Assembly (NCBI RefSeq): GCF_001639145.1
Contig: NZ_LROY01000001.1
Span: 808,501 to 872,500, forward strand
Direction: 5' to 3'
Source of the DNA: Microbulbifer sp. Q7
Lineage (GTDB): Bacteria; Pseudomonadota; Gammaproteobacteria; Pseudomonadales; Cellvibrionaceae
Length of the DNA stretch: 64,000 bases
Positions 1-64,000 of this stretch are shown one piece after another. The notes under the pieces were generated by a model. That model worked only from the letters and a program-made list of their open reading frames with translations. It was not told the origin of the DNA and did no database searches. A program made the position numbers and the translations under genes. Within the stretch, counting starts at the first letter, position 1; the number at the start of each line of letters is the position of its first letter.

Positions 1-578
1 AAAAGATAGTTCAACGACTGGTTGTGATCGCGCTGGTCATGGGGCTCGTGGCCTGTCAGACCACTCGCCGCACATTGAACCTGGATACCAGCATTGCGCT
101 GGCGGTCGAGATCGAAAATGACGTAAACCCGGATAGCGATGGACGTGCCTCACCGGTAGTCGTACGGGTATTCATGCTTGCCGATGATCGTCAGTTTTCC
201 CGTGAAGATTTTCTCAACTTGTATGAAAACGCCGAATCCCGTCTCGGCAAGGACCTGATTGATACAGTCGTTCTCAAGGAGTTCGCTCCGGGAGAGCAGC
301 GGGTCGAACAGCTGGCACTCACTCCAGAAGTTAGATATATCGGCCTGTTGGCGGAGTTTGTCCAGTATCAGGATGCTGATGCGCTGATGTTGTTGCCGAT
401 TATCGATCACAGAAAGAATGAATATGCGATCACTCTTGAGGGTACGCGCATGGCTTCTACAGAAGCCCTTGATATGCGTCGCCGTGCTGCCCGTGGTGAA
501 TCGAAAAAAGACAACACGGTAACCATTTCGAGCGCAGAGTATGAGCGACTGCGCAAGCTGCAGCAGTCCGGAAAGTAA
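1..578 (+). CDS. tssJ: T6SS outer-membrane lipoprotein TssJ (5' end outside window)
   Basis: This is the T6SS lipoprotein that anchors the TssM periplasmic domain to the outer membrane (VasD/SciN family). A GTG start is possible at 24, but the frame stays open to the window edge and reads KIVQRLVVIALVMGLVACQ, a basic-hydrophobic lipoprotein signal. The true start therefore probably lies just upstream of the window. The lipobox is LVAC with the Cys codon at 54-56, followed by Gln, which fits outer-membrane sorting. The rest is a short beta-rich domain of usual TssJ size, ending in a charged tail. It is followed by tssK, tssL and tssM in the same direction, the standard membrane-complex/baseplate order. 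The family call is secure from context and lipobox; the N-terminus is unknown. Confidence 0.85.
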   Translation, partial: KIVQRLVVIALVMGLVACQTTRRTLNLDTSIALAVEIENDVNPDSDGRASPVVVRVFMLADDRQFSREDFLNLYENAESRLGKDLIDTVVLKEFAPGEQRVEQLALTPEVRYIGLLAEFVQYQDADALMLLPIIDHRKNEYAITLEGTRMASTEALDMRRRAARGESKKDNTVTISSAEYERLRKLQQSGK

Positions 579-641
579 ATCGGAAATTCGATCTCATCCA
601 ATCCGCAAGGCAACTGCCTGGCGCCGCAACAAGGACAGCGT

Positions 642-1979
642 ATGTCGGCGAATAATAAGGTTATCTGGAGCGAGGGAATGTTCCTTCGTCCACAGCACTT
701 CCAGCAACAGGACCGCTATCTGGAACAGCTGGTCGAGGCCCGCACGGGTGCCCTGGGCCCCTATACGTGGGGACTGCTGGAACTGGCCATCGACAGCGAA
801 CCGCTGGCCATGGGAAAAATTTCTCTATCCCGAATCAGTGGAATTTTTCCCGATGGCACCCCGGTGTTGGCGCCGGAGAATGAAAACCTGCCGGATGTGC
901 TGGATGTGCCGGTTAATACCCGGGATGAAACTGTCTACCTGTGTGTGCCGATGAAGCGGCCGGGAAGCCAGGAGTCGGTCAGAGACCAGGAAGATTTTCC
1001 CCAGGCACGCTATCAGGCCGCCAACTTCGACGCGCGTAACAGCGCCTCCACTTCCGGCGAGGCGGCACGGATTCAGGTGGGCAAACTGCGGGCCTGCCTG
1101 AAGCTCGGCAGTGAGGATCTCAGCGGCTATGCGGCAATCGGTATTACCCGTATTCGCGAGCGGCAGCCGGAAAAGCCGGTTGAACTGGATACCGATTACA
1201 TCCCGCCGCTGTTAAACGCTGATGCCTCTCCGGTACTCAAAGCGTATATCGAAGAAGTGAAGGGCTTGCTGGATCATCGTGGTACTGCACTTGGCCATCG
1301 CCTGGCAGACAGCGGTCGCAGTGGCTCTGCTGAGATCGCCGATTATCTTTTACTGCAGGTTATCAACCGTGTTGAGCCTCTGCTCAAACAGATCACCGGA
1401 CAGCCCCGGCTGCATCCGCACAGTCTGTTCCTGGAGCTGTTGCAGCTCGCTGGCGAGCTCTCCACATTTACTGCCGCCAACAAACGACCGCCGGAAATCC
1501 CGCGTTATATGCACGAAAACCTGCAGCAGAGTTATGTGGGATTGTTTTCCGCATTGCGACAATCCCTTTCCACAGTCCTCGAGCAGACCGCCATCGCCAT
1601 GGAGCTGGTGCAACGTAAGTTCGGGATATATGTGGCGCCGGTAACGGATCCGTCTCTGGTCAAAACCGCGAGCTTTGTGATGGCGGCAAAGGCGGATATG
1701 CCTGGAGACCTGCTGCGCAGCCGGTTTCCCAGTCAGGCAAAAGTCGCGCCGGTGGAGGCAATCCGTGAACTCATTTCCGCGCAGTTGCCGGGCCTGTCTA
1801 TTCGTGCACTACCGGTCGCGCCACGGCAGATTCCTTACCATGCTGGCTTTACCTATTTCGAACTCGAGCGGACGGGCGAGCTATGGCAGGCAATGCAGCG
1901 CTCCGGTGGGTTCGCGGTACATCTGGGAGCGGAGTTCCCCGGCCTTACTATGGAACTGTGGGCAATAAGGAATAACTGA
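642..1979 (+). CDS. tssK: T6SS baseplate protein TssK
   Basis: TssK (ImpJ/VasE family, 445 residues, the usual length) forms trimers that connect the TssFG baseplate wedges to the cytoplasmic domains of TssL and TssM. The N-terminus has the family signature VIWSEGMFLRPQHFQQ at residues 8-23, and a compact C-terminal domain ends in LWAIRNN. The ATG at 642 lies 63 bp after tssJ, and the stop is two bases before the tssL start, so the two are probably translated together. Nothing is missing or broken. Confidence 0.95.
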   Translation: MSANNKVIWSEGMFLRPQHFQQQDRYLEQLVEARTGALGPYTWGLLELAIDSEPLAMGKISLSRISGIFPDGTPVLAPENENLPDVLDVPVNTRDETVYLCVPMKRPGSQESVRDQEDFPQARYQAANFDARNSASTSGEAARIQVGKLRACLKLGSEDLSGYAAIGITRIRERQPEKPVELDTDYIPPLLNADASPVLKAYIEEVKGLLDHRGTALGHRLADSGRSGSAEIADYLLLQVINRVEPLLKQITGQPRLHPHSLFLELLQLAGELSTFTAANKRPPEIPRYMHENLQQSYVGLFSALRQSLSTVLEQTAIAMELVQRKFGIYVAPVTDPSLVKTASFVMAAKADMPGDLLRSRFPSQAKVAPVEAIRELISAQLPGLSIRALPVAPRQIPYHAGFTYFELERTGELWQAMQRSGGFAVHLGAEFPGLTMELWAIRNN

Positions 1980-1981
1980 AC

Positions 1982-2839
1982 ATGAGTAATGATGCTTATT
2001 CAGCGCCCGGTGCTGCAGACCGCACAGTGATGATCCCAACTCCAGGAGCGGCCGCGCCCGCGGGTAGACAGCCGCCCCAGCCACAGCAACCCACGGTCCC
2101 CGACATAGCCCTTGGAGAGGTGCGTATACGCAACAGTCTGAATCCGCTGATCTCGGCGGCTTCCAAGTTGCTCGGGGCTATCATCAAGCTCCGTAGCACG
2201 ATGAACCACACGAATGTGCCGGACCTGCACAAGCGGCTGACCCGGGAGATTCAGAGCTTCGAGCGCGAGGCCAGACAGCTATCCCTCTCCCAGGAAACGG
2301 TGCTGACCGCACGATATCTACTGTGCACGGTGGTGGACGAAGTAGTGCTGTCCACTCCCTGGGGTACCGCAAGCGGCTGGAGCCAGCACTCGCTGTTAAG
2401 CCTGTTCCACAAAGAAACCTTCGGTGGTGAGAAATGCTTTCTGATCCTGCAGCGCACCCTGGAAACACCGGGATCGCATATTGAACTGCTGGAACTTTTT
2501 TACCTGTGTCTCAGCCTTGGCTTCCAGGGCAAGTATCGCCTGGTACAGCGAGGCCATGAGCAGCTGGAACAGATCCGTGACAATTTGTACCGCACTATTG
2601 AAAGCCATCGTCCGGCTATGGACCGCGATCTTTCCCCTCGCTGGCAGGGTTGTGTGGATCGCAAGACCAGGCTGATCCATTACGTACCGCTTTGGGTTAT
2701 TGCCTGTGTGGTGCTCGGCGTTTTGGTAGCCACGTTCAGCGGGTACCGCTGGTGGCTGTATCAGAGCGCAACGCCGGTAGCAGAAGAAATACAGGCACTG
2801 ATGCCTGAATTGCAGGACAACATTGCGCAGCCGCGCTAG
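1982..2839 (+). CDS. tssL: T6SS inner-membrane protein TssL (short DotU type)
   Basis: TssL (DotU/VasF/ImpK family, 285 residues) is the C-tail-anchored inner-membrane partner of TssM. The first 45 residues are Pro/Ala/Gln-rich and look disordered. A helical cytoplasmic domain (about 45-225) contains the VDEVVLSTPWG stretch typical of DotU. One transmembrane helix lies at about 233-257, close to the C-terminus. There is no OmpA/peptidoglycan-binding extension, so peptidoglycan anchoring must come from another protein or be absent. The start is two bases after the tssK stop. Confidence 0.93.
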   Translation: MSNDAYSAPGAADRTVMIPTPGAAAPAGRQPPQPQQPTVPDIALGEVRIRNSLNPLISAASKLLGAIIKLRSTMNHTNVPDLHKRLTREIQSFEREARQLSLSQETVLTARYLLCTVVDEVVLSTPWGTASGWSQHSLLSLFHKETFGGEKCFLILQRTLETPGSHIELLELFYLCLSLGFQGKYRLVQRGHEQLEQIRDNLYRTIESHRPAMDRDLSPRWQGCVDRKTRLIHYVPLWVIACVVLGVLVATFSGYRWWLYQSATPVAEEIQALMPELQDNIAQPR

Positions 2840-2891
2840 ATACGGTTGCTGATTGCCCGGCGCAGAATGGTCTCGGGAACTGGAGTAATTC

Positions 2892-5800
2892 ATGAAACGA
2901 CTGGCGATTTTTTTCACCAATAAGTGGGTGCTGGGCCTGATTGGCCTGTGTGCGCTCTCGCTTTTGATCTGGTTTGGTGCCGATTACATAAAATTCGGCA
3001 GTGATAATGCCACCCTGCCTTCAGGTGCGCGTCTTACCATCATCGTGTTTATGTTTGCAACCTGGCTGGTGTGGAACCTGAGCCAGTGGCTGGTGGAGCG
3101 TCGACAGAACCAAGCGTTGATTCAAGGTATTGAAGAATCGCAGGAAGAAGTGGATCCCGACGAGGAGCGGAGCCGCGAAGAGCTGAATGCATTGTCGGAA
3201 CGTTTTCGCGACGCCATGCAGGTTCTGCGCAAGGCAAGGTTTAAATCCCAGCGTGGTAATGTTTCACTCTATCAGTTGCCCTGGTACATCATTATCGGCC
3301 CGCCTGGGTCCGGTAAAACCACTGCACTGGTCAATTCTGGCCTGGAATTTCCGCTCGCACAAAGTCACGGAAAAGAGGCGCTCGGGGGTGTAGGCGGCAC
3401 TCGGAATTGTGATTGGTGGTTCACCAATGATGCGGTATTGATTGATACCGCCGGTCGCTATACTACGCAGGACAGTCACCGGGTATATGATAATAATGCT
3501 TGGAAAGCCTTTCTGAATCTATTGCAGCGCTACCGCCGTCGCCGTCCGATTAATGGGGTGCTGGTCGCGATTAGCCTGCAGGACCTGATGGTGCAGACCA
3601 CCGAGCAACGCGTACATCAGGCCAAGACAATCCGCGCGCGTATTAATGATCTACAGCAGCAATTGGGGATTCGCTTCCCGATTTACCTCACCTTCACCAA
3701 GTGCGATCTCGTTGCAGGCTTCAGCGAATATTTCGATAACCTTTCCCAGGCTGAGCGGGAGCAGGTGTGGGGTATCAGCTTCCCAGAAGAGGCACATGCG
3801 GGGGCGGGAGCACCGCTCGATGACTTTGCTAGCGAGTTCCAGGCCTTGATCCAACAGCTCAATCAGAGGGTCCTTTGGCGTGTACATCAGGAGCGGAATG
3901 TCGAGAAGCGCGCTCTGTTACAGGGATTCCCTGCGCGCATGGAGAGCCTGCAAAACGTACTGTCCGATTTTGTGAGGCAGGCGTTCAGTGCCAACCGCTA
4001 CGACACGGTGCCCATGGTACGCGGTGTGTACTTTACCAGTGGCACACAGGAGGGAAGCCCGATTGACCGGATGATGGCCTCGGTGAGTTCCGACTTCGGT
4101 CTCGAACGGGATGTGGCGCAGCGATTCCAGGGGGTAGGCAAGAGCTACTTCCTACATCGTCTGTTAAAAGATGTGATATTCCCGGAAGCCGAACTGGTCG
4201 GCGTGAACCGCAAGGTTGAGCGCGTTACCCGTTGGCTGCGCGGTTCCGTCTATGTAGCGTCCGGCGCGGCTTTTGTCGGCGCTATATTCCTGTGGACTGG
4301 GAGCATCGCGCAGAACCATCGTTATATGGGAGAAGTCCGCAGCAATATCGCGTTTTACGAAGAAGCCAAGAAAAAACTGGGCAGTCGTAAACTCTCTCCC
4401 TCGCAAACCCTCGAATTGCTCGCGCCACTGAACGCCGCATCGAGCGTATATCAGAAAGAAGACCATCCCTGGCTCAACAATCTCGGTCTGTACGATGAGA
4501 GGGTCGATGCCGCGGCGGACCGCCTTTATCGCCAGCAGCTAGCACTGACGTTTTTGCCGGCCCTGCAGCGTTCCCTGGAACAGCGACTGTTAATGCTCGA
4601 CAGCGCGGATCCAGCACTACCCCAAACGCTAAAGACCTATTTGATGTTGTTTAATACAGACAGGCGCAGCCTCGAAGATCTAACGGCATATTTCAGCAAT
4701 GATTGGTCACAGACTCTGTCGGGCGAGGCAGGTAAGCAAGAGCAGATGATGACCCATCTGCAGCGGCTTTTTTCTTCACCGCTGCCGGAGGATCTTGAGC
4801 CCAATCAACGGGCCATTGCAACGGCTCGGCAGCAACTGCGCCGTATTCCCGTACCGCAGCGCCTGTACGCACAGATGTTGCGCAGCGATCTGGGGCAGAC
4901 ACAGATCGACCTCTACGGGGAAGTGGGTGGAGATACCGCACAACTGTTTGGCGTCGATCCTGGTGATAGCCGCTTCCATATTCCTTACCTGTATACCAAG
5001 GCTGGATATAAGGAGCTGAACTTCGATGCCGATTCACCGCTACTGGATCAGCTGGCAGACGAACGCTGGATATATGGTGGGGAGCTCAGTGGGGAAGATT
5101 TCAATGAAGATGACCGCAAGCGGCTTGGAGAGGACGTGAAGCGAATCTATCTCGGCGAATATCAACAGCGCTGGCAGCAGTTCGTATCGGGGTTCCCGAT
5201 CCAGCGGTTCCAGTCCACCTCACAAGCACTGGATATCTTGTCAAAACTTTCCGACCCTGTGTACTCGCCCCTGCTTGCCATTGTTGAAATCACTTCGGAC
5301 AACACATTACTGACCCCCCGACCTGAAGTGCCGTTGGACGCGAGTGGCGTACCGCTTCCGGTTTCCAGCACCACCCGTCGCCTCAGCACCGCGGCTGTCA
5401 GTGGTGCAGCTAGCAAACTGGCGGATAAATTTCAGCCGACCGTGGTCGACCTTCGGTTTGAGCCGCTGCAAAGGCTGACCCGCAGCGAAAAAAGCCGACC
5501 GGCCCGCGTACAGGATTATCTTTCCAGCATCACCCAGCTACAGGCCTATCTGGCGGAGATTGACAGTGGTGTGGATACCGATGAAGTGGCTTTCAACAAG
5601 GCCAGGGCTCGCTTCAATGGCGCCGGAGATGCAATCAAGCAATTGCGAGTGAAGGCCGCCAATGCTCCAGCACCGTTTGACCAGTGGCTGGAGGAGATTG
5701 CAGACAGCTCCTGGGGATTGGTGATGGCGAAAGCCAAACGCCACATCGACCGCGTATGGCGAGAGCAAGTATACAGTGTGTATAGCCGTAGCCTCGCGGA

Positions 5801-6428
5801 CCGGTTCCCTCTCCGGGCCAGCGGCAGCCAGGAGGCGCCGGTAATGGCGTTCAACAAGTACTTCAAGCCCGGCGGTATCGAGCAGCAGTTCGTACAGGAG
5901 TACCTGAAGCCGTTTGTAGATACCCGCAACTGGAGACTTAAGGCCCTGGAAGGCCAGACGTTGGGCATTTCCAGTGGTGCACTGCACCAAATGGAGCGCG
6001 CGGAGCGTATCCGGAAAACCCTGTTCAGTCAGGGTGAGCAGGCCGGGTACAGTTTCCGCATAGAGCCAACCAAGCTGGATTCGGGTGTGCGACTGTTTTC
6101 ACTGGAGCTTGGCAATCAGCGGGTTCCCTATTCACACGGTCCGCGCACGCGCTCCAAACTGGATTGGCGCGGCGGGGAAACGAACCGGGTACGGATTCTG
6201 TTTGAGGACCTGAACGAAACCGTACATCGGCAACATTTCGAAGGCGACTGGGCCTGGTACCGACTACTACTGAATTCAGAACTGGAGTCTTCACGCAACG
6301 GGTCTGAGCATCTGGTTACTTTCCGAGAATCCGGACGTTCGGCCCAGTTCAAACTTTCTGCAGCCGGCGTGAGTAATCCATTCGATCAAGGCTTGCTGGG
6401 CGGATATCGCTGTCCGCAAGTACTGTAA
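2892..6428 (+). CDS. tssM: T6SS membrane complex protein TssM (IcmF)
   Basis: TssM (IcmF/VasK, 1178 residues) spans the inner membrane and periplasm and contacts TssJ, forming the trans-envelope channel. Two N-terminal membrane helices lie at about 10-30 and 43-65. A cytoplasmic NTPase-like domain carries an intact Walker A, GPPGSGKTT at about 136-144, and DTAGRY at about 184-189. A third helix lies at about 452-472, and the remaining roughly 700 residues form the periplasmic part that ends in the beta-rich TssJ-binding region. Some IcmF proteins have lost the Walker A; this one keeps it, so nucleotide binding is plausible. It sits between tssL and tagF in one transcription unit. Confidence 0.95.
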   Translation: MKRLAIFFTNKWVLGLIGLCALSLLIWFGADYIKFGSDNATLPSGARLTIIVFMFATWLVWNLSQWLVERRQNQALIQGIEESQEEVDPDEERSREELNALSERFRDAMQVLRKARFKSQRGNVSLYQLPWYIIIGPPGSGKTTALVNSGLEFPLAQSHGKEALGGVGGTRNCDWWFTNDAVLIDTAGRYTTQDSHRVYDNNAWKAFLNLLQRYRRRRPINGVLVAISLQDLMVQTTEQRVHQAKTIRARINDLQQQLGIRFPIYLTFTKCDLVAGFSEYFDNLSQAEREQVWGISFPEEAHAGAGAPLDDFASEFQALIQQLNQRVLWRVHQERNVEKRALLQGFPARMESLQNVLSDFVRQAFSANRYDTVPMVRGVYFTSGTQEGSPIDRMMASVSSDFGLERDVAQRFQGVGKSYFLHRLLKDVIFPEAELVGVNRKVERVTRWLRGSVYVASGAAFVGAIFLWTGSIAQNHRYMGEVRSNIAFYEEAKKKLGSRKLSPSQTLELLAPLNAASSVYQKEDHPWLNNLGLYDERVDAAADRLYRQQLALTFLPALQRSLEQRLLMLDSADPALPQTLKTYLMLFNTDRRSLEDLTAYFSNDWSQTLSGEAGKQEQMMTHLQRLFSSPLPEDLEPNQRAIATARQQLRRIPVPQRLYAQMLRSDLGQTQIDLYGEVGGDTAQLFGVDPGDSRFHIPYLYTKAGYKELNFDADSPLLDQLADERWIYGGELSGEDFNEDDRKRLGEDVKRIYLGEYQQRWQQFVSGFPIQRFQSTSQALDILSKLSDPVYSPLLAIVEITSDNTLLTPRPEVPLDASGVPLPVSSTTRRLSTAAVSGAASKLADKFQPTVVDLRFEPLQRLTRSEKSRPARVQDYLSSITQLQAYLAEIDSGVDTDEVAFNKARARFNGAGDAIKQLRVKAANAPAPFDQWLEEIADSSWGLVMAKAKRHIDRVWREQVYSVYSRSLADRFPLRASGSQEAPVMAFNKYFKPGGIEQQFVQEYLKPFVDTRNWRLKALEGQTLGISSGALHQMERAERIRKTLFSQGEQAGYSFRIEPTKLDSGVRLFSLELGNQRVPYSHGPRTRSKLDWRGGETNRVRILFEDLNETVHRQHFEGDWAWYRLLLNSELESSRNGSEHLVTFRESGRSAQFKLSAAGVSNPFDQGLLGGYRCPQVL

Positions 6429-6439
6429 TCGGAGCTGGT

Positions 6440-7105
6440 ATGTCACACAGAGGGATCTTTGGAAAGCTTCCGGGGCACGGCGACTTTATTCAGCGGGAGT
6501 TGCCAGCAAGCTTTGTTACGCCCTGGGATGAATGGCTGCAGCGCGCGGTGCACGGCTCCCGAGAACTGGTCGGTGACCGCTGGCTGGATTATTACCTGAC
6601 TAGCCCAATCTGGCATTTTGCAATGAGCCCCGGTGTGCTCAATCGACAGGGCTGGATAGGAATACTGGTGCCGAGTGTAGATAGTGTGGGGCGCTACTTT
6701 CCTGTCACGCTTGCTGCGCCATTGGAAAATGTATCAAATCCATTCGCTGTGCTGGTTGAAGCCGAGGAGTGGTATGAGCAGGCCTCCGCACTGGCGATTG
6801 AGGCGCTGCAGCATGCACTTTCTGCGGATCAGGTGCTGGAGCGATTTCCCCCACCACCGGAGATTTCAGGCAATACGATTAATGTAGACTCAGAAGCCGG
6901 TTTGTTCATACTCAGTGGTGCCTCGGGAATTTCACAGCATTATCCGACAATGCTCGAATTTCTTATGAAGGAAACACATAGCAGTTTTAGTCTCTGGTGG
7001 TGTGAAGGTTCGCAGCACCTCGCCCCGAGTTCACTATTGAGTCCGGAATTGCCTGATCCGGTAAGTTATAGCCGAATGCTTGGTGCGCCGAAATATCACT
7101 GGTGA
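6440..7105 (+). CDS. tagF: T6SS-associated protein TagF (ImpM family)
   Basis: TagF (ImpM/DUF2094, 221 residues) is known in Pseudomonas and Agrobacterium as a post-translational repressor of T6SS assembly that acts with or upstream of the threonine-phosphorylation pathway. The N-terminus has the hallmark GIFGKLPGHGDFIQREL, followed by WDEWLQ. Spacing to tssM is 11 bp and a terminator follows about 200 bp downstream, so it closes the tssJKLM-tagF unit. The kinase gene at 23.7 kb is the likely partner in the same control circuit, by inference. Confidence 0.92.
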   Translation: MSHRGIFGKLPGHGDFIQRELPASFVTPWDEWLQRAVHGSRELVGDRWLDYYLTSPIWHFAMSPGVLNRQGWIGILVPSVDSVGRYFPVTLAAPLENVSNPFAVLVEAEEWYEQASALAIEALQHALSADQVLERFPPPPEISGNTINVDSEAGLFILSGASGISQHYPTMLEFLMKETHSSFSLWWCEGSQHLAPSSLLSPELPDPVSYSRMLGAPKYHW

Positions 7106-7415
7106 AGAATAGAAGGGGCTCTTATCTAGTTGGTATGATCGTACCAGTAAAAATCTGCATTTTATCTGTATTCGCATTCAAATCGGTGTTCAAGCGGAAT
7201 TCTATTCCGATAAAATAATACTTTGGTGTTCCCGCAATCGGTACGGTAGTGCCGATTTCTTGCGTGGATTGCGGAAATAAATTTCTTGTTTCTTAAGTAA
7301 AAGTTCACACGCTGCACAGCGGGCTGCAGAGTTTTTTTTAAAGTCGGACATTGAAGTCCGGTCGTGCCAGGATTCCTTTAACAGGTTTTCTTGGAAAACA
7401 GTTCAGGGATTGAAA
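7106..7415. other. Intergenic stretch between T6SS units, hairpin-rich
   Basis: About 310 bases with no credible gene. The stretch is clearly more AT-rich than the flanking genes. It holds an imperfect inverted repeat with arms AATCGGTAC and GTGCCGATT, a poly-T terminator hairpin (listed separately) and a short CGGAC/GTCCG hairpin just before the next gene. A promoter for the following gene must lie here or after the terminator, but I cannot pick a convincing -35/-10 pair. Confidence 0.6.
7312..7339 (+). terminator. Probable intrinsic terminator after tssJKLM-tagF
   Basis: A CTGCA/TGCAG stem with an 8-base loop is followed after two bases by eight consecutive T residues (7332-7339). The stem is short but the T-run is perfect. 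It separates the tssJ-tagF unit from the next T6SS unit. Confidence 0.55.
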
Positions 7416-8216
7416 ATGTCAGCGAGTCAATGCGCGGTAATTTTTACCGGCGTTCTCAGGGAAGGGGTTGAACGTCGACAGGGGATTCGGTTGCTGGCCG
7501 AGAAGTTCGGCCTGGATTTCACCCGGATTAAAAAGCTGCTGAGTGGTGGCTCTCGGGTGATAAAAAACTGTCGCGAGGTGACGGAAGCCGAGAAGCTGGT
7601 GCAGGCCCTGTGGGCGGCGGGCTGGCATGCCGAAGTCCGGCGGTCTGATAACACCACAGCGGGTTTGAGTCTCTCTAGGTCCGATTCATTGGCGCTACGC
7701 CTAGTGGCCGATGACGGCAGTTGTGCTGTATCTGTGCCCGATTTCTGGCAGGTATTTGACGATCTGAACCACCGGGCGGTGTTGCAGGCGGGCAGCCTGG
7801 AAAACAATGAATTTATGGTTGTGTTGCCGCAGAGAATTGAAGATTTTCAGTCGGCACCAACGGTAGAAGAGTACTGCCGCGCACAGTTATCCCAATGTGC
7901 GACTCAGCTACACCGGGCCGCGGTAAGCAGCCCGCCAGAGAAACTGCCGCTCGATGGGGGGACGGGATTCTGTGGCGAGTTACTTGCCGAGGTCGACACT
8001 GTACCGGTTCAGTACCTCGTGGCCTGTATCGGCTGTGATGACAGAATCTATACGCTATTCCTGTGGTGTGAACAGGGTGTGTTTTCAGCGCGGAGGCGCG
8101 TATTCGATCAGCTGATCGCAAGCTTTACCGGGGCAGTAAAAGATGCGCCGGAGACGAACGATAAAAATTCGAAGAACGCTGCGCATGATGCGTTTTCCCA
8201 GGCTGCGCTAGCCTGA
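7416..8216 (+). CDS. Unrecognised two-domain T6SS-linked protein
   Basis: I do not recognise a named family over the full length of 266 residues. Residues about 6-75 resemble a small domain seen at the N-terminus of assorted proteobacterial proteins: a FxGxLxxG opening, about 70 residues, and a closing AxxLxxALxxAGxxxxV. Residues about 95-250 look like a separate alpha/beta domain with the rhythm of DcrB/PsbP-like folds: a VPDFW opening, a hydrophobic ALQAG strand and an RRVFDQLIASF end. DcrB-like proteins include the Eag chaperones that load T6SS effectors, so a chaperone or adaptor role is possible but is only inference. A TTG at 7410 could also start it; ATG 7416 is preferred. It immediately precedes tssA and follows a terminator, so it probably leads the tssA-B-C unit. 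Confidence 0.6.
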   Translation: MSASQCAVIFTGVLREGVERRQGIRLLAEKFGLDFTRIKKLLSGGSRVIKNCREVTEAEKLVQALWAAGWHAEVRRSDNTTAGLSLSRSDSLALRLVADDGSCAVSVPDFWQVFDDLNHRAVLQAGSLENNEFMVVLPQRIEDFQSAPTVEEYCRAQLSQCATQLHRAAVSSPPEKLPLDGGTGFCGELLAEVDTVPVQYLVACIGCDDRIYTLFLWCEQGVFSARRRVFDQLIASFTGAVKDAPETNDKNSKNAAHDAFSQAALA

Positions 8217-8281
8217 AAGGTCTCGAAATGATAGGCGTGCAGTCGACACCTTCTGCGCCTGATAATAAAAAAGGATTTTTC

Positions 8282-9550
8282 ATGGCATTTCCGAATGCGA
8301 TTGAACTCGACTCCCTTCTGCAGGATATTCCCGGCGAGCGGCGACAGGGCGAAGACATCCGCGCAGATCGCTCCCCCACCTCCGATTACTACACCATCAA
8401 GGATGCCCGTAACAGCGCGCGTGCCGCAGAGCGCTCGGCGATGTTTGATGAGAGCGACGCCGATCTGCTCGCTCCTTGGCGCGAGGTCGCCAAGACCGCA
8501 CAGAAAATTCTCAAGGAAAAGAGCAAGGATCTAGAGGTTGCCAGCTGGTATACCGAAGCGCTGATTCGCCTGTACGGCTTTCCCGGGCTGCGCGACGGAT
8601 TTACGCTCATCGAGCGGTTGATCGCGGAATACTGGGACGATCTATACCCCGAGCCTGATGAAGACGGCATTGAAACAAAAGTGGCGCCCCTTACTGGCCT
8701 CAACGGCGACGGTGCAGACGGCACCCTGTTGATGCCAATCCGCAACGCCGAGATCACCCCGGAGGGTGATTACGGCAGCTACTCCTTTTTCCACTATCAG
8801 CAGGCACGGGACGCAGACAAGATCGCTGACCCGGATGCCAAAGGGGCGCGTGTAGAGACACTCGGCTACAGCATCGGCGAGTTTGATGCCTGTGCCACCG
8901 CGGCAGCTCCGCAATGGGCATCGGATCTGGTGGATACGCTGGAAGAGTGCCTCACCAGTTTCAAGGCCGCCAATGCTGCGCTGCGGGAATCCTGTGGCAG
9001 TGATGCACCGCCCTCGACCAATATCACTACCCTTCTCGATGAAGTGCTGCGCACAGTCCGCTTTGTCTACAAGTCCCAGCTTGAGTCGCTCGCTGCTGTC
9101 GAAGAGGCCGAGCCCGTTGCCGTGGATGCCGGGCAGGCACCTACCGCCGTCGCCGAGAATGGAGGAAGCGCGATGCAGATGGTCTCTGTACCCAACGGCG
9201 CTATCACCTCAAGGGAAGACGCCTTGCAATTGCTGGAAAAGGCCGCGAAATATTTCCGCACCTACGAGCCGCATACGCCGCTGGCACCTGGCCTCGAGCG
9301 ATTGATTGGCTGGGGGCGGATGACCGTTGCCGAGCTGATGGGTGAGCTTCTGCCCGATGACCAGTCCCGCGCGATGTATTCACAGCTGACCGGTGTGCGG
9401 TTGGATGGCTCCGACAGTCAGCGTTATGTGGCGCCACCAGTTACCCAGTCTAGCTCTCCTGAGCAGCCTGCTGCCGGCGTCGAGTCTCAACCCGCCCAGG
9501 AAGATAAGGGCTGGGCAGCCCCGGAGCCGACCGCAGAACCCAGTTGGTAA
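8282..9550 (+). CDS. tssA: T6SS baseplate/cap protein TssA
   Basis: TssA (ImpA N-terminal family, 422 residues from this start) primes and caps sheath and tube polymerisation. The ImpA_N region covers roughly residues 10-130, including the motif YTEALIRLYGFPGLRDG and the YWDDLYPEPDEDG segment that defines the family. The middle is acidic and Ala-rich, and a C-terminal helical region (about 310-385, LLEKAAKYF followed by PLAPGLERLIGW) ends in a Pro/Gln/Ser tail. An in-frame ATG at 8228 would add 18 residues, but ATG 8282 has AAGGA about 8 bases upstream and starts at the conserved part, so I use it. Confidence 0.9.
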   Translation: MAFPNAIELDSLLQDIPGERRQGEDIRADRSPTSDYYTIKDARNSARAAERSAMFDESDADLLAPWREVAKTAQKILKEKSKDLEVASWYTEALIRLYGFPGLRDGFTLIERLIAEYWDDLYPEPDEDGIETKVAPLTGLNGDGADGTLLMPIRNAEITPEGDYGSYSFFHYQQARDADKIADPDAKGARVETLGYSIGEFDACATAAAPQWASDLVDTLEECLTSFKAANAALRESCGSDAPPSTNITTLLDEVLRTVRFVYKSQLESLAAVEEAEPVAVDAGQAPTAVAENGGSAMQMVSVPNGAITSREDALQLLEKAAKYFRTYEPHTPLAPGLERLIGWGRMTVAELMGELLPDDQSRAMYSQLTGVRLDGSDSQRYVAPPVTQSSSPEQPAAGVESQPAQEDKGWAAPEPTAEPSW

Positions 9551-9597
9551 ATCCCTAGAAAACACCACGATTCCCGTATTGAGGAAAGGAGACCCAG

Positions 9598-10116
9598 ATG
9601 TCCGAGAGTATTCACAACAAACTAAAGCGAGTGCGCAAGCCACGCGTCCACATTACCTATGATGTTGAAACCAATGGTGCGGAGGTAAAAAAAGAGCTGC
9701 CTTTCGTAACGGGTGTCATGGGTGACTACTCCGGCGACAATATGGAAAACCGAAAGGCACTCAAAGAGCGTAAGTTTGTCCAGATCGATCGCGATAACTT
9801 CAACGATGTGATGGCCAAGGTGAATCCTAAACTTGCGTTGCAGGTCGAAAACACCCTGTCTGATGATGGTAGTAAAATGGCGGTAAACCTCGATTTCAAT
9901 CACATGGATGACTTTACCCCAGAGCAGATCGTCGAACAGGTGGAGCCTCTCAAACAGTTGCTGGAAGCACGCAGTAAGCTGCGCGACTTGCTGAGCAAAG
10001 CGGACCGCTCTGAGGAGCTGGAGAAGGTTCTGGAGGACATTCTCCAGAGCACTGAAAACGTTACGGCAATCTCCGAGCAGCTTGGGCTGGGAGATGACAA
10101 GGGAGAGGATGCGTAA
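9598..10116 (+). CDS. tssB: T6SS sheath small subunit TssB
   Basis: TssB (VipA/ImpB, 172 residues) pairs with TssC to form the contractile sheath. The N-terminus [20 protein letters not shown] and the [14 protein letters not shown] motif are characteristic, as is the C-terminal helix that ClpV-linked turnover and TssC packing depend on in this family. It has a strong ribosome-binding site (AGGAAAGGAG, 7 bases before the ATG), fitting a highly expressed structural protein. Its stop overlaps the tssC start (TAATG at 10114-10118), so the two subunits are translationally coupled. Confidence 0.96.
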
Positions 10117-11603
10117 TGAGCACCGAAGTTGAAAATGTAGCGGAACAGGAAGTAGAAGAGCAGTCAGTAAGCCTGCTGGAGCAGGCGATTTCTGCCACCA
10201 AGCAGACCCAGCCAGATGAAGCCCAGGACCTGATCGCCAACCTGACCCAACAGGTTCTACAGGGCACTGTAACCTGGGATCGCAACCTTACGCAGACGGT
10301 CAATAAAGCGGTGGCGGCAATTGATGCGGCAATGTCCAAGCAGCTCGCGGCCATCATGCACGACGAAAAATTCCAGAAGCTTGAGGGGTCCTGGCGCGGT
10401 CTGAACCATCTGGTAATGAACAGCGAAACGGGTGCGACTCTCAAGGTCCGCATGATGAACATCACCAAGCGCGAGCTGTTCCGCGATCTGGACAAGGCGG
10501 TTGAGTTCGATCAGAGCCAGACCTTCAAAAAGATTTATGAAGAAGAGTTTGGCACCGCGGGTGGCGAACCGTTCGGCTGCATGATCGGCGACTTCGAATT
10601 CACCAGTCACCCGGAAGACATTGAGCTATTGAGTAAAATGTCCAACGTCGCCGCTGCAGGCTTCTGCCCGTTCATCTCCGCAGCGGGTGCGGGTATGTTT
10701 GGCTTCAATGACTTCACCGAACTCTCCAAGCCGCGCGATTTGGGCGGCATCTTTGAGTCTGGTGAATACATCAAGTGGCGCAGCTTCCGGGACAGCGATG
10801 ACTCCCGGTTCGTAACCCTTGTGATGCCGCGTACCCTGGCGCGCACTCCGTACGGCGCCAACACTAAGCCGGTTGAGTCCTTTAACTACGAAGAGTTCGA
10901 AGTGGACGAGGATGGTGTCTCCCGTCCAGCCAATCACGAACAGTATTGCTGGATGAACGCAGCATACGTGATGGGTACGACCATGACCAAGGCATTTGCT
11001 GAAAACTCCTGGTGTACTGCAATCCGTGGTGCGGAAGGGGGCGGTAAAGTGGAAGGCCTGCCGACTCACATGTTCAAAAGCGATGATGGTGACCTGGACC
11101 AGAAGTGCCCGACTGAAATCGGTATCACCGATCGTCGAGAGGCGGAGCTCAGTGCACAGGGTTTCCTGCCGCTGTGCCACTACAAGAATACCGATTACTC
11201 TGTATTCTTTGGCTCCCAGAGCACCCAGAAACCAAAAGCATTCGATGACCCAGATGCGACCGCGAATGCCTCTATATCCGCTCGCCTGCCCTACCTGATG
11301 GCAACGTCTCGAATTGCCCATTACCTCAAGGTAATGGCACGCGATAAAGTGGGTAGCTTTATGGAAGCGGGTGACTGTGAGCGCTGGTTGAATAAGTGGA
11401 TCTCCCAGTACACCAATTCCAACCCGGATGCCAGTGCTGAAATGAAGGCGAAGTATCCACTGGCTGAAGCGCGAGTAGAAGTAAAGGAAATTCCAGGACA
11501 GCCGGGTTGTTATAGCGCTGTTGCATACCTGAAGCCCTGGTTGCAGATGGAAGAACTCACTACATCCATGCGCATGGTGGCTAATATCCCGAGCGCGGGA
11601 TAA
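10116..11603 (+). CDS. tssC: T6SS sheath large subunit TssC
   Basis: TssC (VipB/EvpB/ImpC, 495 residues) is the main sheath subunit. Clear family motifs are WRGLNHLVMNSETG (about 89-102), FGTAGGEPFGCMIGDFEF, GFCPFISAAGAGMFG and the C-terminal ARVEVKEIPGQPGCY. The length is normal. The gene is directly followed by a terminator-like hairpin and then a second TssC-family gene that is clearly diverged. That makes this copy the likely structural sheath protein. Confidence 0.96.
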   Translation: MSTEVENVAEQEVEEQSVSLLEQAISATKQTQPDEAQDLIANLTQQVLQGTVTWDRNLTQTVNKAVAAIDAAMSKQLAAIMHDEKFQKLEGSWRGLNHLVMNSETGATLKVRMMNITKRELFRDLDKAVEFDQSQTFKKIYEEEFGTAGGEPFGCMIGDFEFTSHPEDIELLSKMSNVAAAGFCPFISAAGAGMFGFNDFTELSKPRDLGGIFESGEYIKWRSFRDSDDSRFVTLVMPRTLARTPYGANTKPVESFNYEEFEVDEDGVSRPANHEQYCWMNAAYVMGTTMTKAFAENSWCTAIRGAEGGGKVEGLPTHMFKSDDGDLDQKCPTEIGITDRREAELSAQGFLPLCHYKNTDYSVFFGSQSTQKPKAFDDPDATANASISARLPYLMATSRIAHYLKVMARDKVGSFMEAGDCERWLNKWISQYTNSNPDASAEMKAKYPLAEARVEVKEIPGQPGCYSAVAYLKPWLQMEELTTSMRMVANIPSAG

Positions 11604-11608
11604 TTGGT

Positions 11609-11638
11609 AAAGGGCCGATCTTTAAAGCGGCCCTTTTT
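11609..11638 (+). terminator. Intrinsic terminator or attenuator between tssC and its paralogue
   Basis: A perfect 9-bp stem AAAGGGCCG/CGGCCCTTT with a 10-base loop runs into five T residues. It lies 5 bases after the tssC stop and inside an otherwise continuous T6SS run. It probably reduces expression of the genes after tssC relative to the abundant sheath proteins. Confidence 0.7.
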
Positions 11639-11692
11639 CCGCCAACTCCTGTCTGTTAACACACTTCTCATACCCGCCGGGGAGAGCCTGCC

Positions 11693-13207
11693 TTGCCTTC
11701 GATGTCTTCCCACCAGAAGCCAGGTGACACGATCTTGTTTGCCGAGTTACTGCTTCAGGATGGTGACAGCCCCTTGCAGAAATTTCTGGATGAGCCAGAC
11801 GACCTGTTCGCGTTTGAATATTGGTTGAGTGCCTTCAGTGGTGCTGGTGAAATCGGCCAGCAGTCTGTACGTGAGTGGCTGAATCAGGTCATTGCCGAGT
11901 TGGATCTCCTGATTAATGATCAGGTGAACGCGATTCTCCATCATCCAAAATTCCAGGAATTGGAAGCACGCTGGCGTGGCCTGTCGATGCTGATTTCCGA
12001 AACACCGGCGGCCGACAATATAGTTATCAAGCTGCTGGATGTCAGTTGGAAAGACCTTTCCCGAGATATCGAGCGGGCCCCGGATTACGATCAGTCTGGG
12101 CTGTTCCATCTCGTATATAACCAAGAGTTTGGTACCCCTGGTGGTGAGCCTTTTGGCTTGCTGATCGGTGACTACTATATCTCCCATCAGCCGTTTGCAG
12201 ACCATCCATACGACGATGTGTTTACTTTGCAGGGGATCGCCCATACTGCGGCAGCGGCTTTCGCCCCGTTCATTTGTAGCGCGGCGCCGCAGCTTTTCGG
12301 GGTGGACAGTTTTGATGATGTCGCACGCCCGATCGACTTCGCTGAAGTATTCCGGCAGAAACAGTACCTCCGCTGGAACAGCCTCCGTGATCTGGAGGAT
12401 TCCCGGTTTATCGGTGTACTACTGCCGCAAGTTCTGATGCGGCAACCGCATACCCGCGGGTTTTCCCGTTACCGAGGCATTCGTTTTGGCGAAAGTGTGC
12501 AATCCTCGGACGCGAGTAACCATCTGTGGGGCAATGCGGTGTTTGCTATGGGGTGTGTGCTGATTCGCGAGTTTGATGAGGTTGGCTGGTTCTCACATAT
12601 CCGCGGTGTAGCGCGGGATCATCTGGGGGGAGGTCTGGTCACACAGTTGCCGAATGCCCCTTACGGTGTCGATAGCAGTGCTCAGTCGATCAAGATGGCG
12701 ACCTCCATCCTGATCACCGATTTTGCCGAGCGAGAACTCAGCGAACTTGGGTTTACCTGCCTGTGCCATTGCTATGACTCACCGTATAGCGCATTTAACA
12801 GTGTTCCGTCATTACAGAGGCCAAAGCAGTACAGCTCCAAATCGGCTACTGCCAATGCCCGAATCAGCGGTATGTTGCAGCAGATACTGTGTGCCTCCCG
12901 CTTTGCCCACTACATAAAAGTGATGATCCGCGACAAAGTGGGTGCCTACATGAACGCGGCGGATTGTGAGCGACAACTTCAGCACTGGATGGATCGGTAT
13001 ACCACTGGCCGCGAGGATCTATCATGGGAAATGCTCGCCCGCTATCCGCTACGCGAGGCAAGGGTACGAGTAATGGATGAGCCAGGAAAACCCGGTAGCT
13101 ACCAAAGTGTGATTCACCTCAAAAGTCACTATACGGTTGATCACCTGGTGTCTGAATTGAAATTGACCACTGCGCTATCGCAGATTGGTGTGGGAGTGAC
13201 CAGCTGA
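11693..13207 (+). CDS. Second TssC-family sheath paralogue (ImpD/TssC2 type)
   Basis: This 504-residue protein is a full-length TssC relative. It has FQELEARWRGLSMLI, FGTPGGEPFGLLIGDYY, a central LRWNSLRDLEDSRFIGV and a C-terminal ARVRVMDEPGKPGSYQ, each matching the TssC copy just upstream. It is strongly diverged elsewhere, and its N-terminal 40 residues are unrelated to the other copy. Imp-type T6SS loci such as that of Agrobacterium also carry two TssC-family genes. TTG 11693 fits GGGGAG 8 bases upstream, but ATG 11702 in the same frame is possible. The stop overlaps the tssE start (TGATG), so it belongs to the tssE-F-G transcription unit. A specialised sheath/baseplate junction role is inference. 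Confidence 0.88.
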   Translation: MPSMSSHQKPGDTILFAELLLQDGDSPLQKFLDEPDDLFAFEYWLSAFSGAGEIGQQSVREWLNQVIAELDLLINDQVNAILHHPKFQELEARWRGLSMLISETPAADNIVIKLLDVSWKDLSRDIERAPDYDQSGLFHLVYNQEFGTPGGEPFGLLIGDYYISHQPFADHPYDDVFTLQGIAHTAAAAFAPFICSAAPQLFGVDSFDDVARPIDFAEVFRQKQYLRWNSLRDLEDSRFIGVLLPQVLMRQPHTRGFSRYRGIRFGESVQSSDASNHLWGNAVFAMGCVLIREFDEVGWFSHIRGVARDHLGGGLVTQLPNAPYGVDSSAQSIKMATSILITDFAERELSELGFTCLCHCYDSPYSAFNSVPSLQRPKQYSSKSATANARISGMLQQILCASRFAHYIKVMIRDKVGAYMNAADCERQLQHWMDRYTTGREDLSWEMLARYPLREARVRVMDEPGKPGSYQSVIHLKSHYTVDHLVSELKLTTALSQIGVGVTS

Positions 13208-13689
13208 TGGCCCAATTGACCGGTGAGAAGCGACTGCTAGCACCGCTTCTGGATCGTCTGATGGATTCCTCTGTTAACGTGGACATCCACCGTCCCCACC
13301 AAGTATTGCGCCAGTTGCGCGAGGGTGTGCGACGGGATCTCGAGTTCCTGTTCAATACCCGCTACCGATGCCTTTCCGCCCCGGAAGGACACGAGCACCT
13401 AGACGATTCAAACATCAACTACGGCCTGCCAGATTTATCCACAGTAAACCTCACGTCCGGAGATAGCCGCCGAAAATTTTGCCGGGATATTGAGCGTACT
13501 ATCCTTCGCTACGAGCCGAGGATTAGCTCCGTGAAGGTGAGTGCCCAGGAAAACATCGACGTCGAGGATCCTAGTATCCGGTTTCGGGTAGAAGCCGTTC
13601 TATATGTGAACCCGGCATCAGAAATCATCGTGTTTGATTCCGCATTGAATCCCGTCACGCAACTGGTCGACGTGTCAGAGGTGCGATAA
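13207..13689 (+). CDS. tssE: T6SS baseplate protein TssE (gp25-like)
   Basis: TssE (160 residues) is the gp25/lysozyme-related baseplate wedge component that initiates sheath assembly. The gp25 core is seen at LREGVRRDLEFLFNTR (about 37-52), followed by the YGLPDLSTVNL and IERTILRYEPRI segments; the RDLEFLLN-type motif is the recognised TssE signature. Start and stop are both translationally coupled to the neighbours (TGATG with the TssC paralogue, TAATG with tssF). Confidence 0.93.
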   Translation: MAQLTGEKRLLAPLLDRLMDSSVNVDIHRPHQVLRQLREGVRRDLEFLFNTRYRCLSAPEGHEHLDDSNINYGLPDLSTVNLTSGDSRRKFCRDIERTILRYEPRISSVKVSAQENIDVEDPSIRFRVEAVLYVNPASEIIVFDSALNPVTQLVDVSEVR

Positions 13690-15518
13690 TGACAGAAAAA
13701 CTGATAGACCTTTATGAGCGCGAACTGGCCTTTGTGCAGCAGACTGCCGGAGAGTTTGCACGGATGCATCCGGCCGCCGCTGCGCGCCTGCAGTTGGATA
13801 CTGATACGGTAGATGATCCTCTGGTAGCGCGTTTGCTGTCAGGTTTTGCCTATATGAATGCACGGGTGCAACAAAAGCTGAGCGACGATTTCCCGGAACT
13901 GACGGACGCGATGCTGGAAACTCTGTATCCACATTACCTCCGCCCTATCCCTTCTTGCGCCATCATCCAGTTTGAGCCCGAATCCGACCTGGATGGAATT
14001 GTTCATCTCGAAAAAGATCTTGTGCTTGAATCCGAGAGCTTCCAGGGCCAAAACTGCCGGTTCACCAGTTGTTACCCCGTGGACGTATGCCCGTTTCAGG
14101 TCGAGAGTGCGAGCTTGATGCCGAGGCCGTTTATCGCACCGGGTTGCAACGATATCGCAGGGGCCAACGCGGTACTTAAGCTATCGCTGAAGACATTCAA
14201 TGAGGATGTGACCTTCGGCGAACTCCAGCCAAGCCGCTTGCGTTTCTTCCTCAAAGGGCTGCCGAGCCACATCTATGACCTTTACGACCTGATTCTCACA
14301 AAGTGCGTAAAGCTCGTCGTCGCGACGGGCGAAGGGGATCCCAATCCAATATTTCTCGACGCGGATGCCTTGAAGCAGGTGGGTCTAAGCCCGGATGAGG
14401 GACTATTACCCTATCCCGACTCCGCATTTCTCGGCTACCGCTTGCTCACCGAGTACTTCGCATTCCCCGAGAAGTTCCAGTTTATCGATGTGGATGGGCT
14501 CGCAGGGGCTCTGAGCGATAAGTACGGCGACTCACTTAACCTGTATATCTACCTGGCGGAGTCTCACCACGAGCTGGAAAAACAGCTGTCGCCCACCATG
14601 TTCTGTCTGGGCTGCACCCCGGTAGTCAACCTGTTCGATCATAGTGCTGATCCGATCCCGGTCACTCACGAAGAGTACAGCTATCACGTGATTCCCGATG
14701 TGCGCCGCAGTGATGGTCTCGAGGTATATTCGATCAATGCGGTCAGTTCGACTAACGCCGGAGGCGAAACCACGCACTACCGTCCTTTCTACGGTATCCA
14801 GCATAGTGACTCTGCCGATGGAAAATCCGCATTCTGGTACTCCCGCCGACGTGATGTTATCGAAGGTGAGCACCGCAATGAACAGGCCTCAGAAGTGGAC
14901 ATCACGCTGGTGGACCTGGAATTCAATCCATACGACGCCGACCAGCAGACCCTGGGGCTGAAGCTGACCTGCACCAATCGTAATTTGCCGAAAAAATTAC
15001 CATCAGGTAATGCTCAGCCTTACATGTCCATCGTCGACGGCGATGCGCCGTCCAAGCGGATCAGTTGTCCGGTTCCTCCTACCGCCACTATTCGGCCGCC
15101 TCGACGCGACCGGGCCTACTGGAGATTGATTTCACACCTGAACCTTAACCACCTATCCCTCAGTAACAATGGCGGTGTTGATGTGCTGAAAGAAATACTA
15201 CGGCTGTACGATTTCCGTAATTCTGGCAGTACTCGCAACATGATTGAGTCAGTGCTTCAGCTCGAAACCCGTCCAATTACGGCGCCTATCCAGGTAGATG
15301 GCAGCGTGGTCTTATGTCGGGGTACCGAGGTAAGCATCGAATTTGATTCGATGATGCTTGCGGGTGCGTCCCCCTTGCTGTTTTCTAGCGTGATCGAGCG
15401 CTTTCTCGGGCTCTATTGTTCAATAAACTCCTTTACCAGACTGATCGCCAAGTTGAGCGATCGAGATGGGGAACTAAAGAAATGGCCTCCACGCGCCGGC
15501 GACAAAGCGTTAGTGTAA
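13689..15518 (+). CDS. tssF: T6SS baseplate protein TssF
   Basis: TssF (VasA/ImpG, 609 residues) forms the baseplate wedge with TssG. The N-terminus LYERELAFVQQTAGEFA and the MLETLYPHYLRPIPSC motif (about 76-91) are standard for the family. The C-terminus RFLGLYCSINSFTRL followed by a WPPRAGDKALV tail is also typical. It overlaps the tssG start by about 37 bases, as in many T6SS clusters. Confidence 0.95.
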   Translation: MTEKLIDLYERELAFVQQTAGEFARMHPAAAARLQLDTDTVDDPLVARLLSGFAYMNARVQQKLSDDFPELTDAMLETLYPHYLRPIPSCAIIQFEPESDLDGIVHLEKDLVLESESFQGQNCRFTSCYPVDVCPFQVESASLMPRPFIAPGCNDIAGANAVLKLSLKTFNEDVTFGELQPSRLRFFLKGLPSHIYDLYDLILTKCVKLVVATGEGDPNPIFLDADALKQVGLSPDEGLLPYPDSAFLGYRLLTEYFAFPEKFQFIDVDGLAGALSDKYGDSLNLYIYLAESHHELEKQLSPTMFCLGCTPVVNLFDHSADPIPVTHEEYSYHVIPDVRRSDGLEVYSINAVSSTNAGGETTHYRPFYGIQHSDSADGKSAFWYSRRRDVIEGEHRNEQASEVDITLVDLEFNPYDADQQTLGLKLTCTNRNLPKKLPSGNAQPYMSIVDGDAPSKRISCPVPPTATIRPPRRDRAYWRLISHLNLNHLSLSNNGGVDVLKEILRLYDFRNSGSTRNMIESVLQLETRPITAPIQVDGSVVLCRGTEVSIEFDSMMLAGASPLLFSSVIERFLGLYCSINSFTRLIAKLSDRDGELKKWPPRAGDKALV

Positions 15519-16705
15519 TCCAGAAGCTGTGTGCGGAGCCTTATCGCTTTGAGTTCTTTCAGGCGGTACGGAATCTGGAACACGCGGTTCTTATTGATAA
15601 AAATGGCGAAGATTCGGACGATGCGGTGGTGAGTAATGTATTTGCTCGCGAACCGTTGGCCGGTGGTGCGCCGCCGGTGCGGGAGACGGTGCGCTTCAAG
15701 GCGCAGTCTTCATTGTCGTTTGTTGCCGCGGATGTAATCCGAATTGAAGAACGTAAACTCACTGCCCCAGTTTCCGATCAGCGGTGGATGAATAATGAGC
15801 GCAATGAGGGTCCTCGGGATTCGCTGAATACGGAAGAATCCGATCCGGAAAAACAGTGGAGTATGGAAGTCGGATTCTGTGGGCTCGTCGGGAGTCAGGG
15901 TGTCATGCCCTACTATTTGACGGAGGTGCTACACCGTGAGCTTCGCGAAAAGAGCACAGCGCTGCGAGACTTTCTGGATATTTTTCATCACCGCAATATC
16001 TCTTTGTTTTACCGCGCTTGGCAAAAATACCGGCTGCCGGTCAATTATGAATCGGCGAAACGGCGCAAGGCCAGAGACCCAGATTTATTCAGTCAGGCGC
16101 TCGCATCCATCGCTGGACTGGGTACGAGTGAGCTTCAATACCGGATGCCCATCCCGGACGATGTGCTTTACGGCATGGCGGGCCATCTTGGTCGGCAACA
16201 GTGCTCCGCAGCGGCACTGGAAAGTATGGTTCGGCAGTATTTTGGGCTGAAGGTTACGATCGAGCAGTTTCAGGGGCAGTGGGATGATCTTCCCGAAGAT
16301 GTGCTAACCAGACTACCCGGACCACAGTATCCGCTCGGTGTGAACAATCGCCTTGGTACGGACACGATTCTCGGAACCCAGTGCTTCCAGGCCCAGAATA
16401 AATTTCGCCTGTTAATCGAGCCACTGGATTATTCGGATCATATGGCCATTGCTCCGGGTTCGGAAAAACTGGAAGCGCTGAAGTCATTTATCCAGTTGAG
16501 TGCGGGTATTGAAATGGATTTCGAAATTTCAGCCACTTTGAATACCAATCAGGTATCGCCAGTGCAGCTCACGGGAGATGACAGCCTCCAGCCCCTGTTG
16601 GGATGGAATACGCATATGGCCGGGGATCAGGATCAGGATGAGCAGGTGGTGGTTAGCTTGAGTGCCGACCAGATGTCTCCAGAAGAGGCGTTGCCTGCAG
16701 CATAA
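15482..16705 (+). CDS. tssG: T6SS baseplate protein TssG
   Basis: TssG (VasB/ImpH, 407 residues from this start) joins TssF in the baseplate wedge. The opening MASTRRRQSVSVIQKL and the PYRFEFFQAVRNLEH motif are at the conserved N-terminus; FCGLVGSQGVMPYYLTE at about 121-137 is the central signature. A longer in-frame TTG start at 15416 would overlap tssF by about 100 bases and precede the conserved region, so ATG 15482 is preferred. The C-terminal 40 residues are acidic and of low conservation. Confidence 0.92.
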   Translation: MASTRRRQSVSVIQKLCAEPYRFEFFQAVRNLEHAVLIDKNGEDSDDAVVSNVFAREPLAGGAPPVRETVRFKAQSSLSFVAADVIRIEERKLTAPVSDQRWMNNERNEGPRDSLNTEESDPEKQWSMEVGFCGLVGSQGVMPYYLTEVLHRELREKSTALRDFLDIFHHRNISLFYRAWQKYRLPVNYESAKRRKARDPDLFSQALASIAGLGTSELQYRMPIPDDVLYGMAGHLGRQQCSAAALESMVRQYFGLKVTIEQFQGQWDDLPEDVLTRLPGPQYPLGVNNRLGTDTILGTQCFQAQNKFRLLIEPLDYSDHMAIAPGSEKLEALKSFIQLSAGIEMDFEISATLNTNQVSPVQLTGDDSLQPLLGWNTHMAGDQDQDEQVVVSLSADQMSPEEALPAA

Positions 16706-16774
16706 AAGTGGAATTCAAACGGCGACCGTGATCACTTGTGAAATAACAGGGAACGAATTGAGGGAAATAATATT

Positions 16775-19438
16775 ATGATCAACGTAGATCTTAAAAGACT
16801 CGTGGACACCATGACACCCGTCATGCGTGAATCGCTAGAGGGCGCAGCGGGCCTTTGCCTGGCACAAAGTCAGTACAATGTTGAGCTGGAGCACTGGCTG
16901 CTGAAGCTTCTGGATCAGTCCGATAGCGATTTTTACCATCTACTCAACAAGCACGACGTCAATCCGTCGAATCTTGCCAAGCAACTGGCCGGTGCCATCG
17001 CCCGCTTCAAATCCGGCAGCAGCCGCCCGGCGGCATTGTCGCCAAGCATTGTCGAGGCTACAAAAAACTGCTGGATACTTGCATCCATTGATTTCGGACA
17101 CACCGCGGTGAGTTCTGGGCATCTCCTGTCTGCGCTGTTGCTGGAAGAAGCCTCTCGTCGTCAGCTTTTGGAATCTTGCCCGGAACTGAAAAGCATCGCT
17201 CCCGAGTCGATTCGTGAAACCGCGCGTGCCATGTTTGGTCACAGTGGGGAGTCGAGCGCGTTAGGGGGCACGGTGCACACTGCTGATGGCGCCCCGGTGG
17301 CAGTCGCCGCGAGCAAGGCGCCAGCATTGGACAAATATACCGTTAACCTGACACAGCGGGCTCGTGAAGGAGAGATCGACCCAGTACTGGGGCGCGATGA
17401 GGAAATTCGCCAGTGCATCGATATTCTCACTCGTCGCCGTCAGAACAACCCGATTCTCACCGGTGAAGCGGGCGTGGGGAAAACCGCAGTAGTCGAAGGC
17501 TTCGCACTGCGTATCGCCAGCGGCGATGTTCCGGCGCCACTCCGCGATGTCACTGTGCGAACCCTGGATCTGGGCCTACTGCAAGCTGGCGCCAGTGTAA
17601 AAGGCGAGTTTGAAAATCGTCTGAAGTCCGTGATTGAAGAGGTGAGAGCGTCGGCCTCACCGATTATCCTGTTTATCGACGAAGCCCATACCATGATTGG
17701 CGCAGGTGGTAAGGAAGGGCAGGGCGATGCCGCCAACCTGTTGAAGCCTGCACTGGCGCGGGGTGAATTGCGTACCATTGCGGCCACCACCTGGGCGGAG
17801 TACAAGAAATACTTTGAGCGGGACCCGGCGCTTACCCGTCGTTTCCAGGTGGTTAAGGTGGAAGAACCTGACGAACAGAAAGCCGTGGATATGATGCGGG
17901 GTATCGCCCCCAGCCTGGAGTTCCATCACAAGGTACGCATTCTGGATGAGGCCGTGGTTGCATCTGTCCAGCTTTCTAACCGATATATTCCCGGGAGGCA
18001 GCTACCCGACAAATCCGTGAGCCTGCTCGACACGGCATGCGCGCGCGTTGCCTTGAGTCAGTCCTCAACTCCAGGTGCGATTGAGGATATACAGCGCATT
18101 GTTGCCAGCAGCACCCGTACCATCGAAAAGCTGCGGCGAGAGAATGCCGCCACTGGTGTCCACGAAGATGTCATTCAGCAGCTGCAGTTGGAGCAGCAGG
18201 AAGCACAGCAGAAGCTGGATTGCTTGCAAAGTCAGCTGCAGAGAGAGCAGGAACTGATTGCAGAGATTCGTACTCTGCGCGACCGAATCGACGAGGCCTA
18301 TTCCTCCCAGCTCTCGGAAAGTGCTGAGACCGTTGATGCGTCGGCGTTGGGGGATTTCAAGCAGCAGTTACAGACCCTCACTGTGCAGTTGCGACAAATC
18401 CAGGGAGAAACACCGCTCATGCAGTCGGCGGTAGACGAGCAGTCTATTGCCGAAGTTATCGCCAACTGGACCGGGATTCCGGTCGGCAAAATGGTCAGTA
18501 ATGAAATCGAGGCGGTTCAGACGCTAGCGGAGCGACTCAATCAGCGGGTCATCGGCCAGCCTCACGCGCTGGATGCCGTAGCGCAGGCAGTGCGCACTTC
18601 CCGTGCTGGCCTCACTGACCCGCGCAAACCCGTGGGTGTGTTCCTATTCTGTGGTACCAGCGGTGTGGGTAAAACTGAGACGGCGTTGGCCTTGGCGGAA
18701 GAACTGTTCGGGGGGGAGCAGAGTATCACCACCATCAATATGTCCGAGTTCAAAGAGGAGCATAAAGTCTCCATGCTGCTTGGTTCGCCCCCTGGCTATG
18801 TGGGTTATGGAGAAGGCGGAGTGTTGACCGAGGCCGCACGACGCAAGCCATATTCGGTAATACTCTTGGATGAAATGGAAAAGGCACATCCCGGCGTACA
18901 GGATATTTTTTACAACCTGTTTGACAAGGGTACGATCAAGGATGGTGAAGGCCGCGACATCGACTTTAAGAATACGCTGATCATCATGACATCTAATGCG
19001 GGTGAGGATGCAATTCGCGCGATCTTTAATCAGGTTGAGGAAAAGCCGGATCCCGAGGTGCTGCTGGACAATATCCGCCCGCACCTTTTGCAAAAATTCA
19101 AGCCAGCGTTTCTCGGTCGCGCCAATGTGATTGCCTATTATCCTCTGGATGATGAAAACCTGGTCGATATATGCAAGATCAATATGCGCCGTATCGAAAA
19201 GCGCGTGCGCGAGCACTATGGAGCAGACTTCAGTTATGACGACGATGTTCTCATCAATATCGTTGCCCGCTGCCAGGAGGCCGATACCGGCGCCCGCAAT
19301 ATCGAAGTTATCCTGAATCGCACCCTGTTACCCTCTCTGGCAAGCGAGTGCCTGGACAAGATGGCGAAAGGGGAGGATGTGAAAAGCATTCATGTGGGAG
19401 CCACTGCCGAGAGCGGTTTTACCTATCACGTTGGCTGA
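16775..19438 (+). CDS. tssH: T6SS sheath-recycling ATPase TssH (ClpV)
   Basis: ClpV (887 residues) is the AAA+ unfoldase that disassembles contracted sheath. An N-terminal ClpN domain (about 1-155) precedes AAA1 with Walker A GEAGVGKT at about 230 and Walker B ILFIDEAH at about 300. A ClpB-like coiled-coil middle domain (about 430-540) follows, then AAA2 with GTSGVGKTE at about 626 and VILLDEMEKAHP, and a C-terminal D2-small domain. The pore loop of AAA1 is present in GASVKGEFENR. An AGGG-type ribosome-binding site precedes ATG 16775. It ends the forward T6SS unit; the next genes are convergent. Confidence 0.96.
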   Translation: MINVDLKRLVDTMTPVMRESLEGAAGLCLAQSQYNVELEHWLLKLLDQSDSDFYHLLNKHDVNPSNLAKQLAGAIARFKSGSSRPAALSPSIVEATKNCWILASIDFGHTAVSSGHLLSALLLEEASRRQLLESCPELKSIAPESIRETARAMFGHSGESSALGGTVHTADGAPVAVAASKAPALDKYTVNLTQRAREGEIDPVLGRDEEIRQCIDILTRRRQNNPILTGEAGVGKTAVVEGFALRIASGDVPAPLRDVTVRTLDLGLLQAGASVKGEFENRLKSVIEEVRASASPIILFIDEAHTMIGAGGKEGQGDAANLLKPALARGELRTIAATTWAEYKKYFERDPALTRRFQVVKVEEPDEQKAVDMMRGIAPSLEFHHKVRILDEAVVASVQLSNRYIPGRQLPDKSVSLLDTACARVALSQSSTPGAIEDIQRIVASSTRTIEKLRRENAATGVHEDVIQQLQLEQQEAQQKLDCLQSQLQREQELIAEIRTLRDRIDEAYSSQLSESAETVDASALGDFKQQLQTLTVQLRQIQGETPLMQSAVDEQSIAEVIANWTGIPVGKMVSNEIEAVQTLAERLNQRVIGQPHALDAVAQAVRTSRAGLTDPRKPVGVFLFCGTSGVGKTETALALAEELFGGEQSITTINMSEFKEEHKVSMLLGSPPGYVGYGEGGVLTEAARRKPYSVILLDEMEKAHPGVQDIFYNLFDKGTIKDGEGRDIDFKNTLIIMTSNAGEDAIRAIFNQVEEKPDPEVLLDNIRPHLLQKFKPAFLGRANVIAYYPLDDENLVDICKINMRRIEKRVREHYGADFSYDDDVLINIVARCQEADTGARNIEVILNRTLLPSLASECLDKMAKGEDVKSIHVGATAESGFTYHVG

Positions 19439-19445
19439 TTGGAGC

Positions 19446-19482
19446 GCGTGTGCCCCGGTTCTGCATCGGCCCGGTCACACGC
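19446..19482 (+). terminator. Hairpin after clpV, no T-run
   Basis: The arms GCGTGTG and CACACGC enclose a second CCGG/CCGG pairing. It sits 7 bases after the clpV stop, but no T-tract follows. It may be a transcript-end hairpin. A separate perfect palindrome AGGTATCCGGATACCT lies at 19557-19572. The rest of 19439-19680 shows no gene. Confidence 0.35.
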
Positions 19483-19680
19483 CGCAATGAGCGAGGAAAA
19501 ACCTTTATCTAACCCAGTAAAGCCCAGCATGAACGGTAGGCTTGTTTGTGTGCGTCAGGTATCCGGATACCTCTGAAAAAATACATCACTATCCTCCAAA
19601 AAGTGCCATGGCGAATCCTGGGTTTGAAGTTGATAACGCAATCAAGACAACCAAAGTTAACGATTCGACACTTCGCACGC

Positions 19681-19974
19681 CTAGCCTCCAATCAGTACGG
19701 TCGGACAACCCACCACAATTTTCCCTCCGTGTGCGGTAGAGTCCCCCATCCGCGCCGCAGGCTTGCTCTGAATGAGTGCCGTCGTGCTACCCATGGCTAC
19801 GGTATCGGGTGGGCCGACGCAAGTACAGGCACTACCGACCGTGGCCGCTGGCAGGTTGCCAATGAGCACAGTGGGACCGCCCGGAGAGAGTATTGGTCCA
19901 CCCACATGCGGTACTGTACCCGTGGTCATTGGACATACATGCATGTCGGTTATTCGTGATGCGGGCTTTCCCAT
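19681..19974 (-). CDS. T6SS PAAR tip protein
   Basis: A 97-residue stand-alone PAAR protein forms the sharp tip on the VgrG spike. Its architecture is only the PAAR fold: the opening GKPASRITDMHVCPM, repeated Gly/Pro turns, SACTCVGPPDTVAMG and a closing HGGKIVVGCPTVLIGG. The His/Cys residues at the start and end are the zinc ligands typical of the fold. There is no C-terminal toxin extension, so any effector must dock non-covalently or be fused elsewhere. It lies 3 bases after the stop of the 193-residue upstream gene, in an operon with vgrG. Confidence 0.93.
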   Translation of the reverse strand: MGKPASRITDMHVCPMTTGTVPHVGGPILSPGGPTVLIGNLPAATVGSACTCVGPPDTVAMGSTTALIQSKPAARMGDSTAHGGKIVVGCPTVLIGG

Positions 19975-19977
19975 GAT

Positions 19978-20559
19978 CTACAATTCCGGTTTTCCGCTGC
20001 CACCGCGAGCAAGATTGAGCCCCTGTTGCAAATAACGTCTAAAAGCTTGTTCTGGATTTGCAGGGTCGGAGAGGGATGCTGCGAGAATTACACTTCCCGC
20101 CACCGCATGCGCGTATAGGTGCGAAGGTGGCTCGATCACCGGCTCGCCGGGTGCGGCGAGGCTCCCATGGCACCAGGAGGCGGCAGTCGCGGCCCAGCTT
20201 GCCGGGGTCTTGTGCCCAGTTACTTCACCCAGCTGTTTGCAGATCAGGCGACGCTCTTCGCTGGGGTTTTTCACCCAGCTCTCGGTTGCAACCAGTGCTT
20301 TTACATTGTTCTCATCGGTCGCCGGGCTTTGTATGTCTCTGGTGGACAGGCATGCCCACCATACGGACTCGCGCTTTGGCAGCCCGAGTGCCAGCAGTTT
20401 GATAGCATCGGCATAGCAGCCCGCTTCCATAAGCCGCAGAATACTGACTTCCGGGGCAGTATCCGGAACCAGAGCCGGACGCCCCTCGTCGCTGATTTCT
20501 ATGTGTTGCAGCAGTTGTTCTGCTGTTGTTGCTTCTACTTTAACCAGATCTGTCATCAC
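19978..20559 (-). CDS. Conserved T6SS-linked protein between vgrG and PAAR (DUF6931-like)
   Basis: A 193-residue protein of mostly helical character with no signal peptide and no membrane helix. Visible motifs are a Leu/Ala-rich helix LRLMEAGCYADAIKLLALGLPKRESVWWACL (key residues C, W-W-A-C) and a second helical segment ATAASWCHGSLAAPG ending in FRRYLQQGLNLA. From memory it resembles the DUF6931 family, which is repeatedly found between VgrG and PAAR genes; I cannot confirm this. The position suggests an adaptor or chaperone that helps mount PAAR or cargo on VgrG. It does not look like a known toxin. Confidence 0.65.
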   Translation of the reverse strand: MMTDLVKVEATTAEQLLQHIEISDEGRPALVPDTAPEVSILRLMEAGCYADAIKLLALGLPKRESVWWACLSTRDIQSPATDENNVKALVATESWVKNPSEERRLICKQLGEVTGHKTPASWAATAASWCHGSLAAPGEPVIEPPSHLYAHAVAGSVILAASLSDPANPEQAFRRYLQQGLNLARGGSGKPEL

Positions 20560-20567
20560 TCAGCCTA

Positions 20568-22472
20568 TCAGTTGATCTTGGTTATGCCACCATTGAGGGT
20601 CAACATGGCTCCGGCCTTCACCTCAGCCGTCGCGTCGCCTTTACAGGACAGCATTACGCCCTTTATCTCGATTCCCGAAGGCTTGATCGAAATAGTGTTG
20701 CTGCCCACTTTCAGGTCTATCGATGTTTTGGAGGATATTTTTATTGCGCCCATCACGTCTATGGTCTGAGTGCCGGACTTTACTTTCAGTTCCTGATTGC
20801 CGGAATCGAGTGTGATCGAGTGATCGCCCTTTATCTTGGTGGTCTGATTTCCCTTGCTGAGGGTGATGCTCTCATCCCCCTCGGCAATGGTAATGGTGCG
20901 ATTTTTCTTGACTTCCAGCGTCTGGTTGTTATCGATCTTGCCAGACTGGTCATTGTGAACCAGAAAATTGTGATCTTTTCCTGCTTCCATATAGATTTCT
21001 TCGCTGCCCTTTTTATCTTCAAAGCGGAGCTCGTTAAATTTGCTAGAGTCATACTGGGTTTTCCAGCCACTTTGAGTAGCTGTATAGCCTGGTCCGGTAT
21101 TATCACCGTTGTAGACCGCTCCAGTTACCACCGGTCGCTCCATATCGCCGTTGATGTAGGTGATAACGACCTCCTGACCTACCCGCGGCACAAAGTTCGC
21201 ACCCCAGTTATTACCGGAGAATGATTGCATTACCCGTATCCAACAACTGTTCTGCTTGGAGTTCCAGGGAAATCGCACTTTGACCTGTGTATAAGGGTCG
21301 TTAGAACCCGCCGACTCCGTGGCTTTTACGCTGAGTACTTCGGCCACCTGGGGTGCATGTATTTGTTTGGTGCTAGTGAATGGATCTGGGCGCGGGGTTA
21401 CCTTATCCGGGATGCAGGTGAAGGTATTCTTGAAGTGGGTATCATCACTGTTGCTGTCCGTGGCCGAGATGCGGACGGAGGTGAGTAGGTATTTTCCCTT
21501 TTCCGACTTGATGGTGTGATCGAGCTGGAACCAACCACCTGCGGCCAGCGCGGGGCAATCACTGGTGCCGTGGCCGATGTCAAAGCGACTTTCCTCGGCC
21601 TCGATGGCGCGTTTTGCAAGTTCCTTGTGGTAGCTGTCCTGAAACACGTGCTCTGATTCGCCAGAAGCCTTAAAGTGATTGATACCGTAAATATTTTGGA
21701 TGAAGTCGCCAACACCGTTGAGCTTACTAGCTGTTTTGACGGACTGCAGATTGTTCTTCCCAGGAGCGAACTCATTGTAGTCCTTCAATTCATAGCCGCC
21801 GCGGTGATAGTTGAAGTCCCTGTGCCAGCTGCTTACTGAATTCTTGCGCGGATTGCTGCCTCCACCATCGTAATCGACTTTTTCGGAGATGCAGTCGTAA
21901 TAGTCCTTATGGTCATCGCAGATAACCAATTCGTGGGCACCACTCTTCTGTACGAAATAGTATGATATCCCCTCCTGCGCCATCAGCCGGTGAATGAACT
22001 GAAAGTCTGTTTCATTAAACTGGGTGCAATGCTCGCGGGCGATGTACTCAGACGTCAACTTGTCGCTGAACTTTATAACACTGCTGTACTCACCGAGTAC
22101 TTCTTTAATAATGTCTTTCGCTGACTTTTGCTCGAAAATGCGGTTTTTGCCGCCGAGATTGGTGAACCAGAGTCCCGGCTGTATTACGGCTATATACTGT
22201 CGCATGCCTTCTGCGTTTACGTCATGCATCGAGAAGTGCGTGACATACCCATCAATATACCGTTCTTTCTCTGCGTAGTGGATGCTTACTGTGAATGGTT
22301 TTCCCACGACATCTGCCTGCTCGATACCGTGATTCGTGGAGAGTAGTTTGAGCTGGTAGCGGTAAGGCTTGGATATGTGCTCTTCGCCATGCAGTGCCGT
22401 GGCGATAAAAGTATCTTTGCCGATCGAACAGTTCGTCCGAATCATGCGCTTGTCTTGATTGATAGAAGACAT
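20568..22472 (-). CDS. vgrG: T6SS spike protein VgrG (TssI)
   Basis: VgrG (634 residues) forms the trimeric gp27/gp5-like spike. The N-terminal gp27-like half includes YRYQLKLLS and the HCTQFNETDFQFIHRLMAQEG motif (key residues E-T-D-F). The OB-fold part has VKVRFPWNSKQ and FVPRVGQEVVITYINGD, and the C-terminal 150 residues are the gp5 beta-helix with repeating TITIAEGDESITLSKGNQT-like strands. The protein stops at NGGITKIN, so it is a spike without a C-terminal effector domain. AAGGA lies about 11 bases before the ATG. The downstream order, unknown gene then PAAR, makes an operon. Confidence 0.95.
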   Translation of the reverse strand: MSSINQDKRMIRTNCSIGKDTFIATALHGEEHISKPYRYQLKLLSTNHGIEQADVVGKPFTVSIHYAEKERYIDGYVTHFSMHDVNAEGMRQYIAVIQPGLWFTNLGGKNRIFEQKSAKDIIKEVLGEYSSVIKFSDKLTSEYIAREHCTQFNETDFQFIHRLMAQEGISYYFVQKSGAHELVICDDHKDYYDCISEKVDYDGGGSNPRKNSVSSWHRDFNYHRGGYELKDYNEFAPGKNNLQSVKTASKLNGVGDFIQNIYGINHFKASGESEHVFQDSYHKELAKRAIEAEESRFDIGHGTSDCPALAAGGWFQLDHTIKSEKGKYLLTSVRISATDSNSDDTHFKNTFTCIPDKVTPRPDPFTSTKQIHAPQVAEVLSVKATESAGSNDPYTQVKVRFPWNSKQNSCWIRVMQSFSGNNWGANFVPRVGQEVVITYINGDMERPVVTGAVYNGDNTGPGYTATQSGWKTQYDSSKFNELRFEDKKGSEEIYMEAGKDHNFLVHNDQSGKIDNNQTLEVKKNRTITIAEGDESITLSKGNQTTKIKGDHSITLDSGNQELKVKSGTQTIDVMGAIKISSKTSIDLKVGSNTISIKPSGIEIKGVMLSCKGDATAEVKAGAMLTLNGGITKIN

Positions 22473-22559
22473 AACAGCCCAAAATCCTTATAGGTGCCAG
22501 CAGGTGCTTTGATTAAACCGCGCAGATAAATTGCTGCACTATTGACGTGTGCGAACGTC

Positions 22560-22595
22560 AAAAGCCGATGTGAGTGGCGATTACCACCCACATCG
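22560..22595 (-). terminator. Terminator between hcp and vgrG
   Basis: On the minus strand a 12-bp stem (one G-T pair, arms CGATGTGGGTGG and CCACTCACATCG, 6-base loop) ends in GCTTTTG. A second hairpin, TTGACGT/ACGTCAA at 22544-22563, follows at once. Together they probably end most hcp transcripts before vgrG and let tube protein be made in excess. Confidence 0.55.
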
Positions 22596-22615
22596 AGTCA
22601 ACTCGCCTAGGTCGA

Positions 22616-23104
22616 TTACAGCGGAGCCGCGGTGGACAGGTCGTATCCGACACGCATGTTTTTCGGATTCTTGTTGGTTTTATCTGCGTGGTTGAGGTCG
22701 GCTTCGATTTTGGAGAAGCTCAGGGAGATGGCCTCCTGAGGTGCGCCGCCGGCAGAAGCAGAAATACTGTAGGAAGAGATGATGACATCTTCCAGATTGT
22801 AGACTGCAAATTTTTCAACGGAGTTGGCACCAGTTTGTACAACGTGGATTTCAACTTTGACGCCTTCGTCACCAGTGACAGAAGCCTTGAACAGACCGCC
22901 AGAAGCTGCATCGATACGCTTGGTGACGGTAACTTCACTGAGGCTCGGGCGAGAAGCTTCGCGGTTGGCAACCGCGCCTGCTTCCATGCTGATGCCGCGA
23001 CCTACGCCGAAGTTAAAGCTGTCAACTTCAATCCAGTCTTCATAGCCCTTGGCGGTTACGTTGCCAGCGGGCGCCTTGCTGTTGAAGTTCATGTAAATAG
23101 CCAT
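22616..23104 (-). CDS. hcp: T6SS tube protein Hcp (TssD)
   Basis: Hcp (162 residues) is the hexameric tube protein and secreted marker of the T6SS. Signatures are the opening AIYMNFNSKAPAGNVTAKGY, DSFNFGVGRGIS, and the C-terminal EAISLSFSKIEADL strand of the Hcp1 family (COG3157). AAGGG lies about 8 bases before the ATG, consistent with strong expression. It is the first gene of the minus-strand tube/spike group and has a 600-base promoter region to itself. Confidence 0.96.
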   Translation of the reverse strand: MAIYMNFNSKAPAGNVTAKGYEDWIEVDSFNFGVGRGISMEAGAVANREASRPSLSEVTVTKRIDAASGGLFKASVTGDEGVKVEIHVVQTGANSVEKFAVYNLEDVIISSYSISASAGGAPQEAISLSFSKIEADLNHADKTNKNPKNMRVGYDLSTAAPL

Positions 23105-23704
23105 TGTTTATCCCTTAATATTTTTGGACATGATGGTGGATATTCCTTTACCGCCATAAAGCAGTAACCGGGGTATTGCCGATTCGGCAAGCCGGACGGA
23201 TTTAAGCAGACACACATGTAAAAAAAAACTGTTAAACAGAATGTGCTAATTGACTCTGACACGAATTCCTGCGCATGCCGATAATAGACCGCATGGTAAT
23301 GGGCGCATGCTAAATGCACTCTGGCACGAATTAAATGAATTGCATCTGCGTACCTGCTATACATCTCCGGATCTATCCGACTCTGACACGATTTAACGAC
23401 TCTAATTGGTACTGAATTACAAAAAACTGCGTGTACTCATGCTTTGTTGGTACGCTCGTTTTAGTTGTCGGCGTCTGCGAACACTGTGTAATAAAATGTA
23501 ATAAGGTTTCTGTGCTTTCGCGCCATCATCCAATTGTTGCGAGAAAATCGCTCCTTTATACTTCGCGCTTCTTTAGACAGTCTGGACAGCCCGCGCCGGT
23601 AGTTGTTGCTCTATCCGAATTTCTTAAATGGCGGTTGATCGAGCCGGATGTCACGCATAAGCAGAAAAGGGATTTTCTGTAACGTATACGCCAGGGAGAT
23701 GGTA
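23105..23704. promoter_or_regulatory. Divergent regulatory region between hcp and the PpkA-type kinase
   Basis: About 600 AT-rich bases without a convincing gene. Three near-identical 15-base direct repeats of the form ACTCTGRCACGAWTT stand at 23253-23267, 23318-23332 and 23380-23394, spaced 65 and 62 bases. A palindrome TTGCCGA-T-TCGGCAA lies at 23176-23190, 72 bases before hcp. There is also a nine-A run at about 23220, a CTGTTAAACAG palindrome, and TGTAATAA twice at 10-base spacing (23487, 23497). These look like operator sites for hcp and/or the kinase gene. I cannot assign a regulator. Confidence 0.5.
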
Positions 23705-26281
23705 GTGAGTGACAAGACCCGAATAGTCAAAAAAGCCGGAGAGAATCTATCTGCGTGTGATGATTCTGATGTGACGGTATTTGTCGGTCATGAAAATACA
23801 GGCGCAAATGATCACCCACCTGTTGGTTCCAATCCGGGGCTGCTTCCCTCCGGAGCCGCACAAAAGCCCTTGAAAGGTGCTGCTGCGACCGTAATCGTTG
23901 ATTCTGGTGATGCCCGGTCTTCGGCAGCCAAGCCGTATGGGGCTACACACTTCGTGCCGTCTACCTCGCGGGAAGGGGCGGTGACAAAAACTGTCATCAA
24001 GGGTCGCTTCGAGCTGGACAAGCTGCTGGGTGTGGGCGGCATGGGTGCCGTTTACAAGGCGCTCGACCGACGCAAGTTGGAAGCCAGTGATAGCGACCCC
24101 TATGTGGCGATCAAGCTACTGAACGAAGACTTCCAGAAGCACCCCGATGCTTTCATCTCCCTCCAGCGCGAGGCGCGGAAATCCCAAACTCTTGCGCACC
24201 CCAATATCGTAACCGTGTACGACTTCGACCGCGAAGGCGACCGGGTTTTCATGACCATGGAGTTCCTTGAAGGGGCGCCCCTCGACAAGCTTCTGCGCGA
24301 ACATGCGGATGTGGGCCTTGGTAGTGAGCGTGCATCGGCGATTTTGCATGATGTGTCGCAAGCCCTGATTTATGCGCATTCTCACAGGATCGTGCATTCG
24401 GACTTCAAGCCGGGAAACATATTTGTTACCCAGAAGAAGGGCGCCAAGGTAATTGATTTTGGTATCGCACGCGCGGTGTCTGAGGGAGGAATTGCCAGCA
24501 AGGCGGGTGAGCAGACCATATTTGACGCCGGAACCCTGGGTGCACTCACGCCGGCCTATGCCAGCTATGAAATGCTCAAGGGCGGCGAGCCACAACCCAC
24601 AGATGACGTCTATGCGCTGGGGTGCGTTGCCTATGAGCTGTTCAGTGGTCGCCATCCTTATAACAAGGTTCCTGCAGACAAGGCGTTTGCGCGCAAGCTG
24701 AAGCCGAGGCGCATACGCGCACTTAGCCGTCGCCAGTGGCGTGCCCTTGAAGCCGCGCTTGCGTTCGAGCGATGCGACCGTACGGCCACGGTGGATAAGT
24801 TCGTTCATCAGTTTTTCGGCAAGGCGGGTTGGAAATGGGCCTTCGGCGGCCTGTTCGTTGCCACGCTCGTAGCTGGTGGGTTTGGCTACGCCCATCTTGA
24901 GCAGGAAAATGTTGCCGAGCAGCAGCGGGTGAAAGTAGAGCTCGAGCATAAGCTGCAGCGCGAGCTGCTAGAGCGCCGTATTGCGGACAAGCGCGAGGCA
25001 ATCAGCCGGCTATTGGGCCTCAGTGTACTTACCGCTTCCTGGGAGCGGGACTTGCGCGTAGAGCTGGATGAATACATCGATCTCAATCCTCGCGATGTGT
25101 CATTCCCCGAGTCCGTGCGATGGCAGGTATCCGATCTGTTTATCGCGGCGGCCACCGGTCAGTTGAATCTCGGTAATCTTGAACCGGCAGAAGCCATGCT
25201 TGGCCGTGCCGCCCGCTGGAATGAACAAGTGGAAGGGGCCGAAGAAATTCGCGGCCAATTGGCCCAGGAGCGCAAGGAATTGCGCCAGCGTCTGGAAGAG
25301 GAGCGAATTGCCGCTGAGCGCGAAGCCGAACGTTTACGCCAGCAAGCGCTACGCGAGCAGCGGCAACTCGCCGCCGCCGCAAAGCAGCGCAAGATTGACG
25401 CGGTACTTGATGATATGGAATCCGCCCTAAGTTGCAGCTTCGGGATGCAGATTTCTTCAATCGGCAGCGCACTCGGCCGGCTGGCCGAACTCGACAGGGC
25501 CAAGGCCGCGGTTCTGCGCCCGGTACTGGCAGAAGAGCTTACCGGGTGCTTTGGGCGCTTGGCGGTGAGAAGCCCTGAGCGCACCGCGGGGCTGCTTCGG
25601 GAAGCGCGCATCATGCTACCTGCGCAGCGCCCGCTAGCGGAGTTCGATATCGATTACTGTGCGCATCTACGCCCGGGTAGCGGCGCCCGTGGTGATCGCT
25701 ACACCTGTGCTGATCCGATGCGAGATGGAGGGTTCGGTCCGCAAATGGTGGTTGTGGCCGGTGCTTCCGGCAGGCCTCTGGCGGTGGGCCGTTACGAGAT
25801 CTCAAACAGCGAGTTTGCGCGCTTCTGTAATTCAGCGGGCAAGTGTACAGGGGTGCAGCTCGATAGCGGCGCACTACCCGTGCATAACATCTCCCGAGCG
25901 CAGGCAGAGCAGTATATCCAGTGGCTTAGCGCTCAGACCGGACGCAGTTACCGGTTGCCGAACGAAATCGAATGGTTTGCTGCGGCCAGCGCCAATGGCC
26001 AGCCTGAAGTCTCTGATCGTAATTGTACATTGCGATATGGCGGAATCGAGCGAGGGCTGGAGCTCGTCGCGGCTAACGCGGGCAAGGCCAACCCCTTCGG
26101 AATCGTTAACGCCGTGGGTAATGTTCAGGAGTGGGTCGTCAGTATAGACAAGCAGCTGATCGCCGCCGGCGGCAGTCGGGTGGATGCTATGAGCCGCTGT
26201 CTGGCCACCTCAAAAACACTGCACAGCGGCGCTGGTGATGAGATTACCGGCTTCCGCATCGTGCGCGATCTGGTGCGCTGA
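23705..26281 (+). CDS. ppkA: Membrane Ser/Thr protein kinase with periplasmic FGE-like domain (PpkA type)
   Basis: An 858-residue Hanks-type kinase. A disordered N-terminus of about 100 residues leads into the Gly loop LGVGGMGAVYKAL at about 104-116; the VAIK lysine follows. The catalytic loop HSDFKPGNIF lies at about 230 (HSD in place of HRD, catalytic Asp kept) and DFG at about 250. One membrane helix (about 378-398) is followed by a charged coiled coil (about 400-600). The C-terminus (about 690-858) is a formylglycine-generating-enzyme-like (SUMF1) domain with LPNEIEWFAAAS and NAVGNVQEW. GTG 23705 is favoured because GGGAG sits 6 bases before it. Pseudomonas PpkA phosphorylates Fha1 to switch on the T6SS; its periplasmic domain differs. 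A role sensing the envelope here is inference. Confidence 0.82.
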   Translation: MSDKTRIVKKAGENLSACDDSDVTVFVGHENTGANDHPPVGSNPGLLPSGAAQKPLKGAAATVIVDSGDARSSAAKPYGATHFVPSTSREGAVTKTVIKGRFELDKLLGVGGMGAVYKALDRRKLEASDSDPYVAIKLLNEDFQKHPDAFISLQREARKSQTLAHPNIVTVYDFDREGDRVFMTMEFLEGAPLDKLLREHADVGLGSERASAILHDVSQALIYAHSHRIVHSDFKPGNIFVTQKKGAKVIDFGIARAVSEGGIASKAGEQTIFDAGTLGALTPAYASYEMLKGGEPQPTDDVYALGCVAYELFSGRHPYNKVPADKAFARKLKPRRIRALSRRQWRALEAALAFERCDRTATVDKFVHQFFGKAGWKWAFGGLFVATLVAGGFGYAHLEQENVAEQQRVKVELEHKLQRELLERRIADKREAISRLLGLSVLTASWERDLRVELDEYIDLNPRDVSFPESVRWQVSDLFIAAATGQLNLGNLEPAEAMLGRAARWNEQVEGAEEIRGQLAQERKELRQRLEEERIAAEREAERLRQQALREQRQLAAAAKQRKIDAVLDDMESALSCSFGMQISSIGSALGRLAELDRAKAAVLRPVLAEELTGCFGRLAVRSPERTAGLLREARIMLPAQRPLAEFDIDYCAHLRPGSGARGDRYTCADPMRDGGFGPQMVVVAGASGRPLAVGRYEISNSEFARFCNSAGKCTGVQLDSGALPVHNISRAQAEQYIQWLSAQTGRSYRLPNEIEWFAAASANGQPEVSDRNCTLRYGGIERGLELVAANAGKANPFGIVNAVGNVQEWVVSIDKQLIAAGGSRVDAMSRCLATSKTLHSGAGDEITGFRIVRDLVR

Positions 26282-26379
26282 GCACCGTATAAAAACATAG
26301 CGATCTGCTGACGATAGAACACTGCCTAGTGCGGAAAATCAGTCTGTGGATGCACGTGGCATATTCCAAGGGGGGAAAT

Positions 26380-28359
26380 GTGGCTTTGTTCAGTAAGGGA
26401 TTGTTGGTGGTCTCAGTGGCGGCAATGTTGCTAACTGGTTCGGAAGTGAGCGCGCAGGACGGCGACAGTGGTTTCCGCAGCCGGGTGCGCCAGGCGTTTG
26501 AACAGGATGTACCCCATATCAACGATACCGATGTATCGGAGGAGTTCGAGCGCCGCGCCAAGGAGGCCAGGGACCCTAACCTGGATACAGATATTCCAGA
26601 GGTTTCCGGCCGTGAAATCGGTCCCCGTATCTCGGTGAAGAAATTCCGGTTCCATCGTCTGGAAGAGTACCCGGAATTCGGTATCGACCGCGAGACAGTC
26701 GAGGCAAAGGCCGAAGCACTCCGCGTCCAGTATATGAAGGAAGATAAGATTGTCGCAGCGGGTTACACCGTCGACAACCTGCAAGAGATCGCACTACTAC
26801 TCGAAGGCATGGGCGCGCGGTTTGCGCCGGAAAACCTGGGAGCGAGGGAGCTGCGCAAGCTGATAAATACGCTGGAGCGTCAGAACGCCCAGCGTGGACT
26901 GAGCTATGTGGATTTGGAAGACATAGCCGCAGAGCTCACGCGTTTCTACCGCCAGCAGGGGTTGTTCCTGGCGCAGGTACAGATCCCAGCACAGGAGGTA
27001 CAGGATGGCGTGGTGACCTTTTCAGTGCAGGAGGGCGTACTCGGGCAAGTGGCGGTACACGACAACCAGAAGTACAGTGAAACGCAACTGGCTGACGCGT
27101 TTTCTTCGCAACAAGGAAAATTGGTCAATCACGACAGCATTGAAGAGTCGCTTTACCTGTTAAACGACTTGCCCGCATTGAACGTTGCCGGCTACTTCAG
27201 CCCCGGCGATAACCCGGGTGAGACCCGCCTCAACCTCAAGGTGCGTGATGAGAGCGGCTGGCGCCTGGTCACGCGCATGGACAACCACGGCTCTACATTT
27301 ACCGGCGACAACCGTATTTTCACTGCCGTCGACTGGTTCAATCCCCTTGGAATCGGTGACGAGCTCACGGTGGGTTATCTGAAGTCCTCCGGCATTGATG
27401 AATTTGATTCCGGGTTCGGGTCGAATCTTGGGCAGCTAAAATACAGTCTGCCCCTGTTGAGTACGCGCACACGCATTCAAATTTCGGCCGATTACAATAA
27501 GTTCAAGATCCATAATTCTGAAAACGAAGACGACTTCATTAACCTGCTCGAGCTTGAAGGTATCAATGAAAACTATGGCTTGAGTGTGGATCACAAATTC
27601 CGGCGTTCACGGGATTTCAATATCACTGGTACTGTCACGGTAACGGACAAGAACACCGAAATGATGGCTGCGACGCCTATCCTCGAGCGCTGGGATCAGG
27701 CGCTCGGTGGCGAGGCCGGTATCTATGTGGATCGCCTGTCCGGTGGGGGCATACCCATGCTGAACGTGGTCAACGCGAAAATACAGTACGGGGAGCTGAA
27801 TAGCTACTCCGGTGACACTGGCTTGGAAACGGATTCCGAGTTTCAAAAATTCGCTGCGGAAACCAGTTCGTTGCTCTTTCTGCCAATGCCACTGACAGAT
27901 TCGCAGTCGCGGCTTGTCGTTAAAAGCCGCTGGCAGTACAGCGAAAATACCCTGCCATCATTTGAGCAACTTTCCCTTGGCGGCGCCAACGGCGTACGTG
28001 CGTTTGATGTGCGGGATTTTTCTGCCGACCAGGCCGGGCTGATCTCTGCCGAGTGGTATCCATCCTTCCCCGATGCGATCAATCCCAAAATCTTTGGTAA
28101 TCGCCTGAATGACATCCTGCAGGTGGCGGTGATTGCGGATGCTGGTTACGGCATCGTAAACAATCCTGAAGAGGATCTGAACAATGACTGGGCAGCCCTC
28201 GCCGGGGCCGGCTTCCTGTTTAAGTTCAGTTGGGCCGAAAACTGGGCGAGCCAATTATCGGTGGCCTGGCCGACGACTTCCAAATCATCCATTGAGGGTG
28301 CCGGAGACGATGCCGACAGTCCCACCCTATATGCAGACTTTTCCTACTTCCTGCAGTAA
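26380..28359 (+). CDS. Two-partner secretion transporter TpsB (FhaC/ShlB family)
   Basis: A 659-residue outer-membrane transporter of the Omp85/TpsB class that exports the exoprotein encoded next. A signal peptide (about 1-24, ending SEVSA) is followed by a long periplasmic part. Two POTRA domains lie at roughly residues 80-260, including LYLLNDLPALNVAGYFSPGD, a typical ShlB second-POTRA end. The C-terminal half is a 16-strand barrel with the LSLGGANGVRAFDV segment (the FhaC loop-6 region, VRGF-like) at about 530-545 and a final aromatic YFLQ strand. GTG 26380 is chosen since GGGGGGAAAT sits directly before it; an upstream GTG at 26329 lacks this. Spacing to the TpsA gene is about 55 bases. 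Confidence 0.9.
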   Translation: MALFSKGLLVVSVAAMLLTGSEVSAQDGDSGFRSRVRQAFEQDVPHINDTDVSEEFERRAKEARDPNLDTDIPEVSGREIGPRISVKKFRFHRLEEYPEFGIDRETVEAKAEALRVQYMKEDKIVAAGYTVDNLQEIALLLEGMGARFAPENLGARELRKLINTLERQNAQRGLSYVDLEDIAAELTRFYRQQGLFLAQVQIPAQEVQDGVVTFSVQEGVLGQVAVHDNQKYSETQLADAFSSQQGKLVNHDSIEESLYLLNDLPALNVAGYFSPGDNPGETRLNLKVRDESGWRLVTRMDNHGSTFTGDNRIFTAVDWFNPLGIGDELTVGYLKSSGIDEFDSGFGSNLGQLKYSLPLLSTRTRIQISADYNKFKIHNSENEDDFINLLELEGINENYGLSVDHKFRRSRDFNITGTVTVTDKNTEMMAATPILERWDQALGGEAGIYVDRLSGGGIPMLNVVNAKIQYGELNSYSGDTGLETDSEFQKFAAETSSLLFLPMPLTDSQSRLVVKSRWQYSENTLPSFEQLSLGGANGVRAFDVRDFSADQAGLISAEWYPSFPDAINPKIFGNRLNDILQVAVIADAGYGIVNNPEEDLNNDWAALAGAGFLFKFSWAENWASQLSVAWPTTSKSSIEGAGDDADSPTLYADFSYFLQ

Positions 28360-28413
28360 TCAAACTTCGATTTAAATGATATCGGCAGCGCCGCGGCGCC
28401 GCCATGGAGCTAA

Positions 28414-31400
28414 GTGGCAAGAATCATGAATATGAAAAGAAATTTGCTTTCTATTGCAGTGAGTGTATCTGGTCTGGCCGGCATCACGCTAACCATGCCG
28501 CAGTTTGCCATGGCTGGGCCTAGTGGCATGAACGTTGTCGTAGGCACAGTGACTGATAATACTGATGCCGGCTCGTTGAATTACGAATATGCCGTCGATG
28601 GGCAGTTTGCCCATATCGATTGGGCCGATTTTGTAATCGAAGCAGACGAAAGCGCTAATTTTAATTTTACCGGTGCCAGTGGAGACTTCGATCCATCGGC
28701 CATGGTGATCAACCGGGTTCTTGAGGGAAGCACAGAAATTTTCGGGACTCTGAGCTCCAATGGTCATGTCGTATTGATTAATCCCCGAGGCGTACTTTTT
28801 GGTGAGAATTCGGTGGTGAGTGTGGCAGCGCTTACCGCTGCAGCGATGAACGGCAACATCGCGGGTGCAGATGGGGATTACGAATTCACGTTGGGTGATG
28901 CGGCAGGCACAGTGAGCGTTGCCGCCGGCGACCCGATTTTCGCACCTGGCGGTATCACGTTAATTGGCGCCAGCGTTTCGAACGCCCGTGATCTGACGGC
29001 GGCAGAAAACGGAGAACTGGTCACCGGTAGTATCAATTTCCATGCTGGCGAGAGAATGACCCTTACCCTGGCAGGCGGACTTGTCACTGGCGTTGCTATC
29101 AGCGAAGAGGCTGCCGATATCGAATTTGGCGAGGGTCTTGATGTTATTAACTCCGGTAATCTAGAAGCCGTGCAGGTGGTGATGGAGGCGCGCGCAGCCA
29201 GGTCACTTGTCGGCGCAGCAGTAAACAACACAGGCACTGTAATCGCGACCGGTATCGATACCAGTGGAGGGACGATCACCCTGGGAGCCTACGGGCCAGG
29301 TTCTGCAACGATTCACAATAATGGATCGCTGACCGTCAGTAACGGTGAAGTTGAGAATGCTGTTGCCGGAATAATCAACGTTACTGCCGAGGAGATTACT
29401 CTCGGGACCGATAGTGCGTTGATTGCGGACGCAAATACCTACACCAATACCGATCCGGTTACGGTGGTTGATACGGTGGCGGATGGTGGTGATATCACCG
29501 TGAGCGCATCTCAGAGTCTGACTCTGGATGGAACCATTAGTAGTACCGGTAACGGTTCGGGTAGTACCGGCGGCACGGTCAAAACTATCTCTGAATCGGC
29601 CATTTCTGGCGCATCCACGGTGTCCGTGGTTACCGATGATGCAGATGCTGCTAGTGGTGGGGAGTGGCAGGTTACCGCGCAATCTGTGGCTCTGGACGGT
29701 GTTGACTGCGCCGGCAACTGTATCAGCTCTGCCGCGGTCGTTGGCGCACTGGATGACAACGCTGCGGTAACGATTGATGCGAATGCCGAGACTCTTACCG
29801 TTGAGGCGGGTTTGGATTGGAGCGGAGATTCTTCTCTTAAACTCGAATCTCAGGACACTGTGGCGCTGACCTCCGGTCAGGCAGTAACCGCAATTAATGG
29901 CAGCCTGAACGTAATAGCAGTTAATGGTTTCAGAAACAGCGCTGATGTTGATGTCGGAAATTTCTCATTGGATGTGGGCGCGCTAAATATTGCAGAGGAC
30001 AGCCCACCAACTGTTAGTAGCCTCGGGGATCTCCAGTCCGCAAATACTCTGGCCATAACCAACCTGGGCGGAAATCATCACTTTGATGTCAGCGCCATTT
30101 CCTCAATTTCGGAAATTGACTTGAGCGGCGGAGTAACAAACCTTAAAGGTGACTTGTCAACAAGTATTGCATCTATCACAGATGCCGATGGCGTTGTGGT
30201 TGGTGAAGGGGTCACGCTCTTTGGAAATAACGCAGCTGATGGTGTTGCCGACGATGCGTTCATCCTATCTGCCGATGGGAAGGTTGAATACGATGACGTA
30301 ATTTTTGAGAACCTCGATGCTGTGAATGGTCTCGGGGGCCTGGATTCTATTGACGCTAGTGCCTTCGGTCCGGGAGTCAGCCTCACCGACAACGCCGGTG
30401 AGCTGGACGCCGATGGACTGGTTATTACCGGCATAACAGAGATCACCACCGGCACATTGACTGGTTCGACGAACCAGGAAGCTTTCGATCTGACTGCCGA
30501 CGCTACTCTTAGCGTCGACACTTATACCGGGTATAACTTCTACGACGTTACGAACCTGAACGGCAATGGCGGCTCCGATAGTTTCCAGAGCGCTGCCGGC
30601 GGCGACTGGATGCTGGCAGAAAATCTCGCCAGTGTCACCCACGGCGGAAATCTCACGCTTGAAAATATCGATTTATTTACCGGTGGTTCAGGAAACATTG
30701 TCGGTGATGGTAATAGCTACTTCTTCGATGTGGGTGGTGGCACTGCCGTTGTCGTGGCTAATAACATGGAGTTTACTGGCAACACATTGACATTCAATGG
30801 CATCAGCAAAGTAGAGTCCGCCGGTGAGTTGAATGCGCTGGGTCTCTCAGGTGCTTACCTTAAAGATGATGACAATGTAGCGGCAGAGGTTTTTGTCGAT
30901 ACCGCCAGTGACGATAGTGGGATCAAGTTTATTGGTTTGTCGGATGTCAGGGTGTCGCAGATAGATACGGCGCAAGCCGGCGGAATCGCTTTATCTGTGG
31001 TCGGAAATAATAGCGCTGAGTTAACTGACCCCACTTTCACAGAAGTTAAGTTAGAAATTCATGACCTGGATGGCGTAATCGGTGCTTCTGGAAATACACT
31101 TTCTTCGACCGGTGACTGGGAAGTAGACGGTAGTGGTGCAAGCAATAAGAGAATCAATTTTACCGGAGCTTGGACGGTTACCTCGAACGGTGCAGACCTT
31201 GCTGCCGAAAGAAATATCGAAAATAACTTTTCTGTTAATAGCGAAGGTTATGTCGGTGTTCATGAAATTCTATTTACTGATTTGGTGACAGTCTCACCAG
31301 GTGGAGGTTCGAGTACTAGTATTCTGGATGCTTCTGGATATGAATACGGAGTTGTCATAGGTGCTGATAATGATAGTGTCGCGCTCCTTACGGATGCGGA

Positions 31401-34400
31401 CGGCAGTACTGGGACAGTATTTTCTGGGTTGAGTAGCGTAACTTCTGATCTTCTTGCGGCACGCGATGATGCCGGAACTACCACATTTTCCATTGAGAAC
31501 GATGGGGCGAATGAATATTTTGATGCCAGTAGTAGCAATATCAGGTTCTATGAGTTACAAACGATTAAGGGCACTGAAAATGGAACAGAGGTTGTTAATT
31601 GGGATGACAGTTGGACCCTGAGTAGCGCCGCTGAATCCGGTATATATTTTTTAAGTGGTTCCGGGGTTGGTGTTATCGGTTTCGATACCATCAACACTTC
31701 CGGCGGTACTCTGGATTTCAATATCGGTGAGAGTTTCACTATTGAATCTGACGGCGGCGTCACCGTTGCAAATACCACTTTTAACGGTCTTGCCATGCTG
31801 CAGAAAGGTTTGGGATTTGACGGTAGTGCTGCACGCGATCCTTCTCTGGATGCCTCTGCCTTTTCGGATGGTTTGACTCTCACCGACAATGTGCTCGAAG
31901 TGGTCGCTGGCAACCTGACCATTTCCGATATCTCCAGTATTACCGCTAACAAAGTGACCGCATCTACTAATGCGATTACCCAGCATGACTTCGTGATCGG
32001 CTCTAATAACGATTCGCAGACAGTAACCGTTAACGGAATGCTTTTCGGGGAGCTGCAAGAAGTTATCTCTGACGGAAACGACACTTTTTCGGAACGGGCA
32101 TCCGGATTGGCGGTGCTCTATCTCGACGACGCGAGTGGCAGCAAGATTTATTCGCATCTCGCCGGGGCTGAAAATGAGGTTGGTTTCTCCATTGATAACG
32201 GTATCGCCTTTTCCGGTTTTGGTTCCGCGAGTGTCGCAACAGTTGATACCAATGGGCAGAATGTTGTCCTGGATGTGAACTCCGAAAATAACGCGGACCT
32301 CGATAGCGGTGCGTTCACATTTACCGGCCTTTCAAGTATCGAAGGGTCCGGTAATGACCAAGTCACTGGTTCTGGTAGCTGGGCCCTGGGTAGCGGTAGT
32401 GTAAGCAATGCCTCCATTGTTTTCTCGGGTGCATGGGACATTATTGCCTCTAATGGTGAACTTCAGGGTAGTGATGCGCAGGAAACCTTCACCCTGGGGA
32501 ACGGCGGAGCGCTGGATGTTTCCGGATATTCCGGATATGAATTTAGTGGTTTCACCTCGGTTACTGCAGGTGCGAGTAGCGATAGTGTTTCCAGTGATAG
32601 TAATATCCACTGGACTCTTCTCGATACGAATTCTGCCGAGAGCAGCAATGGAATTACCTTCGACGGCTTCAGTAGCATCGATGCGGATGCGGCCACGCTC
32701 ACCGGCACCGCAGGCGACGATACCTTTACACTGACCGGCAGCCAAGCCGATGGGGCTACCGTCGGTTACGGTAGCATGGTATTTACCGGCCTGAGCGAGG
32801 TGCTCGGTAACGGTTCGACCTATGATGCCATCACCAACCCCACCGCGATCGGTGACCAGCTGGGTGCCAGCGGCTACAGCGATGCGCTCGCCCTAACTGG
32901 CAGCGACGGTGAATTGCACGTTGCAGGTTCGTTGACGTTCGAGGGCCTAAATTCAGCGACTCTCGCCAATTTGACCGCAACCGACAATGCAGAGATTTTT
33001 GCCGTAAACGATTCAGGTGGGTTGACGATTGCCGGTTTGAATATTTTCGGTCTTACCGAGATCCACGGTGAGGGCGGCAACGACAGGCTTGTTGCCATCG
33101 ACACGCCGACCATGGAAAGCGGCTATGTCAGTAGTAGCGGGATCCAGTTCTATGACTTGGGGACCATCGAAGCGGCCACTCTGGAAGCCACCAATGGCGA
33201 CGATACCATCGCATTCGGTGATTCCGGCATTCTGACTGTCAATGGTATTACGGTTGAAAATGTCACATCTATTGACGCACGCGGCGGCGATAACGACAGC
33301 GTTACCGGCATGGATGGCCAGGACTGGCAGCTACTGAGTAGCACCAGTGCCGAAAACAACGGCATTACTTTTATCAATGCGGAGACACTGGCGGCCGTCA
33401 GCGGGGGGCTGCTGGGAACCACCGGCGCCGATAGTTTTACACTGAACGTGAATGGCAGTGTCATCTTTGCCGACAGCATAACCATCTCCGGCATGACTTC
33501 TCTGCATGGCAATGGCGGTGTGGACAGCCTGAATGCCAGTGCTTTTGATACAGGCATTAGCCTGACCGATACCCTCGGACAGCTGGACGCCGGCGGACTG
33601 TCCGTTACCGGTATCACCGAGATTACCACCGAAATTGTAAACGGCACGGCAACTCAGGAAGCCTTCAACCTGGCTGATGACACGCTGACCGTTAGCACAT
33701 ACGTGGGTTACAACTTCTACGGCGTTGCCGAACTCAACGGCAACGGCGGCTCCGATCGTTTCAACAGCGCTTCCACTGGCGACTGGGTGCTGGCAGAAAA
33801 CCTGTCCAGCGTTATCTTTGAGCGCGCAACTGGACGCGACCTGTTAATTGAAGGCATCAACACCTTCACCGGTAACTCCGGCGCGATCAAGGGGCACAAC
33901 AGTGGACACGCATTTGAAGTTACTGCTGACAATGCAGTGATCGTTGATGGCACACACCAGTTCAGTGGTGTCAGCGATGTCGATGCGGGCACTGGCACGG
34001 ACGAGGTAACAGCCATCGCCGAAGTTACCCTGGCGGGATCGGACGGCGCTTTCAATACCAGCGCAATTGAGTTTACCGGCATTGATCAAGCCACTGCGTC
34101 CGACCTTCGGGGCAGCACTACAGCGGAAACCTACACCTTGCAGGGCGGTGGTGCTCTTGAGGTCGCAGGCATTGAGTTCACCGGTCTGAGCAACGTCAAC
34201 GCGGGCTCCGGGGTCGATCAAGAGGACCAGGTGGTATCTCGCGGCGGCCAGGACTTCACGCTGAATGTGGATAAATCGGTTAACCACGACGGCATCGTGT
34301 TCAGCGAGGTGGAGCGCTTCAGTGCTCCGGATGACGAAGCCAACCTCGATGCCACCGCTTTTGTCGCGGGCCTGACTCTCACTGGCAATGCGCGGGAAGT

Positions 34401-37400
34401 CATCGCCGATGATGTCACCTTCAGTGGCCTGATATCGGCCGATACCGCGTCACTGATCGGCAGTGCCGGGACCGATGTATTCGCACTGACCAGCGACAGC
34501 ATCACTGCTCGCCTGATTCAGTTTACCGGGGTCACCAGCGTCACCGCCGGTGGTACCGGCAACAGCGTTGAGAGTGCCGGTGGCATCAATTGGACACTGG
34601 TGGATGCAGACTCTGCACAGAGCAGTAATAGCGTGACCTTTGACGGCTTCAGCAGCATTGATACCGATGCTGCTACGGTCACCGGCACCGGCGGCGACGA
34701 TACTTTCACCCTGATCGGCAGCGAAGCCGATGGCGTAACCGTTTCATACGGGGATATGGCATTTACCGGCCTGAGTGAAGTGCTCGGCAACGGCTCGACC
34801 TACGATACCATCACTAACCCCGCCACTACTGGCGACCGGCTGGATGCGAGCGGTTACAGCGATGCGCTGGCCCTGACCGGCGCCGATGGTGAATTGCGGA
34901 CTGCGGGGGGGCTGACCTTTGCCGCTTTGAACTCCGCCGTACTGGCAGAGCTTGATGGCTCCGCTGCGGATGAGACCTTCCAGATAGCTGGCGATGGTGC
35001 GATCACCGTGGCGGCCCTGAATCTCTCGGGGCTGAGCCAGGTCAATGGCAACGATGGCACCAATACGATTCGTTCCGCCGGCTCTGCGGACATGAGCGAA
35101 GATGGTGATTTTGTGACCGCCGAGGGTATCGTATTTTACGATATCGACATCCTTGATGTTGGCGTCGTGGGAGCTACCAACCGCGACGATGATATCCTGT
35201 TTAACGCTGACGGCAGTGTCACCGTCAATGGATTGGAAATTGGCTCCTCTACCCGCGTGGATGGGTTGGGTGGTACCGATACTGTGACCGGGTTCAGTGG
35301 CGCGGACTGGACATTGCTGGGAGACAGCAGTGCCGAAAACAATGGCATAACTTTCCTGAACGTGGAAATCCTCAATGCCCTTAATGGAGGGCTGTACGGG
35401 ACCAGTGGTGCTGACGACTTTATCTTGAACAGCGGCGGCAGCATCTCCGCAGGATTGCTCACCGTCAACGATATGACGTTTGTGGACGGCGTGTCGGCGG
35501 ACAACACCCTGGATGCCAGCGCATACAGTGGACTGACCCTGTCCGACACAGCGGGAGAATTACTTGCGGGTACACTTGGCCTGCTGGGTATTGAGCAGGC
35601 GACCACCGGTACACTGACCGGCAGTACGGGGGCAGACGCATTTACGCTTGCCAGTGATGGCGCAATCAATGTTGCCGGTATCCAGTTTGATGGGGTCGCC
35701 ACACTCGCCGGTGGCGCGGGCGAGGATAGTTTCAGCAGTGCCATCAGTGGGGACTGGCAGCTTGCAGAAAATACCGCGAGCCTGCAGCACAATGGTGTGT
35801 CGATCTCCGGTATCGAGGCGTTCTCCGGTGGCTCCGGGCGTGTTGTCGGTGATGATGGTGGGCATACCTTTGCAGTAACGGGCAATGGCGCACTGACTGC
35901 CGACAGCGTTCAGTTCGATGGTGTAACCGCGGTTGAAGGTGGCGTAGGTAGCGACGATGTCAGCGCTATTTCCAGCGTCGAGCTGGCGGGGGCTGATGGA
36001 GCGTTCAGCAGCAGTGCGATGAACTTTACCGGCATCGACAGCGTGAGCACCTCCACCCTGGTTGGAAGCACCAGCGCCGAACAGTTTGTGTTGTCGGGCA
36101 GCGGCGCCCTCACCGTGAGTGGTATCGCTTTCCGGAATCTGGGCACCGTCTCCGCGGGCGCTGGCGGAGACGACGAAGTGATCTCCCGTGCGGGGCAGGG
36201 ATACGCGCTGGCTGGCGACAATAGCGTTAGCCACGACGGTATCCAGTTCAGCGAGGTGGAAAGCTACGTTGGGCAGGGTGTGAGCCTGTCGGTGAGCGGG
36301 CAGGCAAGCGCACGCATCACCGCCAGTGGCACAGTCGCGTCCGGTGCCTCCACGTTCAGTGGGCTGCAGCGCCTGGCGTTGGAAGATGGTGTGACTGCGC
36401 TGGAGGCCTGGAATAGCGTCACGTTGTCGGGCGCCAACGCGGTGACCAGTGGCGATATCCGCGTGAGTGGCGTCGGCGTGGTGACCGCCACCGGTGCATT
36501 GACCGGCACCGGCGGCGCTGACGAATTTACCGTAACCGGAAACGGTGCGCTTACCAGTCTCGGTATGACATTCGGCGATGTGTCTTCAGTAACGGGCGCC
36601 GGCGGCAGCGATGCGATAGTGGGTGCCGCTGACAGCGGCTGGCAGTTGGGCACTGAATCTGGTTCCGTGTCCCATGCCGCCATTGCCTTCAGTGAAATGG
36701 AGCAGGCCAGTGGCGGCAATGGCATTCTCGACGGTGCGGATACCGATACCCAGTACGCACTGGCTTCCGATGGAGGCCTGCAGGCAGGGGGCATCCATTT
36801 TGCGGGTATTACGGACGTCAACGCAGGGGCGGGGTCGGATCGGGTAACGAGCGCCAGCGGTGTGCGCTGGACTCTGGGAAATAGTGCGGGGAGCGCTAGC
36901 ACGGCAGGTGTGACCTTCCGCGGGATCGATCAGATCGCCACCCAGTCCGCAGTCATCGATGCTACCCAAAACACGACGGCCGAAAGCTTTGCGCTGAGTG
37001 CGGATAGCCGTGAAATTTCTGTATTCGATCTGCTGTTTGACAGTGTCGCGGAGGTGTTTGCCGGTAGCGAGGGGGATAACGAGGTGGTCAGCGGTACCGA
37101 TAGCTGGCAGTTGGAGAGCGGCGCGCGGGTATCCGCCAACGGGGTAACCTTCAACGGTATCGATCGAGTGGTGACGGACAGTGCCAGCCTGACTGGCACC
37201 AGTGCGGAGGAGCAGTTTGTCCTCGCCGGAGAATCCGGTGGGTTGAGTGTCGACGGCATCGATTTCAGCGGGGTCAGCCAAGTGACCGGTAATGGTGGTG
37301 CGGATTCCCTGATTGGCACCTCAGCAGCGGATACATTCAACCTGGCAGGCGATGGTGGTATTGCCGTCTCCGGTATCGATTTCGATGGTATTGGTCGTGT

Positions 37401-38877
37401 TGACGCCGCCGGTGGTGCTGATACCGTCGCCGGCAGCGGGGCTAATTGGCGTTCGCTGGAGCAGGATGCAACCCTGGTTGAAGGCGCGGCGGTCGCTGTT
37501 GTCGACTCCATCACCGTGTTGTTCGAGAACCTGGAACAAGTACAGACTACCGGTGCTTATGACGGCCCCACCTTCGGTGCTGATTACCTGATGACCGGTC
37601 CGCAGCGCCTGCAAATGGGCGGGGTCAGTTTCGCCGGCTTGGATTCCATTAGCGCGGGGAGTGGCAGCGATACCCTGTACGGGTTTGACGGTGATATGAG
37701 CTGGACCCTGGGGGCTAGCGGTGGCAGCGTTGCCACTGGGCAGTCCTCAGTGGGCTTCAGCGGTTTTGAGCAGATCGTTGCCGGAAGCGGAGTCGATACC
37801 TTCAATCTGGATGGCGGCGCCCTGGTCTCACTGGATACCGGCGCTGGAAATGACACCGTAGTGATGAGCGGAACGCTGCTCGACAGCCTGTCGCTGGGCG
37901 CCGGTGACGACCTGCTGCAGATTCTGGCAGGCGTCCAGCCCACGCAGCTTCTTGGGGGCTCTGGTAGCGACCAGCTGCAGATGCAGCTGGCGGCGAAGCA
38001 GCAGTGGCGGATCACCGGAAACTCGGACGCGCAAAACCAGGTGGGTGAATTTACCTTTGGCGGTTTCGAGTCGTTGCAGGATGGTGCCGGTGGCCTGGAT
38101 CTGGTTTCGAGCCAGCAAATGGACTTCACCTACGATGATGTTAGTGCGGGTGTCGAGTTTAACGGTGGCGATATGGCGCTGGCATACGACGGCACTGGCG
38201 ATGTGGTTCTGGTAAGCAGCACTACACAAACCATCGGTGGCTCCCTCAAGGCCGCCAATGCCGACCTCACCCTGGCCGGCGATCTGGATATCGCGTCCGA
38301 CCTCCAGTCCCTGTCACTGCGTGCCAGCGGCGGTAATATCGATGTATCGATTGTGGAAGCCGACGACCTGGTTATCGGCCAGATTAACGTAGGCCGCGGG
38401 AATCTGGCCCTTGCCAGTGCAAACTTTGGCCTGTTGACAGCTGAGAGCGTTCGCGAGACCCACATTACTGCGGGTACCGCGGTGATCGGTACCGAGCAGC
38501 AGCGCTGGGGCAATATCGGTACCGTGATCAATCCATTGCGGTTCAATGTCACCGAATCCGTGGATATCGTCTCGCTGTTTTATTACGAGCCGGCGTTCGA
38601 GGGGCGGATGCCACTGTTTACCGCCATCGGTAACAAGGGTGTCTCCATTGCCAGTAACGAGACCGCTCAGGGATTGAAGTCTGCGGTACAGAACCCGGTG
38701 GATGATATTGCGCAGCTGGACCCGGGTATCTTCACCGAGGTGGCTCCGTACAGTCTGGGCGTGGACGTGCTGAATTTGCCGGAAGTGCGGCTGCAGGGCG
38801 GAGAGCTGCTACCTATGGAGGAAGAGGAAGAGGAGAAGCGTCGGCGCGAAGCTTCCGCGGCGGTGGGCGGTAGATAA
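28414..38877 (+). CDS. Giant TpsA exoprotein (filamentous haemagglutinin-like adhesin)
   Basis: A predicted surface/secreted beta-helical exoprotein of up to 3487 residues. A signal peptide spans about 5-35 (ATG 28426 or 28432 may be the real start). The TPS secretion domain (about 36-270) carries NPRGVLFG at 123-130, the NPNG-type motif of haemagglutinin-activity domains. From about residue 600 the protein is built of degenerate units with the pattern GTxGADxFxLxxxGxLxVxGIxFxGxxxVxGxGGxDxVxG, organised into super-repeats of about 660 residues. A CxxxC pair (C432, C436) contains the only cysteines I noticed. Residues about 3141-3190 have RTX-like GAGNDT and GAGDDLL turns. The tail is EEEEEE followed by KRRR. 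Adhesion or contact-dependent competition are the usual roles; no toxin domain is visible at the C-terminus, so adhesin is the better guess. Confidence 0.88.
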   Translation: MARIMNMKRNLLSIAVSVSGLAGITLTMPQFAMAGPSGMNVVVGTVTDNTDAGSLNYEYAVDGQFAHIDWADFVIEADESANFNFTGASGDFDPSAMVINRVLEGSTEIFGTLSSNGHVVLINPRGVLFGENSVVSVAALTAAAMNGNIAGADGDYEFTLGDAAGTVSVAAGDPIFAPGGITLIGASVSNARDLTAAENGELVTGSINFHAGERMTLTLAGGLVTGVAISEEAADIEFGEGLDVINSGNLEAVQVVMEARAARSLVGAAVNNTGTVIATGIDTSGGTITLGAYGPGSATIHNNGSLTVSNGEVENAVAGIINVTAEEITLGTDSALIADANTYTNTDPVTVVDTVADGGDITVSASQSLTLDGTISSTGNGSGSTGGTVKTISESAISGASTVSVVTDDADAASGGEWQVTAQSVALDGVDCAGNCISSAAVVGALDDNAAVTIDANAETLTVEAGLDWSGDSSLKLESQDTVALTSGQAVTAINGSLNVIAVNGFRNSADVDVGNFSLDVGALNIAEDSPPTVSSLGDLQSANTLAITNLGGNHHFDVSAISSISEIDLSGGVTNLKGDLSTSIASITDADGVVVGEGVTLFGNNAADGVADDAFILSADGKVEYDDVIFENLDAVNGLGGLDSIDASAFGPGVSLTDNAGELDADGLVITGITEITTGTLTGSTNQEAFDLTADATLSVDTYTGYNFYDVTNLNGNGGSDSFQSAAGGDWMLAENLASVTHGGNLTLENIDLFTGGSGNIVGDGNSYFFDVGGGTAVVVANNMEFTGNTLTFNGISKVESAGELNALGLSGAYLKDDDNVAAEVFVDTASDDSGIKFIGLSDVRVSQIDTAQAGGIALSVVGNNSAELTDPTFTEVKLEIHDLDGVIGASGNTLSSTGDWEVDGSGASNKRINFTGAWTVTSNGADLAAERNIENNFSVNSEGYVGVHEILFTDLVTVSPGGGSSTSILDASGYEYGVVIGADNDSVALLTDADGSTGTVFSGLSSVTSDLLAARDDAGTTTFSIENDGANEYFDASSSNIRFYELQTIKGTENGTEVVNWDDSWTLSSAAESGIYFLSGSGVGVIGFDTINTSGGTLDFNIGESFTIESDGGVTVANTTFNGLAMLQKGLGFDGSAARDPSLDASAFSDGLTLTDNVLEVVAGNLTISDISSITANKVTASTNAITQHDFVIGSNNDSQTVTVNGMLFGELQEVISDGNDTFSERASGLAVLYLDDASGSKIYSHLAGAENEVGFSIDNGIAFSGFGSASVATVDTNGQNVVLDVNSENNADLDSGAFTFTGLSSIEGSGNDQVTGSGSWALGSGSVSNASIVFSGAWDIIASNGELQGSDAQETFTLGNGGALDVSGYSGYEFSGFTSVTAGASSDSVSSDSNIHWTLLDTNSAESSNGITFDGFSSIDADAATLTGTAGDDTFTLTGSQADGATVGYGSMVFTGLSEVLGNGSTYDAITNPTAIGDQLGASGYSDALALTGSDGELHVAGSLTFEGLNSATLANLTATDNAEIFAVNDSGGLTIAGLNIFGLTEIHGEGGNDRLVAIDTPTMESGYVSSSGIQFYDLGTIEAATLEATNGDDTIAFGDSGILTVNGITVENVTSIDARGGDNDSVTGMDGQDWQLLSSTSAENNGITFINAETLAAVSGGLLGTTGADSFTLNVNGSVIFADSITISGMTSLHGNGGVDSLNASAFDTGISLTDTLGQLDAGGLSVTGITEITTEIVNGTATQEAFNLADDTLTVSTYVGYNFYGVAELNGNGGSDRFNSASTGDWVLAENLSSVIFERATGRDLLIEGINTFTGNSGAIKGHNSGHAFEVTADNAVIVDGTHQFSGVSDVDAGTGTDEVTAIAEVTLAGSDGAFNTSAIEFTGIDQATASDLRGSTTAETYTLQGGGALEVAGIEFTGLSNVNAGSGVDQEDQVVSRGGQDFTLNVDKSVNHDGIVFSEVERFSAPDDEANLDATAFVAGLTLTGNAREVIADDVTFSGLISADTASLIGSAGTDVFALTSDSITARLIQFTGVTSVTAGGTGNSVESAGGINWTLVDADSAQSSNSVTFDGFSSIDTDAATVTGTGGDDTFTLIGSEADGVTVSYGDMAFTGLSEVLGNGSTYDTITNPATTGDRLDASGYSDALALTGADGELRTAGGLTFAALNSAVLAELDGSAADETFQIAGDGAITVAALNLSGLSQVNGNDGTNTIRSAGSADMSEDGDFVTAEGIVFYDIDILDVGVVGATNRDDDILFNADGSVTVNGLEIGSSTRVDGLGGTDTVTGFSGADWTLLGDSSAENNGITFLNVEILNALNGGLYGTSGADDFILNSGGSISAGLLTVNDMTFVDGVSADNTLDASAYSGLTLSDTAGELLAGTLGLLGIEQATTGTLTGSTGADAFTLASDGAINVAGIQFDGVATLAGGAGEDSFSSAISGDWQLAENTASLQHNGVSISGIEAFSGGSGRVVGDDGGHTFAVTGNGALTADSVQFDGVTAVEGGVGSDDVSAISSVELAGADGAFSSSAMNFTGIDSVSTSTLVGSTSAEQFVLSGSGALTVSGIAFRNLGTVSAGAGGDDEVISRAGQGYALAGDNSVSHDGIQFSEVESYVGQGVSLSVSGQASARITASGTVASGASTFSGLQRLALEDGVTALEAWNSVTLSGANAVTSGDIRVSGVGVVTATGALTGTGGADEFTVTGNGALTSLGMTFGDVSSVTGAGGSDAIVGAADSGWQLGTESGSVSHAAIAFSEMEQASGGNGILDGADTDTQYALASDGGLQAGGIHFAGITDVNAGAGSDRVTSASGVRWTLGNSAGSASTAGVTFRGIDQIATQSAVIDATQNTTAESFALSADSREISVFDLLFDSVAEVFAGSEGDNEVVSGTDSWQLESGARVSANGVTFNGIDRVVTDSASLTGTSAEEQFVLAGESGGLSVDGIDFSGVSQVTGNGGADSLIGTSAADTFNLAGDGGIAVSGIDFDGIGRVDAAGGADTVAGSGANWRSLEQDATLVEGAAVAVVDSITVLFENLEQVQTTGAYDGPTFGADYLMTGPQRLQMGGVSFAGLDSISAGSGSDTLYGFDGDMSWTLGASGGSVATGQSSVGFSGFEQIVAGSGVDTFNLDGGALVSLDTGAGNDTVVMSGTLLDSLSLGAGDDLLQILAGVQPTQLLGGSGSDQLQMQLAAKQQWRITGNSDAQNQVGEFTFGGFESLQDGAGGLDLVSSQQMDFTYDDVSAGVEFNGGDMALAYDGTGDVVLVSSTTQTIGGSLKAANADLTLAGDLDIASDLQSLSLRASGGNIDVSIVEADDLVIGQINVGRGNLALASANFGLLTAESVRETHITAGTAVIGTEQQRWGNIGTVINPLRFNVTESVDIVSLFYYEPAFEGRMPLFTAIGNKGVSIASNETAQGLKSAVQNPVDDIAQLDPGIFTEVAPYSLGVDVLNLPEVRLQGGELLPMEEEEEEKRRREASAAVGGR
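32640..36600 (+). repeat. Tandem super-repeat of about 1.98 kb inside the tpsA gene
   Basis: Corresponding stretches recur about 1.95-1.98 kb apart. GACGGCTTCAG in the same context falls in the lines starting at 32641 and 34621. GACTGG before SAENNGITF falls at 33322 and 35305. CACGACGG falls at 34285 and 36232. The two units are thus about 32.6-34.6 kb and 34.6-36.6 kb. A third, partial copy of the SLTDNAGELDA...TGSTNQEAF segment lies earlier, at about 30.35-30.70 kb. Repeats are diverged but readily aligned at both DNA and protein level. Confidence 0.75.
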
Positions 38878-38888
38878 CCTTGCCACCG

Positions 38889-38946
38889 GCCGGGGCTTGG
38901 CCCCGGCGCACAAAAAAAGGCCGACTCTTTCGAGTCGGCCTTTTTT
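38889..38946. terminator. Bidirectional terminator between tpsA and tRNA-Leu
   Basis: The main hairpin at 38913-38946 has a 15-bp perfect arm pair AAAAAAGGCCGACTC/GAGTCGGCCTTTTTT around a TTTC loop. Because arms begin with A-runs and end with T-runs it can stop transcripts in both directions. A GC-only hairpin GCCGGGGC-TTG-GCCCCGGC at 38889-38907 precedes it. It serves the tpsA gene on the plus strand and the tRNA on the minus strand. Confidence 0.9.
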
Positions 38947-38951
38947 GGATA

Positions 38952-39039
38952 TGGTGCCCAGGAGAAGACTTGAACTTCCACGACCTTGCGGTCACTAGCA
39001 CCTGAAGCTAGCGCGTCTACCAATTCCGCCACCTGGGCA
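38952..39039 (-). tRNA. tRNA-Leu(CAG)
   Basis: On the minus strand the gene begins TGCCCAG and ends CTGGGCA followed by an encoded CCA, giving a perfect 7-bp acceptor stem. The D region GGCGGAATTGGTAGACGCG is that of tRNA-Leu. The anticodon stem-loop CTAGC-TTCAGGT-GCTAG gives anticodon CAG. A long variable arm (GTGACCGCAAGGTCGT) and the T loop GTTCAAGTC confirm a class II tRNA. The length is 85 bases plus CCA. Confidence 0.96.
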
Positions 39040-39344
39040 AATCAACGGTGTGCTCCGTTGAGGACGCGCACTATATTGAGTTGGTTGCGGGGTGTCAACG
39101 GTTTTTGTGGCAATTTGCGTCATCAGGCCGCCAGGGCTCCGCGACGCCAGGCCGGTCGCTGGTGGTAACCGCAAAAGCGGGTCGGGAATTGCCGGCAAAT
39201 CGCTTATACTCGCGGCAATGTGCAACGTTTCGGGTGGCTTTGGGCCGCTCCCTGGCATTCGCCACTTCTGGTTGCACCCACTCGTATACCGCTGCGCCGC
39301 GTGCATGCCGGGGCTGTGCAGACTGCACGGTCGATCGCAGAACA
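39040..39344. other. Leader region between tRNA-Leu and rnr
   Basis: About 300 bases holding the tRNA promoter on the minus strand. A possible rnr -10 element TATACT lies at 39205-39210, but I see no good -35 for it. The rnr reading frame stays open through this region, so an N-terminally longer protein cannot be excluded, but the encoded sequence (Cys/Arg-rich) does not look conserved. Confidence 0.4.
39070..39098 (-). promoter_or_regulatory. Sigma-70 promoter of tRNA-Leu
   Basis: Read on the minus strand: -35 TTGACA (39093-39098), a 17-base spacer and -10 TATAGT (39070-39075), followed by a GC-rich GCGCG discriminator typical of stringently controlled stable-RNA promoters. It starts transcription about 25 bases before the tRNA. 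Confidence 0.85.
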
Positions 39345-42212
39345 ATGGAAGCCGTTTTGACTCAAGACAAATCAAACTCTCACCCCGCTGACAGCGCTGG
39401 ACCGGTCGCCGACCCTCACGCCGAACGCGAGGCGGAAAAATACGCAAAACCCGTCCCCAGTCGCGAGTTTTTGCTGGACCTGCTAGAGCAGCAGGCCGGG
39501 CCTGTTTCCTGGGAGGCGGTTGCCGACCTGTTGTCTATTGATGACGAGGATCGTCGCGAGGGCGTGCGGCGACGGCTGATCGCCATGTCCCGCGACGGCC
39601 AGATTGCCAGCAACCGCGCCGGGGATTTCGGCGTGCTCGACAAAATGAGCCTGGTGCGCGGGCGGGTCATAGGCCATCGCGATGGCTTTGGTTTCGTCTC
39701 CCCCGGAGACGGCAGTGATGACCTGTTCCTGTCCCACCGCCAGATGCGCAAGGTGTTTGACGGCGACGAGGTGCTGGTGCGGGAAACCCCCGGCGGCTTT
39801 CGCGGCAAGCGTGAGGGCGCCGTGGTGCGGGTCATCAAACACAACACCCACCAGCTCGCCGGGCGCCTGTATCGGGAGGACGGTATCTGTTTCGTGCGCC
39901 CGGATAATCCGCGCATGACCCTGGATGTGATGGTGCCCGAGGGCAAGTGTGCCGACGCCCAGAGCGGCCAGTATGTGGTGGTGAATATCACCGCACAGCC
40001 GGGCCGCAATACGCTGCCCCACGGGGAGGTAGCGGAGGTACTCGGCGACCACCTGGCGCCGGGCATGGAAATCGATGTTGCCATCCGCAACTACGGCATC
40101 CCCCACACCTGGCCCGCCGCGGTACTTGCGCAGGTAGAAGGTATCGCCGACGAGGTGCTGGAAGAGGACAAAAAGGCGCGTGTCGACCTGCGCCAGCTGC
40201 CCCTGGTCACCATCGACGGTGAAGACGCGCGGGACTTTGACGATGCTGTTTACTGCGAAGTGCTGCCGGATGGTAACTGGAAACTGTTGGTCGCCATTGC
40301 CGACGTGTCCCATTATGTGGCGGTGGGCACACCGCTGGATGTAGAGGCACACCAGCGCGGTAATTCGGTGTATTTCCCGGATTTTGTGGTGCCGATGCTT
40401 CCGGAGAAGCTATCCAATGGGCTCTGTTCCCTGAACCCGGAAGTGGATCGGCTGTGTATGGTGTGCGAGATGCGCATCGACCAGTCCGGGAGCATCCTCG
40501 GCTACCAGTTCTTCGAGGGGCTGATGCGCAGTCATGCGCGCTTCACCTATACCCAGGTGGGTGAAATGGTCGACGAGCGGGATAATCGCGACAGCGGCAT
40601 CCGCAAGCAGTTTGCCGCCCTGGTTCCCCATATTGATAACCTGCGCGATCTCTACGGCGCCCTGCGCGGCGCCCGCGACCGTCGCGGCGCGATTGACTTC
40701 GAGACCACCGAGACGCGCATTTTATTTGACGCCACGCGCAAGATTGAACGTATCGTGCCGGTGCAGCGTAACGACGCGCACAAAATGATCGAGGAGTGCA
40801 TGCTCGCCGCGAATGTATGCGCGGCGGAGTTGATGGAGGCGGCGGAACTGCCGGCGTTGTATCGGGTGCACGATATTCCCAAGCAGGAGCGCCTGGAAAA
40901 CCTGCGCGAGTACCTGGGTGAGCTGGGGCTGCGCCTGGAAGGTGGCAGTGAGCCACAGCCCAGCGATTATCAGGCGCTACTGCAGCAGGTGGATGGGCGC
41001 CCGGATTTCCACATTATCCAGACCATGTTGCTGCGCTCCATGAATCAGGCGGTGTACCAGCCGGAGAATCGCGGTCACTTCGGTCTCGACTACCGTGCGT
41101 ATGCCCATTTCACTTCACCCATTCGACGCTATCCGGACCTGCTGTTGCACCGGGGGCTGCGCTGGTTGATTCGCAATGGCAGTGCCAACCCTGCTGCGGT
41201 GGCGCATAAGGTACGCCAGGCGCCCGGTGCGCACGCACTGGCGCGGGAAGACATCCTGCCCTACAGCACGGTGGCCATGGTGGAGCTGGGTGAGCATTGT
41301 TCCATGACCGAGCGTCGCGCCGATGACGCCACCCGCGATGTGGTGAGCTGGCTCAAATGCGAATACCTGCAGGATCACGTGGGCGAGGTTTACCGCGGTG
41401 TGATCAGTGCAGTCACCGGTTTTGGTCTGTTTGTGGAGTTGGATGACCTGTATGTGGAGGGCCTGATCCACGTCACGGCCCTGCCCAAAGACTACTACCA
41501 CTTCGAGCAGGCCCAGCAGCGTCTGGTGGGCGAGCGCAGTGGCACGCGCTTCCATCTCGGTGACGGTGTCACCGTGCAGGTAGCGCGGGTCGACCTGGAA
41601 GAGCGCAAGGTGGATTTTACCTTTGTAGAGTTGCATCCGCGCCCCAGCTACAAAAATCCCAAATACCGAAAGCCCAGGGCGGACAAAAAGTCTTCCGGGC
41701 CCGACGTCCAGGCCGAGAAACCGGCGAAAGCAGTAAACGCCCCAAAAGCAGCGAAGTTGCGCAAGGGTGAGGAGTCAACCGAAGTGAGTGGTCGTGCGAT
41801 GGAAATGGCGGTGGAGTTTCAGCAGGAGCGCCAGCGCCGCAAGAAGCCGGATTTCAGTGCTGAAGAGCAGAAAGCCAGCCCCTGGGGCGCCGGTCTGAAA
41901 AAGAAAGCCCTGCAGGAAAGCGACGAAGACGCGCCGCGGCCGATCCGCAAGCGCAAGGTGGGCAGCGAAGAAACGGAAATCGTGCCGCCGTCAGTAGAGC
42001 AGCCAGTAGAGGCAGAGTCGACAGAGGAAGCCCCGAAAAAGCGCAAGCCGAAAAAAACGCAACCGCGTAAAGGTGGCAAACGCCCCGCGGTTGCGGCGCG
42101 CAAGGCCGCTCAAAAAGCGGATAAGGCCGAATCGGCAGCACGAGCGGCAAAAAAGAAGGCCAAGAAAAAACTGAAGAAAAAGCTGTCGAAAAAACCGGGC
42201 GGGAATAAGTAA
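39345..42212 (+). CDS. rnr: Ribonuclease R
   Basis: RNase R (955 residues from this start) is a 3'-5' exoribonuclease for structured RNA, rRNA quality control and trans-translation. A winged-helix N-terminus (SREFLLDLLEQQAGPVSWE), cold-shock domains, the RNB catalytic domain with the metal-binding cluster GEDARDFDDAV at about 292-302, and an S1 domain (about 678-760, GVISAVTGFGLFVEL) follow in order. The C-terminal 190 residues are a very long Lys/Ala/Glu-rich tail ending KKKLKKKLSKK, longer than in Escherichia coli (813 residues overall). ATG 39345 is chosen over an upstream open frame; TTG 39357 with GGAAG before it is an alternative. It is coupled to rlmB. Confidence 0.95.
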   Translation: MEAVLTQDKSNSHPADSAGPVADPHAEREAEKYAKPVPSREFLLDLLEQQAGPVSWEAVADLLSIDDEDRREGVRRRLIAMSRDGQIASNRAGDFGVLDKMSLVRGRVIGHRDGFGFVSPGDGSDDLFLSHRQMRKVFDGDEVLVRETPGGFRGKREGAVVRVIKHNTHQLAGRLYREDGICFVRPDNPRMTLDVMVPEGKCADAQSGQYVVVNITAQPGRNTLPHGEVAEVLGDHLAPGMEIDVAIRNYGIPHTWPAAVLAQVEGIADEVLEEDKKARVDLRQLPLVTIDGEDARDFDDAVYCEVLPDGNWKLLVAIADVSHYVAVGTPLDVEAHQRGNSVYFPDFVVPMLPEKLSNGLCSLNPEVDRLCMVCEMRIDQSGSILGYQFFEGLMRSHARFTYTQVGEMVDERDNRDSGIRKQFAALVPHIDNLRDLYGALRGARDRRGAIDFETTETRILFDATRKIERIVPVQRNDAHKMIEECMLAANVCAAELMEAAELPALYRVHDIPKQERLENLREYLGELGLRLEGGSEPQPSDYQALLQQVDGRPDFHIIQTMLLRSMNQAVYQPENRGHFGLDYRAYAHFTSPIRRYPDLLLHRGLRWLIRNGSANPAAVAHKVRQAPGAHALAREDILPYSTVAMVELGEHCSMTERRADDATRDVVSWLKCEYLQDHVGEVYRGVISAVTGFGLFVELDDLYVEGLIHVTALPKDYYHFEQAQQRLVGERSGTRFHLGDGVTVQVARVDLEERKVDFTFVELHPRPSYKNPKYRKPRADKKSSGPDVQAEKPAKAVNAPKAAKLRKGEESTEVSGRAMEMAVEFQQERQRRKKPDFSAEEQKASPWGAGLKKKALQESDEDAPRPIRKRKVGSEETEIVPPSVEQPVEAESTEEAPKKRKPKKTQPRKGGKRPAVAARKAAQKADKAESAARAAKKKAKKKLKKKLSKKPGGNK

Positions 42213-42215
42213 GTC

Positions 42216-42974
42216 GTGGCACAACATTTAGTTTACGGTCTGCATGCGGTGCAGGCTCTGTTGAAAAGTAGCCCGCAACAGGTGCAGGAACTGTTGCTGT
42301 TGCGCGGGCGCAAAGATCAGAAACTGCAGAAAATTATTCGCCAGGCGGAGCAGAATGATATTGCCATCCGTTTTGTGGATCGGCGTGCCTTGGATGAAAA
42401 AGTCGGTGACGATGGCAACCATCAAGGTGCGGTCGCCGTGTGTGTCGGCGACACCAAGATTTACGATGAGCAGTTTTTGAAGTCCCTGTTGCAGCAGCTG
42501 GATGAAAAAAATGAAGCTCCGTTCCTGCTGGTGCTGGATGGCATCACCGATCCGCATAACCTCGGTGCCTGCCTGCGCTCTGCGGAGGCCGCCGGCGTGC
42601 ACGCAGTGATTGCACCTAAAGATAAGGCCGCAGGGCTCACGCCCACCGCCCGCAAGGTGGCTTGCGGTGCCGCAGAAGTGCTGCCGTTTGTCACCGTGAC
42701 CAATCTGGCGCGCACCCTGCAGATGTTGCAGCAGGCGGGCGTGTGGATTTACGGCGCCGCCGGCGAGGCAGAGCAGAATATCTACCAATCCTCCCTCACT
42801 GGGCCCCTTGCTCTGGTAATGGGTGCCGAGGGGCCCGGCCTGCGCCGCCTCACCCGGGAAAACTGCGACCACCTGGTAAATATTCCCATGGCGGGCGAAG
42901 TCAGTAGTCTAAACGTATCGGTCGCCACCGGCGTCTGTCTGTTCGAGGCGGTGCGGCAGCGTTCCGCCGGCTAA
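42216..42974 (+). CDS. rlmB: 23S rRNA (guanosine-2251-2'-O)-methyltransferase RlmB
   Basis: RlmB (252 residues) methylates the ribose of G2251 in the 23S rRNA peptidyl-transferase P-loop. An L30e-like RNA-binding N-terminus (VYGLHAVQALLKSSP) leads to a SpoU/SPOUT knot domain with motif 1 LDGITDPHNLGACLRSAEAAG (key N, R, E), motif 2 VMGAEGPGLRRLT and motif 3 IPMAGEVSSLNVSVATGV. Start GTG 42216 lies 3 bases after the rnr stop. The rnr-rlmB pair is conserved in gammaproteobacteria. Confidence 0.96.
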   Translation: MAQHLVYGLHAVQALLKSSPQQVQELLLLRGRKDQKLQKIIRQAEQNDIAIRFVDRRALDEKVGDDGNHQGAVAVCVGDTKIYDEQFLKSLLQQLDEKNEAPFLLVLDGITDPHNLGACLRSAEAAGVHAVIAPKDKAAGLTPTARKVACGAAEVLPFVTVTNLARTLQMLQQAGVWIYGAAGEAEQNIYQSSLTGPLALVMGAEGPGLRRLTRENCDHLVNIPMAGEVSSLNVSVATGVCLFEAVRQRSAG

Positions 42975-43071
42975 GCTCCGTCCCCGCCTTAGCGTCATGC
43001 CTGCGTTATTCCATCCGCGCGATTTTGCCGCTCCTTGTTGCCATGTCGCGCCATAAAAATCCCCCCTGATC

Positions 43072-43124
43072 GGCACCCATATTCTCGTTCTGTCCGGATT
43101 CGAGAAATCGGGTGCCTGTTTTTT
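43072..43124 (+). terminator. Terminator of rnr-rlmB
   Basis: A two-part stem, GGCACCC/GGGTGCC outside and TTCTCG/CGAGAA inside, is followed by TGTTTTTT. It lies 98 bases after the rlmB stop. It closes the backbone operon before the accessory block. Confidence 0.85.
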
Positions 43125-43197
43125 CTATTGTCGGCGTCTTTCTTTCTCCGCCCCTCCTCTCCTCCTCGACACTGTCACTAATCGCGCTATGTTTGCG

Positions 43198-43223
43198 GGA
43201 ACCTTTTGTGGGTCTGATACGTG
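43198..43223 (+). promoter_or_regulatory. Candidate ECF-sigma promoter for the sigma operon
   Basis: GGAACC (43198-43203), 16 bases, then CGTG (43220-43223). This matches the general GGAAC...CGTC layout of many ECF-group promoters. It would give an mRNA leader of roughly 45 bases before GTG 43279, and so could be the autoregulated promoter. No other strong -10 is evident in 43125-43278, a pyrimidine-rich region without a gene. Confidence 0.45.
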
Positions 43224-43278
43224 TTAATCGGCAAATCTTGAGAATCGCTACTGTGGGAATGGGGAAAGGAGTAATGGG

Positions 43279-43845
43279 GTGTCCTTAATTGATTTCTTTC
43301 GCGGGAGGGCAGCAAAGGAAGACTGCTTTACCGCGCTGGTGCGACCGCACCTGCGTCTGATGCACCGCATGGCCTACCGCTGGACACAGGAGCGGGCGGA
43401 TGCGGAAGATCTGGTGCAGGATGTACTGACTCACCTGTTTCCCCGTGTTGATGAGCTGGCAACCGTGCAAAAGTTGGGGCCCTGGTTGATCAAAGTGCTC
43501 TACCGGCGCTACGTGGACTTGTACCGCCGTCGCGCCCGTTCTCCCGTTGATGAAACCGCGCCCTGCGTCAGTGATGACCAGTTTTTTCAGGAGCGTCTGG
43601 AAGACGAGCGCAATCATTACCAGCAGCTCGAGCTACAGCGCATGCTGAATCGAGCGCTGTTCACCCTGGATGAGTCCTGGCGCGATGTTGTGCTGTTACA
43701 TGACGTCGAAGGCTATACCGCGCTGGAAGTCGCCGAAATTCTCGATATCAATGTGGGCACGGTGAAGTCCCGGTTGCACCGGGCGCGAAAAAAACTGAAA
43801 TCCGTGCTCGAGCCGGGAACCATTGAAGCCTTCGCTGCGTGTTAA
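43279..43845 (+). CDS. ECF-type RNA polymerase sigma factor
   Basis: A 188-residue sigma-70 family factor with only regions 2 and 4, as in ECF sigma factors. Region 2 is at about 20-85 (HRMAYRWTQERADAEDLVQD, with DLVQDV in 2.2), and region 4 at about 115-175 (LLHDVEGYTALEVAEILDIN, then GTVKSRLHRARKKLK). It differs from housekeeping RpoE in the linker and N-terminus. GTG 43279 is supported by GGAAAGGAG 8 bases upstream. It is followed by a zinc-finger protein gene, the usual anti-sigma partner, and both stand inside otherwise conserved rlmB-rpsF synteny. Confidence 0.9.
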   Translation: MSLIDFFRGRAAKEDCFTALVRPHLRLMHRMAYRWTQERADAEDLVQDVLTHLFPRVDELATVQKLGPWLIKVLYRRYVDLYRRRARSPVDETAPCVSDDQFFQERLEDERNHYQQLELQRMLNRALFTLDESWRDVVLLHDVEGYTALEVAEILDINVGTVKSRLHRARKKLKSVLEPGTIEAFAAC

Positions 43846-43918
43846 CCCATAGAAAAATGCGCGCGCTATCTCAGGTACAAAACGAGTGGCGGAATCGCTC
43901 TCTGAAGGAAGGATGAAA

Positions 43919-44581
43919 ATGATGAACTGCTGTCAGGCTCGTCGCGAACTGGACTTGATGCAAAGGGAAAACAACAGCGTGCTGCTGAAGCACCTGCATC
44001 GTTGTAGTGAGTGCCGTGAATATGCCGAAGAGCTGCGTCTGGTAAATCTGCTGCGCACCATGCCAGCGCCCCAGCCGAGTGAATATTTCGAAGAGCGCGT
44101 GCTGAATGCGGCAATGCCGAAACAGCGCAATGCAGTGCAGGGTAACGTGCGCAAGTGGCAGCTGGCTACGGCCGCCAGTGTGTTGTTCGCGGTCATTGCG
44201 GCGCTGCCGCAGTGGCGGTCGTCCACGCCCACCGTTGAGGCATCGATGGTGCAGGCGTCAGCCTCAGAAGCGCTCCCGGTACGGGTCTCTGTGGATGCTG
44301 CACGCGCAATGGAAGGCGCTTTGATCAGTGTGTCTCTTCCGGAAAATCTCGCGCTTGAAGGATACGGTGACCAGCGGGAGTTGAGCTGGCGCACCAACCT
44401 ATACGCGGGCGCAAATCGGCTGACGCTGCCTGTGCGTGCGCGTACCGGGCAGCGCAATGAGATATTGATCCGCATTGAGCACGACGGTGCACGCAAAGAG
44501 TTTTATGTGCCGGTGGAGTTCCCCGCAAGCGGGGACTTACCAGCTAACCAGGGTGCGGCCGTGACGCCGCAAACGATCTGA
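43919..44581 (+). CDS. Zinc-finger anti-sigma factor (membrane)
   Basis: A 220-residue predicted anti-sigma factor. The N-terminal cytoplasmic domain has the ZAS signature H-x3-C-x2-C (HLHRCSEC) after an early CC pair, and helix residues EYAEELRLV. One membrane helix lies at about 80-98 (LATAASVLFAVIAALPQW). The periplasmic part (about 100-220) is a beta-rich domain with LPENLALEGYGDQRELSW and a C-terminal FYVPVEFP. ATG 43919 has AAGGAAGG 6 bases upstream; ATG 43913 is possible. By family logic it holds the neighbouring sigma factor inactive until a periplasmic cue, so the periplasmic domain is the likely sensor. Short gap to the sigma gene: one operon. Confidence 0.78.
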   Translation: MMNCCQARRELDLMQRENNSVLLKHLHRCSECREYAEELRLVNLLRTMPAPQPSEYFEERVLNAAMPKQRNAVQGNVRKWQLATAASVLFAVIAALPQWRSSTPTVEASMVQASASEALPVRVSVDAARAMEGALISVSLPENLALEGYGDQRELSWRTNLYAGANRLTLPVRARTGQRNEILIRIEHDGARKEFYVPVEFPASGDLPANQGAAVTPQTI

Positions 44582-44621
44582 CTTCCAACACAACGCTGAA
44601 AGACACAAATGAGGTTGAATT

Positions 44622-45224
44622 ATGAAAACGTTGAAAGCATGGATGGCGCTGGGCCTGATGGTTACCGCTCCGATCGGTGGCAATGCACTGGCCAATGAAG
44701 TCGGGGTGAATGCGGACCTGGATGTCGATGTTTCCGTGGTTGACGCGGAAGCCACCGCAGAAGACGCGATCAATGTGATCGAGCTGCCGGAGATGTCGAG
44801 CAGTTTCGCCGCGGAAGCCGCCGCTGAAGGTCTGGCGCAAGCCAACGCTGCGATTGCCGCCGGCAATGCCGATGCGGAAGCGGCGCAGGCGGAAATTCGC
44901 GCTGCCGGTAAGCTGAAGGCAGAAGAAATTGCGGCGCTGGTCGCCGATGCCATGGCGCGCAGTGAGGCGGCGATTGCCAATGCCAACGCGGCGGCCCTGA
45001 GCGCCCAGGAAAATGCGGCCGCTGCCCGCGAGGCCGCAGAAGAGGCCCTGAAGAACGCCCTGAGCGGTGCCGACTATGCGGGCTCCATGGCGGACGTGCG
45101 GGAGATCATCGACAACCTGCCGGAGGATGTGAAGGACCGCCTGCCTGTGGATCTGGAGGAACTGTTCGAGGGCATTCTGGACCTGGATCCCGCTGCGGCG
45201 GTGGATGCGGCAACGGACGGCTAA
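44622..45224 (+). CDS. Secreted Ala/Glu-rich helical protein, unknown function
   Basis: I do not recognise a family. The 200 residues begin with a signal peptide (about 1-25, ending NALA). An acidic stretch (DLDVDVSVVDAEATAED) comes next. From about 60 to 150 is a nearly continuous Ala/Glu helix with AAEAAAEG, AEAAQAEIRAAGK and AAAAREAAEEALK-type heptads, a likely coiled coil; the last 45 residues are Asp/Pro-rich (DNLPEDVKDRLPVDLEELFEG). No cysteine, no lipobox. It sits right after the anti-sigma gene and is likely regulated with it. It could be a periplasmic or surface rod or spacer partner for the downstream outer-membrane protein; this is inference. Confidence 0.6.
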   Translation: MKTLKAWMALGLMVTAPIGGNALANEVGVNADLDVDVSVVDAEATAEDAINVIELPEMSSSFAAEAAAEGLAQANAAIAAGNADAEAAQAEIRAAGKLKAEEIAALVADAMARSEAAIANANAAALSAQENAAAAREAAEEALKNALSGADYAGSMADVREIIDNLPEDVKDRLPVDLEELFEGILDLDPAAAVDAATDG

Positions 45225-45320
45225 CGATTGCAGAGGTAGCGGGTGAAGCCTGTTAGTGGATGATTCTTTTTAAGGGCTGGGCGCGGTGTGCCCGGCCTGT
45301 TGTGTTTGGAGGTATTGAAA

Positions 45321-46643
45321 ATGGAATTGACACCAAAATTGCTCGCCGGTTTGCTCTGGTGGGGCGCGGTAGCCGCGCCTGCCATTGCCGAAGAGCCGTT
45401 TGCCAATGGCACTGCAGCATTTAAGGGCGGGGACTACGAGCGCGCATTGGCGCACTTCGAGCAGGCCCGTCAGAGTGGCCAGCAGGGCCCCAGCCTGACC
45501 TATAACCTGGGGGTGACCTTGTTCAAGCTTGGGCGCTATCAGGCAGCGCAGGCACAGTTTCAGCAGCTGCTGGAAGATCCTGAGTGGAGCGAGGTGGCGC
45601 GCCTGCAGCTGGGGTTGATGGCGGAAAAGCAGGGCCGCCCGGTTTCCGCAGTGGGTTACTACCGGGATCTTACCGATAGCGAGTCCCCCAAACTGCGTCG
45701 CCTGGCGCTGATGCGTCTCTCGGCGCTGGCGCGGGCCCCGGGAGCGGAGCCTGCCCCGGAGCAGGATCCGGATCGTGGGTTGGCGCTGCTGAGCCTGACG
45801 TCGGGTTATGACAGCAACGCCTACTCGCTGCAGAATGAGCTGCTTACCGATGACTCGGTAGGCGCAGATACTTTCACCGAGCTGTTTGCCTGGGGTCAGT
45901 ACCGCCTGCGGGGGACCGCAGAAGACGGTTGGCGCCTGCACGGGTTTGCTTTCGGCCGTCGTTACAGCGATCTGGAGAGCTTGAACCTCACCAGTTTCAA
46001 TGCGGGTATTTCCCGGCATATGCCCTGGCAGGGTTGGCGGGTGGAGCTGGGGGGCGTCGCGGAGACCGCTTCCCTCGGTGGCGAGCGTGTCACCAATGAG
46101 TGGCGCCTTGTGGGGCGCATGCAGCAGGAGTTCGGCAATGGCGTGCTGACGCTGGCTTATCAGCCCAGTTATTTTAATGGCACAGAGACCTACCGTTACC
46201 TGGATGGCTGGCGCCAGCGATTTGAGGCGCGCTGGGCTGCGCCGTTGGCAATCATGGACATCGATGTGCTGTACCGCCTGGATTTGGACGACCGCCAGGA
46301 CCTGGCTACCGCAGATGACGGTTTTTACAGTTATTCGCCGCGCCGGCAGACCTTCGGGGTTGAGGCCGAACTGCCACTGTCGTGGGGCTGGTCGCTGCAC
46401 GCCGGCAGCCACTACCGTTTGAGCAACTACCGCGGCAACAACCGGTTGCAGGACAGCGACGGTGAGTTCAAGCAGCAGGCCCGGGAAGGCAATCGCCTAC
46501 GTAGTTGGATTGGGGCGGAGGTACAGTTGCTGCCACGCCTGCAGCTGGATGCGCGGGTAATTCGCACGAACAATGACGACAACTTCGATATCTACAGCTA
46601 CGAAAAAACCGAAGCCAGCCTGAGTGTGCGCTACGTCTTCTGA
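45321..46643 (+). CDS. TPR plus beta-barrel outer-membrane protein
   Basis: A 440-residue protein: signal peptide (1-23, ending AIA), TPR-like repeats at about 27-140 (FKGGDYERALAHFEQ, LFKLGRYQAAQAQFQQLL), then a barrel domain from about 155 with alternating strands (SLTSGYDSNAY, GLHGFAFGRR-like) ending in SLSVRYVF. The terminal Phe is the usual BAM signal. This TPR-then-barrel design recalls surface lipoprotein assembly modifiers (SLAM/DUF560), but I cannot assign it. ATG 45321 has GGAGG 8 bases before it; an upstream in-frame ATG at 45288 would place the signal peptide internally. A GAGGGGCGC/GCGCCCCTC hairpin lies at 46689-46708. Confidence 0.72.
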   Translation: MELTPKLLAGLLWWGAVAAPAIAEEPFANGTAAFKGGDYERALAHFEQARQSGQQGPSLTYNLGVTLFKLGRYQAAQAQFQQLLEDPEWSEVARLQLGLMAEKQGRPVSAVGYYRDLTDSESPKLRRLALMRLSALARAPGAEPAPEQDPDRGLALLSLTSGYDSNAYSLQNELLTDDSVGADTFTELFAWGQYRLRGTAEDGWRLHGFAFGRRYSDLESLNLTSFNAGISRHMPWQGWRVELGGVAETASLGGERVTNEWRLVGRMQQEFGNGVLTLAYQPSYFNGTETYRYLDGWRQRFEARWAAPLAIMDIDVLYRLDLDDRQDLATADDGFYSYSPRRQTFGVEAELPLSWGWSLHAGSHYRLSNYRGNNRLQDSDGEFKQQAREGNRLRSWIGAEVQLLPRLQLDARVIRTNNDDNFDIYSYEKTEASLSVRYVF

Positions 46644-47185
46644 GTTGGGTGCGGCTGCGTGGAACTGGTGTGGGGTGAAAAAGAGGTGGAGGGGCGCTGG
46701 CGCCCCTCTGCGTAGTGAGTCCTGATTGTTATTCTTCGATCCCTGGAGATTATTGTTATTTTGACTGGGATGTTTGTATCGGAATTCGTGATTCCGCTTA
46801 TTGTTATTGACCTTTGCAAGTAAGACGGGCGGGCGAGGGGCCCCCTCAAAACTTATTTCCGATTATTCGTGACTGATGCGGCGAGACCCGTCTCAGAGGA
46901 TTGCCCCCAGCACCCGGTGAGGGCGTTTCATAATTCGTGACTGCTGGGTCGACTCCCTTTATCCCTGGCATTGTGGCTCCCCGGCCGCAGGACCGGAGAC
47001 TATCTGCGCAACACCGAATCGATCAACTTGCAACCAGTACGCCGGACGCATAGAATACGCCGCCCGCAGAGCACCCGTCTGGGTTGCTGTTGCGCACTCC
47101 TTGCCTCACTGGGCGGCAGCTGTATCCAGACACGGATCTGGGCGGCGCCAAACCGGGAGGCTGTTTTAACCCGTAAGGAGCAAAA
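46644..47185. other. Intergenic region before rpsF
   Basis: About 540 bases without a convincing gene. It holds a 9-bp GC hairpin (46689-46708), a TA-rich stretch with repeated TTATTGTTATT-like words (about 46727-46805), and ATTCGTGACTG twice (about 46864 and 46932) with a third partial ATTCGTGATT at 46784. The promoter for the ribosomal operon lies at its end (47028-47056). The repeats are short and could be chance or remnants of a decayed repeat. Confidence 0.4.
47028..47056 (+). promoter_or_regulatory. Promoter of the rpsF-rpsR operon
   Basis: -35 TTGCAA (47028-47033), a 17-base spacer and -10 TAGAAT (47051-47056). The predicted leader of about 120 bases before rpsF leaves room for translational autocontrol by the S6:S18 complex, which is known in other bacteria, though I do not see its defined motif here. 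Confidence 0.6.
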
Positions 47186-47635
47186 ATGCGTCATTACGAA
47201 ATTGTATTCCTGGTTCACCCGGACCAGAGCGAGCAGGTGCCCGGCATGGTCGAGCGTTACACTGCGACCATCAAGGAAAGCGGTGGCGACGTTCACCGTC
47301 TGGAAGACTGGGGCCGCCGCCGTCTGGCTTACCCGATCAACAAGATCCACAAGGCTCACTACATTCTGATGAATGTTGAGTGTACTGAAGAAGCGCTGGC
47401 CGAACTGACCACCAACTTCAAGTACAACGACGCCGTGCTGCGCAATCTGGTGATCCGTGAAGACGAAGCGATCACCGAAGAAAGCCCGATCATGAAGGCC
47501 GAGAAAGAGTCCCGCGAGCGCAAAGCTGCGCGCGCAGAACGCTCTGAGCGTCGCGAGCGCGCCGACCGTGAAGATTCTTCTTCCGAAGGCGCCGAGGAAG
47601 ACAAGTCTTCCGACACCACTGAAGACGAAGAGTAA
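47186..47635 (+). CDS. rpsF: 30S ribosomal protein bS6
   Basis: bS6 (149 residues) binds the 30S platform together with bS18. The N-terminus [20 protein letters not shown] and the segment [14 protein letters not shown] are invariant features. The C-terminal tail is a long, highly charged extension ([20 protein letters not shown] then [11 protein letters not shown]), longer than the E. coli tail that is poly-glutamylated by RimK. AAGGAG lies 8 bases before the ATG. rpsR follows after 12 bases. Confidence 0.98.
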
Positions 47636-47647
47636 GGGGATAGTCAG

Positions 47648-47878
47648 ATGGCACGTTTTTTCCGTCGTCGTAAGTTCTGCCGTTTCACCGCCGAAGGCAC
47701 CAAGCGTATCGATTACAAAGATCTCGATACCCTGAAAGCCTACGTTTCTGAAACTGGCAAAATCGTACCGAGCCGTATTACTGGCACCAAAGCCAAGTAT
47801 CAGCGCCAGCTGGCCACTGCGGTCAAGCGCGCGCGTTACATTGCGCTGCTGCCGTACACGGACAGCCACGAAGCTTAA
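47648..47878 (+). CDS. rpsR: 30S ribosomal protein bS18
   Basis: bS18 (76 residues, normal length) forms the S6:S18 pair on the platform. [18 protein letters not shown] and [23 protein letters not shown] residues (here [17 protein letters not shown]) are the family marks. There is one Cys (FCRF) as in the zinc-free C- form. It is between rpsF and a membrane-protein gene, as in Pseudomonas. Confidence 0.98.
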
Positions 47879-47917
47879 TCGCTTCGTAAGCACTGTTGTA
47901 ATTAGAGAAGCTATCTA

Positions 47918-48766
47918 GTGCGCGCTATCGCTGAATTTGCCATGCGATCGCGCTTACGCGCGGTAATCCTCACTCTGGTGGGTATTCCGCTGATCAGCCC
48001 CGCCGTGCTGGCACTGGTGGGGTTGCGCCGCGGCAGTAGTGACGGCCTGTTTGTACTGGCCTGGGCACTGTTGCCGGTGGTTGCCGCCGCCGGAGCGGGC
48101 TATATGTCGCCGCTGATGGCCGGCATGGCAATCACCCACTTTGTGGGGGTGCTGGCCGGAGCGCTGGTGTTGCGCGCAACACGGGCCTGGAGCTGGGCGC
48201 TGGTGGTACTGACCATCGCCACCAGCCTCGGCATAGTGGTGACCTCGCAGGTGTCCGGCGGACTGCTGGACAACCTGATGCAGGCGGTCAATGAGGCCGC
48301 CGGTGGGGCGACCACCCCGGAGGCACAGCAGGTGAGCAAGGCGTTCGACAGCGAAGCGCAGGCCACCGGATACCTGACCTGGGTATCGGTGATCAGCGCA
48401 ACCCTGGCGCTGCTGCTGGGGCGTTGGTGGCAGGCATTGCTGTATAACCCCGGCGGTTTTCGGGAAGAGATGCACGCATTGCGTATGCCTCTACCGGTTG
48501 CTGCCGTCGGTATGTTGCTGTGGGTGTACTGCCTGGTCAGTGAGCACTTTGTGTTCTGGGGTGCGGTAGCCGCATTCCCCATCATGGTGGCGGGTATTTG
48601 CCTGATCCACTGGTTGGTAGCCCGCAAGGGCTGGGGACGCGGCCCACTGATTGCCATGTACATTACGCTGGTAATCGCCGCACTGCCGCTGGCCGGGTTC
48701 CTGTGCGGACTGGCCCTGATCGATAGCTGGATTGATATTCGCGCGCGCTCGAGCAACGACCGCTGA
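47918..48766 (+). CDS. Polytopic membrane protein (DUF2232-like)
   Basis: A 282-residue protein with about seven or eight hydrophobic helices (for example [72 protein letters not shown]). In Pseudomonas an equivalent membrane gene lies at the same place between rpsR and rplI; the family (DUF2232) is thought to be linked to transport or membrane biogenesis, with no solid function. GTG 47918 is used; the ribosome-binding site is weak. No motif shows a substrate. Confidence 0.72.
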
Positions 48767-48800
48767 GCGGCGCACAAGAACTGAAACTGAGGGTTCCGAG

Positions 48801-49247
48801 ATGGAAGTTATTCTGCTCGACAAAGTAGGCAAACTGGGCAATGTGGGCGACCGCGTTGAAGTTAAATCCGGTTTCGGCCGCAACTTCCTGTTGCCTACCG
48901 GTAAAGCCGTTCTGGCCAACGCAGCGAACATCGCTGAGTTCGAAGCCAAGCGCGCTGAGCTGGAAGCAGCAGCTGCTGCCAAAGTAAGCGAAGCCGAAGG
49001 CCGCGCTGCCAAGCTGGAAGGCCTGGTTGTCACCATCGCCGCCAACGCTGGCGACGAAGGCAAGCTGTTCGGCTCCATCGGCACTCGCGACATCGCCGAC
49101 GCGATCACCGCTGCCGGCGTTGCTGTAGAGAAAGCCGAAGTGAAGCTGCCGGAAGGTGCGCTGCGCGAAGTGGGCGAGTACGACGTAGACGTACAGCTGC
49201 ACTCCGACGTGGTCACCGCGGTCAAGGTTGTTGTAGAAGCCGAATAA
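48801..49247 (+). CDS. rplI: 50S ribosomal protein bL9
   Basis: bL9 (148 residues) sits at the base of the L1 stalk. The N-terminal domain starts [20 protein letters not shown] and [13 protein letters not shown]; the long central helix (about 41-75, [20 protein letters not shown]) leads to the C-terminal domain with [16 protein letters not shown] longer in-frame start at 48732 would lie inside the upstream gene, so ATG 48801 with GAGGG before it is used. Confidence 0.98.
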
Positions 49248-49323
49248 GCTTCTGCCGCAATCTGCACGCCTAGCCCGTTTCGGGGTGCGGTAACGGATTT
49301 GCCCGTTACGCCTCGAGGCGCGC

Positions 49324-49329
49324 TACAAT
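49324..49329 (+). promoter_or_regulatory. Candidate -10 element of dnaB
   Basis: TACAAT flanked by GCGC on both sides, about 100 bases before dnaB. The best -35 candidate TTGCCC (49299-49304) has a long 19-base spacer. A GTAACGG/CCGTTAC hairpin at 49290-49309 lies between rplI and this element. Confidence 0.3.
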
Positions 49330-49427
49330 CAGGCGCTGGATTTCCCCTGTGGGTCTTGGACCGACATTGGAAGCCCAGCGCCTGACTTGTTTGTGAGTCC
49401 GGTAAAATCGTTTTTGCGCTCGGAATA

Positions 49428-50891
49428 ATGGCAGCAGCCCCACAGATGAACGAATACGCCCCGCCTGAAGAAGATATCCAGGAATCCCAGTCCAGTTCGC
49501 CGCTACCGCACTCGGTAGAGGCCGAGCAATCCGTATTGGGCGGACTGATGCTCGACGCCAGCCGCCTGGATGCGGTGGCGGAGCAATTGAGCGCAGAGGA
49601 CTTCTTTGTCGCCAGCCATCGGGTCATCTTTGGCGTGATGCTGGAGCTGTCCGGGGGCGAGCAGCCGCTGGACATCGTCACCCTGGCCGAGGGCCTCGCC
49701 AGCCGCAATCTTCTCGCGGATATCGGCGGTCCCGCCTATCTCGCCGAACTCGCTGAAAACACCCCTTCCGCGGCCAATATCGTGGCCTACGCCAAGATCG
49801 TGCGCGAGCGCTCGATGCTGCGCCAGCTGATCGCCGCTGCCGGCGAGATCAGCCGCACCAGCTTCAATCCCGGTGGGCTGGGGTCTGCCGACCTGTTGCA
49901 GATGGCCGAACGCCGGGTGGCGGAAATCGCCGAGGGGCGCGCCAAAGAAGGCGGCTTTGTCGGCGTGGATACGCTGCTGAAGAAAACCGTTGAACGCATT
50001 GATGAGCTGTTCAAGTCCGAGGGTGACATCACCGGTCTCAGCACCGGGCTGACCGAACTGGATCAGCGCACCTCCGGTTGGCAGCCCGGTGAACTGATTA
50101 TCCTAGCCGCCCGTCCCTCCATGGGTAAGACCGCTCTGGCGCTGAACTTCGTCGAGGCGGCCATGTTGAGCCAGGAGAAGCCGACGCTGGTGTTCAGTAT
50201 GGAGATGCCGTCCGACAGCCTGGTGATGCGGATGTTGTCGTCCATCGGCAAGATCGACCAGGGGCGTATCCGTAACGGCAAGCTGCAGGAGGACGACTGG
50301 CCCAAGCTGTCGAGCGCGGTGCAGAAAATGAAGGGCAAGGGGCTGTACATTGACGATACCCCGGGCCTGTCGCCCAGTGAGGTACGCGCGCGGGTGAAAC
50401 GCACGGTACGCGATCACACCAACCTGCTGATGCGGGCGGACCCCAAGCTGAGCCGGGAAGACGCGGAGCGCCGCGCGATGCCGGCGATGGTGATGGTGGA
50501 TTACTTGCAGTTGATGCAGGTAAAGGGCAGTACCGAGGGGCGTACCCAGGAAATTTCCGAGATTTCGCGCTCTCTAAAGGCGCTGGCGAAGGAATACGAG
50601 TGCCCGGTGATTGCGCTGTCGCAGTTGAACCGGGGGGTGGAGCAGCGCCCGAACAAGCGCCCGATGAACTCGGACCTGCGGGAATCCGGTGCGATCGAGC
50701 AGGATGCGGATGTGATCCTGTTTATCTACCGCGACGAGTATTACAACGAGGATAGCCCGGACAAGGGCTTGGCGGAACTGATTATCGGTAAGCAGCGTAA
50801 CGGTGAGATTGGTACTTGCCGGGCGGCGTTTGTGGGTAAATACACGCGCTTTGATGACCTGGCGCCGGAGTATTACCAGGAAGAACACTGA
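49428..50891 (+). CDS. dnaB: Replicative DNA helicase DnaB
   Basis: DnaB (487 residues) is the hexameric 5'-3' helicase of the replisome. The N-terminal primase-binding domain begins at PHSVEAEQSVLGGLMLD (about 26-42). The RecA-like domain carries Walker A ARPSMGKTALALNF at about 228-241, FSMEMPSD, Walker B-type MVMVDYLQLMQVKG, and SQLNRGVEQRPNKRP near the C-terminus; the final FVGKYTRFDDL is normal. No intein or insertion is seen. The gene ends at the inverted-repeat element at 50943-51037. Confidence 0.97.
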   Translation: MAAAPQMNEYAPPEEDIQESQSSSPLPHSVEAEQSVLGGLMLDASRLDAVAEQLSAEDFFVASHRVIFGVMLELSGGEQPLDIVTLAEGLASRNLLADIGGPAYLAELAENTPSAANIVAYAKIVRERSMLRQLIAAAGEISRTSFNPGGLGSADLLQMAERRVAEIAEGRAKEGGFVGVDTLLKKTVERIDELFKSEGDITGLSTGLTELDQRTSGWQPGELIILAARPSMGKTALALNFVEAAMLSQEKPTLVFSMEMPSDSLVMRMLSSIGKIDQGRIRNGKLQEDDWPKLSSAVQKMKGKGLYIDDTPGLSPSEVRARVKRTVRDHTNLLMRADPKLSREDAERRAMPAMVMVDYLQLMQVKGSTEGRTQEISEISRSLKALAKEYECPVIALSQLNRGVEQRPNKRPMNSDLRESGAIEQDADVILFIYRDEYYNEDSPDKGLAELIIGKQRNGEIGTCRAAFVGKYTRFDDLAPEYYQEEH

Positions 50892-50942
50892 GCTTCGTAG
50901 CTTCTTGAGGGTGCGGCCGTAGCTAGTGAGTGGCGGCCAAGC

Positions 50943-51037
50943 GCCGGGTACAGGTTTTCAGGACCACTGTGAACCCATCCCTGGGCGTTGCGGCGCAAAC
51001 TTCCTGTTTGCGACGCTCCTGAAAACCTGTACCCGGC
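50943..51037. repeat. Long perfect inverted repeat element between dnaB and ldt
   Basis: Arms of 21 bases (GCCGGGTACAGGTTTTCAGGA at 50943-50963, its exact complement at 51017-51037) flank a 53-base core. The core holds a second hairpin CGCAAAC-TTCCT-GTTTGCG (50994-51012) and CCCATCCCTGGG. The element sits between convergent genes and looks like a dispersed intergenic repeat or non-autonomous miniature element that may also end transcripts. Confidence 0.8.
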
Positions 51038-51102
51038 ACTCTGCCTTCGATTGTTATTGCAGCGTTTTACCCACCTTGTGTGGCTCGCTAGTTTCTAGCC
51101 GA

Positions 51103-51594
51103 TTACGGAAAAATCTCAATCGGCGTACCGGTATCCACCATCGCCCAGATCTCGTCCATTTCCGGGTTGGTTACCGCAATGCAGCCATCGGTCCAGTTCA
51201 TTCGGGTCAGGTAGTCTTCAATACCTTTCCAGTGCGGCTTCTGACCGTGGATCATGATGGAGCCACCGGGGCTGCGGCCCAGTTTTTTCGCCCGGGCGCG
51301 GTCTTGCGCGTTGGGGTAGGAGACCTGAATAGCGCGATAATAGGTGCTGTTCTTCTTTTTCCAGTTCAGGGTGTAGCGCCCCTCCGGGGTACGGGAATCA
51401 CCCTCGTACTGCTTGTGGCCCACGGGGTTTTTGCCGAAGACCACCTTGTAGCTTTTCACAACCTTGCCGTTGCGTTTCAGCTGCATCAGGTGCTTGGACT
51501 TGTACACCACGACCTCGTCAACGGACTTGATCTTGGCAAGTGCCAGAGTGGGGACCAGGAGAAGGGCTATCAGACTGAGTTTTAGGTATCGCAT
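51103..51594 (-). CDS. L,D-transpeptidase (YkuD family)
   Basis: A 163-residue periplasmic L,D-transpeptidase-like enzyme, expected to act on peptidoglycan stem peptides or lipoprotein cross-links. The signal peptide is at 1-20 (RYLKLSLIALLLVPTLALA). The YkuD core has the VVFGKNPVGHKQYEGDSRTPEG strand-turn (key G-K, P-G), the His in IMIHG and the catalytic Cys in WTDGCIAV (TDGC rather than the more usual SxGC). ATG 51594 is chosen since the hydrophobic core begins straight after; ATG 51603 or 51630 would only lengthen the N-terminus. The small size suggests the YafK/ErfK-type minimal catalytic domain. Confidence 0.87.
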   Translation of the reverse strand: MRYLKLSLIALLLVPTLALAKIKSVDEVVVYKSKHLMQLKRNGKVVKSYKVVFGKNPVGHKQYEGDSRTPEGRYTLNWKKKNSTYYRAIQVSYPNAQDRARAKKLGRSPGGSIMIHGQKPHWKGIEDYLTRMNWTDGCIAVTNPEMDEIWAMVDTGTPIEIFP

Positions 51595-51960
51595 GGCTCT
51601 CATCGGTAGTAATGGCATCAATGGTGTCATTCCGGGGCTTAAACATCAGCTTCCGTGCTTTCGCACTTCCACATCCCTGACCGTTGCGGGGCGTCTCGGC
51701 TTGCTGGCAAGGTTGAGTTGCCCGGCGGAGAAATGTGGTTGCGCGGTGCGACTTGGTGACGCAATAGCGTTATGACAGCGCTGTCCTAGGCTGTCGCCCC
51801 AAGCTAAGCCTGGGGGTATTGTTAGGCAATTATCCTAACCCCAGCCTTGTATGGCGGTGTGGGTTGTGTGATTACTGCTCTATGTGGTCAATTTATCATC
51901 AAGTAGACCACGATTAAAGAGGCGTCAAAGAAAAAGACCCAACAAATCGAGGAAGATTTC
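51595..51960. other. Intergenic region before bioD
   Basis: About 360 bases, no gene. It contains a near-palindrome CCCCAAGC-TAA-GCCTGGGG (51797-51815) and a GTTAGG-CAATTAT-CCTAAC inverted repeat (51821-51839). Neither matches the E. coli BirA operator (TTGTAAACC...GGTTTACAA). The AT-rich stretch 51870-51930 is the likely promoter area; no clean element is visible. Confidence 0.4.
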
Positions 51961-52662
51961 GTGACTCGCACGTTTTTTGTAACGGGAACCAATACCGAGG
52001 TTGGAAAAACCTATGTGACCGCGGCACTGCTGCATGCCGCCGGTGTGCAGGGGCTGAAAACGGCGGCGGTGAAGCCGGTGGCATCCGGTTGTGAGCAGAC
52101 CCCGGAGGGGCTGCGCAACAGCGATGCGCTGACCCTGATGGCGGCGATGAGTGAAGAGATGCCCTATGAGCAGGTCAACCCAATCGCACTGGAGCCGGCA
52201 ATTGCACCGCATATCGCCGCCATGGAAGCCGGCCGGCGCCTGGAACCTTCGCGGTTGGTGGGTATCTGCCGCGGGGTGATGAGCGGCAAGGCGGATCTGG
52301 TGCTGATCGAAGGCGCCGGTGGCTGGCGGGTGCCGCTGGCGCCGCGGCTGTTTTTATCCGACGTGCCGCGGGCCCTGGAGCTGCCGGTCATACTGGTGGT
52401 CAGCATGGAACTGGGGTGCATTAACCACGCTCTGCTGACCGCCGAGGCGATTCACCGCGATGGCCTGCCACTGGCCGGCTGGGTCGCCAACTTTGTGCGC
52501 GGGCCCCAGAGTGACATGCCGCGGGCAGAGGAAAACCTGGCGACCCTGCGCACGGTGTTGCCGGCACCGTGCCTGGGCGTACTGCCTCATGATGAATCTG
52601 GCGACTACCGCTCTGGCGCCGCCCACCTCGATCTCTCTCCACTGCTATCTTCATCCAACTGA
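51961..52662 (+). CDS. bioD: Dethiobiotin synthetase BioD
   Basis: BioD (233 residues) closes the ureido ring of biotin from 7,8-diaminopelargonate, CO2 and ATP. P-loop GTNTEVGKTYVTA at residues 7-19 (the BioD-specific GTDTxVGKT variant), K in KPVASGCEQ, and LIEGAGGWRVPLAP at about 117-130 (G-A-G-G) mark the family. GTG 51961 is the start. It stands alone here; the other bio genes are not in the window, though bioD is often apart from bioFHC. Confidence 0.94.
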   Translation: MTRTFFVTGTNTEVGKTYVTAALLHAAGVQGLKTAAVKPVASGCEQTPEGLRNSDALTLMAAMSEEMPYEQVNPIALEPAIAPHIAAMEAGRRLEPSRLVGICRGVMSGKADLVLIEGAGGWRVPLAPRLFLSDVPRALELPVILVVSMELGCINHALLTAEAIHRDGLPLAGWVANFVRGPQSDMPRAEENLATLRTVLPAPCLGVLPHDESGDYRSGAAHLDLSPLLSSSN

Positions 52663-52684
52663 TGCGTAACGGCTGACGCCAGGG

Positions 52685-52710
52685 GCCGGACCGAGGGTCC
52701 GGCTTGACTT
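52685..52710 (+). terminator. Hairpin terminator after bioD
   Basis: The perfect 8-bp stem GCCGGACC-GAG-GGTCCGGC is followed by TTGACTT, a weak T-tract. It lies 22 bases after the bioD stop. Confidence 0.55.
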
Positions 52711-52730
52711 GGGGTGCGCTTCGGCCTAGA

Positions 52731-52773
52731 TTTCAAACATGTGTTTGAAACAAACGATTGAGTTAATCGTTTG
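52731..52773 (+). promoter_or_regulatory. PsrA-like palindromic operators before the acyl-CoA dehydrogenase
   Basis: Two adjacent inverted repeats. The first (52731-52750) is TTTCAAACA-TG-TGTTTGAAA, containing CAAAC-N4-GTTTG, the consensus of the Pseudomonas fatty-acid regulator PsrA. The second (52751-52773) is CAAACGATT-N5-AATCGTTTG. They lie about 90 bases before the dehydrogenase start, fitting repression relieved by long-chain fatty acids; this is by analogy. Confidence 0.65.
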
Positions 52774-52861
52774 GGTATCCTGTCAGTCACCCACTGACAC
52801 AGTCAAAACCACCTGTCAGAAACAAAAGTCAGAACCACAACCAATTCAGCGAGGCGAGACC

Positions 52862-54637
52862 ATGGCCGACTACAAGGCACCACTGCGCGAGATGAACTTC
52901 CTGCTGCACGAGGTATTCGAGGCGGACAAACTGTGGGCGCGCCTGCCGGCGCTGGCGGAAACCGCCGACCGCGAAACCGCCGATGCCATCCTGGAAGAGA
53001 TGGGCAAACTGGCCGCCAACACCCTGGATCCCATCAACCGCAGTGGCGACGAGGAAGGCTGCCACTGGAACGATGGTGTGGTGACCACGCCGAAAGGCTT
53101 CCCGGAGGCGTACGCCACTTATTGCGAAGGCGGCTGGGGTGCGCTGGTGGGTAACCCGGAATTCGGCGGCATGGGCATGCCCAAGATGCTCGGCGCACAG
53201 GTGGAAGAAATGCTGTGCTCGGCGAATATCTCCTTTGCCCTCTACCCGGTGCTGACCAACGGCGCCTGCCTGGCACTGGACGCCCACGGCAGTGACGAGC
53301 TGAAACAGAAATACCTGCCCAACATGTACTCCGGCACTTGGGCCGGGGCCATGGACCTGACCGAGCCCCACGCGGGCACCGACCTCGGGATTATCCGCAC
53401 CAAGGCGGAACCCCAGGACGACGGCAGCTACCGTATTACCGGCAGCAAGATCTTTATCACCGGCGGCGAGCACGACCTGTCGGAAAACATCATCCACCTG
53501 GTGCTGGCCAAGCTGCCGGATGCGCCCAAGGGTCCCAAGGGTATCTCCCTGTTCCTGGTGCCGAAGATTCTGGTCAATGAGGACGGCAGCCTGGGCGAGC
53601 GCAACGCGGTGCACTGCGGATCCATCGAGCACAAGATGGGCATCAAGGCCTCCGCCACCTGTGCCATGAACTACGACGGCGCCAAGGGTTGGCTGGTGGG
53701 TGAGGTGAACAAGGGCCTCGCTGCCATGTTCACCATGATGAACTACGAGCGTCTGGGTGTGGGTATCCAGGGCCTGGGGGCTGCCGAGCGCTCCTACCAG
53801 AGCGCCATTGAATACGCCCGCGACCGCGTGCAGAGCCGTTCGCCGGAGGGGGCCAAGCAACCAGAAAAAACCGCCGACCCGATCATCGTGCACCCGGACG
53901 TGCGCCGCATGCTGCTGACCCAGAAGGCCTACATCGGCGGTGCCCGCGCCCTCTCCACCTATGTGGCCCGGTGGCTCGACCTGGCCAAGTTTGCCGAGGG
54001 CGAGGAAAAGCAACACGCGGAAGCGATGGTGGCGCTGCTGACGCCGGTGGCCAAGGCGTTCTTCACCGACAAGGGCCTCGAGTGCACCGTGCTCGGCCAG
54101 CAGGTATTTGGTGGTCACGGCTATATCCGCGAGTGGGGGCAGGAGCAGCTGGTGCGCGATGTGCGTATCACCCAGATTTACGAGGGCACCAACGGCATTC
54201 AGGCGTTGGACCTGATCGGCCGCAAGACCGTGGCCAATGGCGGCGCCTACTTTGAGCTGTTTGCGGCGGATGTGCAGGCGTTTATCGATGTCAACGCGGA
54301 AAACGAGGCAGTGGCCGAGTTCATTGCGCCGCTGGCGACCGAATTGCAGCGCCTCAAAGATGTGACCGCGACGGTGCTTGAAGCGGCGAAAACCGACCCG
54401 AATGCGCCGGGTGCCGCGTCTGTGGAGTACCTGCACCTGTTTGGATTTGTGGCTTATGCCTACATGTGGGCCAAGGTTGCTGCGGTTGCCGCGGGGCAGG
54501 CGGACGATTTCTATCGAGGCCAGCTCAAGACCGCGCGCTTCTATTTCGCCCGCCTGTTGCCGCAGACCAAGGCGTTGGCCGAGAGCGTGCAGGCCGGCAG
54601 CGAGACGCTGATGGACCTTGAGGAAGCACTGTTCTGA
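52862..54637 (+). CDS. Acyl-CoA dehydrogenase (FadE/DmdC type)
   Basis: A 591-residue flavoprotein of the long acyl-CoA dehydrogenase class that oxidises acyl-CoA to enoyl-CoA in beta-oxidation; close relatives include the 3-methylmercaptopropionyl-CoA dehydrogenase DmdC. N-terminal and middle domains carry PEFGGMGMPKML, the FAD-binding MDLTEPHAGTDLG and ITGSKIFITGGEHD. The C-terminal domain has QVFGGHGYIREWGQEQLVRD and YEGTNGIQALDL, which includes the usual catalytic glutamate region. The extra C-terminal domain accounts for the length. ATG 52862 is chosen by AGGCGAG before it; the frame is open further upstream. No partner genes adjacent. Confidence 0.9.
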   Translation: MADYKAPLREMNFLLHEVFEADKLWARLPALAETADRETADAILEEMGKLAANTLDPINRSGDEEGCHWNDGVVTTPKGFPEAYATYCEGGWGALVGNPEFGGMGMPKMLGAQVEEMLCSANISFALYPVLTNGACLALDAHGSDELKQKYLPNMYSGTWAGAMDLTEPHAGTDLGIIRTKAEPQDDGSYRITGSKIFITGGEHDLSENIIHLVLAKLPDAPKGPKGISLFLVPKILVNEDGSLGERNAVHCGSIEHKMGIKASATCAMNYDGAKGWLVGEVNKGLAAMFTMMNYERLGVGIQGLGAAERSYQSAIEYARDRVQSRSPEGAKQPEKTADPIIVHPDVRRMLLTQKAYIGGARALSTYVARWLDLAKFAEGEEKQHAEAMVALLTPVAKAFFTDKGLECTVLGQQVFGGHGYIREWGQEQLVRDVRITQIYEGTNGIQALDLIGRKTVANGGAYFELFAADVQAFIDVNAENEAVAEFIAPLATELQRLKDVTATVLEAAKTDPNAPGAASVEYLHLFGFVAYAYMWAKVAAVAAGQADDFYRGQLKTARFYFARLLPQTKALAESVQAGSETLMDLEEALF

Positions 54638-54697
54638 TCGCCCCAGTGGTCATGTAGTCGGTAATCAGTCGGCAACAGGGATTCTTTTTGTCACAGG

Positions 54698-54721
54698 GCC
54701 CCGCACGCGCGGGGCTTTTTT
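54698..54721 (+). terminator. Intrinsic terminator after the acyl-CoA dehydrogenase
   Basis: The GCCCCGC-ACGC-GCGGGGC stem is followed by six T residues. It is about 60 bases past the stop and separates this gene from the next operon. Confidence 0.9.
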
Positions 54722-54777
54722 CGTTGCGGCGAATCTCCTAAACTCGGGGTATCACAATAAAAAAGACCCCGGTTACC

Positions 54778-54993
54778 ATGTCGCAATCAGATCCTGAAAC
54801 CGAATCCGTTATCCCACCGAAAAAGCTCTCCGACGAAGATCAGGCCCGCGTGGATCGCTACCTGACCCGAGGCCACAACGATGTGGAACGCAAACCGTTC
54901 CGCCCTTTCCTGTTGCTGGGCATTATTCTTGCCGTGCTCACACTGCTGTCGTTGCTGAGCCTGTTTATTGCACGTACCAAAGGCGTGGTGTGA
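54778..54993 (+). CDS. Small DUF3094 membrane protein
   Basis: A 71-residue protein: a hydrophilic 44-residue head with the family core [16 protein letters not shown] and VERKPFRPF, then one membrane helix ([19 protein letters not shown]). This matches DUF3094, a short protein family of Pseudomonas and relatives whose function is not known. It ends one base before the start of the next gene, so it may share an operon with the flavoprotein. Confidence 0.75.
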
Positions 54994-54994
54994 T

Positions 54995-55663
54995 ATGGCC
55001 AACTCAGAACAGTTCCTGCCGCTGGAATTTGAGCCGCTGGAGGATGCCGCGAAAATTGAGCGTGCGCGCGCGTTTTACCAGCTGATGCAACGGCGTCGCT
55101 CGGTGCGGGAGTTTTCCGATGCGCCGGTGCCGCGGGAAGTCATCGAGCAGGCATTGCGCACCGCCGGCAGTGCCCCCAGTGGCGCCAACATGCAGCCATG
55201 GCACTTTTGTGTGGTGGCGTCCGCCAGTGTAAAGCGCGAGATTCGCCAGGCGGCGGAGGCCGAGGAGCGGGAGTTCTACGAGCGCCGTGCGTCGGAGGAG
55301 TGGCTGGATGCCCTCGCGCCGCTGGGTACAGATGCCCACAAGCCCTTTCTGGAAACGGCGCCCTATCTCATCGTCATCTTCCTGAAGAAGTTTTCCGAGG
55401 GCGGCGCGGGAGAGCAGCGCAAAAACTACTACACCTCCGAATCGGTGGGGATTGCCACCGGTATGCTGCTGGCGGCACTGCACAATGCGGGCGTTGCCAC
55501 GCTGACCCATACGCCCAGTCCGATGAAGTTCCTCAATGAAATTCTCGGGCGGCCGGTGAACGAGCGTCCCTATATGGTCGTCGTAGCGGGGCTGCCCGCC
55601 GAGGGCGCGCAGGTACCGGCGATCAGCAAAAAGCCCCTGGACGAGATTGCTGAATTTATCTAA
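54995..55663 (+). CDS. Nitroreductase-family flavoprotein, iodotyrosine-deiodinase-like
   Basis: A 222-residue FMN protein. The N-terminus has the nitroreductase [14 protein letters not shown] loop, the phosphate-binding [10 protein letters not shown] (compare SGAHTEPWTF) and a C-terminal [17 protein letters not shown] helix ending in [18 protein letters not shown]. These match animal and bacterial iodotyrosine deiodinases. The three residues that hold the halotyrosine zwitterion in that enzyme (Glu, Tyr, Lys) appear to be kept in [10 protein letters not shown] and HKPFLETAP. It may dehalogenate halotyrosines; a flavin role of another kind is possible. ATG 54995 is preferred over TTG 54968. 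Confidence 0.82.
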
Positions 55664-55680
55664 ATCATGTGGAAATCGGT

Positions 55681-55752
55681 GGATGCGCCTGCGGCTTATC
55701 CACCCTACGGTTTCCAAGGTGTTCGTGTAGGGTGGATAAGCGAAGCGCATCC
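55681..55752. repeat. Inverted repeat (GTAGGGTGGATAAG-type) between convergent genes
   Basis: Arms GGATGCGCCTGCGGCTTATC... (55681-55708) and GTAGGGTGGATAAGCGAAGC... (55727-55752) pair almost completely. GTAGGGTGGATAAGCG...GCATCC is a family of dispersed intergenic palindromes I recall from many proteobacteria. It lies between the stops of two convergent genes and could end both transcripts. Confidence 0.75.
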
Positions 55753-55759
55753 GCCTTTG

Positions 55760-56227
55760 TCAGTCAGAGCCTGCTCCCAGCTTTTCGATCTGTCTCCATT
55801 CCGCCGCCGTCACCGGCTGAATCGACAGCCGCCCCTGCTTGACCAGCACCATCTCCGCCAGCGCCGGGTTCTGCTTGATGTCTTTCAGCGACACCGGATG
55901 GGCAAATGCGCTCTGCCATTGGATGTCCACGCAATACCAGCGCGGCTTGTCTGTGCTGGCCTTGGGGTCGCAATATTTGCTTTCCGGGTCGAACTGGGCC
56001 GGATCCGGGTAAGCGGCGCGCACCACACGGGCGGTGCCAACCACTGCGGGCACCTTGCAGGCACTGTGGTAAAACAGCACACCGTCGCCCTCTTCGACCT
56101 GATCCCTCAGGAAGTTGCGCGCCTGATAGTTGCGGATACCATCCCAGCGCCCGATCCCGCCGGGCTCGCCTTGCAGGTCCGAAAGGCTGTATTCGTCCGG
56201 CTCCGACTTGAATAACCAGTAATTCAT
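55760..56227 (-). CDS. EVE-domain protein (thymocyte nuclear protein-like)
   Basis: A 155-residue EVE-domain protein. The N-terminus MNYWLFKSEPDEYSLSDL and the WDGIRNYQARNFLRDQ motif are the classic bacterial EVE (YTH/PUA-like) signatures. VLFYHSACKVPAVVG completes the pocket that binds modified bases. Function in this organism is not known; EVE domains are thought to read modified RNA or DNA, and some stand in restriction clusters, but there is no restriction gene here. Confidence 0.92.
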   Translation of the reverse strand: MNYWLFKSEPDEYSLSDLQGEPGGIGRWDGIRNYQARNFLRDQVEEGDGVLFYHSACKVPAVVGTARVVRAAYPDPAQFDPESKYCDPKASTDKPRWYCVDIQWQSAFAHPVSLKDIKQNPALAEMVLVKQGRLSIQPVTAAEWRQIEKLGAGSD

Positions 56228-56374
56228 CCCGCTATTTCCCCTCGATGTGCCCGGTCTGGCCGTAATCTGCGGCAGTCTGTCAGATTGTTGCGTTTGGTGG
56301 TATTTCGCCCACGCCCCTGGTGATTTAGGCTATTTTCCCAGATTGGCGCACTTTCTGCGCATGTTTGGAGCATT

Positions 56375-57463
56375 ATGGGCACTTCCGTTTTCAACTGGCT
56401 TTCCGAATGGCTGACCTCTGAGCGCAACCAGTACTGGGCGCTGCAATGGAGCGGCTGGGCGGGTTATACGCTGCTGACGTTTATCGGTGGTTTTTTCTGG
56501 GTAGAGAACCACTGGCTGTACAGTGGCTATATTGCCGTGGCCACGGCGTCCGGTATTGCCATATCCGAAGGTATGCGCCGCGGCTTCCAGCGGCTCTGGA
56601 ACAAGGCGCCGGCACAGCGCCTGGTGGGCACCCTCGGCGTGATCATCCTGGGAGCGGCGCTTTGGGCGGCCATCAAGTTTGGTGGCTCCCTGTGGCTGTA
56701 TGGCAAGGAGAGTGACGAACACCCGATGGTGATGGCCATCTACTGGTTCTCCTACTCGTTCCTGATCTACATGACGTGGACGGCGCTGTATTACGGCATC
56801 AAGTATTACCAGGCCTCACTGCTACAGCAGGAGAAAGCGCTGCGCGCGGAGTCCATCGCGCACCAGTCGCAGCTCAAGATGTTGCGCTACCAGCTGAACC
56901 CGCATTTTCTGTTCAACACCCTGAACGCGATTTCCACGCTGATCCTCGACCAGGATGGCAAGACTGCAAACAGCATGGTGACGCGCCTCTCCCAGTTCCT
57001 GCGTCACTCGCTGGACAACGACCCCATGCAAAAGGTGACCCTGGCGAAAGAAGTCGAGGCGCTGATGCTGTACCTGGACATTGAAAAGGTCCGCTTTGCC
57101 GACCGCTTGCAGGTGCGGGTGGACCTGGAGGGGGAGGCCGAGCAGGCACTGGTTCCAAGCCTGTTGCTGCAGCCCCTTGTGGAGAATGCGATCAAGTACG
57201 GCATCTCGCAACGTGAATGGGGCGGGGAAGTCCGGATCAAGGCGCGGGTGTTTGCCGGTGAATTGTTACTGGAGGTGAGTGACAATGGTCCCGGTATGCC
57301 GGAGGCAGAACTGGTGCATTTGGGTAAGGGCGGCGGCGTCGGTATTCGCAATACCTGCGAGCGATTGCAGGCACTGTACGGTGCAGAACAGAAAACCCGT
57401 TTCTGCAATCGTCCTGAAGGTGGGCTTGCGGTACATTTGCGTATCCCCTTTGAGCGGGACTGA
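56375..57463 (+). CDS. LytS/AlgZ-type sensor histidine kinase
   Basis: A 362-residue sensor kinase of the HisKA-less LytS/YpdA/AlgZ family. About four membrane helices lie in residues 20-145 (for example LLTFIGGFFWV, VIILGAALWAAIKF, WFSYSFLIYMTW). The phospho-acceptor region is QLKMLRYQLNPHFLFNTLN at about 168-186 with the His in NPHFLFN. The ATPase part has N-box LVENAIKYGI, DNGPGMP and KGGGVGIRNTCERL. It is followed at about 100 bases by its LytTR response regulator gene. The input ligand is unknown. Confidence 0.92.
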   Translation: MGTSVFNWLSEWLTSERNQYWALQWSGWAGYTLLTFIGGFFWVENHWLYSGYIAVATASGIAISEGMRRGFQRLWNKAPAQRLVGTLGVIILGAALWAAIKFGGSLWLYGKESDEHPMVMAIYWFSYSFLIYMTWTALYYGIKYYQASLLQQEKALRAESIAHQSQLKMLRYQLNPHFLFNTLNAISTLILDQDGKTANSMVTRLSQFLRHSLDNDPMQKVTLAKEVEALMLYLDIEKVRFADRLQVRVDLEGEAEQALVPSLLLQPLVENAIKYGISQREWGGEVRIKARVFAGELLLEVSDNGPGMPEAELVHLGKGGGVGIRNTCERLQALYGAEQKTRFCNRPEGGLAVHLRIPFERD

Positions 57464-57561
57464 CTCTTGCCCTCGCTCATTGAGCTTAAACGTCGGTCTG
57501 AAAAAGGCGGCGTTACAGGGAAAACGTAAGGAAACGGTTTTTACAGGTGGAGAGACAAGCG

Positions 57562-58374
57562 GTGAGTAGCGACAGTTTGAAAGTCATTATCGTAGACGAT
57601 GAACCTCTGGCCCGGCGCGGTTTGCGCTTGCGGCTGGAAAACCTTGGCGGTGTCGAGGTGGTGGCGGAATGCGGTAATGGCCGTGAGGCGAAGGAGCAGA
57701 TCGTCAGTCTCAAGCCGGACGTGGCGTTTCTGGATATCCAGATGCCCGGTGTGACCGGGCTCGAACTGGTGCAGTTACTGCCCGAAGACGCCCTCCCCCA
57801 GATCGTATTTGTTACCGCCTACGACCAGTACGCGGTGGAGGCCTTTGAGGTCAACGCCGTGGACTATGTGTTGAAGCCCATCGAGGAAGATCGCCTCAGC
57901 CGTGCCCTGCAGCGCGCGCGGGAAAAGCTCGGCAGTGAAAATCTTGCTGCACAGCGTGAACAGCTGCTGGAGGCGGTGGCCGACCTCACTCAGGAATCCC
58001 CGGAAGCCCTGGAGGAAAGGCTGGCCGCGGGTGAGCTTGGCAGTAGCCGTTACCCGGAAAAAATAGCGATCAAGGATTCGGGCAAGATTACCCTGGTGCC
58101 CGCCCGTGAAATTGACTGGATCGACGCGGCTGGTGATTACATGTGTGTGCACGCCAATGGCGAGACCCACGTGATGCGTATCACCATGAAGGAGCTGGAG
58201 CAGCAGCTGGACCCGAAAGTCTTCCAGCGTATCCACCGCTCAACCATTGTTAACCTCAAGCGCGTGCGGGAAATCTGTGCGCACATCAATGGCGAGTATC
58301 ATTTGGTGCTGAACAATGGCGAGCGCCTGAAAATGAGCCGCAGCTATAAAAACAAGGTGCAGCACTTTATCTGA
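57562..58374 (+). CDS. LytTR-type response regulator (AlgR-like)
   Basis: A 270-residue response regulator, cytoplasmic. The receiver (1-120) begins KVIIVDDEPLARRGLRLRLE, with the phospho-accepting Asp in FLDIQMPG at about 57, and VLKPIEEDRL at the end. The LytTR DNA-binding domain (about 168-270) has ITLVPAREIDWIDAAGDYMC and FQRIHRSTIVNL. It pairs with the kinase just upstream, as AlgZ/AlgR in Pseudomonas, which control exopolysaccharide and motility, but here the neighbours differ. GTG 57562 has GGAG 9 bases upstream; GTG 57547 is an alternative. Confidence 0.93.
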   Translation: MSSDSLKVIIVDDEPLARRGLRLRLENLGGVEVVAECGNGREAKEQIVSLKPDVAFLDIQMPGVTGLELVQLLPEDALPQIVFVTAYDQYAVEAFEVNAVDYVLKPIEEDRLSRALQRAREKLGSENLAAQREQLLEAVADLTQESPEALEERLAAGELGSSRYPEKIAIKDSGKITLVPAREIDWIDAAGDYMCVHANGETHVMRITMKELEQQLDPKVFQRIHRSTIVNLKRVREICAHINGEYHLVLNNGERLKMSRSYKNKVQHFI

Positions 58375-58414
58375 CTGAAAATGCCGCCGTGGGGTTCACG
58401 GCTGGCAACCCCGC

Positions 58415-59035
58415 TCAGATCTGGATCAGCGCCTGTGCCTCGCGGATCAGCTGCTTGCGATCGCGCAGCTCGAGCTTGCGCAAAATGGCCGTCACGTGGC
58501 TTTTCACCGTGGGCTCGGTAATGTCCAGGTCGTAGGCGATCTGCTTGTTCAGCATGCCCTGGGCAATCATCTGGAAAATTTTCAATTGCTGCGGTGTGAG
58601 CAGGCCCAGCTTCTCTGCCAGCGCACTTTCACTTTCTGCCTGCAGCGCCTCTTCGCTGAACCACTGCTCTCCCGCCAGCACGCATTCGATGCATTGCAGT
58701 ATTTCGTCTGGCCGTGCCGTTTTTGACAGGAATCCGCTGGCACCGAGACCGGCTGCCTGCTGGATGACCCCGTGCCGGTCACTACCGGAAACCACCACCA
58801 CCGGCACCGCAGGGAAATCGTTGCGAATCCGCGCCAGGCCGCTGAATCCCTCACTGCCGGGCATGTTCAGATCGAGCATCAGCAGGTCGATTTCGGACTG
58901 CGCCAGCCGCGCGAGTGTGGAGTCCAGGTCCTCGCTCTGTAGCAGCTCGGCCTTGGGAAAATGTGGGGTGAGGGTGGTCGCCAGCGCGTCGCGATACAGC
59001 GGGTGGTCGTCGGCAATCAGCAGTTGATAATTCAC
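58415..59035 (-). CDS. NarL/LuxR-type response regulator
   Basis: A 206-residue response regulator. The receiver domain has YQLLIADDHPLYRDAL, the phospho-Asp in LLMLDLNMPGSEG and KTARPDEIL; the C-terminal HTH (about 140-206) has LLTPQQLKIFQMIAQGMLNKQIAY and DITEPTVKSHVTAILRKLELRDR. GTG 59035 is used, with CAGGG about 8 bases before it; the ATG at 59092 would overlap the upstream gene. No cognate kinase gene lies nearby on this strand, so it is an orphan in this window. Confidence 0.9.
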   Translation of the reverse strand: MNYQLLIADDHPLYRDALATTLTPHFPKAELLQSEDLDSTLARLAQSEIDLLMLDLNMPGSEGFSGLARIRNDFPAVPVVVVSGSDRHGVIQQAAGLGASGFLSKTARPDEILQCIECVLAGEQWFSEEALQAESESALAEKLGLLTPQQLKIFQMIAQGMLNKQIAYDLDITEPTVKSHVTAILRKLELRDRKQLIREAQALIQI

Positions 59036-59076
59036 GGCAGCACCCTGAAGGATGAATGAATCGGGTGCCACCGATA

Positions 59077-59862
59077 CTACTGTGCGCTCCATCCGCCGTC
59101 CACCGGCAAGGCCGCACCAGTAATGGTGCCGGCGAAATCGCCGCTGAGGTACAGCGCCAGTTCACCGATCGCGTCGGGGCTGGTGGCGCGTGCCATCGGT
59201 TGTTTTGCGCCCACCAGCTCTGCGCGTGCCGTCTCCAGGTCGACCTGCTGCTCGCGGGCGATATTTTCAATTTGCGGCTGGATGAGCGGTGTTTCCACCC
59301 ATCCCGGGCAAATGGCATTCGCGGTGATGTTGTGGTCGGCATTTTCCAGGGCGAGCACCTTGGTCAGTCCTACCAGGCCGTGCTTGGCAGCGCAGTAGGC
59401 GGACTTGTTTTCAGAGGCGACCAGTCCGTGCACCGAGGCAACGTTGATGATGCGTCCCCAGCGCGCCGCGCGCATGGCGGGCAGCAGCTCACGGCACAGG
59501 AAAAAACTGGCGCTCAGGTTGATCGACAGAATCTGGTGCCACTTGTCACTGGGGAATTCATGGGCCGCAGCGGTGTGTTGAATCCCGGCGTTATTGATGA
59601 GGATCGAAGGGTTGCCAATGGCTTCACGGGTGTCTGCCACCAGCTGCGCGCATCCCGCCTCGCTGGCGATGTCCGCGGAGCTGAAACCCTGGTTGCCGGG
59701 GTAGCCCGCGAATGCTGCGCGCAGTGCGTCAGCGGTTTCGTTATCTGCAAGACCGTGCAGCATGACGTGGTGCCCGGCCCTGGCAAAGCAGTGGGCGATG
59801 GCAAGGCCTATGCCGCTGGTAGAACCAGTGATCAGGACGGAGTGCGATTGATTCTGCTGCAC
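59077..59862 (-). CDS. bdhA: 3-hydroxybutyrate dehydrogenase (SDR family)
   Basis: A 261-residue NAD-dependent short-chain dehydrogenase. Rossmann motif TGSTSGIG at residues 12-19, LINNAGIQH, the active-site Ser in INVASVHGLVAS and YCAAKHG (Tyr-x3-Lys), and the C-terminal QPMARATSPDAIGELALYL with GAALPVDGGW. The NNAGIQH and SVHG residues are those of D-3-hydroxybutyrate dehydrogenases, which oxidise (R)-3-hydroxybutyrate from PHB to acetoacetate. It ends about 40 bases before the response regulator start, so the two may be in one operon. Confidence 0.85.
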   Translation of the reverse strand: MQQNQSHSVLITGSTSGIGLAIAHCFARAGHHVMLHGLADNETADALRAAFAGYPGNQGFSSADIASEAGCAQLVADTREAIGNPSILINNAGIQHTAAAHEFPSDKWHQILSINLSASFFLCRELLPAMRAARWGRIINVASVHGLVASENKSAYCAAKHGLVGLTKVLALENADHNITANAICPGWVETPLIQPQIENIAREQQVDLETARAELVGAKQPMARATSPDAIGELALYLSGDFAGTITGAALPVDGGWSAQ

Positions 59863-59928
59863 GAAAAACTCCCGCAGATGCTTATTCTTTGGATAAATCC
59901 TAGCAGCGGCGGGAGTTGCGGGTCTGTA

Positions 59929-59963
59929 TGACCAAGGTATGAGTTGGCCTCATACCCCGGTCA
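59929..59963 (-). terminator. Strong compound hairpin after the lipoprotein gene
   Basis: Arms TGACC plus GGTATGAG pair with CTCATACC plus GGTCA (13 bp with a two-base internal loop each side). It lies just after the 59975 stop. No T-run follows; it may end or protect the transcript. Confidence 0.45.
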
Positions 59964-59974
59964 TTGGCCTGGGC

Positions 59975-60364
59975 CTAGCGGCGATGGTGTCTGCCACCGC
60001 GGTGGTGGTGCCCACCGCCCGGACGATGGCTGGGCAGGTGCGTCGGGCGACCGGGACGATTCGGACGATGGTGGCTGTGGGGCGGGCGATAGCCCGGGCG
60101 GTTGTAGTAGTGGCGACCGTGGTAGCGATGGTAGCCGCCGCGATAGTAACGGGGGTGGCCGTAGCGATGGCCATAGCGATAGTAGCGTGGCGACGAGTAG
60201 TAGAAGGACACGCTACTGGACGGGTACACATAGGGTCGTGAGTAGGGGTAACTGGAGTACCCGACACTACTGGAACTGTAATAGCCATCGGAAACACAGG
60301 CGCCCAGTGTCAGGGTGCCGAATACGGTGACGGCCAACAGGCCTTTTTTGACAATGCTCTTCAT
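59975..60364 (-). CDS. His/Tyr/Arg-rich small lipoprotein
   Basis: A 129-residue predicted lipoprotein. The signal MKSIVKKGLLAVTVFG runs to the lipobox LGAC (Cys about 23). The mature part is dominated by Tyr, Ser, His, Arg and Gly (SYPYSRPYVYPSSSVSFYYS, then HHRPNRPGRP). No known domain is visible. ATG 60364 has GGAGG upstream and is preferred to a longer in-frame start at 60511. The His clusters could bind metal, but this is not shown. A second small lipoprotein gene lies just upstream. Confidence 0.68.
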   Translation of the reverse strand: MKSIVKKGLLAVTVFGTLTLGACVSDGYYSSSSVGYSSYPYSRPYVYPSSSVSFYYSSPRYYRYGHRYGHPRYYRGGYHRYHGRHYYNRPGYRPPHSHHRPNRPGRPTHLPSHRPGGGHHHRGGRHHRR

Positions 60365-60461
60365 AGGAGACCTCCGGGGGACAAGCAGCGGGCAGTCACC
60401 GCGCGCAAGCGCAGTAAGTACCGGTGAGCTGTTTTCGTTACTTAACGCGTACTGGGAAGGT

Positions 60462-60731
60462 TCAGCGAGGTTGGTTGACGCGGTTTTGGGGCATGTTGCG
60501 ACGGTATTCACCGGCGTTCATGTAGTAGTTGGGGTGGCGAACGTTGTGGCAGCGTCCGTTCTGGTGGCAGTGGTAATAGCGACTCTGCACCGAGTAGTAG
60601 CCGGGGCCCTGGTTGGTGCGGTTGATGGCCGTTGTGGTGTCGGTCATGTTCTCCATGCTGGTGCAGCCGGACATTGCCAGCAGCGCAGCGGCGCCGATGC
60701 CGCTAGCCAGTCCTGCAAAAGAACGCTTCAT
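60462..60731 (-). CDS. Small lipoprotein with His/Cys-rich mature part
   Basis: An 89-residue predicted lipoprotein. Signal MKRSFAGLASGIGAAALLAM ends at lipobox MSGC (Cys about 23). The mature part contains YYSVQSRYYHCHQNGRCHN, with two Cys and three His in 8 residues (HCHQNGRCH), a possible metal site, and then YYMNAGEYRRN. GAGG precedes ATG 60731, which is chosen over an upstream in-frame start. It is 98 bases upstream of the other lipoprotein gene and may be co-transcribed. Function unknown. Confidence 0.66.
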   Translation of the reverse strand: MKRSFAGLASGIGAAALLAMSGCTSMENMTDTTTAINRTNQGPGYYSVQSRYYHCHQNGRCHNVRHPNYYMNAGEYRRNMPQNRVNQPR

Positions 60732-60921
60732 GAAAACCTCCACGCCGCGAGGGCGGGTGAACCTTTTTATTTTCGATCTGCTCGGCAGAGAAACGTTACT
60801 GGCGGCAAATCGAAACCCAAGTGGAAGGTATTTAAGGGTCGCGGAGGTCGAATCACGAAGATTATTAGGGGATTGCAACGACCGAAATGCGATGAAAACA
60901 GGTCGGGTTATAAGTGAACCG

Positions 60922-62013
60922 TTATCCGGCGGCCACCAGTTGCTGCAGCTGATTGTCCAGAAGCTGCTGGAGCTTGGGGTTCAGGCCAGTGACCTCGGCG
61001 CCCGCGCTGGTGGTATGGCACTGGATCCGGTCGGCCAGGGAGTCGTCGTCCTGCAGCTGCGGATGCAGTGCCAGGCCGCGGGACTGGCTCAGTAGCTGCT
61101 CGCCCGCGAAGTCGAACCGCTGCGGCCGGGTTGGCAGCACCGCCAGCGCCAGCTGCAGACCGGTGGCGCGGCTCGACTGTTGCAGGCCGCGCAGCAGGAG
61201 GCCGGCGCAGACCGCGCGAAAGGCGGCGTCGTCGCCGGCAAAGCCCAGCCCGATCGCGGGTCCGGCGCTCGGCAGGGGGCGCGCATCGTAAATTCGGGTG
61301 AGTAACTGCAGGCGCTGGTCCAGCGTTTCCTGCAGGCTGTCCAAGGCGCTGCGCGACAGCTGGTTGCCCAGCTGCGCCCAGTTCAGCGGGCGCAGGTACA
61401 GGCCCGCGGTGACTTCCGGCGGCGGCTTGGGTTTGGCCTTGGGCACGATCAGGGGCTTGCGCTGTGGTTGTGCGCTCAGGCGATCGGCCGCCAGGGCGCA
61501 GGCGGCACTAAACGGCAGTGCGAAGATCAGGCACAGCAACAGGCTGCCCCAAGGATAGGTTACCGATGCGCCGGGCTGAATGTTCAGTGCCACACTGCCC
61601 GCCAGGCTATCGTGCAGTACCACCGGCTCGGTAATCATTTCACCGCGGCTGCGCTCTCCGGTCTGGGCCAGCGGCGTGGAATCGACGTCCTGGATGGTTA
61701 CACCGTGCACCGATGGCAGTGTCAGCGCCTGTTGCGCGAGTATCTGCAGGCTGATGCGGTCCCCGGCGACGATCTGCTGCAGGCTCTGGCTGGCCAGCAA
61801 TTTGGCCGCCGCGGCGGCACTGGCCCGGTCCCGGGCGATGGCCGCGGACTGCTGCTGGCCGAACGCGTGGCCGAGGGTGGCGAGGCAAAAGCCGGCGAGG
61901 GTCAGCCAAATGGTGGCCGCCAGCAGCTGACGCCGCTGTTTACGGGAGAGTCCGGCAAGCCGCTGGGGCAGGCTGTGGCTGAATTCGGACAGGCTGGCGA
62001 GGAGGTTTTTCAT
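60922..62013 (-). CDS. Smp/AhpA-like inner-membrane protein
   Basis: A 363-residue protein with an N-terminal membrane helix (about 28-50, LLAATIWLTLAGFCLATLG), a periplasmic sensor-like section (SLQQIVAGDRISLQILAQQ, GVTIQDVDS), a second membrane helix at about 153-173 and a cytoplasmic tail. In E. coli and Pseudomonas the smp/AhpA (YtjB) gene is likewise divergent from serB, with the same two-helix layout. That context is the main reason for the call. The C-terminal 180 residues are Leu/Gln-rich and longer than in the short E. coli Smp; function is not known. Confidence 0.65.
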   Translation of the reverse strand: MKNLLASLSEFSHSLPQRLAGLSRKQRRQLLAATIWLTLAGFCLATLGHAFGQQQSAAIARDRASAAAAAKLLASQSLQQIVAGDRISLQILAQQALTLPSVHGVTIQDVDSTPLAQTGERSRGEMITEPVVLHDSLAGSVALNIQPGASVTYPWGSLLLCLIFALPFSAACALAADRLSAQPQRKPLIVPKAKPKPPPEVTAGLYLRPLNWAQLGNQLSRSALDSLQETLDQRLQLLTRIYDARPLPSAGPAIGLGFAGDDAAFRAVCAGLLLRGLQQSSRATGLQLALAVLPTRPQRFDFAGEQLLSQSRGLALHPQLQDDDSLADRIQCHTTSAGAEVTGLNPKLQQLLDNQLQQLVAAG

Positions 62014-62061
62014 CTTGTTATGTTTTCGCTGGCAGTACAGCGGCTGATTTTATCCCACTTC

Positions 62062-62106
62062 TTCAGCGAAAAAAGGCGCCGCGCTATAATGCGCGGCCTT
62101 TTTCCG
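62062..62106 (+). promoter_or_regulatory. serB promoter inside an AT-flanked hairpin
   Basis: TATAAT (62085-62090) is the loop of a perfect GCCGCGC/GCGCGGC hairpin with A6 before and T5 after. TTCAGC (62062-62067) at 17 bases upstream is the best -35. The hairpin also has the form of a bidirectional terminator. Confidence 0.5.
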
Positions 62107-62153
62107 GTGCGTTGTCCGCAGAGGCACCGCCCGCCAACCATCAAGAGTCAGTC

Positions 62154-63176
62154 ATGGACGCAGCTAACTACGCCTCTCTCGCCGCCCTTTGCCAGCGGGT
62201 CTTCGCGCAACATCTACCGGAGGCGATGCCCGATTGCCCCGCGGCGGTGAGTGCGCCCTGGTGCCTGACACTGCTCACCGGGCAGGTGCGCGAACCATCA
62301 CTGCAGGCACTGCAGGCGTTTCTCGATGGGCAGCAGTGGCGCGTGGTCGGCGTGGATATTCTGGCGTGCCGTGCCGCTTGCTGTGCGATCCGCTTGCAGC
62401 TCGACGGCGAACTGGCTTTCGATGACGCGCGCCGGGCGCTGCTGGCACTGGCGGATGGACTGGACATGGAGTTGATCCTGCAGCCGGGGGGTACCCAGCG
62501 CGCGCCGAGGCTCGCCTGTTTCGATATGGACTCCACGCTGATCCAGGCGGAGGTTATCGACGAGCTGGCTAAAATCGCCGGGGTTGGCGACCAGGTAGCG
62601 GAGATCACTCTGTCGGCTATGCGCGGTGAGTTGGATTTCCAGCAGAGTTTCCGCAAACGCATGGGGTTGTTACAGGGGTTTACCGAGGCCAGCCTCGCGG
62701 ATATCGCGCCCCAGCTGCCGATCATGCCCGGGGCCCCGCGCCTGTTGCGTGCCCTGCGCGCACTGGGCTGCAAAACCGCCATTCTTTCCGGGGGCTTTAC
62801 CTATTTCGCCAATTACCTGAAGGATAACCACCTGGCGGTGGACGTGATTCACGCGAACCAGCTGGAATTTGATGGCGGCGCACTGACCGGCGGGGTGATT
62901 GATCCGATCGTGGATGGCGCGCGCAAGGCGCATTTGTTACAGGAAATTGCCGAGGAAATGCATCTGTCTCTGGAGCAGGTGATTGCGGTAGGCGATGGTG
63001 CCAATGACCTGCCGATGCTGGCGTTGGGGGCGCTGGGCATTGCCTTCCACGCCAAGCCGAAGGTGCGCGCGGAAGCGCCGCAGGCGATTGATGGTTTTGA
63101 GCTGGATGCGGCCCTGTACCTGTTTGGTCTCAATGACCGCCAGATCGATGCGCTGCTGGATGACGCCGCTCAGTAG
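62154..63176 (+). CDS. serB: Phosphoserine phosphatase SerB
   Basis: SerB (340 residues) hydrolyses phosphoserine in the last step of serine synthesis. An N-terminal ACT-like regulatory part (about 1-115) is followed by the HAD domain: FDMDSTLIQAEVIDELA at about 121-137 (nucleophile Asp and DxDST), ILSGGFTYF at about 220, and VGDGANDLPML at about 279-289. ATG 62154 starts the protein; a 14-residue upstream extension in-frame has no better signal. It is divergent from the Smp-like gene, as in E. coli. Confidence 0.95.
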   Translation: MDAANYASLAALCQRVFAQHLPEAMPDCPAAVSAPWCLTLLTGQVREPSLQALQAFLDGQQWRVVGVDILACRAACCAIRLQLDGELAFDDARRALLALADGLDMELILQPGGTQRAPRLACFDMDSTLIQAEVIDELAKIAGVGDQVAEITLSAMRGELDFQQSFRKRMGLLQGFTEASLADIAPQLPIMPGAPRLLRALRALGCKTAILSGGFTYFANYLKDNHLAVDVIHANQLEFDGGALTGGVIDPIVDGARKAHLLQEIAEEMHLSLEQVIAVGDGANDLPMLALGALGIAFHAKPKVRAEAPQAIDGFELDAALYLFGLNDRQIDALLDDAAQ

Positions 63177-63343
63177 CGGCTGACCAGGCTGACCAGCGGC
63201 GGCAGGTCCGCGTTCACACTGGCGAACGGTATCGACGGTTTGCGCTTGCCGCCGTCCTGATAGCAGGTAGCCTGTCGTTCACAGGCGGCCATTATCATTG
63301 CCAGTGTGATTAGTGCGGTGACGGCGATTAGTCGCTTGCCCAT
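63170..63343 (-). CDS. 57-residue lipoprotein
   Basis: A short gene. The translation starts MGKRLIAVTALITLAMIMAAC, with a basic start, a hydrophobic stretch and a lipobox MAAC (Cys 21), then a 36-residue mature part with ERQATCYQDGG and VNADLPPLVSLVSRY. AGGGA lies about 8 bases before the ATG. It overlaps the serB stop by 7 bases, tail to tail. Many such tiny lipoproteins exist with no known function; coding is supported by the signal, but it needs proof. Confidence 0.55.
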   Translation of the reverse strand: MGKRLIAVTALITLAMIMAACERQATCYQDGGKRKPSIPFASVNADLPPLVSLVSRY

Positions 63344-63486
63344 GTGGGGTCCCTGTCTGCGAGTCGGTTACGGTTTCCCGGTTGCTGCCCATTAGACGAG
63401 CCCAAGCGGGAAAAAGTTGCGCGGTAAGCGCGAAGATTATGAGAATTGCGCCGGTATGCCTAGCCCGGCGCAAAATCTGCCGCCAA

Positions 63487-64000
63487 TCAATCGGGTTTTG
63501 TGATCGGATACTCCCCGTCGAGTTCCGCCACTTCCCGCGCCACCTGCCCCGGGGATCCGGTGCGACGTGCCAGTATGTCGTAGGCCACCGGCACGATGTA
63601 CACGGTAAACAGGGTCGCCGCCAGTACCCCGAACAACACCACGGTGCCGATCACCGCGCGGGTTTCCGAGCCAGCGCCAGAGGAAAGCAGCAGCGGCAGC
63701 GAGCCGGCGGCGGTGGTGATGCCGGTCATCAGGATTGGCCGCAGGCGGGTTTCCGCGGCCTGGCGCAATGCCTGGCCGAACTCCACACCGCGATCTCTCA
63801 GCTGGTTGGCGAACTCCACGATCAGAATACCGTTCTTGGCCGCCAGCCCCACCAGCATGATCAGGCCCACCTGGCTGTAGATATTCAGCGACTGGTTGGT
63901 AAGCAGCAGGCCGAGCAGGGCGCCGGCCATGGCCAGGGGCACGGTGAACATGATCACCAGCGGGTGGATAAAGCTCTCGAACTGGGCGGCGAGCACCAGG
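63487..64000 (-). CDS. RND efflux transporter, C-terminal part (5' end outside window)
   Basis: The last about 171 residues of an AcrB/HAE1-type inner-membrane RND pump, entering at LVLAAQFESFIHPLVIM. VPLAMAGALLGLLL, VGLIMLVGLAAKNGILIVEFANQ, and LRPILMTGITTAAGSLPLLL are canonical membrane helices 10-12 motifs. The C-terminus ends in ELDGEYPITKPD. The gene continues beyond 64000, where the membrane-fusion partner is also likely to lie. Substrate cannot be told from this part. Confidence 0.93.
   Translation of the reverse strand, partial: LVLAAQFESFIHPLVIMFTVPLAMAGALLGLLLTNQSLNIYSQVGLIMLVGLAAKNGILIVEFANQLRDRGVEFGQALRQAAETRLRPILMTGITTAAGSLPLLLSSGAGSETRAVIGTVVLFGVLAATLFTVYIVPVAYDILARRTGSPGQVAREVAELDGEYPITKPD

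What the first reader, a model, noticed from the sequence alone, without database searches (positions are those of the whole stretch)
43198..46650. ECF sigma - anti-sigma - Ala-rich secreted protein - TPR/beta-barrel block inserted in conserved rlmB-rpsF synteny
In Pseudomonas, rnr-rlmB is followed by rpsF-rpsR-membrane gene-rplI-dnaB, as also here, but this genome has about 4 kb of extra genes between a strong rlmB terminator and the rpsF promoter. The block has its own candidate ECF promoter, a ZAS anti-sigma with a periplasmic domain, a secreted 200-residue Ala/Glu coiled-coil protein and a TPR-plus-barrel outer-membrane protein. It may be a self-contained envelope system in which the sigma factor controls a barrel and its helical partner. 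I know no named system of this composition.
Basis: partly seen in the sequence, partly recalled or inferred. Interest (0 to 1): 0.7.

Follow-up and report, generated by a model that had tools for sequence, protein, structure and literature searches.

The report
Self-regulated TPR-barrel module with variable partner
Many marine and environmental bacteria carry a four-gene cassette in which a dedicated gene switch appears to control an outer-membrane pore and a fast-changing secreted partner protein that the pore may export; the cassette seems undescribed.

Summary
Between rlmB and rpsF of a Microbulbifer genome lie genes for an ECF sigma factor, a zinc-type anti-sigma, a secreted Ala/Glu-rich protein and a TPR plus 14-stranded beta-barrel protein. 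They are a real unit. In 37 Microbulbifer genomes the last two genes occur in exactly the same 24. Of 40 loci found across Gammaproteobacteria by the anti-sigma alone, 37 have sigma, anti-sigma and TPR-barrel on one strand, away from the rlmB-rpsF slot. The third protein is the striking part: an apparent signal peptide, a conserved N-terminal motif (LDVTMxVV…IELP), then a hypervariable low-complexity tail. A promoter GGAACY-N16-CGTG lies upstream of sigma and, in 62 of 86 modules, again at the 3' end of sigma just before anti-sigma, with spacer 16 and in all three codon phases. Sigma therefore very probably drives the whole cassette and, in the window's genome, little else. The TPR-barrel resembles type XI secretion (Slam/NilB) proteins in architecture but does not reach that family's sequence cut-off. 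Best explanation: a self-regulated outer-membrane export or display system with a variable cargo. Conservation and promoters are well supported; export is inferred. My open-access literature searches found no description.

The parts
43068..43120 (+). hairpin followed by a T run after rlmB (upstream boundary; likely rlmB terminator)
   Evidence: -23.6 kcal/mol, z -4.3, 0 of 200 shuffles as good; it has a long branched loop, so the simple terminator scan does not list it
43198..43225 (+). ECF-type promoter P1 (GGAACC-N16-CGTGTT) upstream of sigma
   Evidence: one of only two exact matches in the 64-kb window; site of this type upstream of sigma in 18 of 24 Microbulbifer modules (the 24 include the window and its near-identical relative L080)
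43279..43845 (+). ECF sigma factor, 188 aa, GTG start
   Evidence: PF04542 1.3e-11, PF08281 2.5e-15; TIGR02937 5e-28
43816..43843 (+). ECF-type promoter P2 (GGAACC-N16-CGTGTT) overlapping the 3' end of sigma, before anti-sigma
   Evidence: equivalent site in 62 of 86 modules with spacer 16; codon phases 33/25/4
43913..44581 (+). anti-sigma factor, 222 aa: HxxxCxxC zinc motif, one membrane helix, periplasmic beta-sandwich
   Evidence: alignment; model (mean pLDDT 81); DUF3379 2.8e-5, below cut-off
44622..45224 (+). secreted partner protein, 200 aa: signal peptide (by eye), conserved motif LDVDVSVVD...AINVIELPE, Ala/Glu/Asp-rich tail; mature part without Cys or Trp
45274..45298 (+). GC-rich hairpin between partner gene and barrel gene (possible attenuator)
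   Evidence: z -3.0 with flanks; hairpin with z below -2 in 37 of 75 intergenic gaps examined
45321..46643 (+). TPR plus 14-stranded outer-membrane beta-barrel protein, 440 aa
42216..42974 (+). rlmB (upstream flank)
   Evidence: ORF; synteny
47186..47635 (+). rpsF (downstream flank)
   Evidence: ORF; synteny

Best explanation
A self-regulated envelope cassette. The ECF sigma factor is held by its membrane anti-sigma, whose periplasmic Ig-like domain is the sensor. When released, sigma transcribes itself from P1 and anti-sigma, partner and barrel from P2, with little else in the genome. The partner is exported to the periplasm by Sec. The TPR-barrel, built like a type XI (Slam/NilB) outer-membrane protein, takes the partner by its constant N-terminal motif through the periplasmic TPR domain and passes it through, or displays it on, the outer membrane; the hypervariable charged or Ala-rich tail is the surface-acting part. 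A hairpin between partner and barrel genes would keep partner (cargo) in excess over channel. Partner backing up in the periplasm, or an unoccupied barrel, is the likeliest signal to the anti-sigma. Shown computationally: the gene set, its conservation, the promoter pair, the predicted protein architectures, the constant-head/variable-tail partner. Inferred: that this sigma reads P1 and P2, partner-TPR binding, export, attenuation, and the nature of the signal.
For: Co-conservation across Gammaproteobacteria. Identical presence sets of partner and barrel genes, 24 of 37 genomes. Partner motif model trained on Microbulbifer modules alone finds the middle ORF in 33 of 64 other loci and 0 of 4070 other ORFs; iterated, 53 of 64 and still 0 of 4070. 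Paired promoter with a 16-nt spacer. In G023 and G033 an extra promoter site lies between barrel and a second partner gene; in G017, where gene order is changed, the site lies upstream of the partner. Partner and barrel persist without sigma and anti-sigma in G008, G021, G032, so the pair has its own job. Second small genes in G023 and G033 and, by eye, in L163, L164, L171 fit a cargo role. Tandem modules diverge as whole units for all four genes. TPR plus 14 strands; profile relatedness to SlipAM-type proteins over the full length. Hairpin between partner and barrel genes in 37 of 75 gaps.
Against: The window protein gave no SlipAM match, and only 5 of 74 relatives match SlipAM at E <= 0.01, against 35 of 74 for the generic BBP2_2 porin model. 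Against the clearest Slam-type protein (L194) the barrel alone scores only 28.6% probability, and with a two-row alignment holding a doubtful second ORF 88.0% full length and 5.1% barrel alone. The partner has no C-terminal beta-barrel, which unites predicted cluster 1 T11SS cargo. The promoter, binding and export steps have no experimental data. Part of the iterated motif result is not held out. P2 is absent from 24 of 86 modules by this pattern, and the zinc motif of the anti-sigma is lost in 7 of the 18 Microbulbifer rows of the alignment. 11 of 64 loci give no partner-model hit. The hairpin is missing from several Microbulbifer members.
Confidence: 0.5

Rival explanations
1. Sensor circuit rather than export system: the partner is an envelope-stress probe. 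Its constant beta-like motif normally sits in the TPR-barrel; when barrel assembly or the outer membrane fails, the freed motif binds the anti-sigma beta-sandwich and releases sigma.
For: The motif is the widely shared part of the partner. The anti-sigma has a periplasmic beta-sandwich with weak likeness to macroglobulin-type domains, conserved together with the module. In the window's genome only 3 exact promoter sites exist and 2 are in the module, so the circuit mostly controls its own parts.
Against: Partner and barrel persist without sigma and anti-sigma in 3 of 24 Microbulbifer genomes. Extra partner genes per barrel and long repetitive tails are unnecessary for a probe.
Confidence: 0.25
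2. Exopolysaccharide export: the TPR-barrel is a small BcsC/PgaA-like polysaccharide channel and the partner an accessory periplasmic or matrix protein.
For: Top two Foldseek hits are E. coli cellulose synthase subunit C chains; TPR plus barrel is shared; BBP2_2 matches 35 of 74 relatives.
Against: By eye, no synthase or glycosyltransferase adjoins the unit in the loci whose ORFs I printed (L103-L106, L081, L083, L094); the other loci were not checked for this. Model strand count is 14, whereas PgaA was set apart as 16-stranded. BcsC alignments have TM 0.37 and rmsd 19, i.e. not one rigid match.
Confidence: 0.1
3. A passive porin with a co-expressed periplasmic or surface polyelectrolyte (cation buffer or metal sponge); no export of the partner through the barrel.
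Against: Does not explain the constant N-terminal motif or the TPR domain; 13 of 53 tails are not net acidic, e.g. Lys-rich in L129.
Confidence: 0.12

Closest known systems
Type XI secretion outer-membrane proteins (Slam/NilB, DUF560, PF04575 SlipAM)
   Same: Periplasmic TPR domain followed by a barrel of 14 strands; adjacent gene for a secreted protein; profile-profile relatedness over the whole length to SlipAM-type proteins L197 and L198, weaker to L194.
   Different: No SlipAM match and TPR_Slam below cut-off; dedicated sigma and anti-sigma; partner lacks the C-terminal beta-barrel of cluster 1 T11SS cargo and is mostly low-complexity. Strong SlipAM proteins exist separately in 3 Microbulbifer genomes among the 96 relatives searched.
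Exopolysaccharide channels BcsC / PgaA
   Same: TPR plus outer-membrane barrel.
   Different: Short TPR domain, 14 not 16 strands, no synthase genes beside the unit in the loci printed.
ECF sigma with class I zinc-type anti-sigma (RpoE/RseA style; RseA recalled)
   Same: Sigma region 2 and 4 only, adjacent anti-sigma with one membrane helix and HxxxCxxC motif, promoter with AAC / CGT cores upstream of sigma.
   Different: Second promoter embedded in the 3' end of the sigma gene; periplasmic beta-sandwich; constant partner/barrel operon.
Cell-surface signalling FecI-FecR-FecA (recalled; passages of one ECF review seen)
   Same: An outer-membrane barrel encoded with a sigma and an anti-sigma.
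   Different: No TonB-dependent receptor among the four genes; sigma appears self-regulated, unlike FecI.

Membership tests
Type XI secretion OMP (SlipAM/DUF560) | PF04575 SlipAM match above curated cut-off | tested here: not met
   no SlipAM match listed for the window protein up to E 10; 5 of 74 relatives match at E <= 0.01, best 4.6e-5
Type XI secretion OMP (SlipAM/DUF560) | N-terminal TPR domain of about 140 aa plus 14-stranded barrel | tested here: met
   model: helices 26-137, then 14 long strands from 153 to 439; definition from passages of PMC8406197
Type XI secretion OMP (SlipAM/DUF560) | Profile relatedness to SlipAM proteins | tested here: inconclusive
   L194 94.1% full length but 28.6% barrel only (88.0/5.1% with a doubtful second row); L197 99.1/97.5%, L198 99.5/99.1%; TamA and reversed decoys at most 0.3%
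Type XI secretion OMP (SlipAM/DUF560) | Neighbouring cargo with C-terminal beta-barrel domain | tested here: not met
   partner is low-complexity, no domain match; cargo definition from abstract and passages of PMC12282271, which also says cluster 3 OMPs rarely co-occur with such cargo
Type XI secretion OMP (SlipAM/DUF560) | Moves cargo across the outer membrane | not testable with these tools
   needs an export assay
BcsC/PgaA polysaccharide channel | Polysaccharide synthase genes in the unit | tested here: not met
   none, by eye, among ORFs adjoining the unit in the seven loci printed; the remaining loci were not checked
BcsC/PgaA polysaccharide channel | 16-stranded barrel | tested here: not met
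   one search gives 14 strands; 16 for PgaA
ECF sigma factor | Only sigma regions 2 and 4, about 190 aa | tested here: met
ECF sigma factor | Adjacent anti-sigma and self-promoter with AAC and CGT cores | tested here: met
   in silico; criteria from passages of PMC8103513
Zinc-type class I anti-sigma | HxxxCxxC motif in the cytoplasmic domain | tested here: met
   met in the window protein; absent from L089 copy 1, L090, L092 copy 1, L093, L097, L100, L101; the two Cys are nearly invariant (90% or more) in the 77-member alignment

The most novel reading that the evidence does not exclude
A new, widespread outer-membrane secretion or display system of Gammaproteobacteria: a 14-stranded TPR-barrel exporter dedicated to intrinsically disordered, fast-evolving cargo that is recognised by a constant N-terminal tag (LDVTMxVV...IELP), with the export state reported back by the same tag to a dedicated anti-sigma/ECF pair that controls only this cassette.
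Probability: 0.33. Interest if true: 0.85.

Novelty: new variant of a known kind. Interest (0 to 1): 0.7.

Why it matters
About one in ten of the Gammaproteobacterial genomes sampled (38 of 369) carries the strong anti-sigma match, 38 of 40 such loci fetched have the TPR-barrel nearby, and I found no description. It links a type XI-like barrel to a partner with a constant head and hypervariable tail, and gives an exact promoter signature with which regulon, signal and cargo can be tested directly. If export is shown, it widens outer-membrane protein secretion to disordered cargo and offers a compact model for how export status is reported to transcription.

Tried and rejected
Plasmid carriage: tblastn of the anti-sigma in 72,556 plasmid records gave no match. 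Orphan partner genes in Microbulbifer: a search with the partner profile in 48 genomes listed 36 places in 31 genomes; the genomes with two places are exactly the tandem (G011, G019, G031) and double-partner (G023, G033) ones, and I saw none away from a barrel gene (for G1131 and G1136 I judge adjacency only from matching coordinates). Regulon beyond the module: 110 exact promoter matches in 45 genomes against 60 for the backward control (recounted from the table); by my count about 52 of the 110 lie in modules, so matches elsewhere are at background, except possibly L182. Apparent GGAAC...CGT enrichment 'upstream of anti' with loose spacers 15-19 could have been a coding effect of conserved sigma region 4; the tighter test (spacer 16, three codon phases) speaks against that for the reported sites. 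A polysaccharide-channel reading was weighed and put low. BFVD gave generic porin and TPR proteins. The 50-row Foldseek and VIA lists show no Slam entry that I could recognise; that absence says nothing. Anti-sigma fold: only weak matches, best E 2e-3, many to complement/macroglobulin-type domains. Outside Gammaproteobacteria: in 398 genomes of the phylum, full-length anti-sigma matches occurred in 4 genomes, all of the window's own order; the other matches at E <= 1e-10 cover only the first part of the profile, to position 131 at most. DUF3379 does not occur in the five papers listed.

Mistakes of mine: one search failed (missing output file, I think a wrong option) and was repeated, where three 'other' hits turned out to be partner ORFs with an upstream start (L122, L155) or next to a contig end (L125); one search reclassified ORFs by stop position. 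The profile comparison used a wrong ORF for L196; the 'slam3' set held a doubtful L195 ORF and no L196, so I rely on the single-sequence runs. Many 'upstream' promoter counts outside Microbulbifer are probably underestimates because the longest ORF start was used. 'At unrelated positions' had not been tested for loci L122-L181 when first drafted; one search tested it (0 of 64 loci hold one of seven rnr-to-dnaB genes; five of the stretches are under 6 kb).

Literature searches: (open-access library only); the main ECF re-classification paper (DOI recalled) was not held, so an ECF group number, and possibly a note on this neighbourhood there, may exist.
Full report
WHAT IS THERE. The window lies in a Microbulbifer genome (the named near relatives of the barrel protein are all Microbulbifer). 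Between rlmB (ends 42974) and rpsF (starts 47186) are four genes on the plus strand: an ECF sigma factor, an anti-sigma factor, a 200-residue secreted Ala/Glu/Asp-rich protein ('partner') and a TPR plus barrel protein.

IS IT A UNIT? In 37 Microbulbifer genomes (36 relatives plus the window's own) the full-length barrel gene was found in 24 (a 25th match, G015, is a TPR-only match) and the partner gene in 24 (which examined 48 genomes and found 31); on the shared 37 the two sets are identical. With labels dealt at random this has probability 3e-10, ignoring relatedness. The anti-sigma was found in 21 of the 37; the three barrel-bearing genomes that lack it are G008, G021 and G032, and these also lack a close sigma (best matches there have 30-34% identity, like other ECF paralogues). 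In the loci fetched for the other 23 barrel-bearing genomes the module (in G008, G021 and G032 only partner and barrel) sits between rlmB and rpsF (in G023 the upstream flank is a contig end with an rlmB-like fragment). G011, G019 and G031 have two modules in tandem, and G017 has the order partner-barrel-sigma-anti-sigma. G034 has a second, divergent module elsewhere (L104). Of the 13 genomes without the module, 11 have 0.2-2.2 kb between rlmB and rpsF, G010 has 5.4 kb with other ORFs, and in G004 the two genes lie on different contigs. So this is a flexible slot rather than a disrupted operon.

BEYOND THE GENUS. A profile of the anti-sigma (22 rows) searched in 369 genomes drawn across the class gave matches at E <= 1e-20 in 38 genomes, the window's own included (my count). 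I fetched 40 of the 43 such places outside the window's genome. Sigma is adjacent in 40 of 40 and a barrel relative is present in 38 of 40, in 37 of them on the same strand; L125 is cut by its contig end, L150 has no barrel gene in the stretch, and L146 has it on the other strand; in L153 the barrel ORF is broken in two and in L152 other ORFs lie before it. A barrel profile searched in 390 genomes of the order gave 35 matches at E < 1e-27 (my count); I fetched 20 of these as new loci and 19 of the 20 have sigma and anti-sigma adjacent, the exception being the weakest match, L162. In these 60 loci and L103-L106, none of seven genes of the rnr-rlmB / rpsF-dnaB neighbourhood was found in the stretch held. 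In 398 genomes across the phylum no full-length anti-sigma match was found outside the window's order. Trees of sigma, anti-sigma and barrel agree: Mantel r 0.71-0.75 over 84 modules, against at most 0.14 in 500 permutations; in all four gene trees the three first copies of the tandem genomes group together and so do the three second copies, support 0.957 or more. Shared species history contributes to the Mantel values, but the tandem copies show that modules diverge as sets.

THE PARTNER. Nearly every gap between anti-sigma and barrel that I read holds a small ORF with a hydrophobic N-terminus, a short motif like LDVTMxVV, usually a second bit like IELPE, and then a tail that is Ala/Glu-rich, Asp/Glu/His repeats, Arg/Pro/Glu-rich or Lys-rich. 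A 38-residue model trained only on the Microbulbifer modules recovered the middle ORF at E <= 0.01 in 33 of 64 other loci (L103-L106, L122-L181; L104 is the divergent second module of a Microbulbifer genome) and none of 4070 other ORFs; after iteration 53 of 64 and none of 4070 (only the first figure is held out). Of the 11 loci without a hit, L150 and L162 lack part of the module, several others show a similar motif by eye, and L147 does not clearly do so. Tails of the 53: median 90 residues, acidic residues outnumber basic ones in 40, Cys in 1. Partner numbers vary: G023 and G033 have a second partner gene behind the barrel, and L163, L164 and L171 have two small secreted ORFs (by eye).

THE PROMOTERS. 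The window holds exactly two matches to GGAACY-N16-CGTGTW: 43198-43225, upstream of sigma, and 43816-43843, inside the last codons of sigma, just before anti-sigma. Across 86 modules a site GGAACY-N16-CGTG is present near the 3' end of sigma in 62. When spacers of 10-22 were allowed, 62 of the 64 matches there had exactly 16, and the site falls in codon phase 0, 2 and 1 in 33, 25 and 4 cases, so it is unlikely to be a by-product of sigma's coding sequence. Within Microbulbifer all are in phase 0 and the sigma ends in GT......C, so there a protein constraint cannot be separated from a promoter. Upstream of sigma there were 35 matches with spacer 16 against 2 with any other. Over all loci, both strands, spacer 16 has 113 matches and no other spacer more than 6. 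In G017 the site lies upstream of the moved partner gene, in G023 and G033 a further site lies between the barrel and the second partner gene, and in G021, which lacks sigma, one remains upstream of the partner. Genome-wide, the window's genome has 3 exact sites, 2 of them here. That the site is read by this sigma is inferred from its position and the known AAC/CGT cores of ECF promoters (passages of PMC8103513).

A hairpin lies between partner and barrel genes in the window; in 37 of 75 gaps a hairpin scores below z -2 against 20 mononucleotide shuffles each, several with a T run. This would fit more partner than barrel, as for cargo and channel, but it is only suggestive, and it is missing from L093-L095, L097 and L099-L102 among others.

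MECHANISM. I favour an auto-regulated export or display cassette for the variable partner (confidence 0.5). The sensor-probe reading (0.25) shares most of the evidence; persistence of partner and barrel without sigma and extra partner genes speak for export. Direct tests are listed under next steps.

NOVELTY. The parts are of known kinds; the combination, the constant-tag/variable-tail partner and the embedded second promoter are, as far as the searches reach, not described. From the papers I saw search listings, the abstract starts printed there, and found passages of PMC8103513, PMC12282271 and PMC8406197; a search in PMC7406223 found none of the terms.

Noticed in passing
L182 (G034:C59), site at 3097-3124, gene 3150-3989: A perfect promoter match away from the module, upstream of a 279-aa secreted protein ending in RPEKPERPEKPARPERP-type repeats; possible extra member of the sigma's regulon.
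   Followed up: partly
rlmB-rpsF gap in L107-L111 and L114: Microbulbifer genomes without the module carry other ORFs in the same slot (by eye: alpha/beta hydrolase-like, 2OG-Fe oxygenase-like, PEP mutase-like, repeat protein), so the slot may be a small hot spot.
   Followed up: partly
L089 copy 1, L090, L092 copy 1, L093, L097, L099-L102: Anti-sigma proteins that lost the zinc-binding Cys motif yet keep membrane and periplasmic parts beside a sigma gene (L099 and L102 seen by their first residues only).
   Followed up: no
L081 and L094, between rlmB and the module: Three further ORFs (363-376 aa, 205-222 aa, 475-489 aa with a CIECHG or CVECHG motif) lie in the same slot in two genomes.
   Followed up: no
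L194, L195, L196 (G006, G1134, G017): Strong SlipAM (type XI secretion) matches occur in three Microbulbifer genomes, separate from this module.
   Followed up: partly
window 47918-48766: The membrane gene between rpsR and rplI has no Pfam or NCBIfam match above cut-off although it is found in every module-bearing Microbulbifer locus.
   Followed up: no
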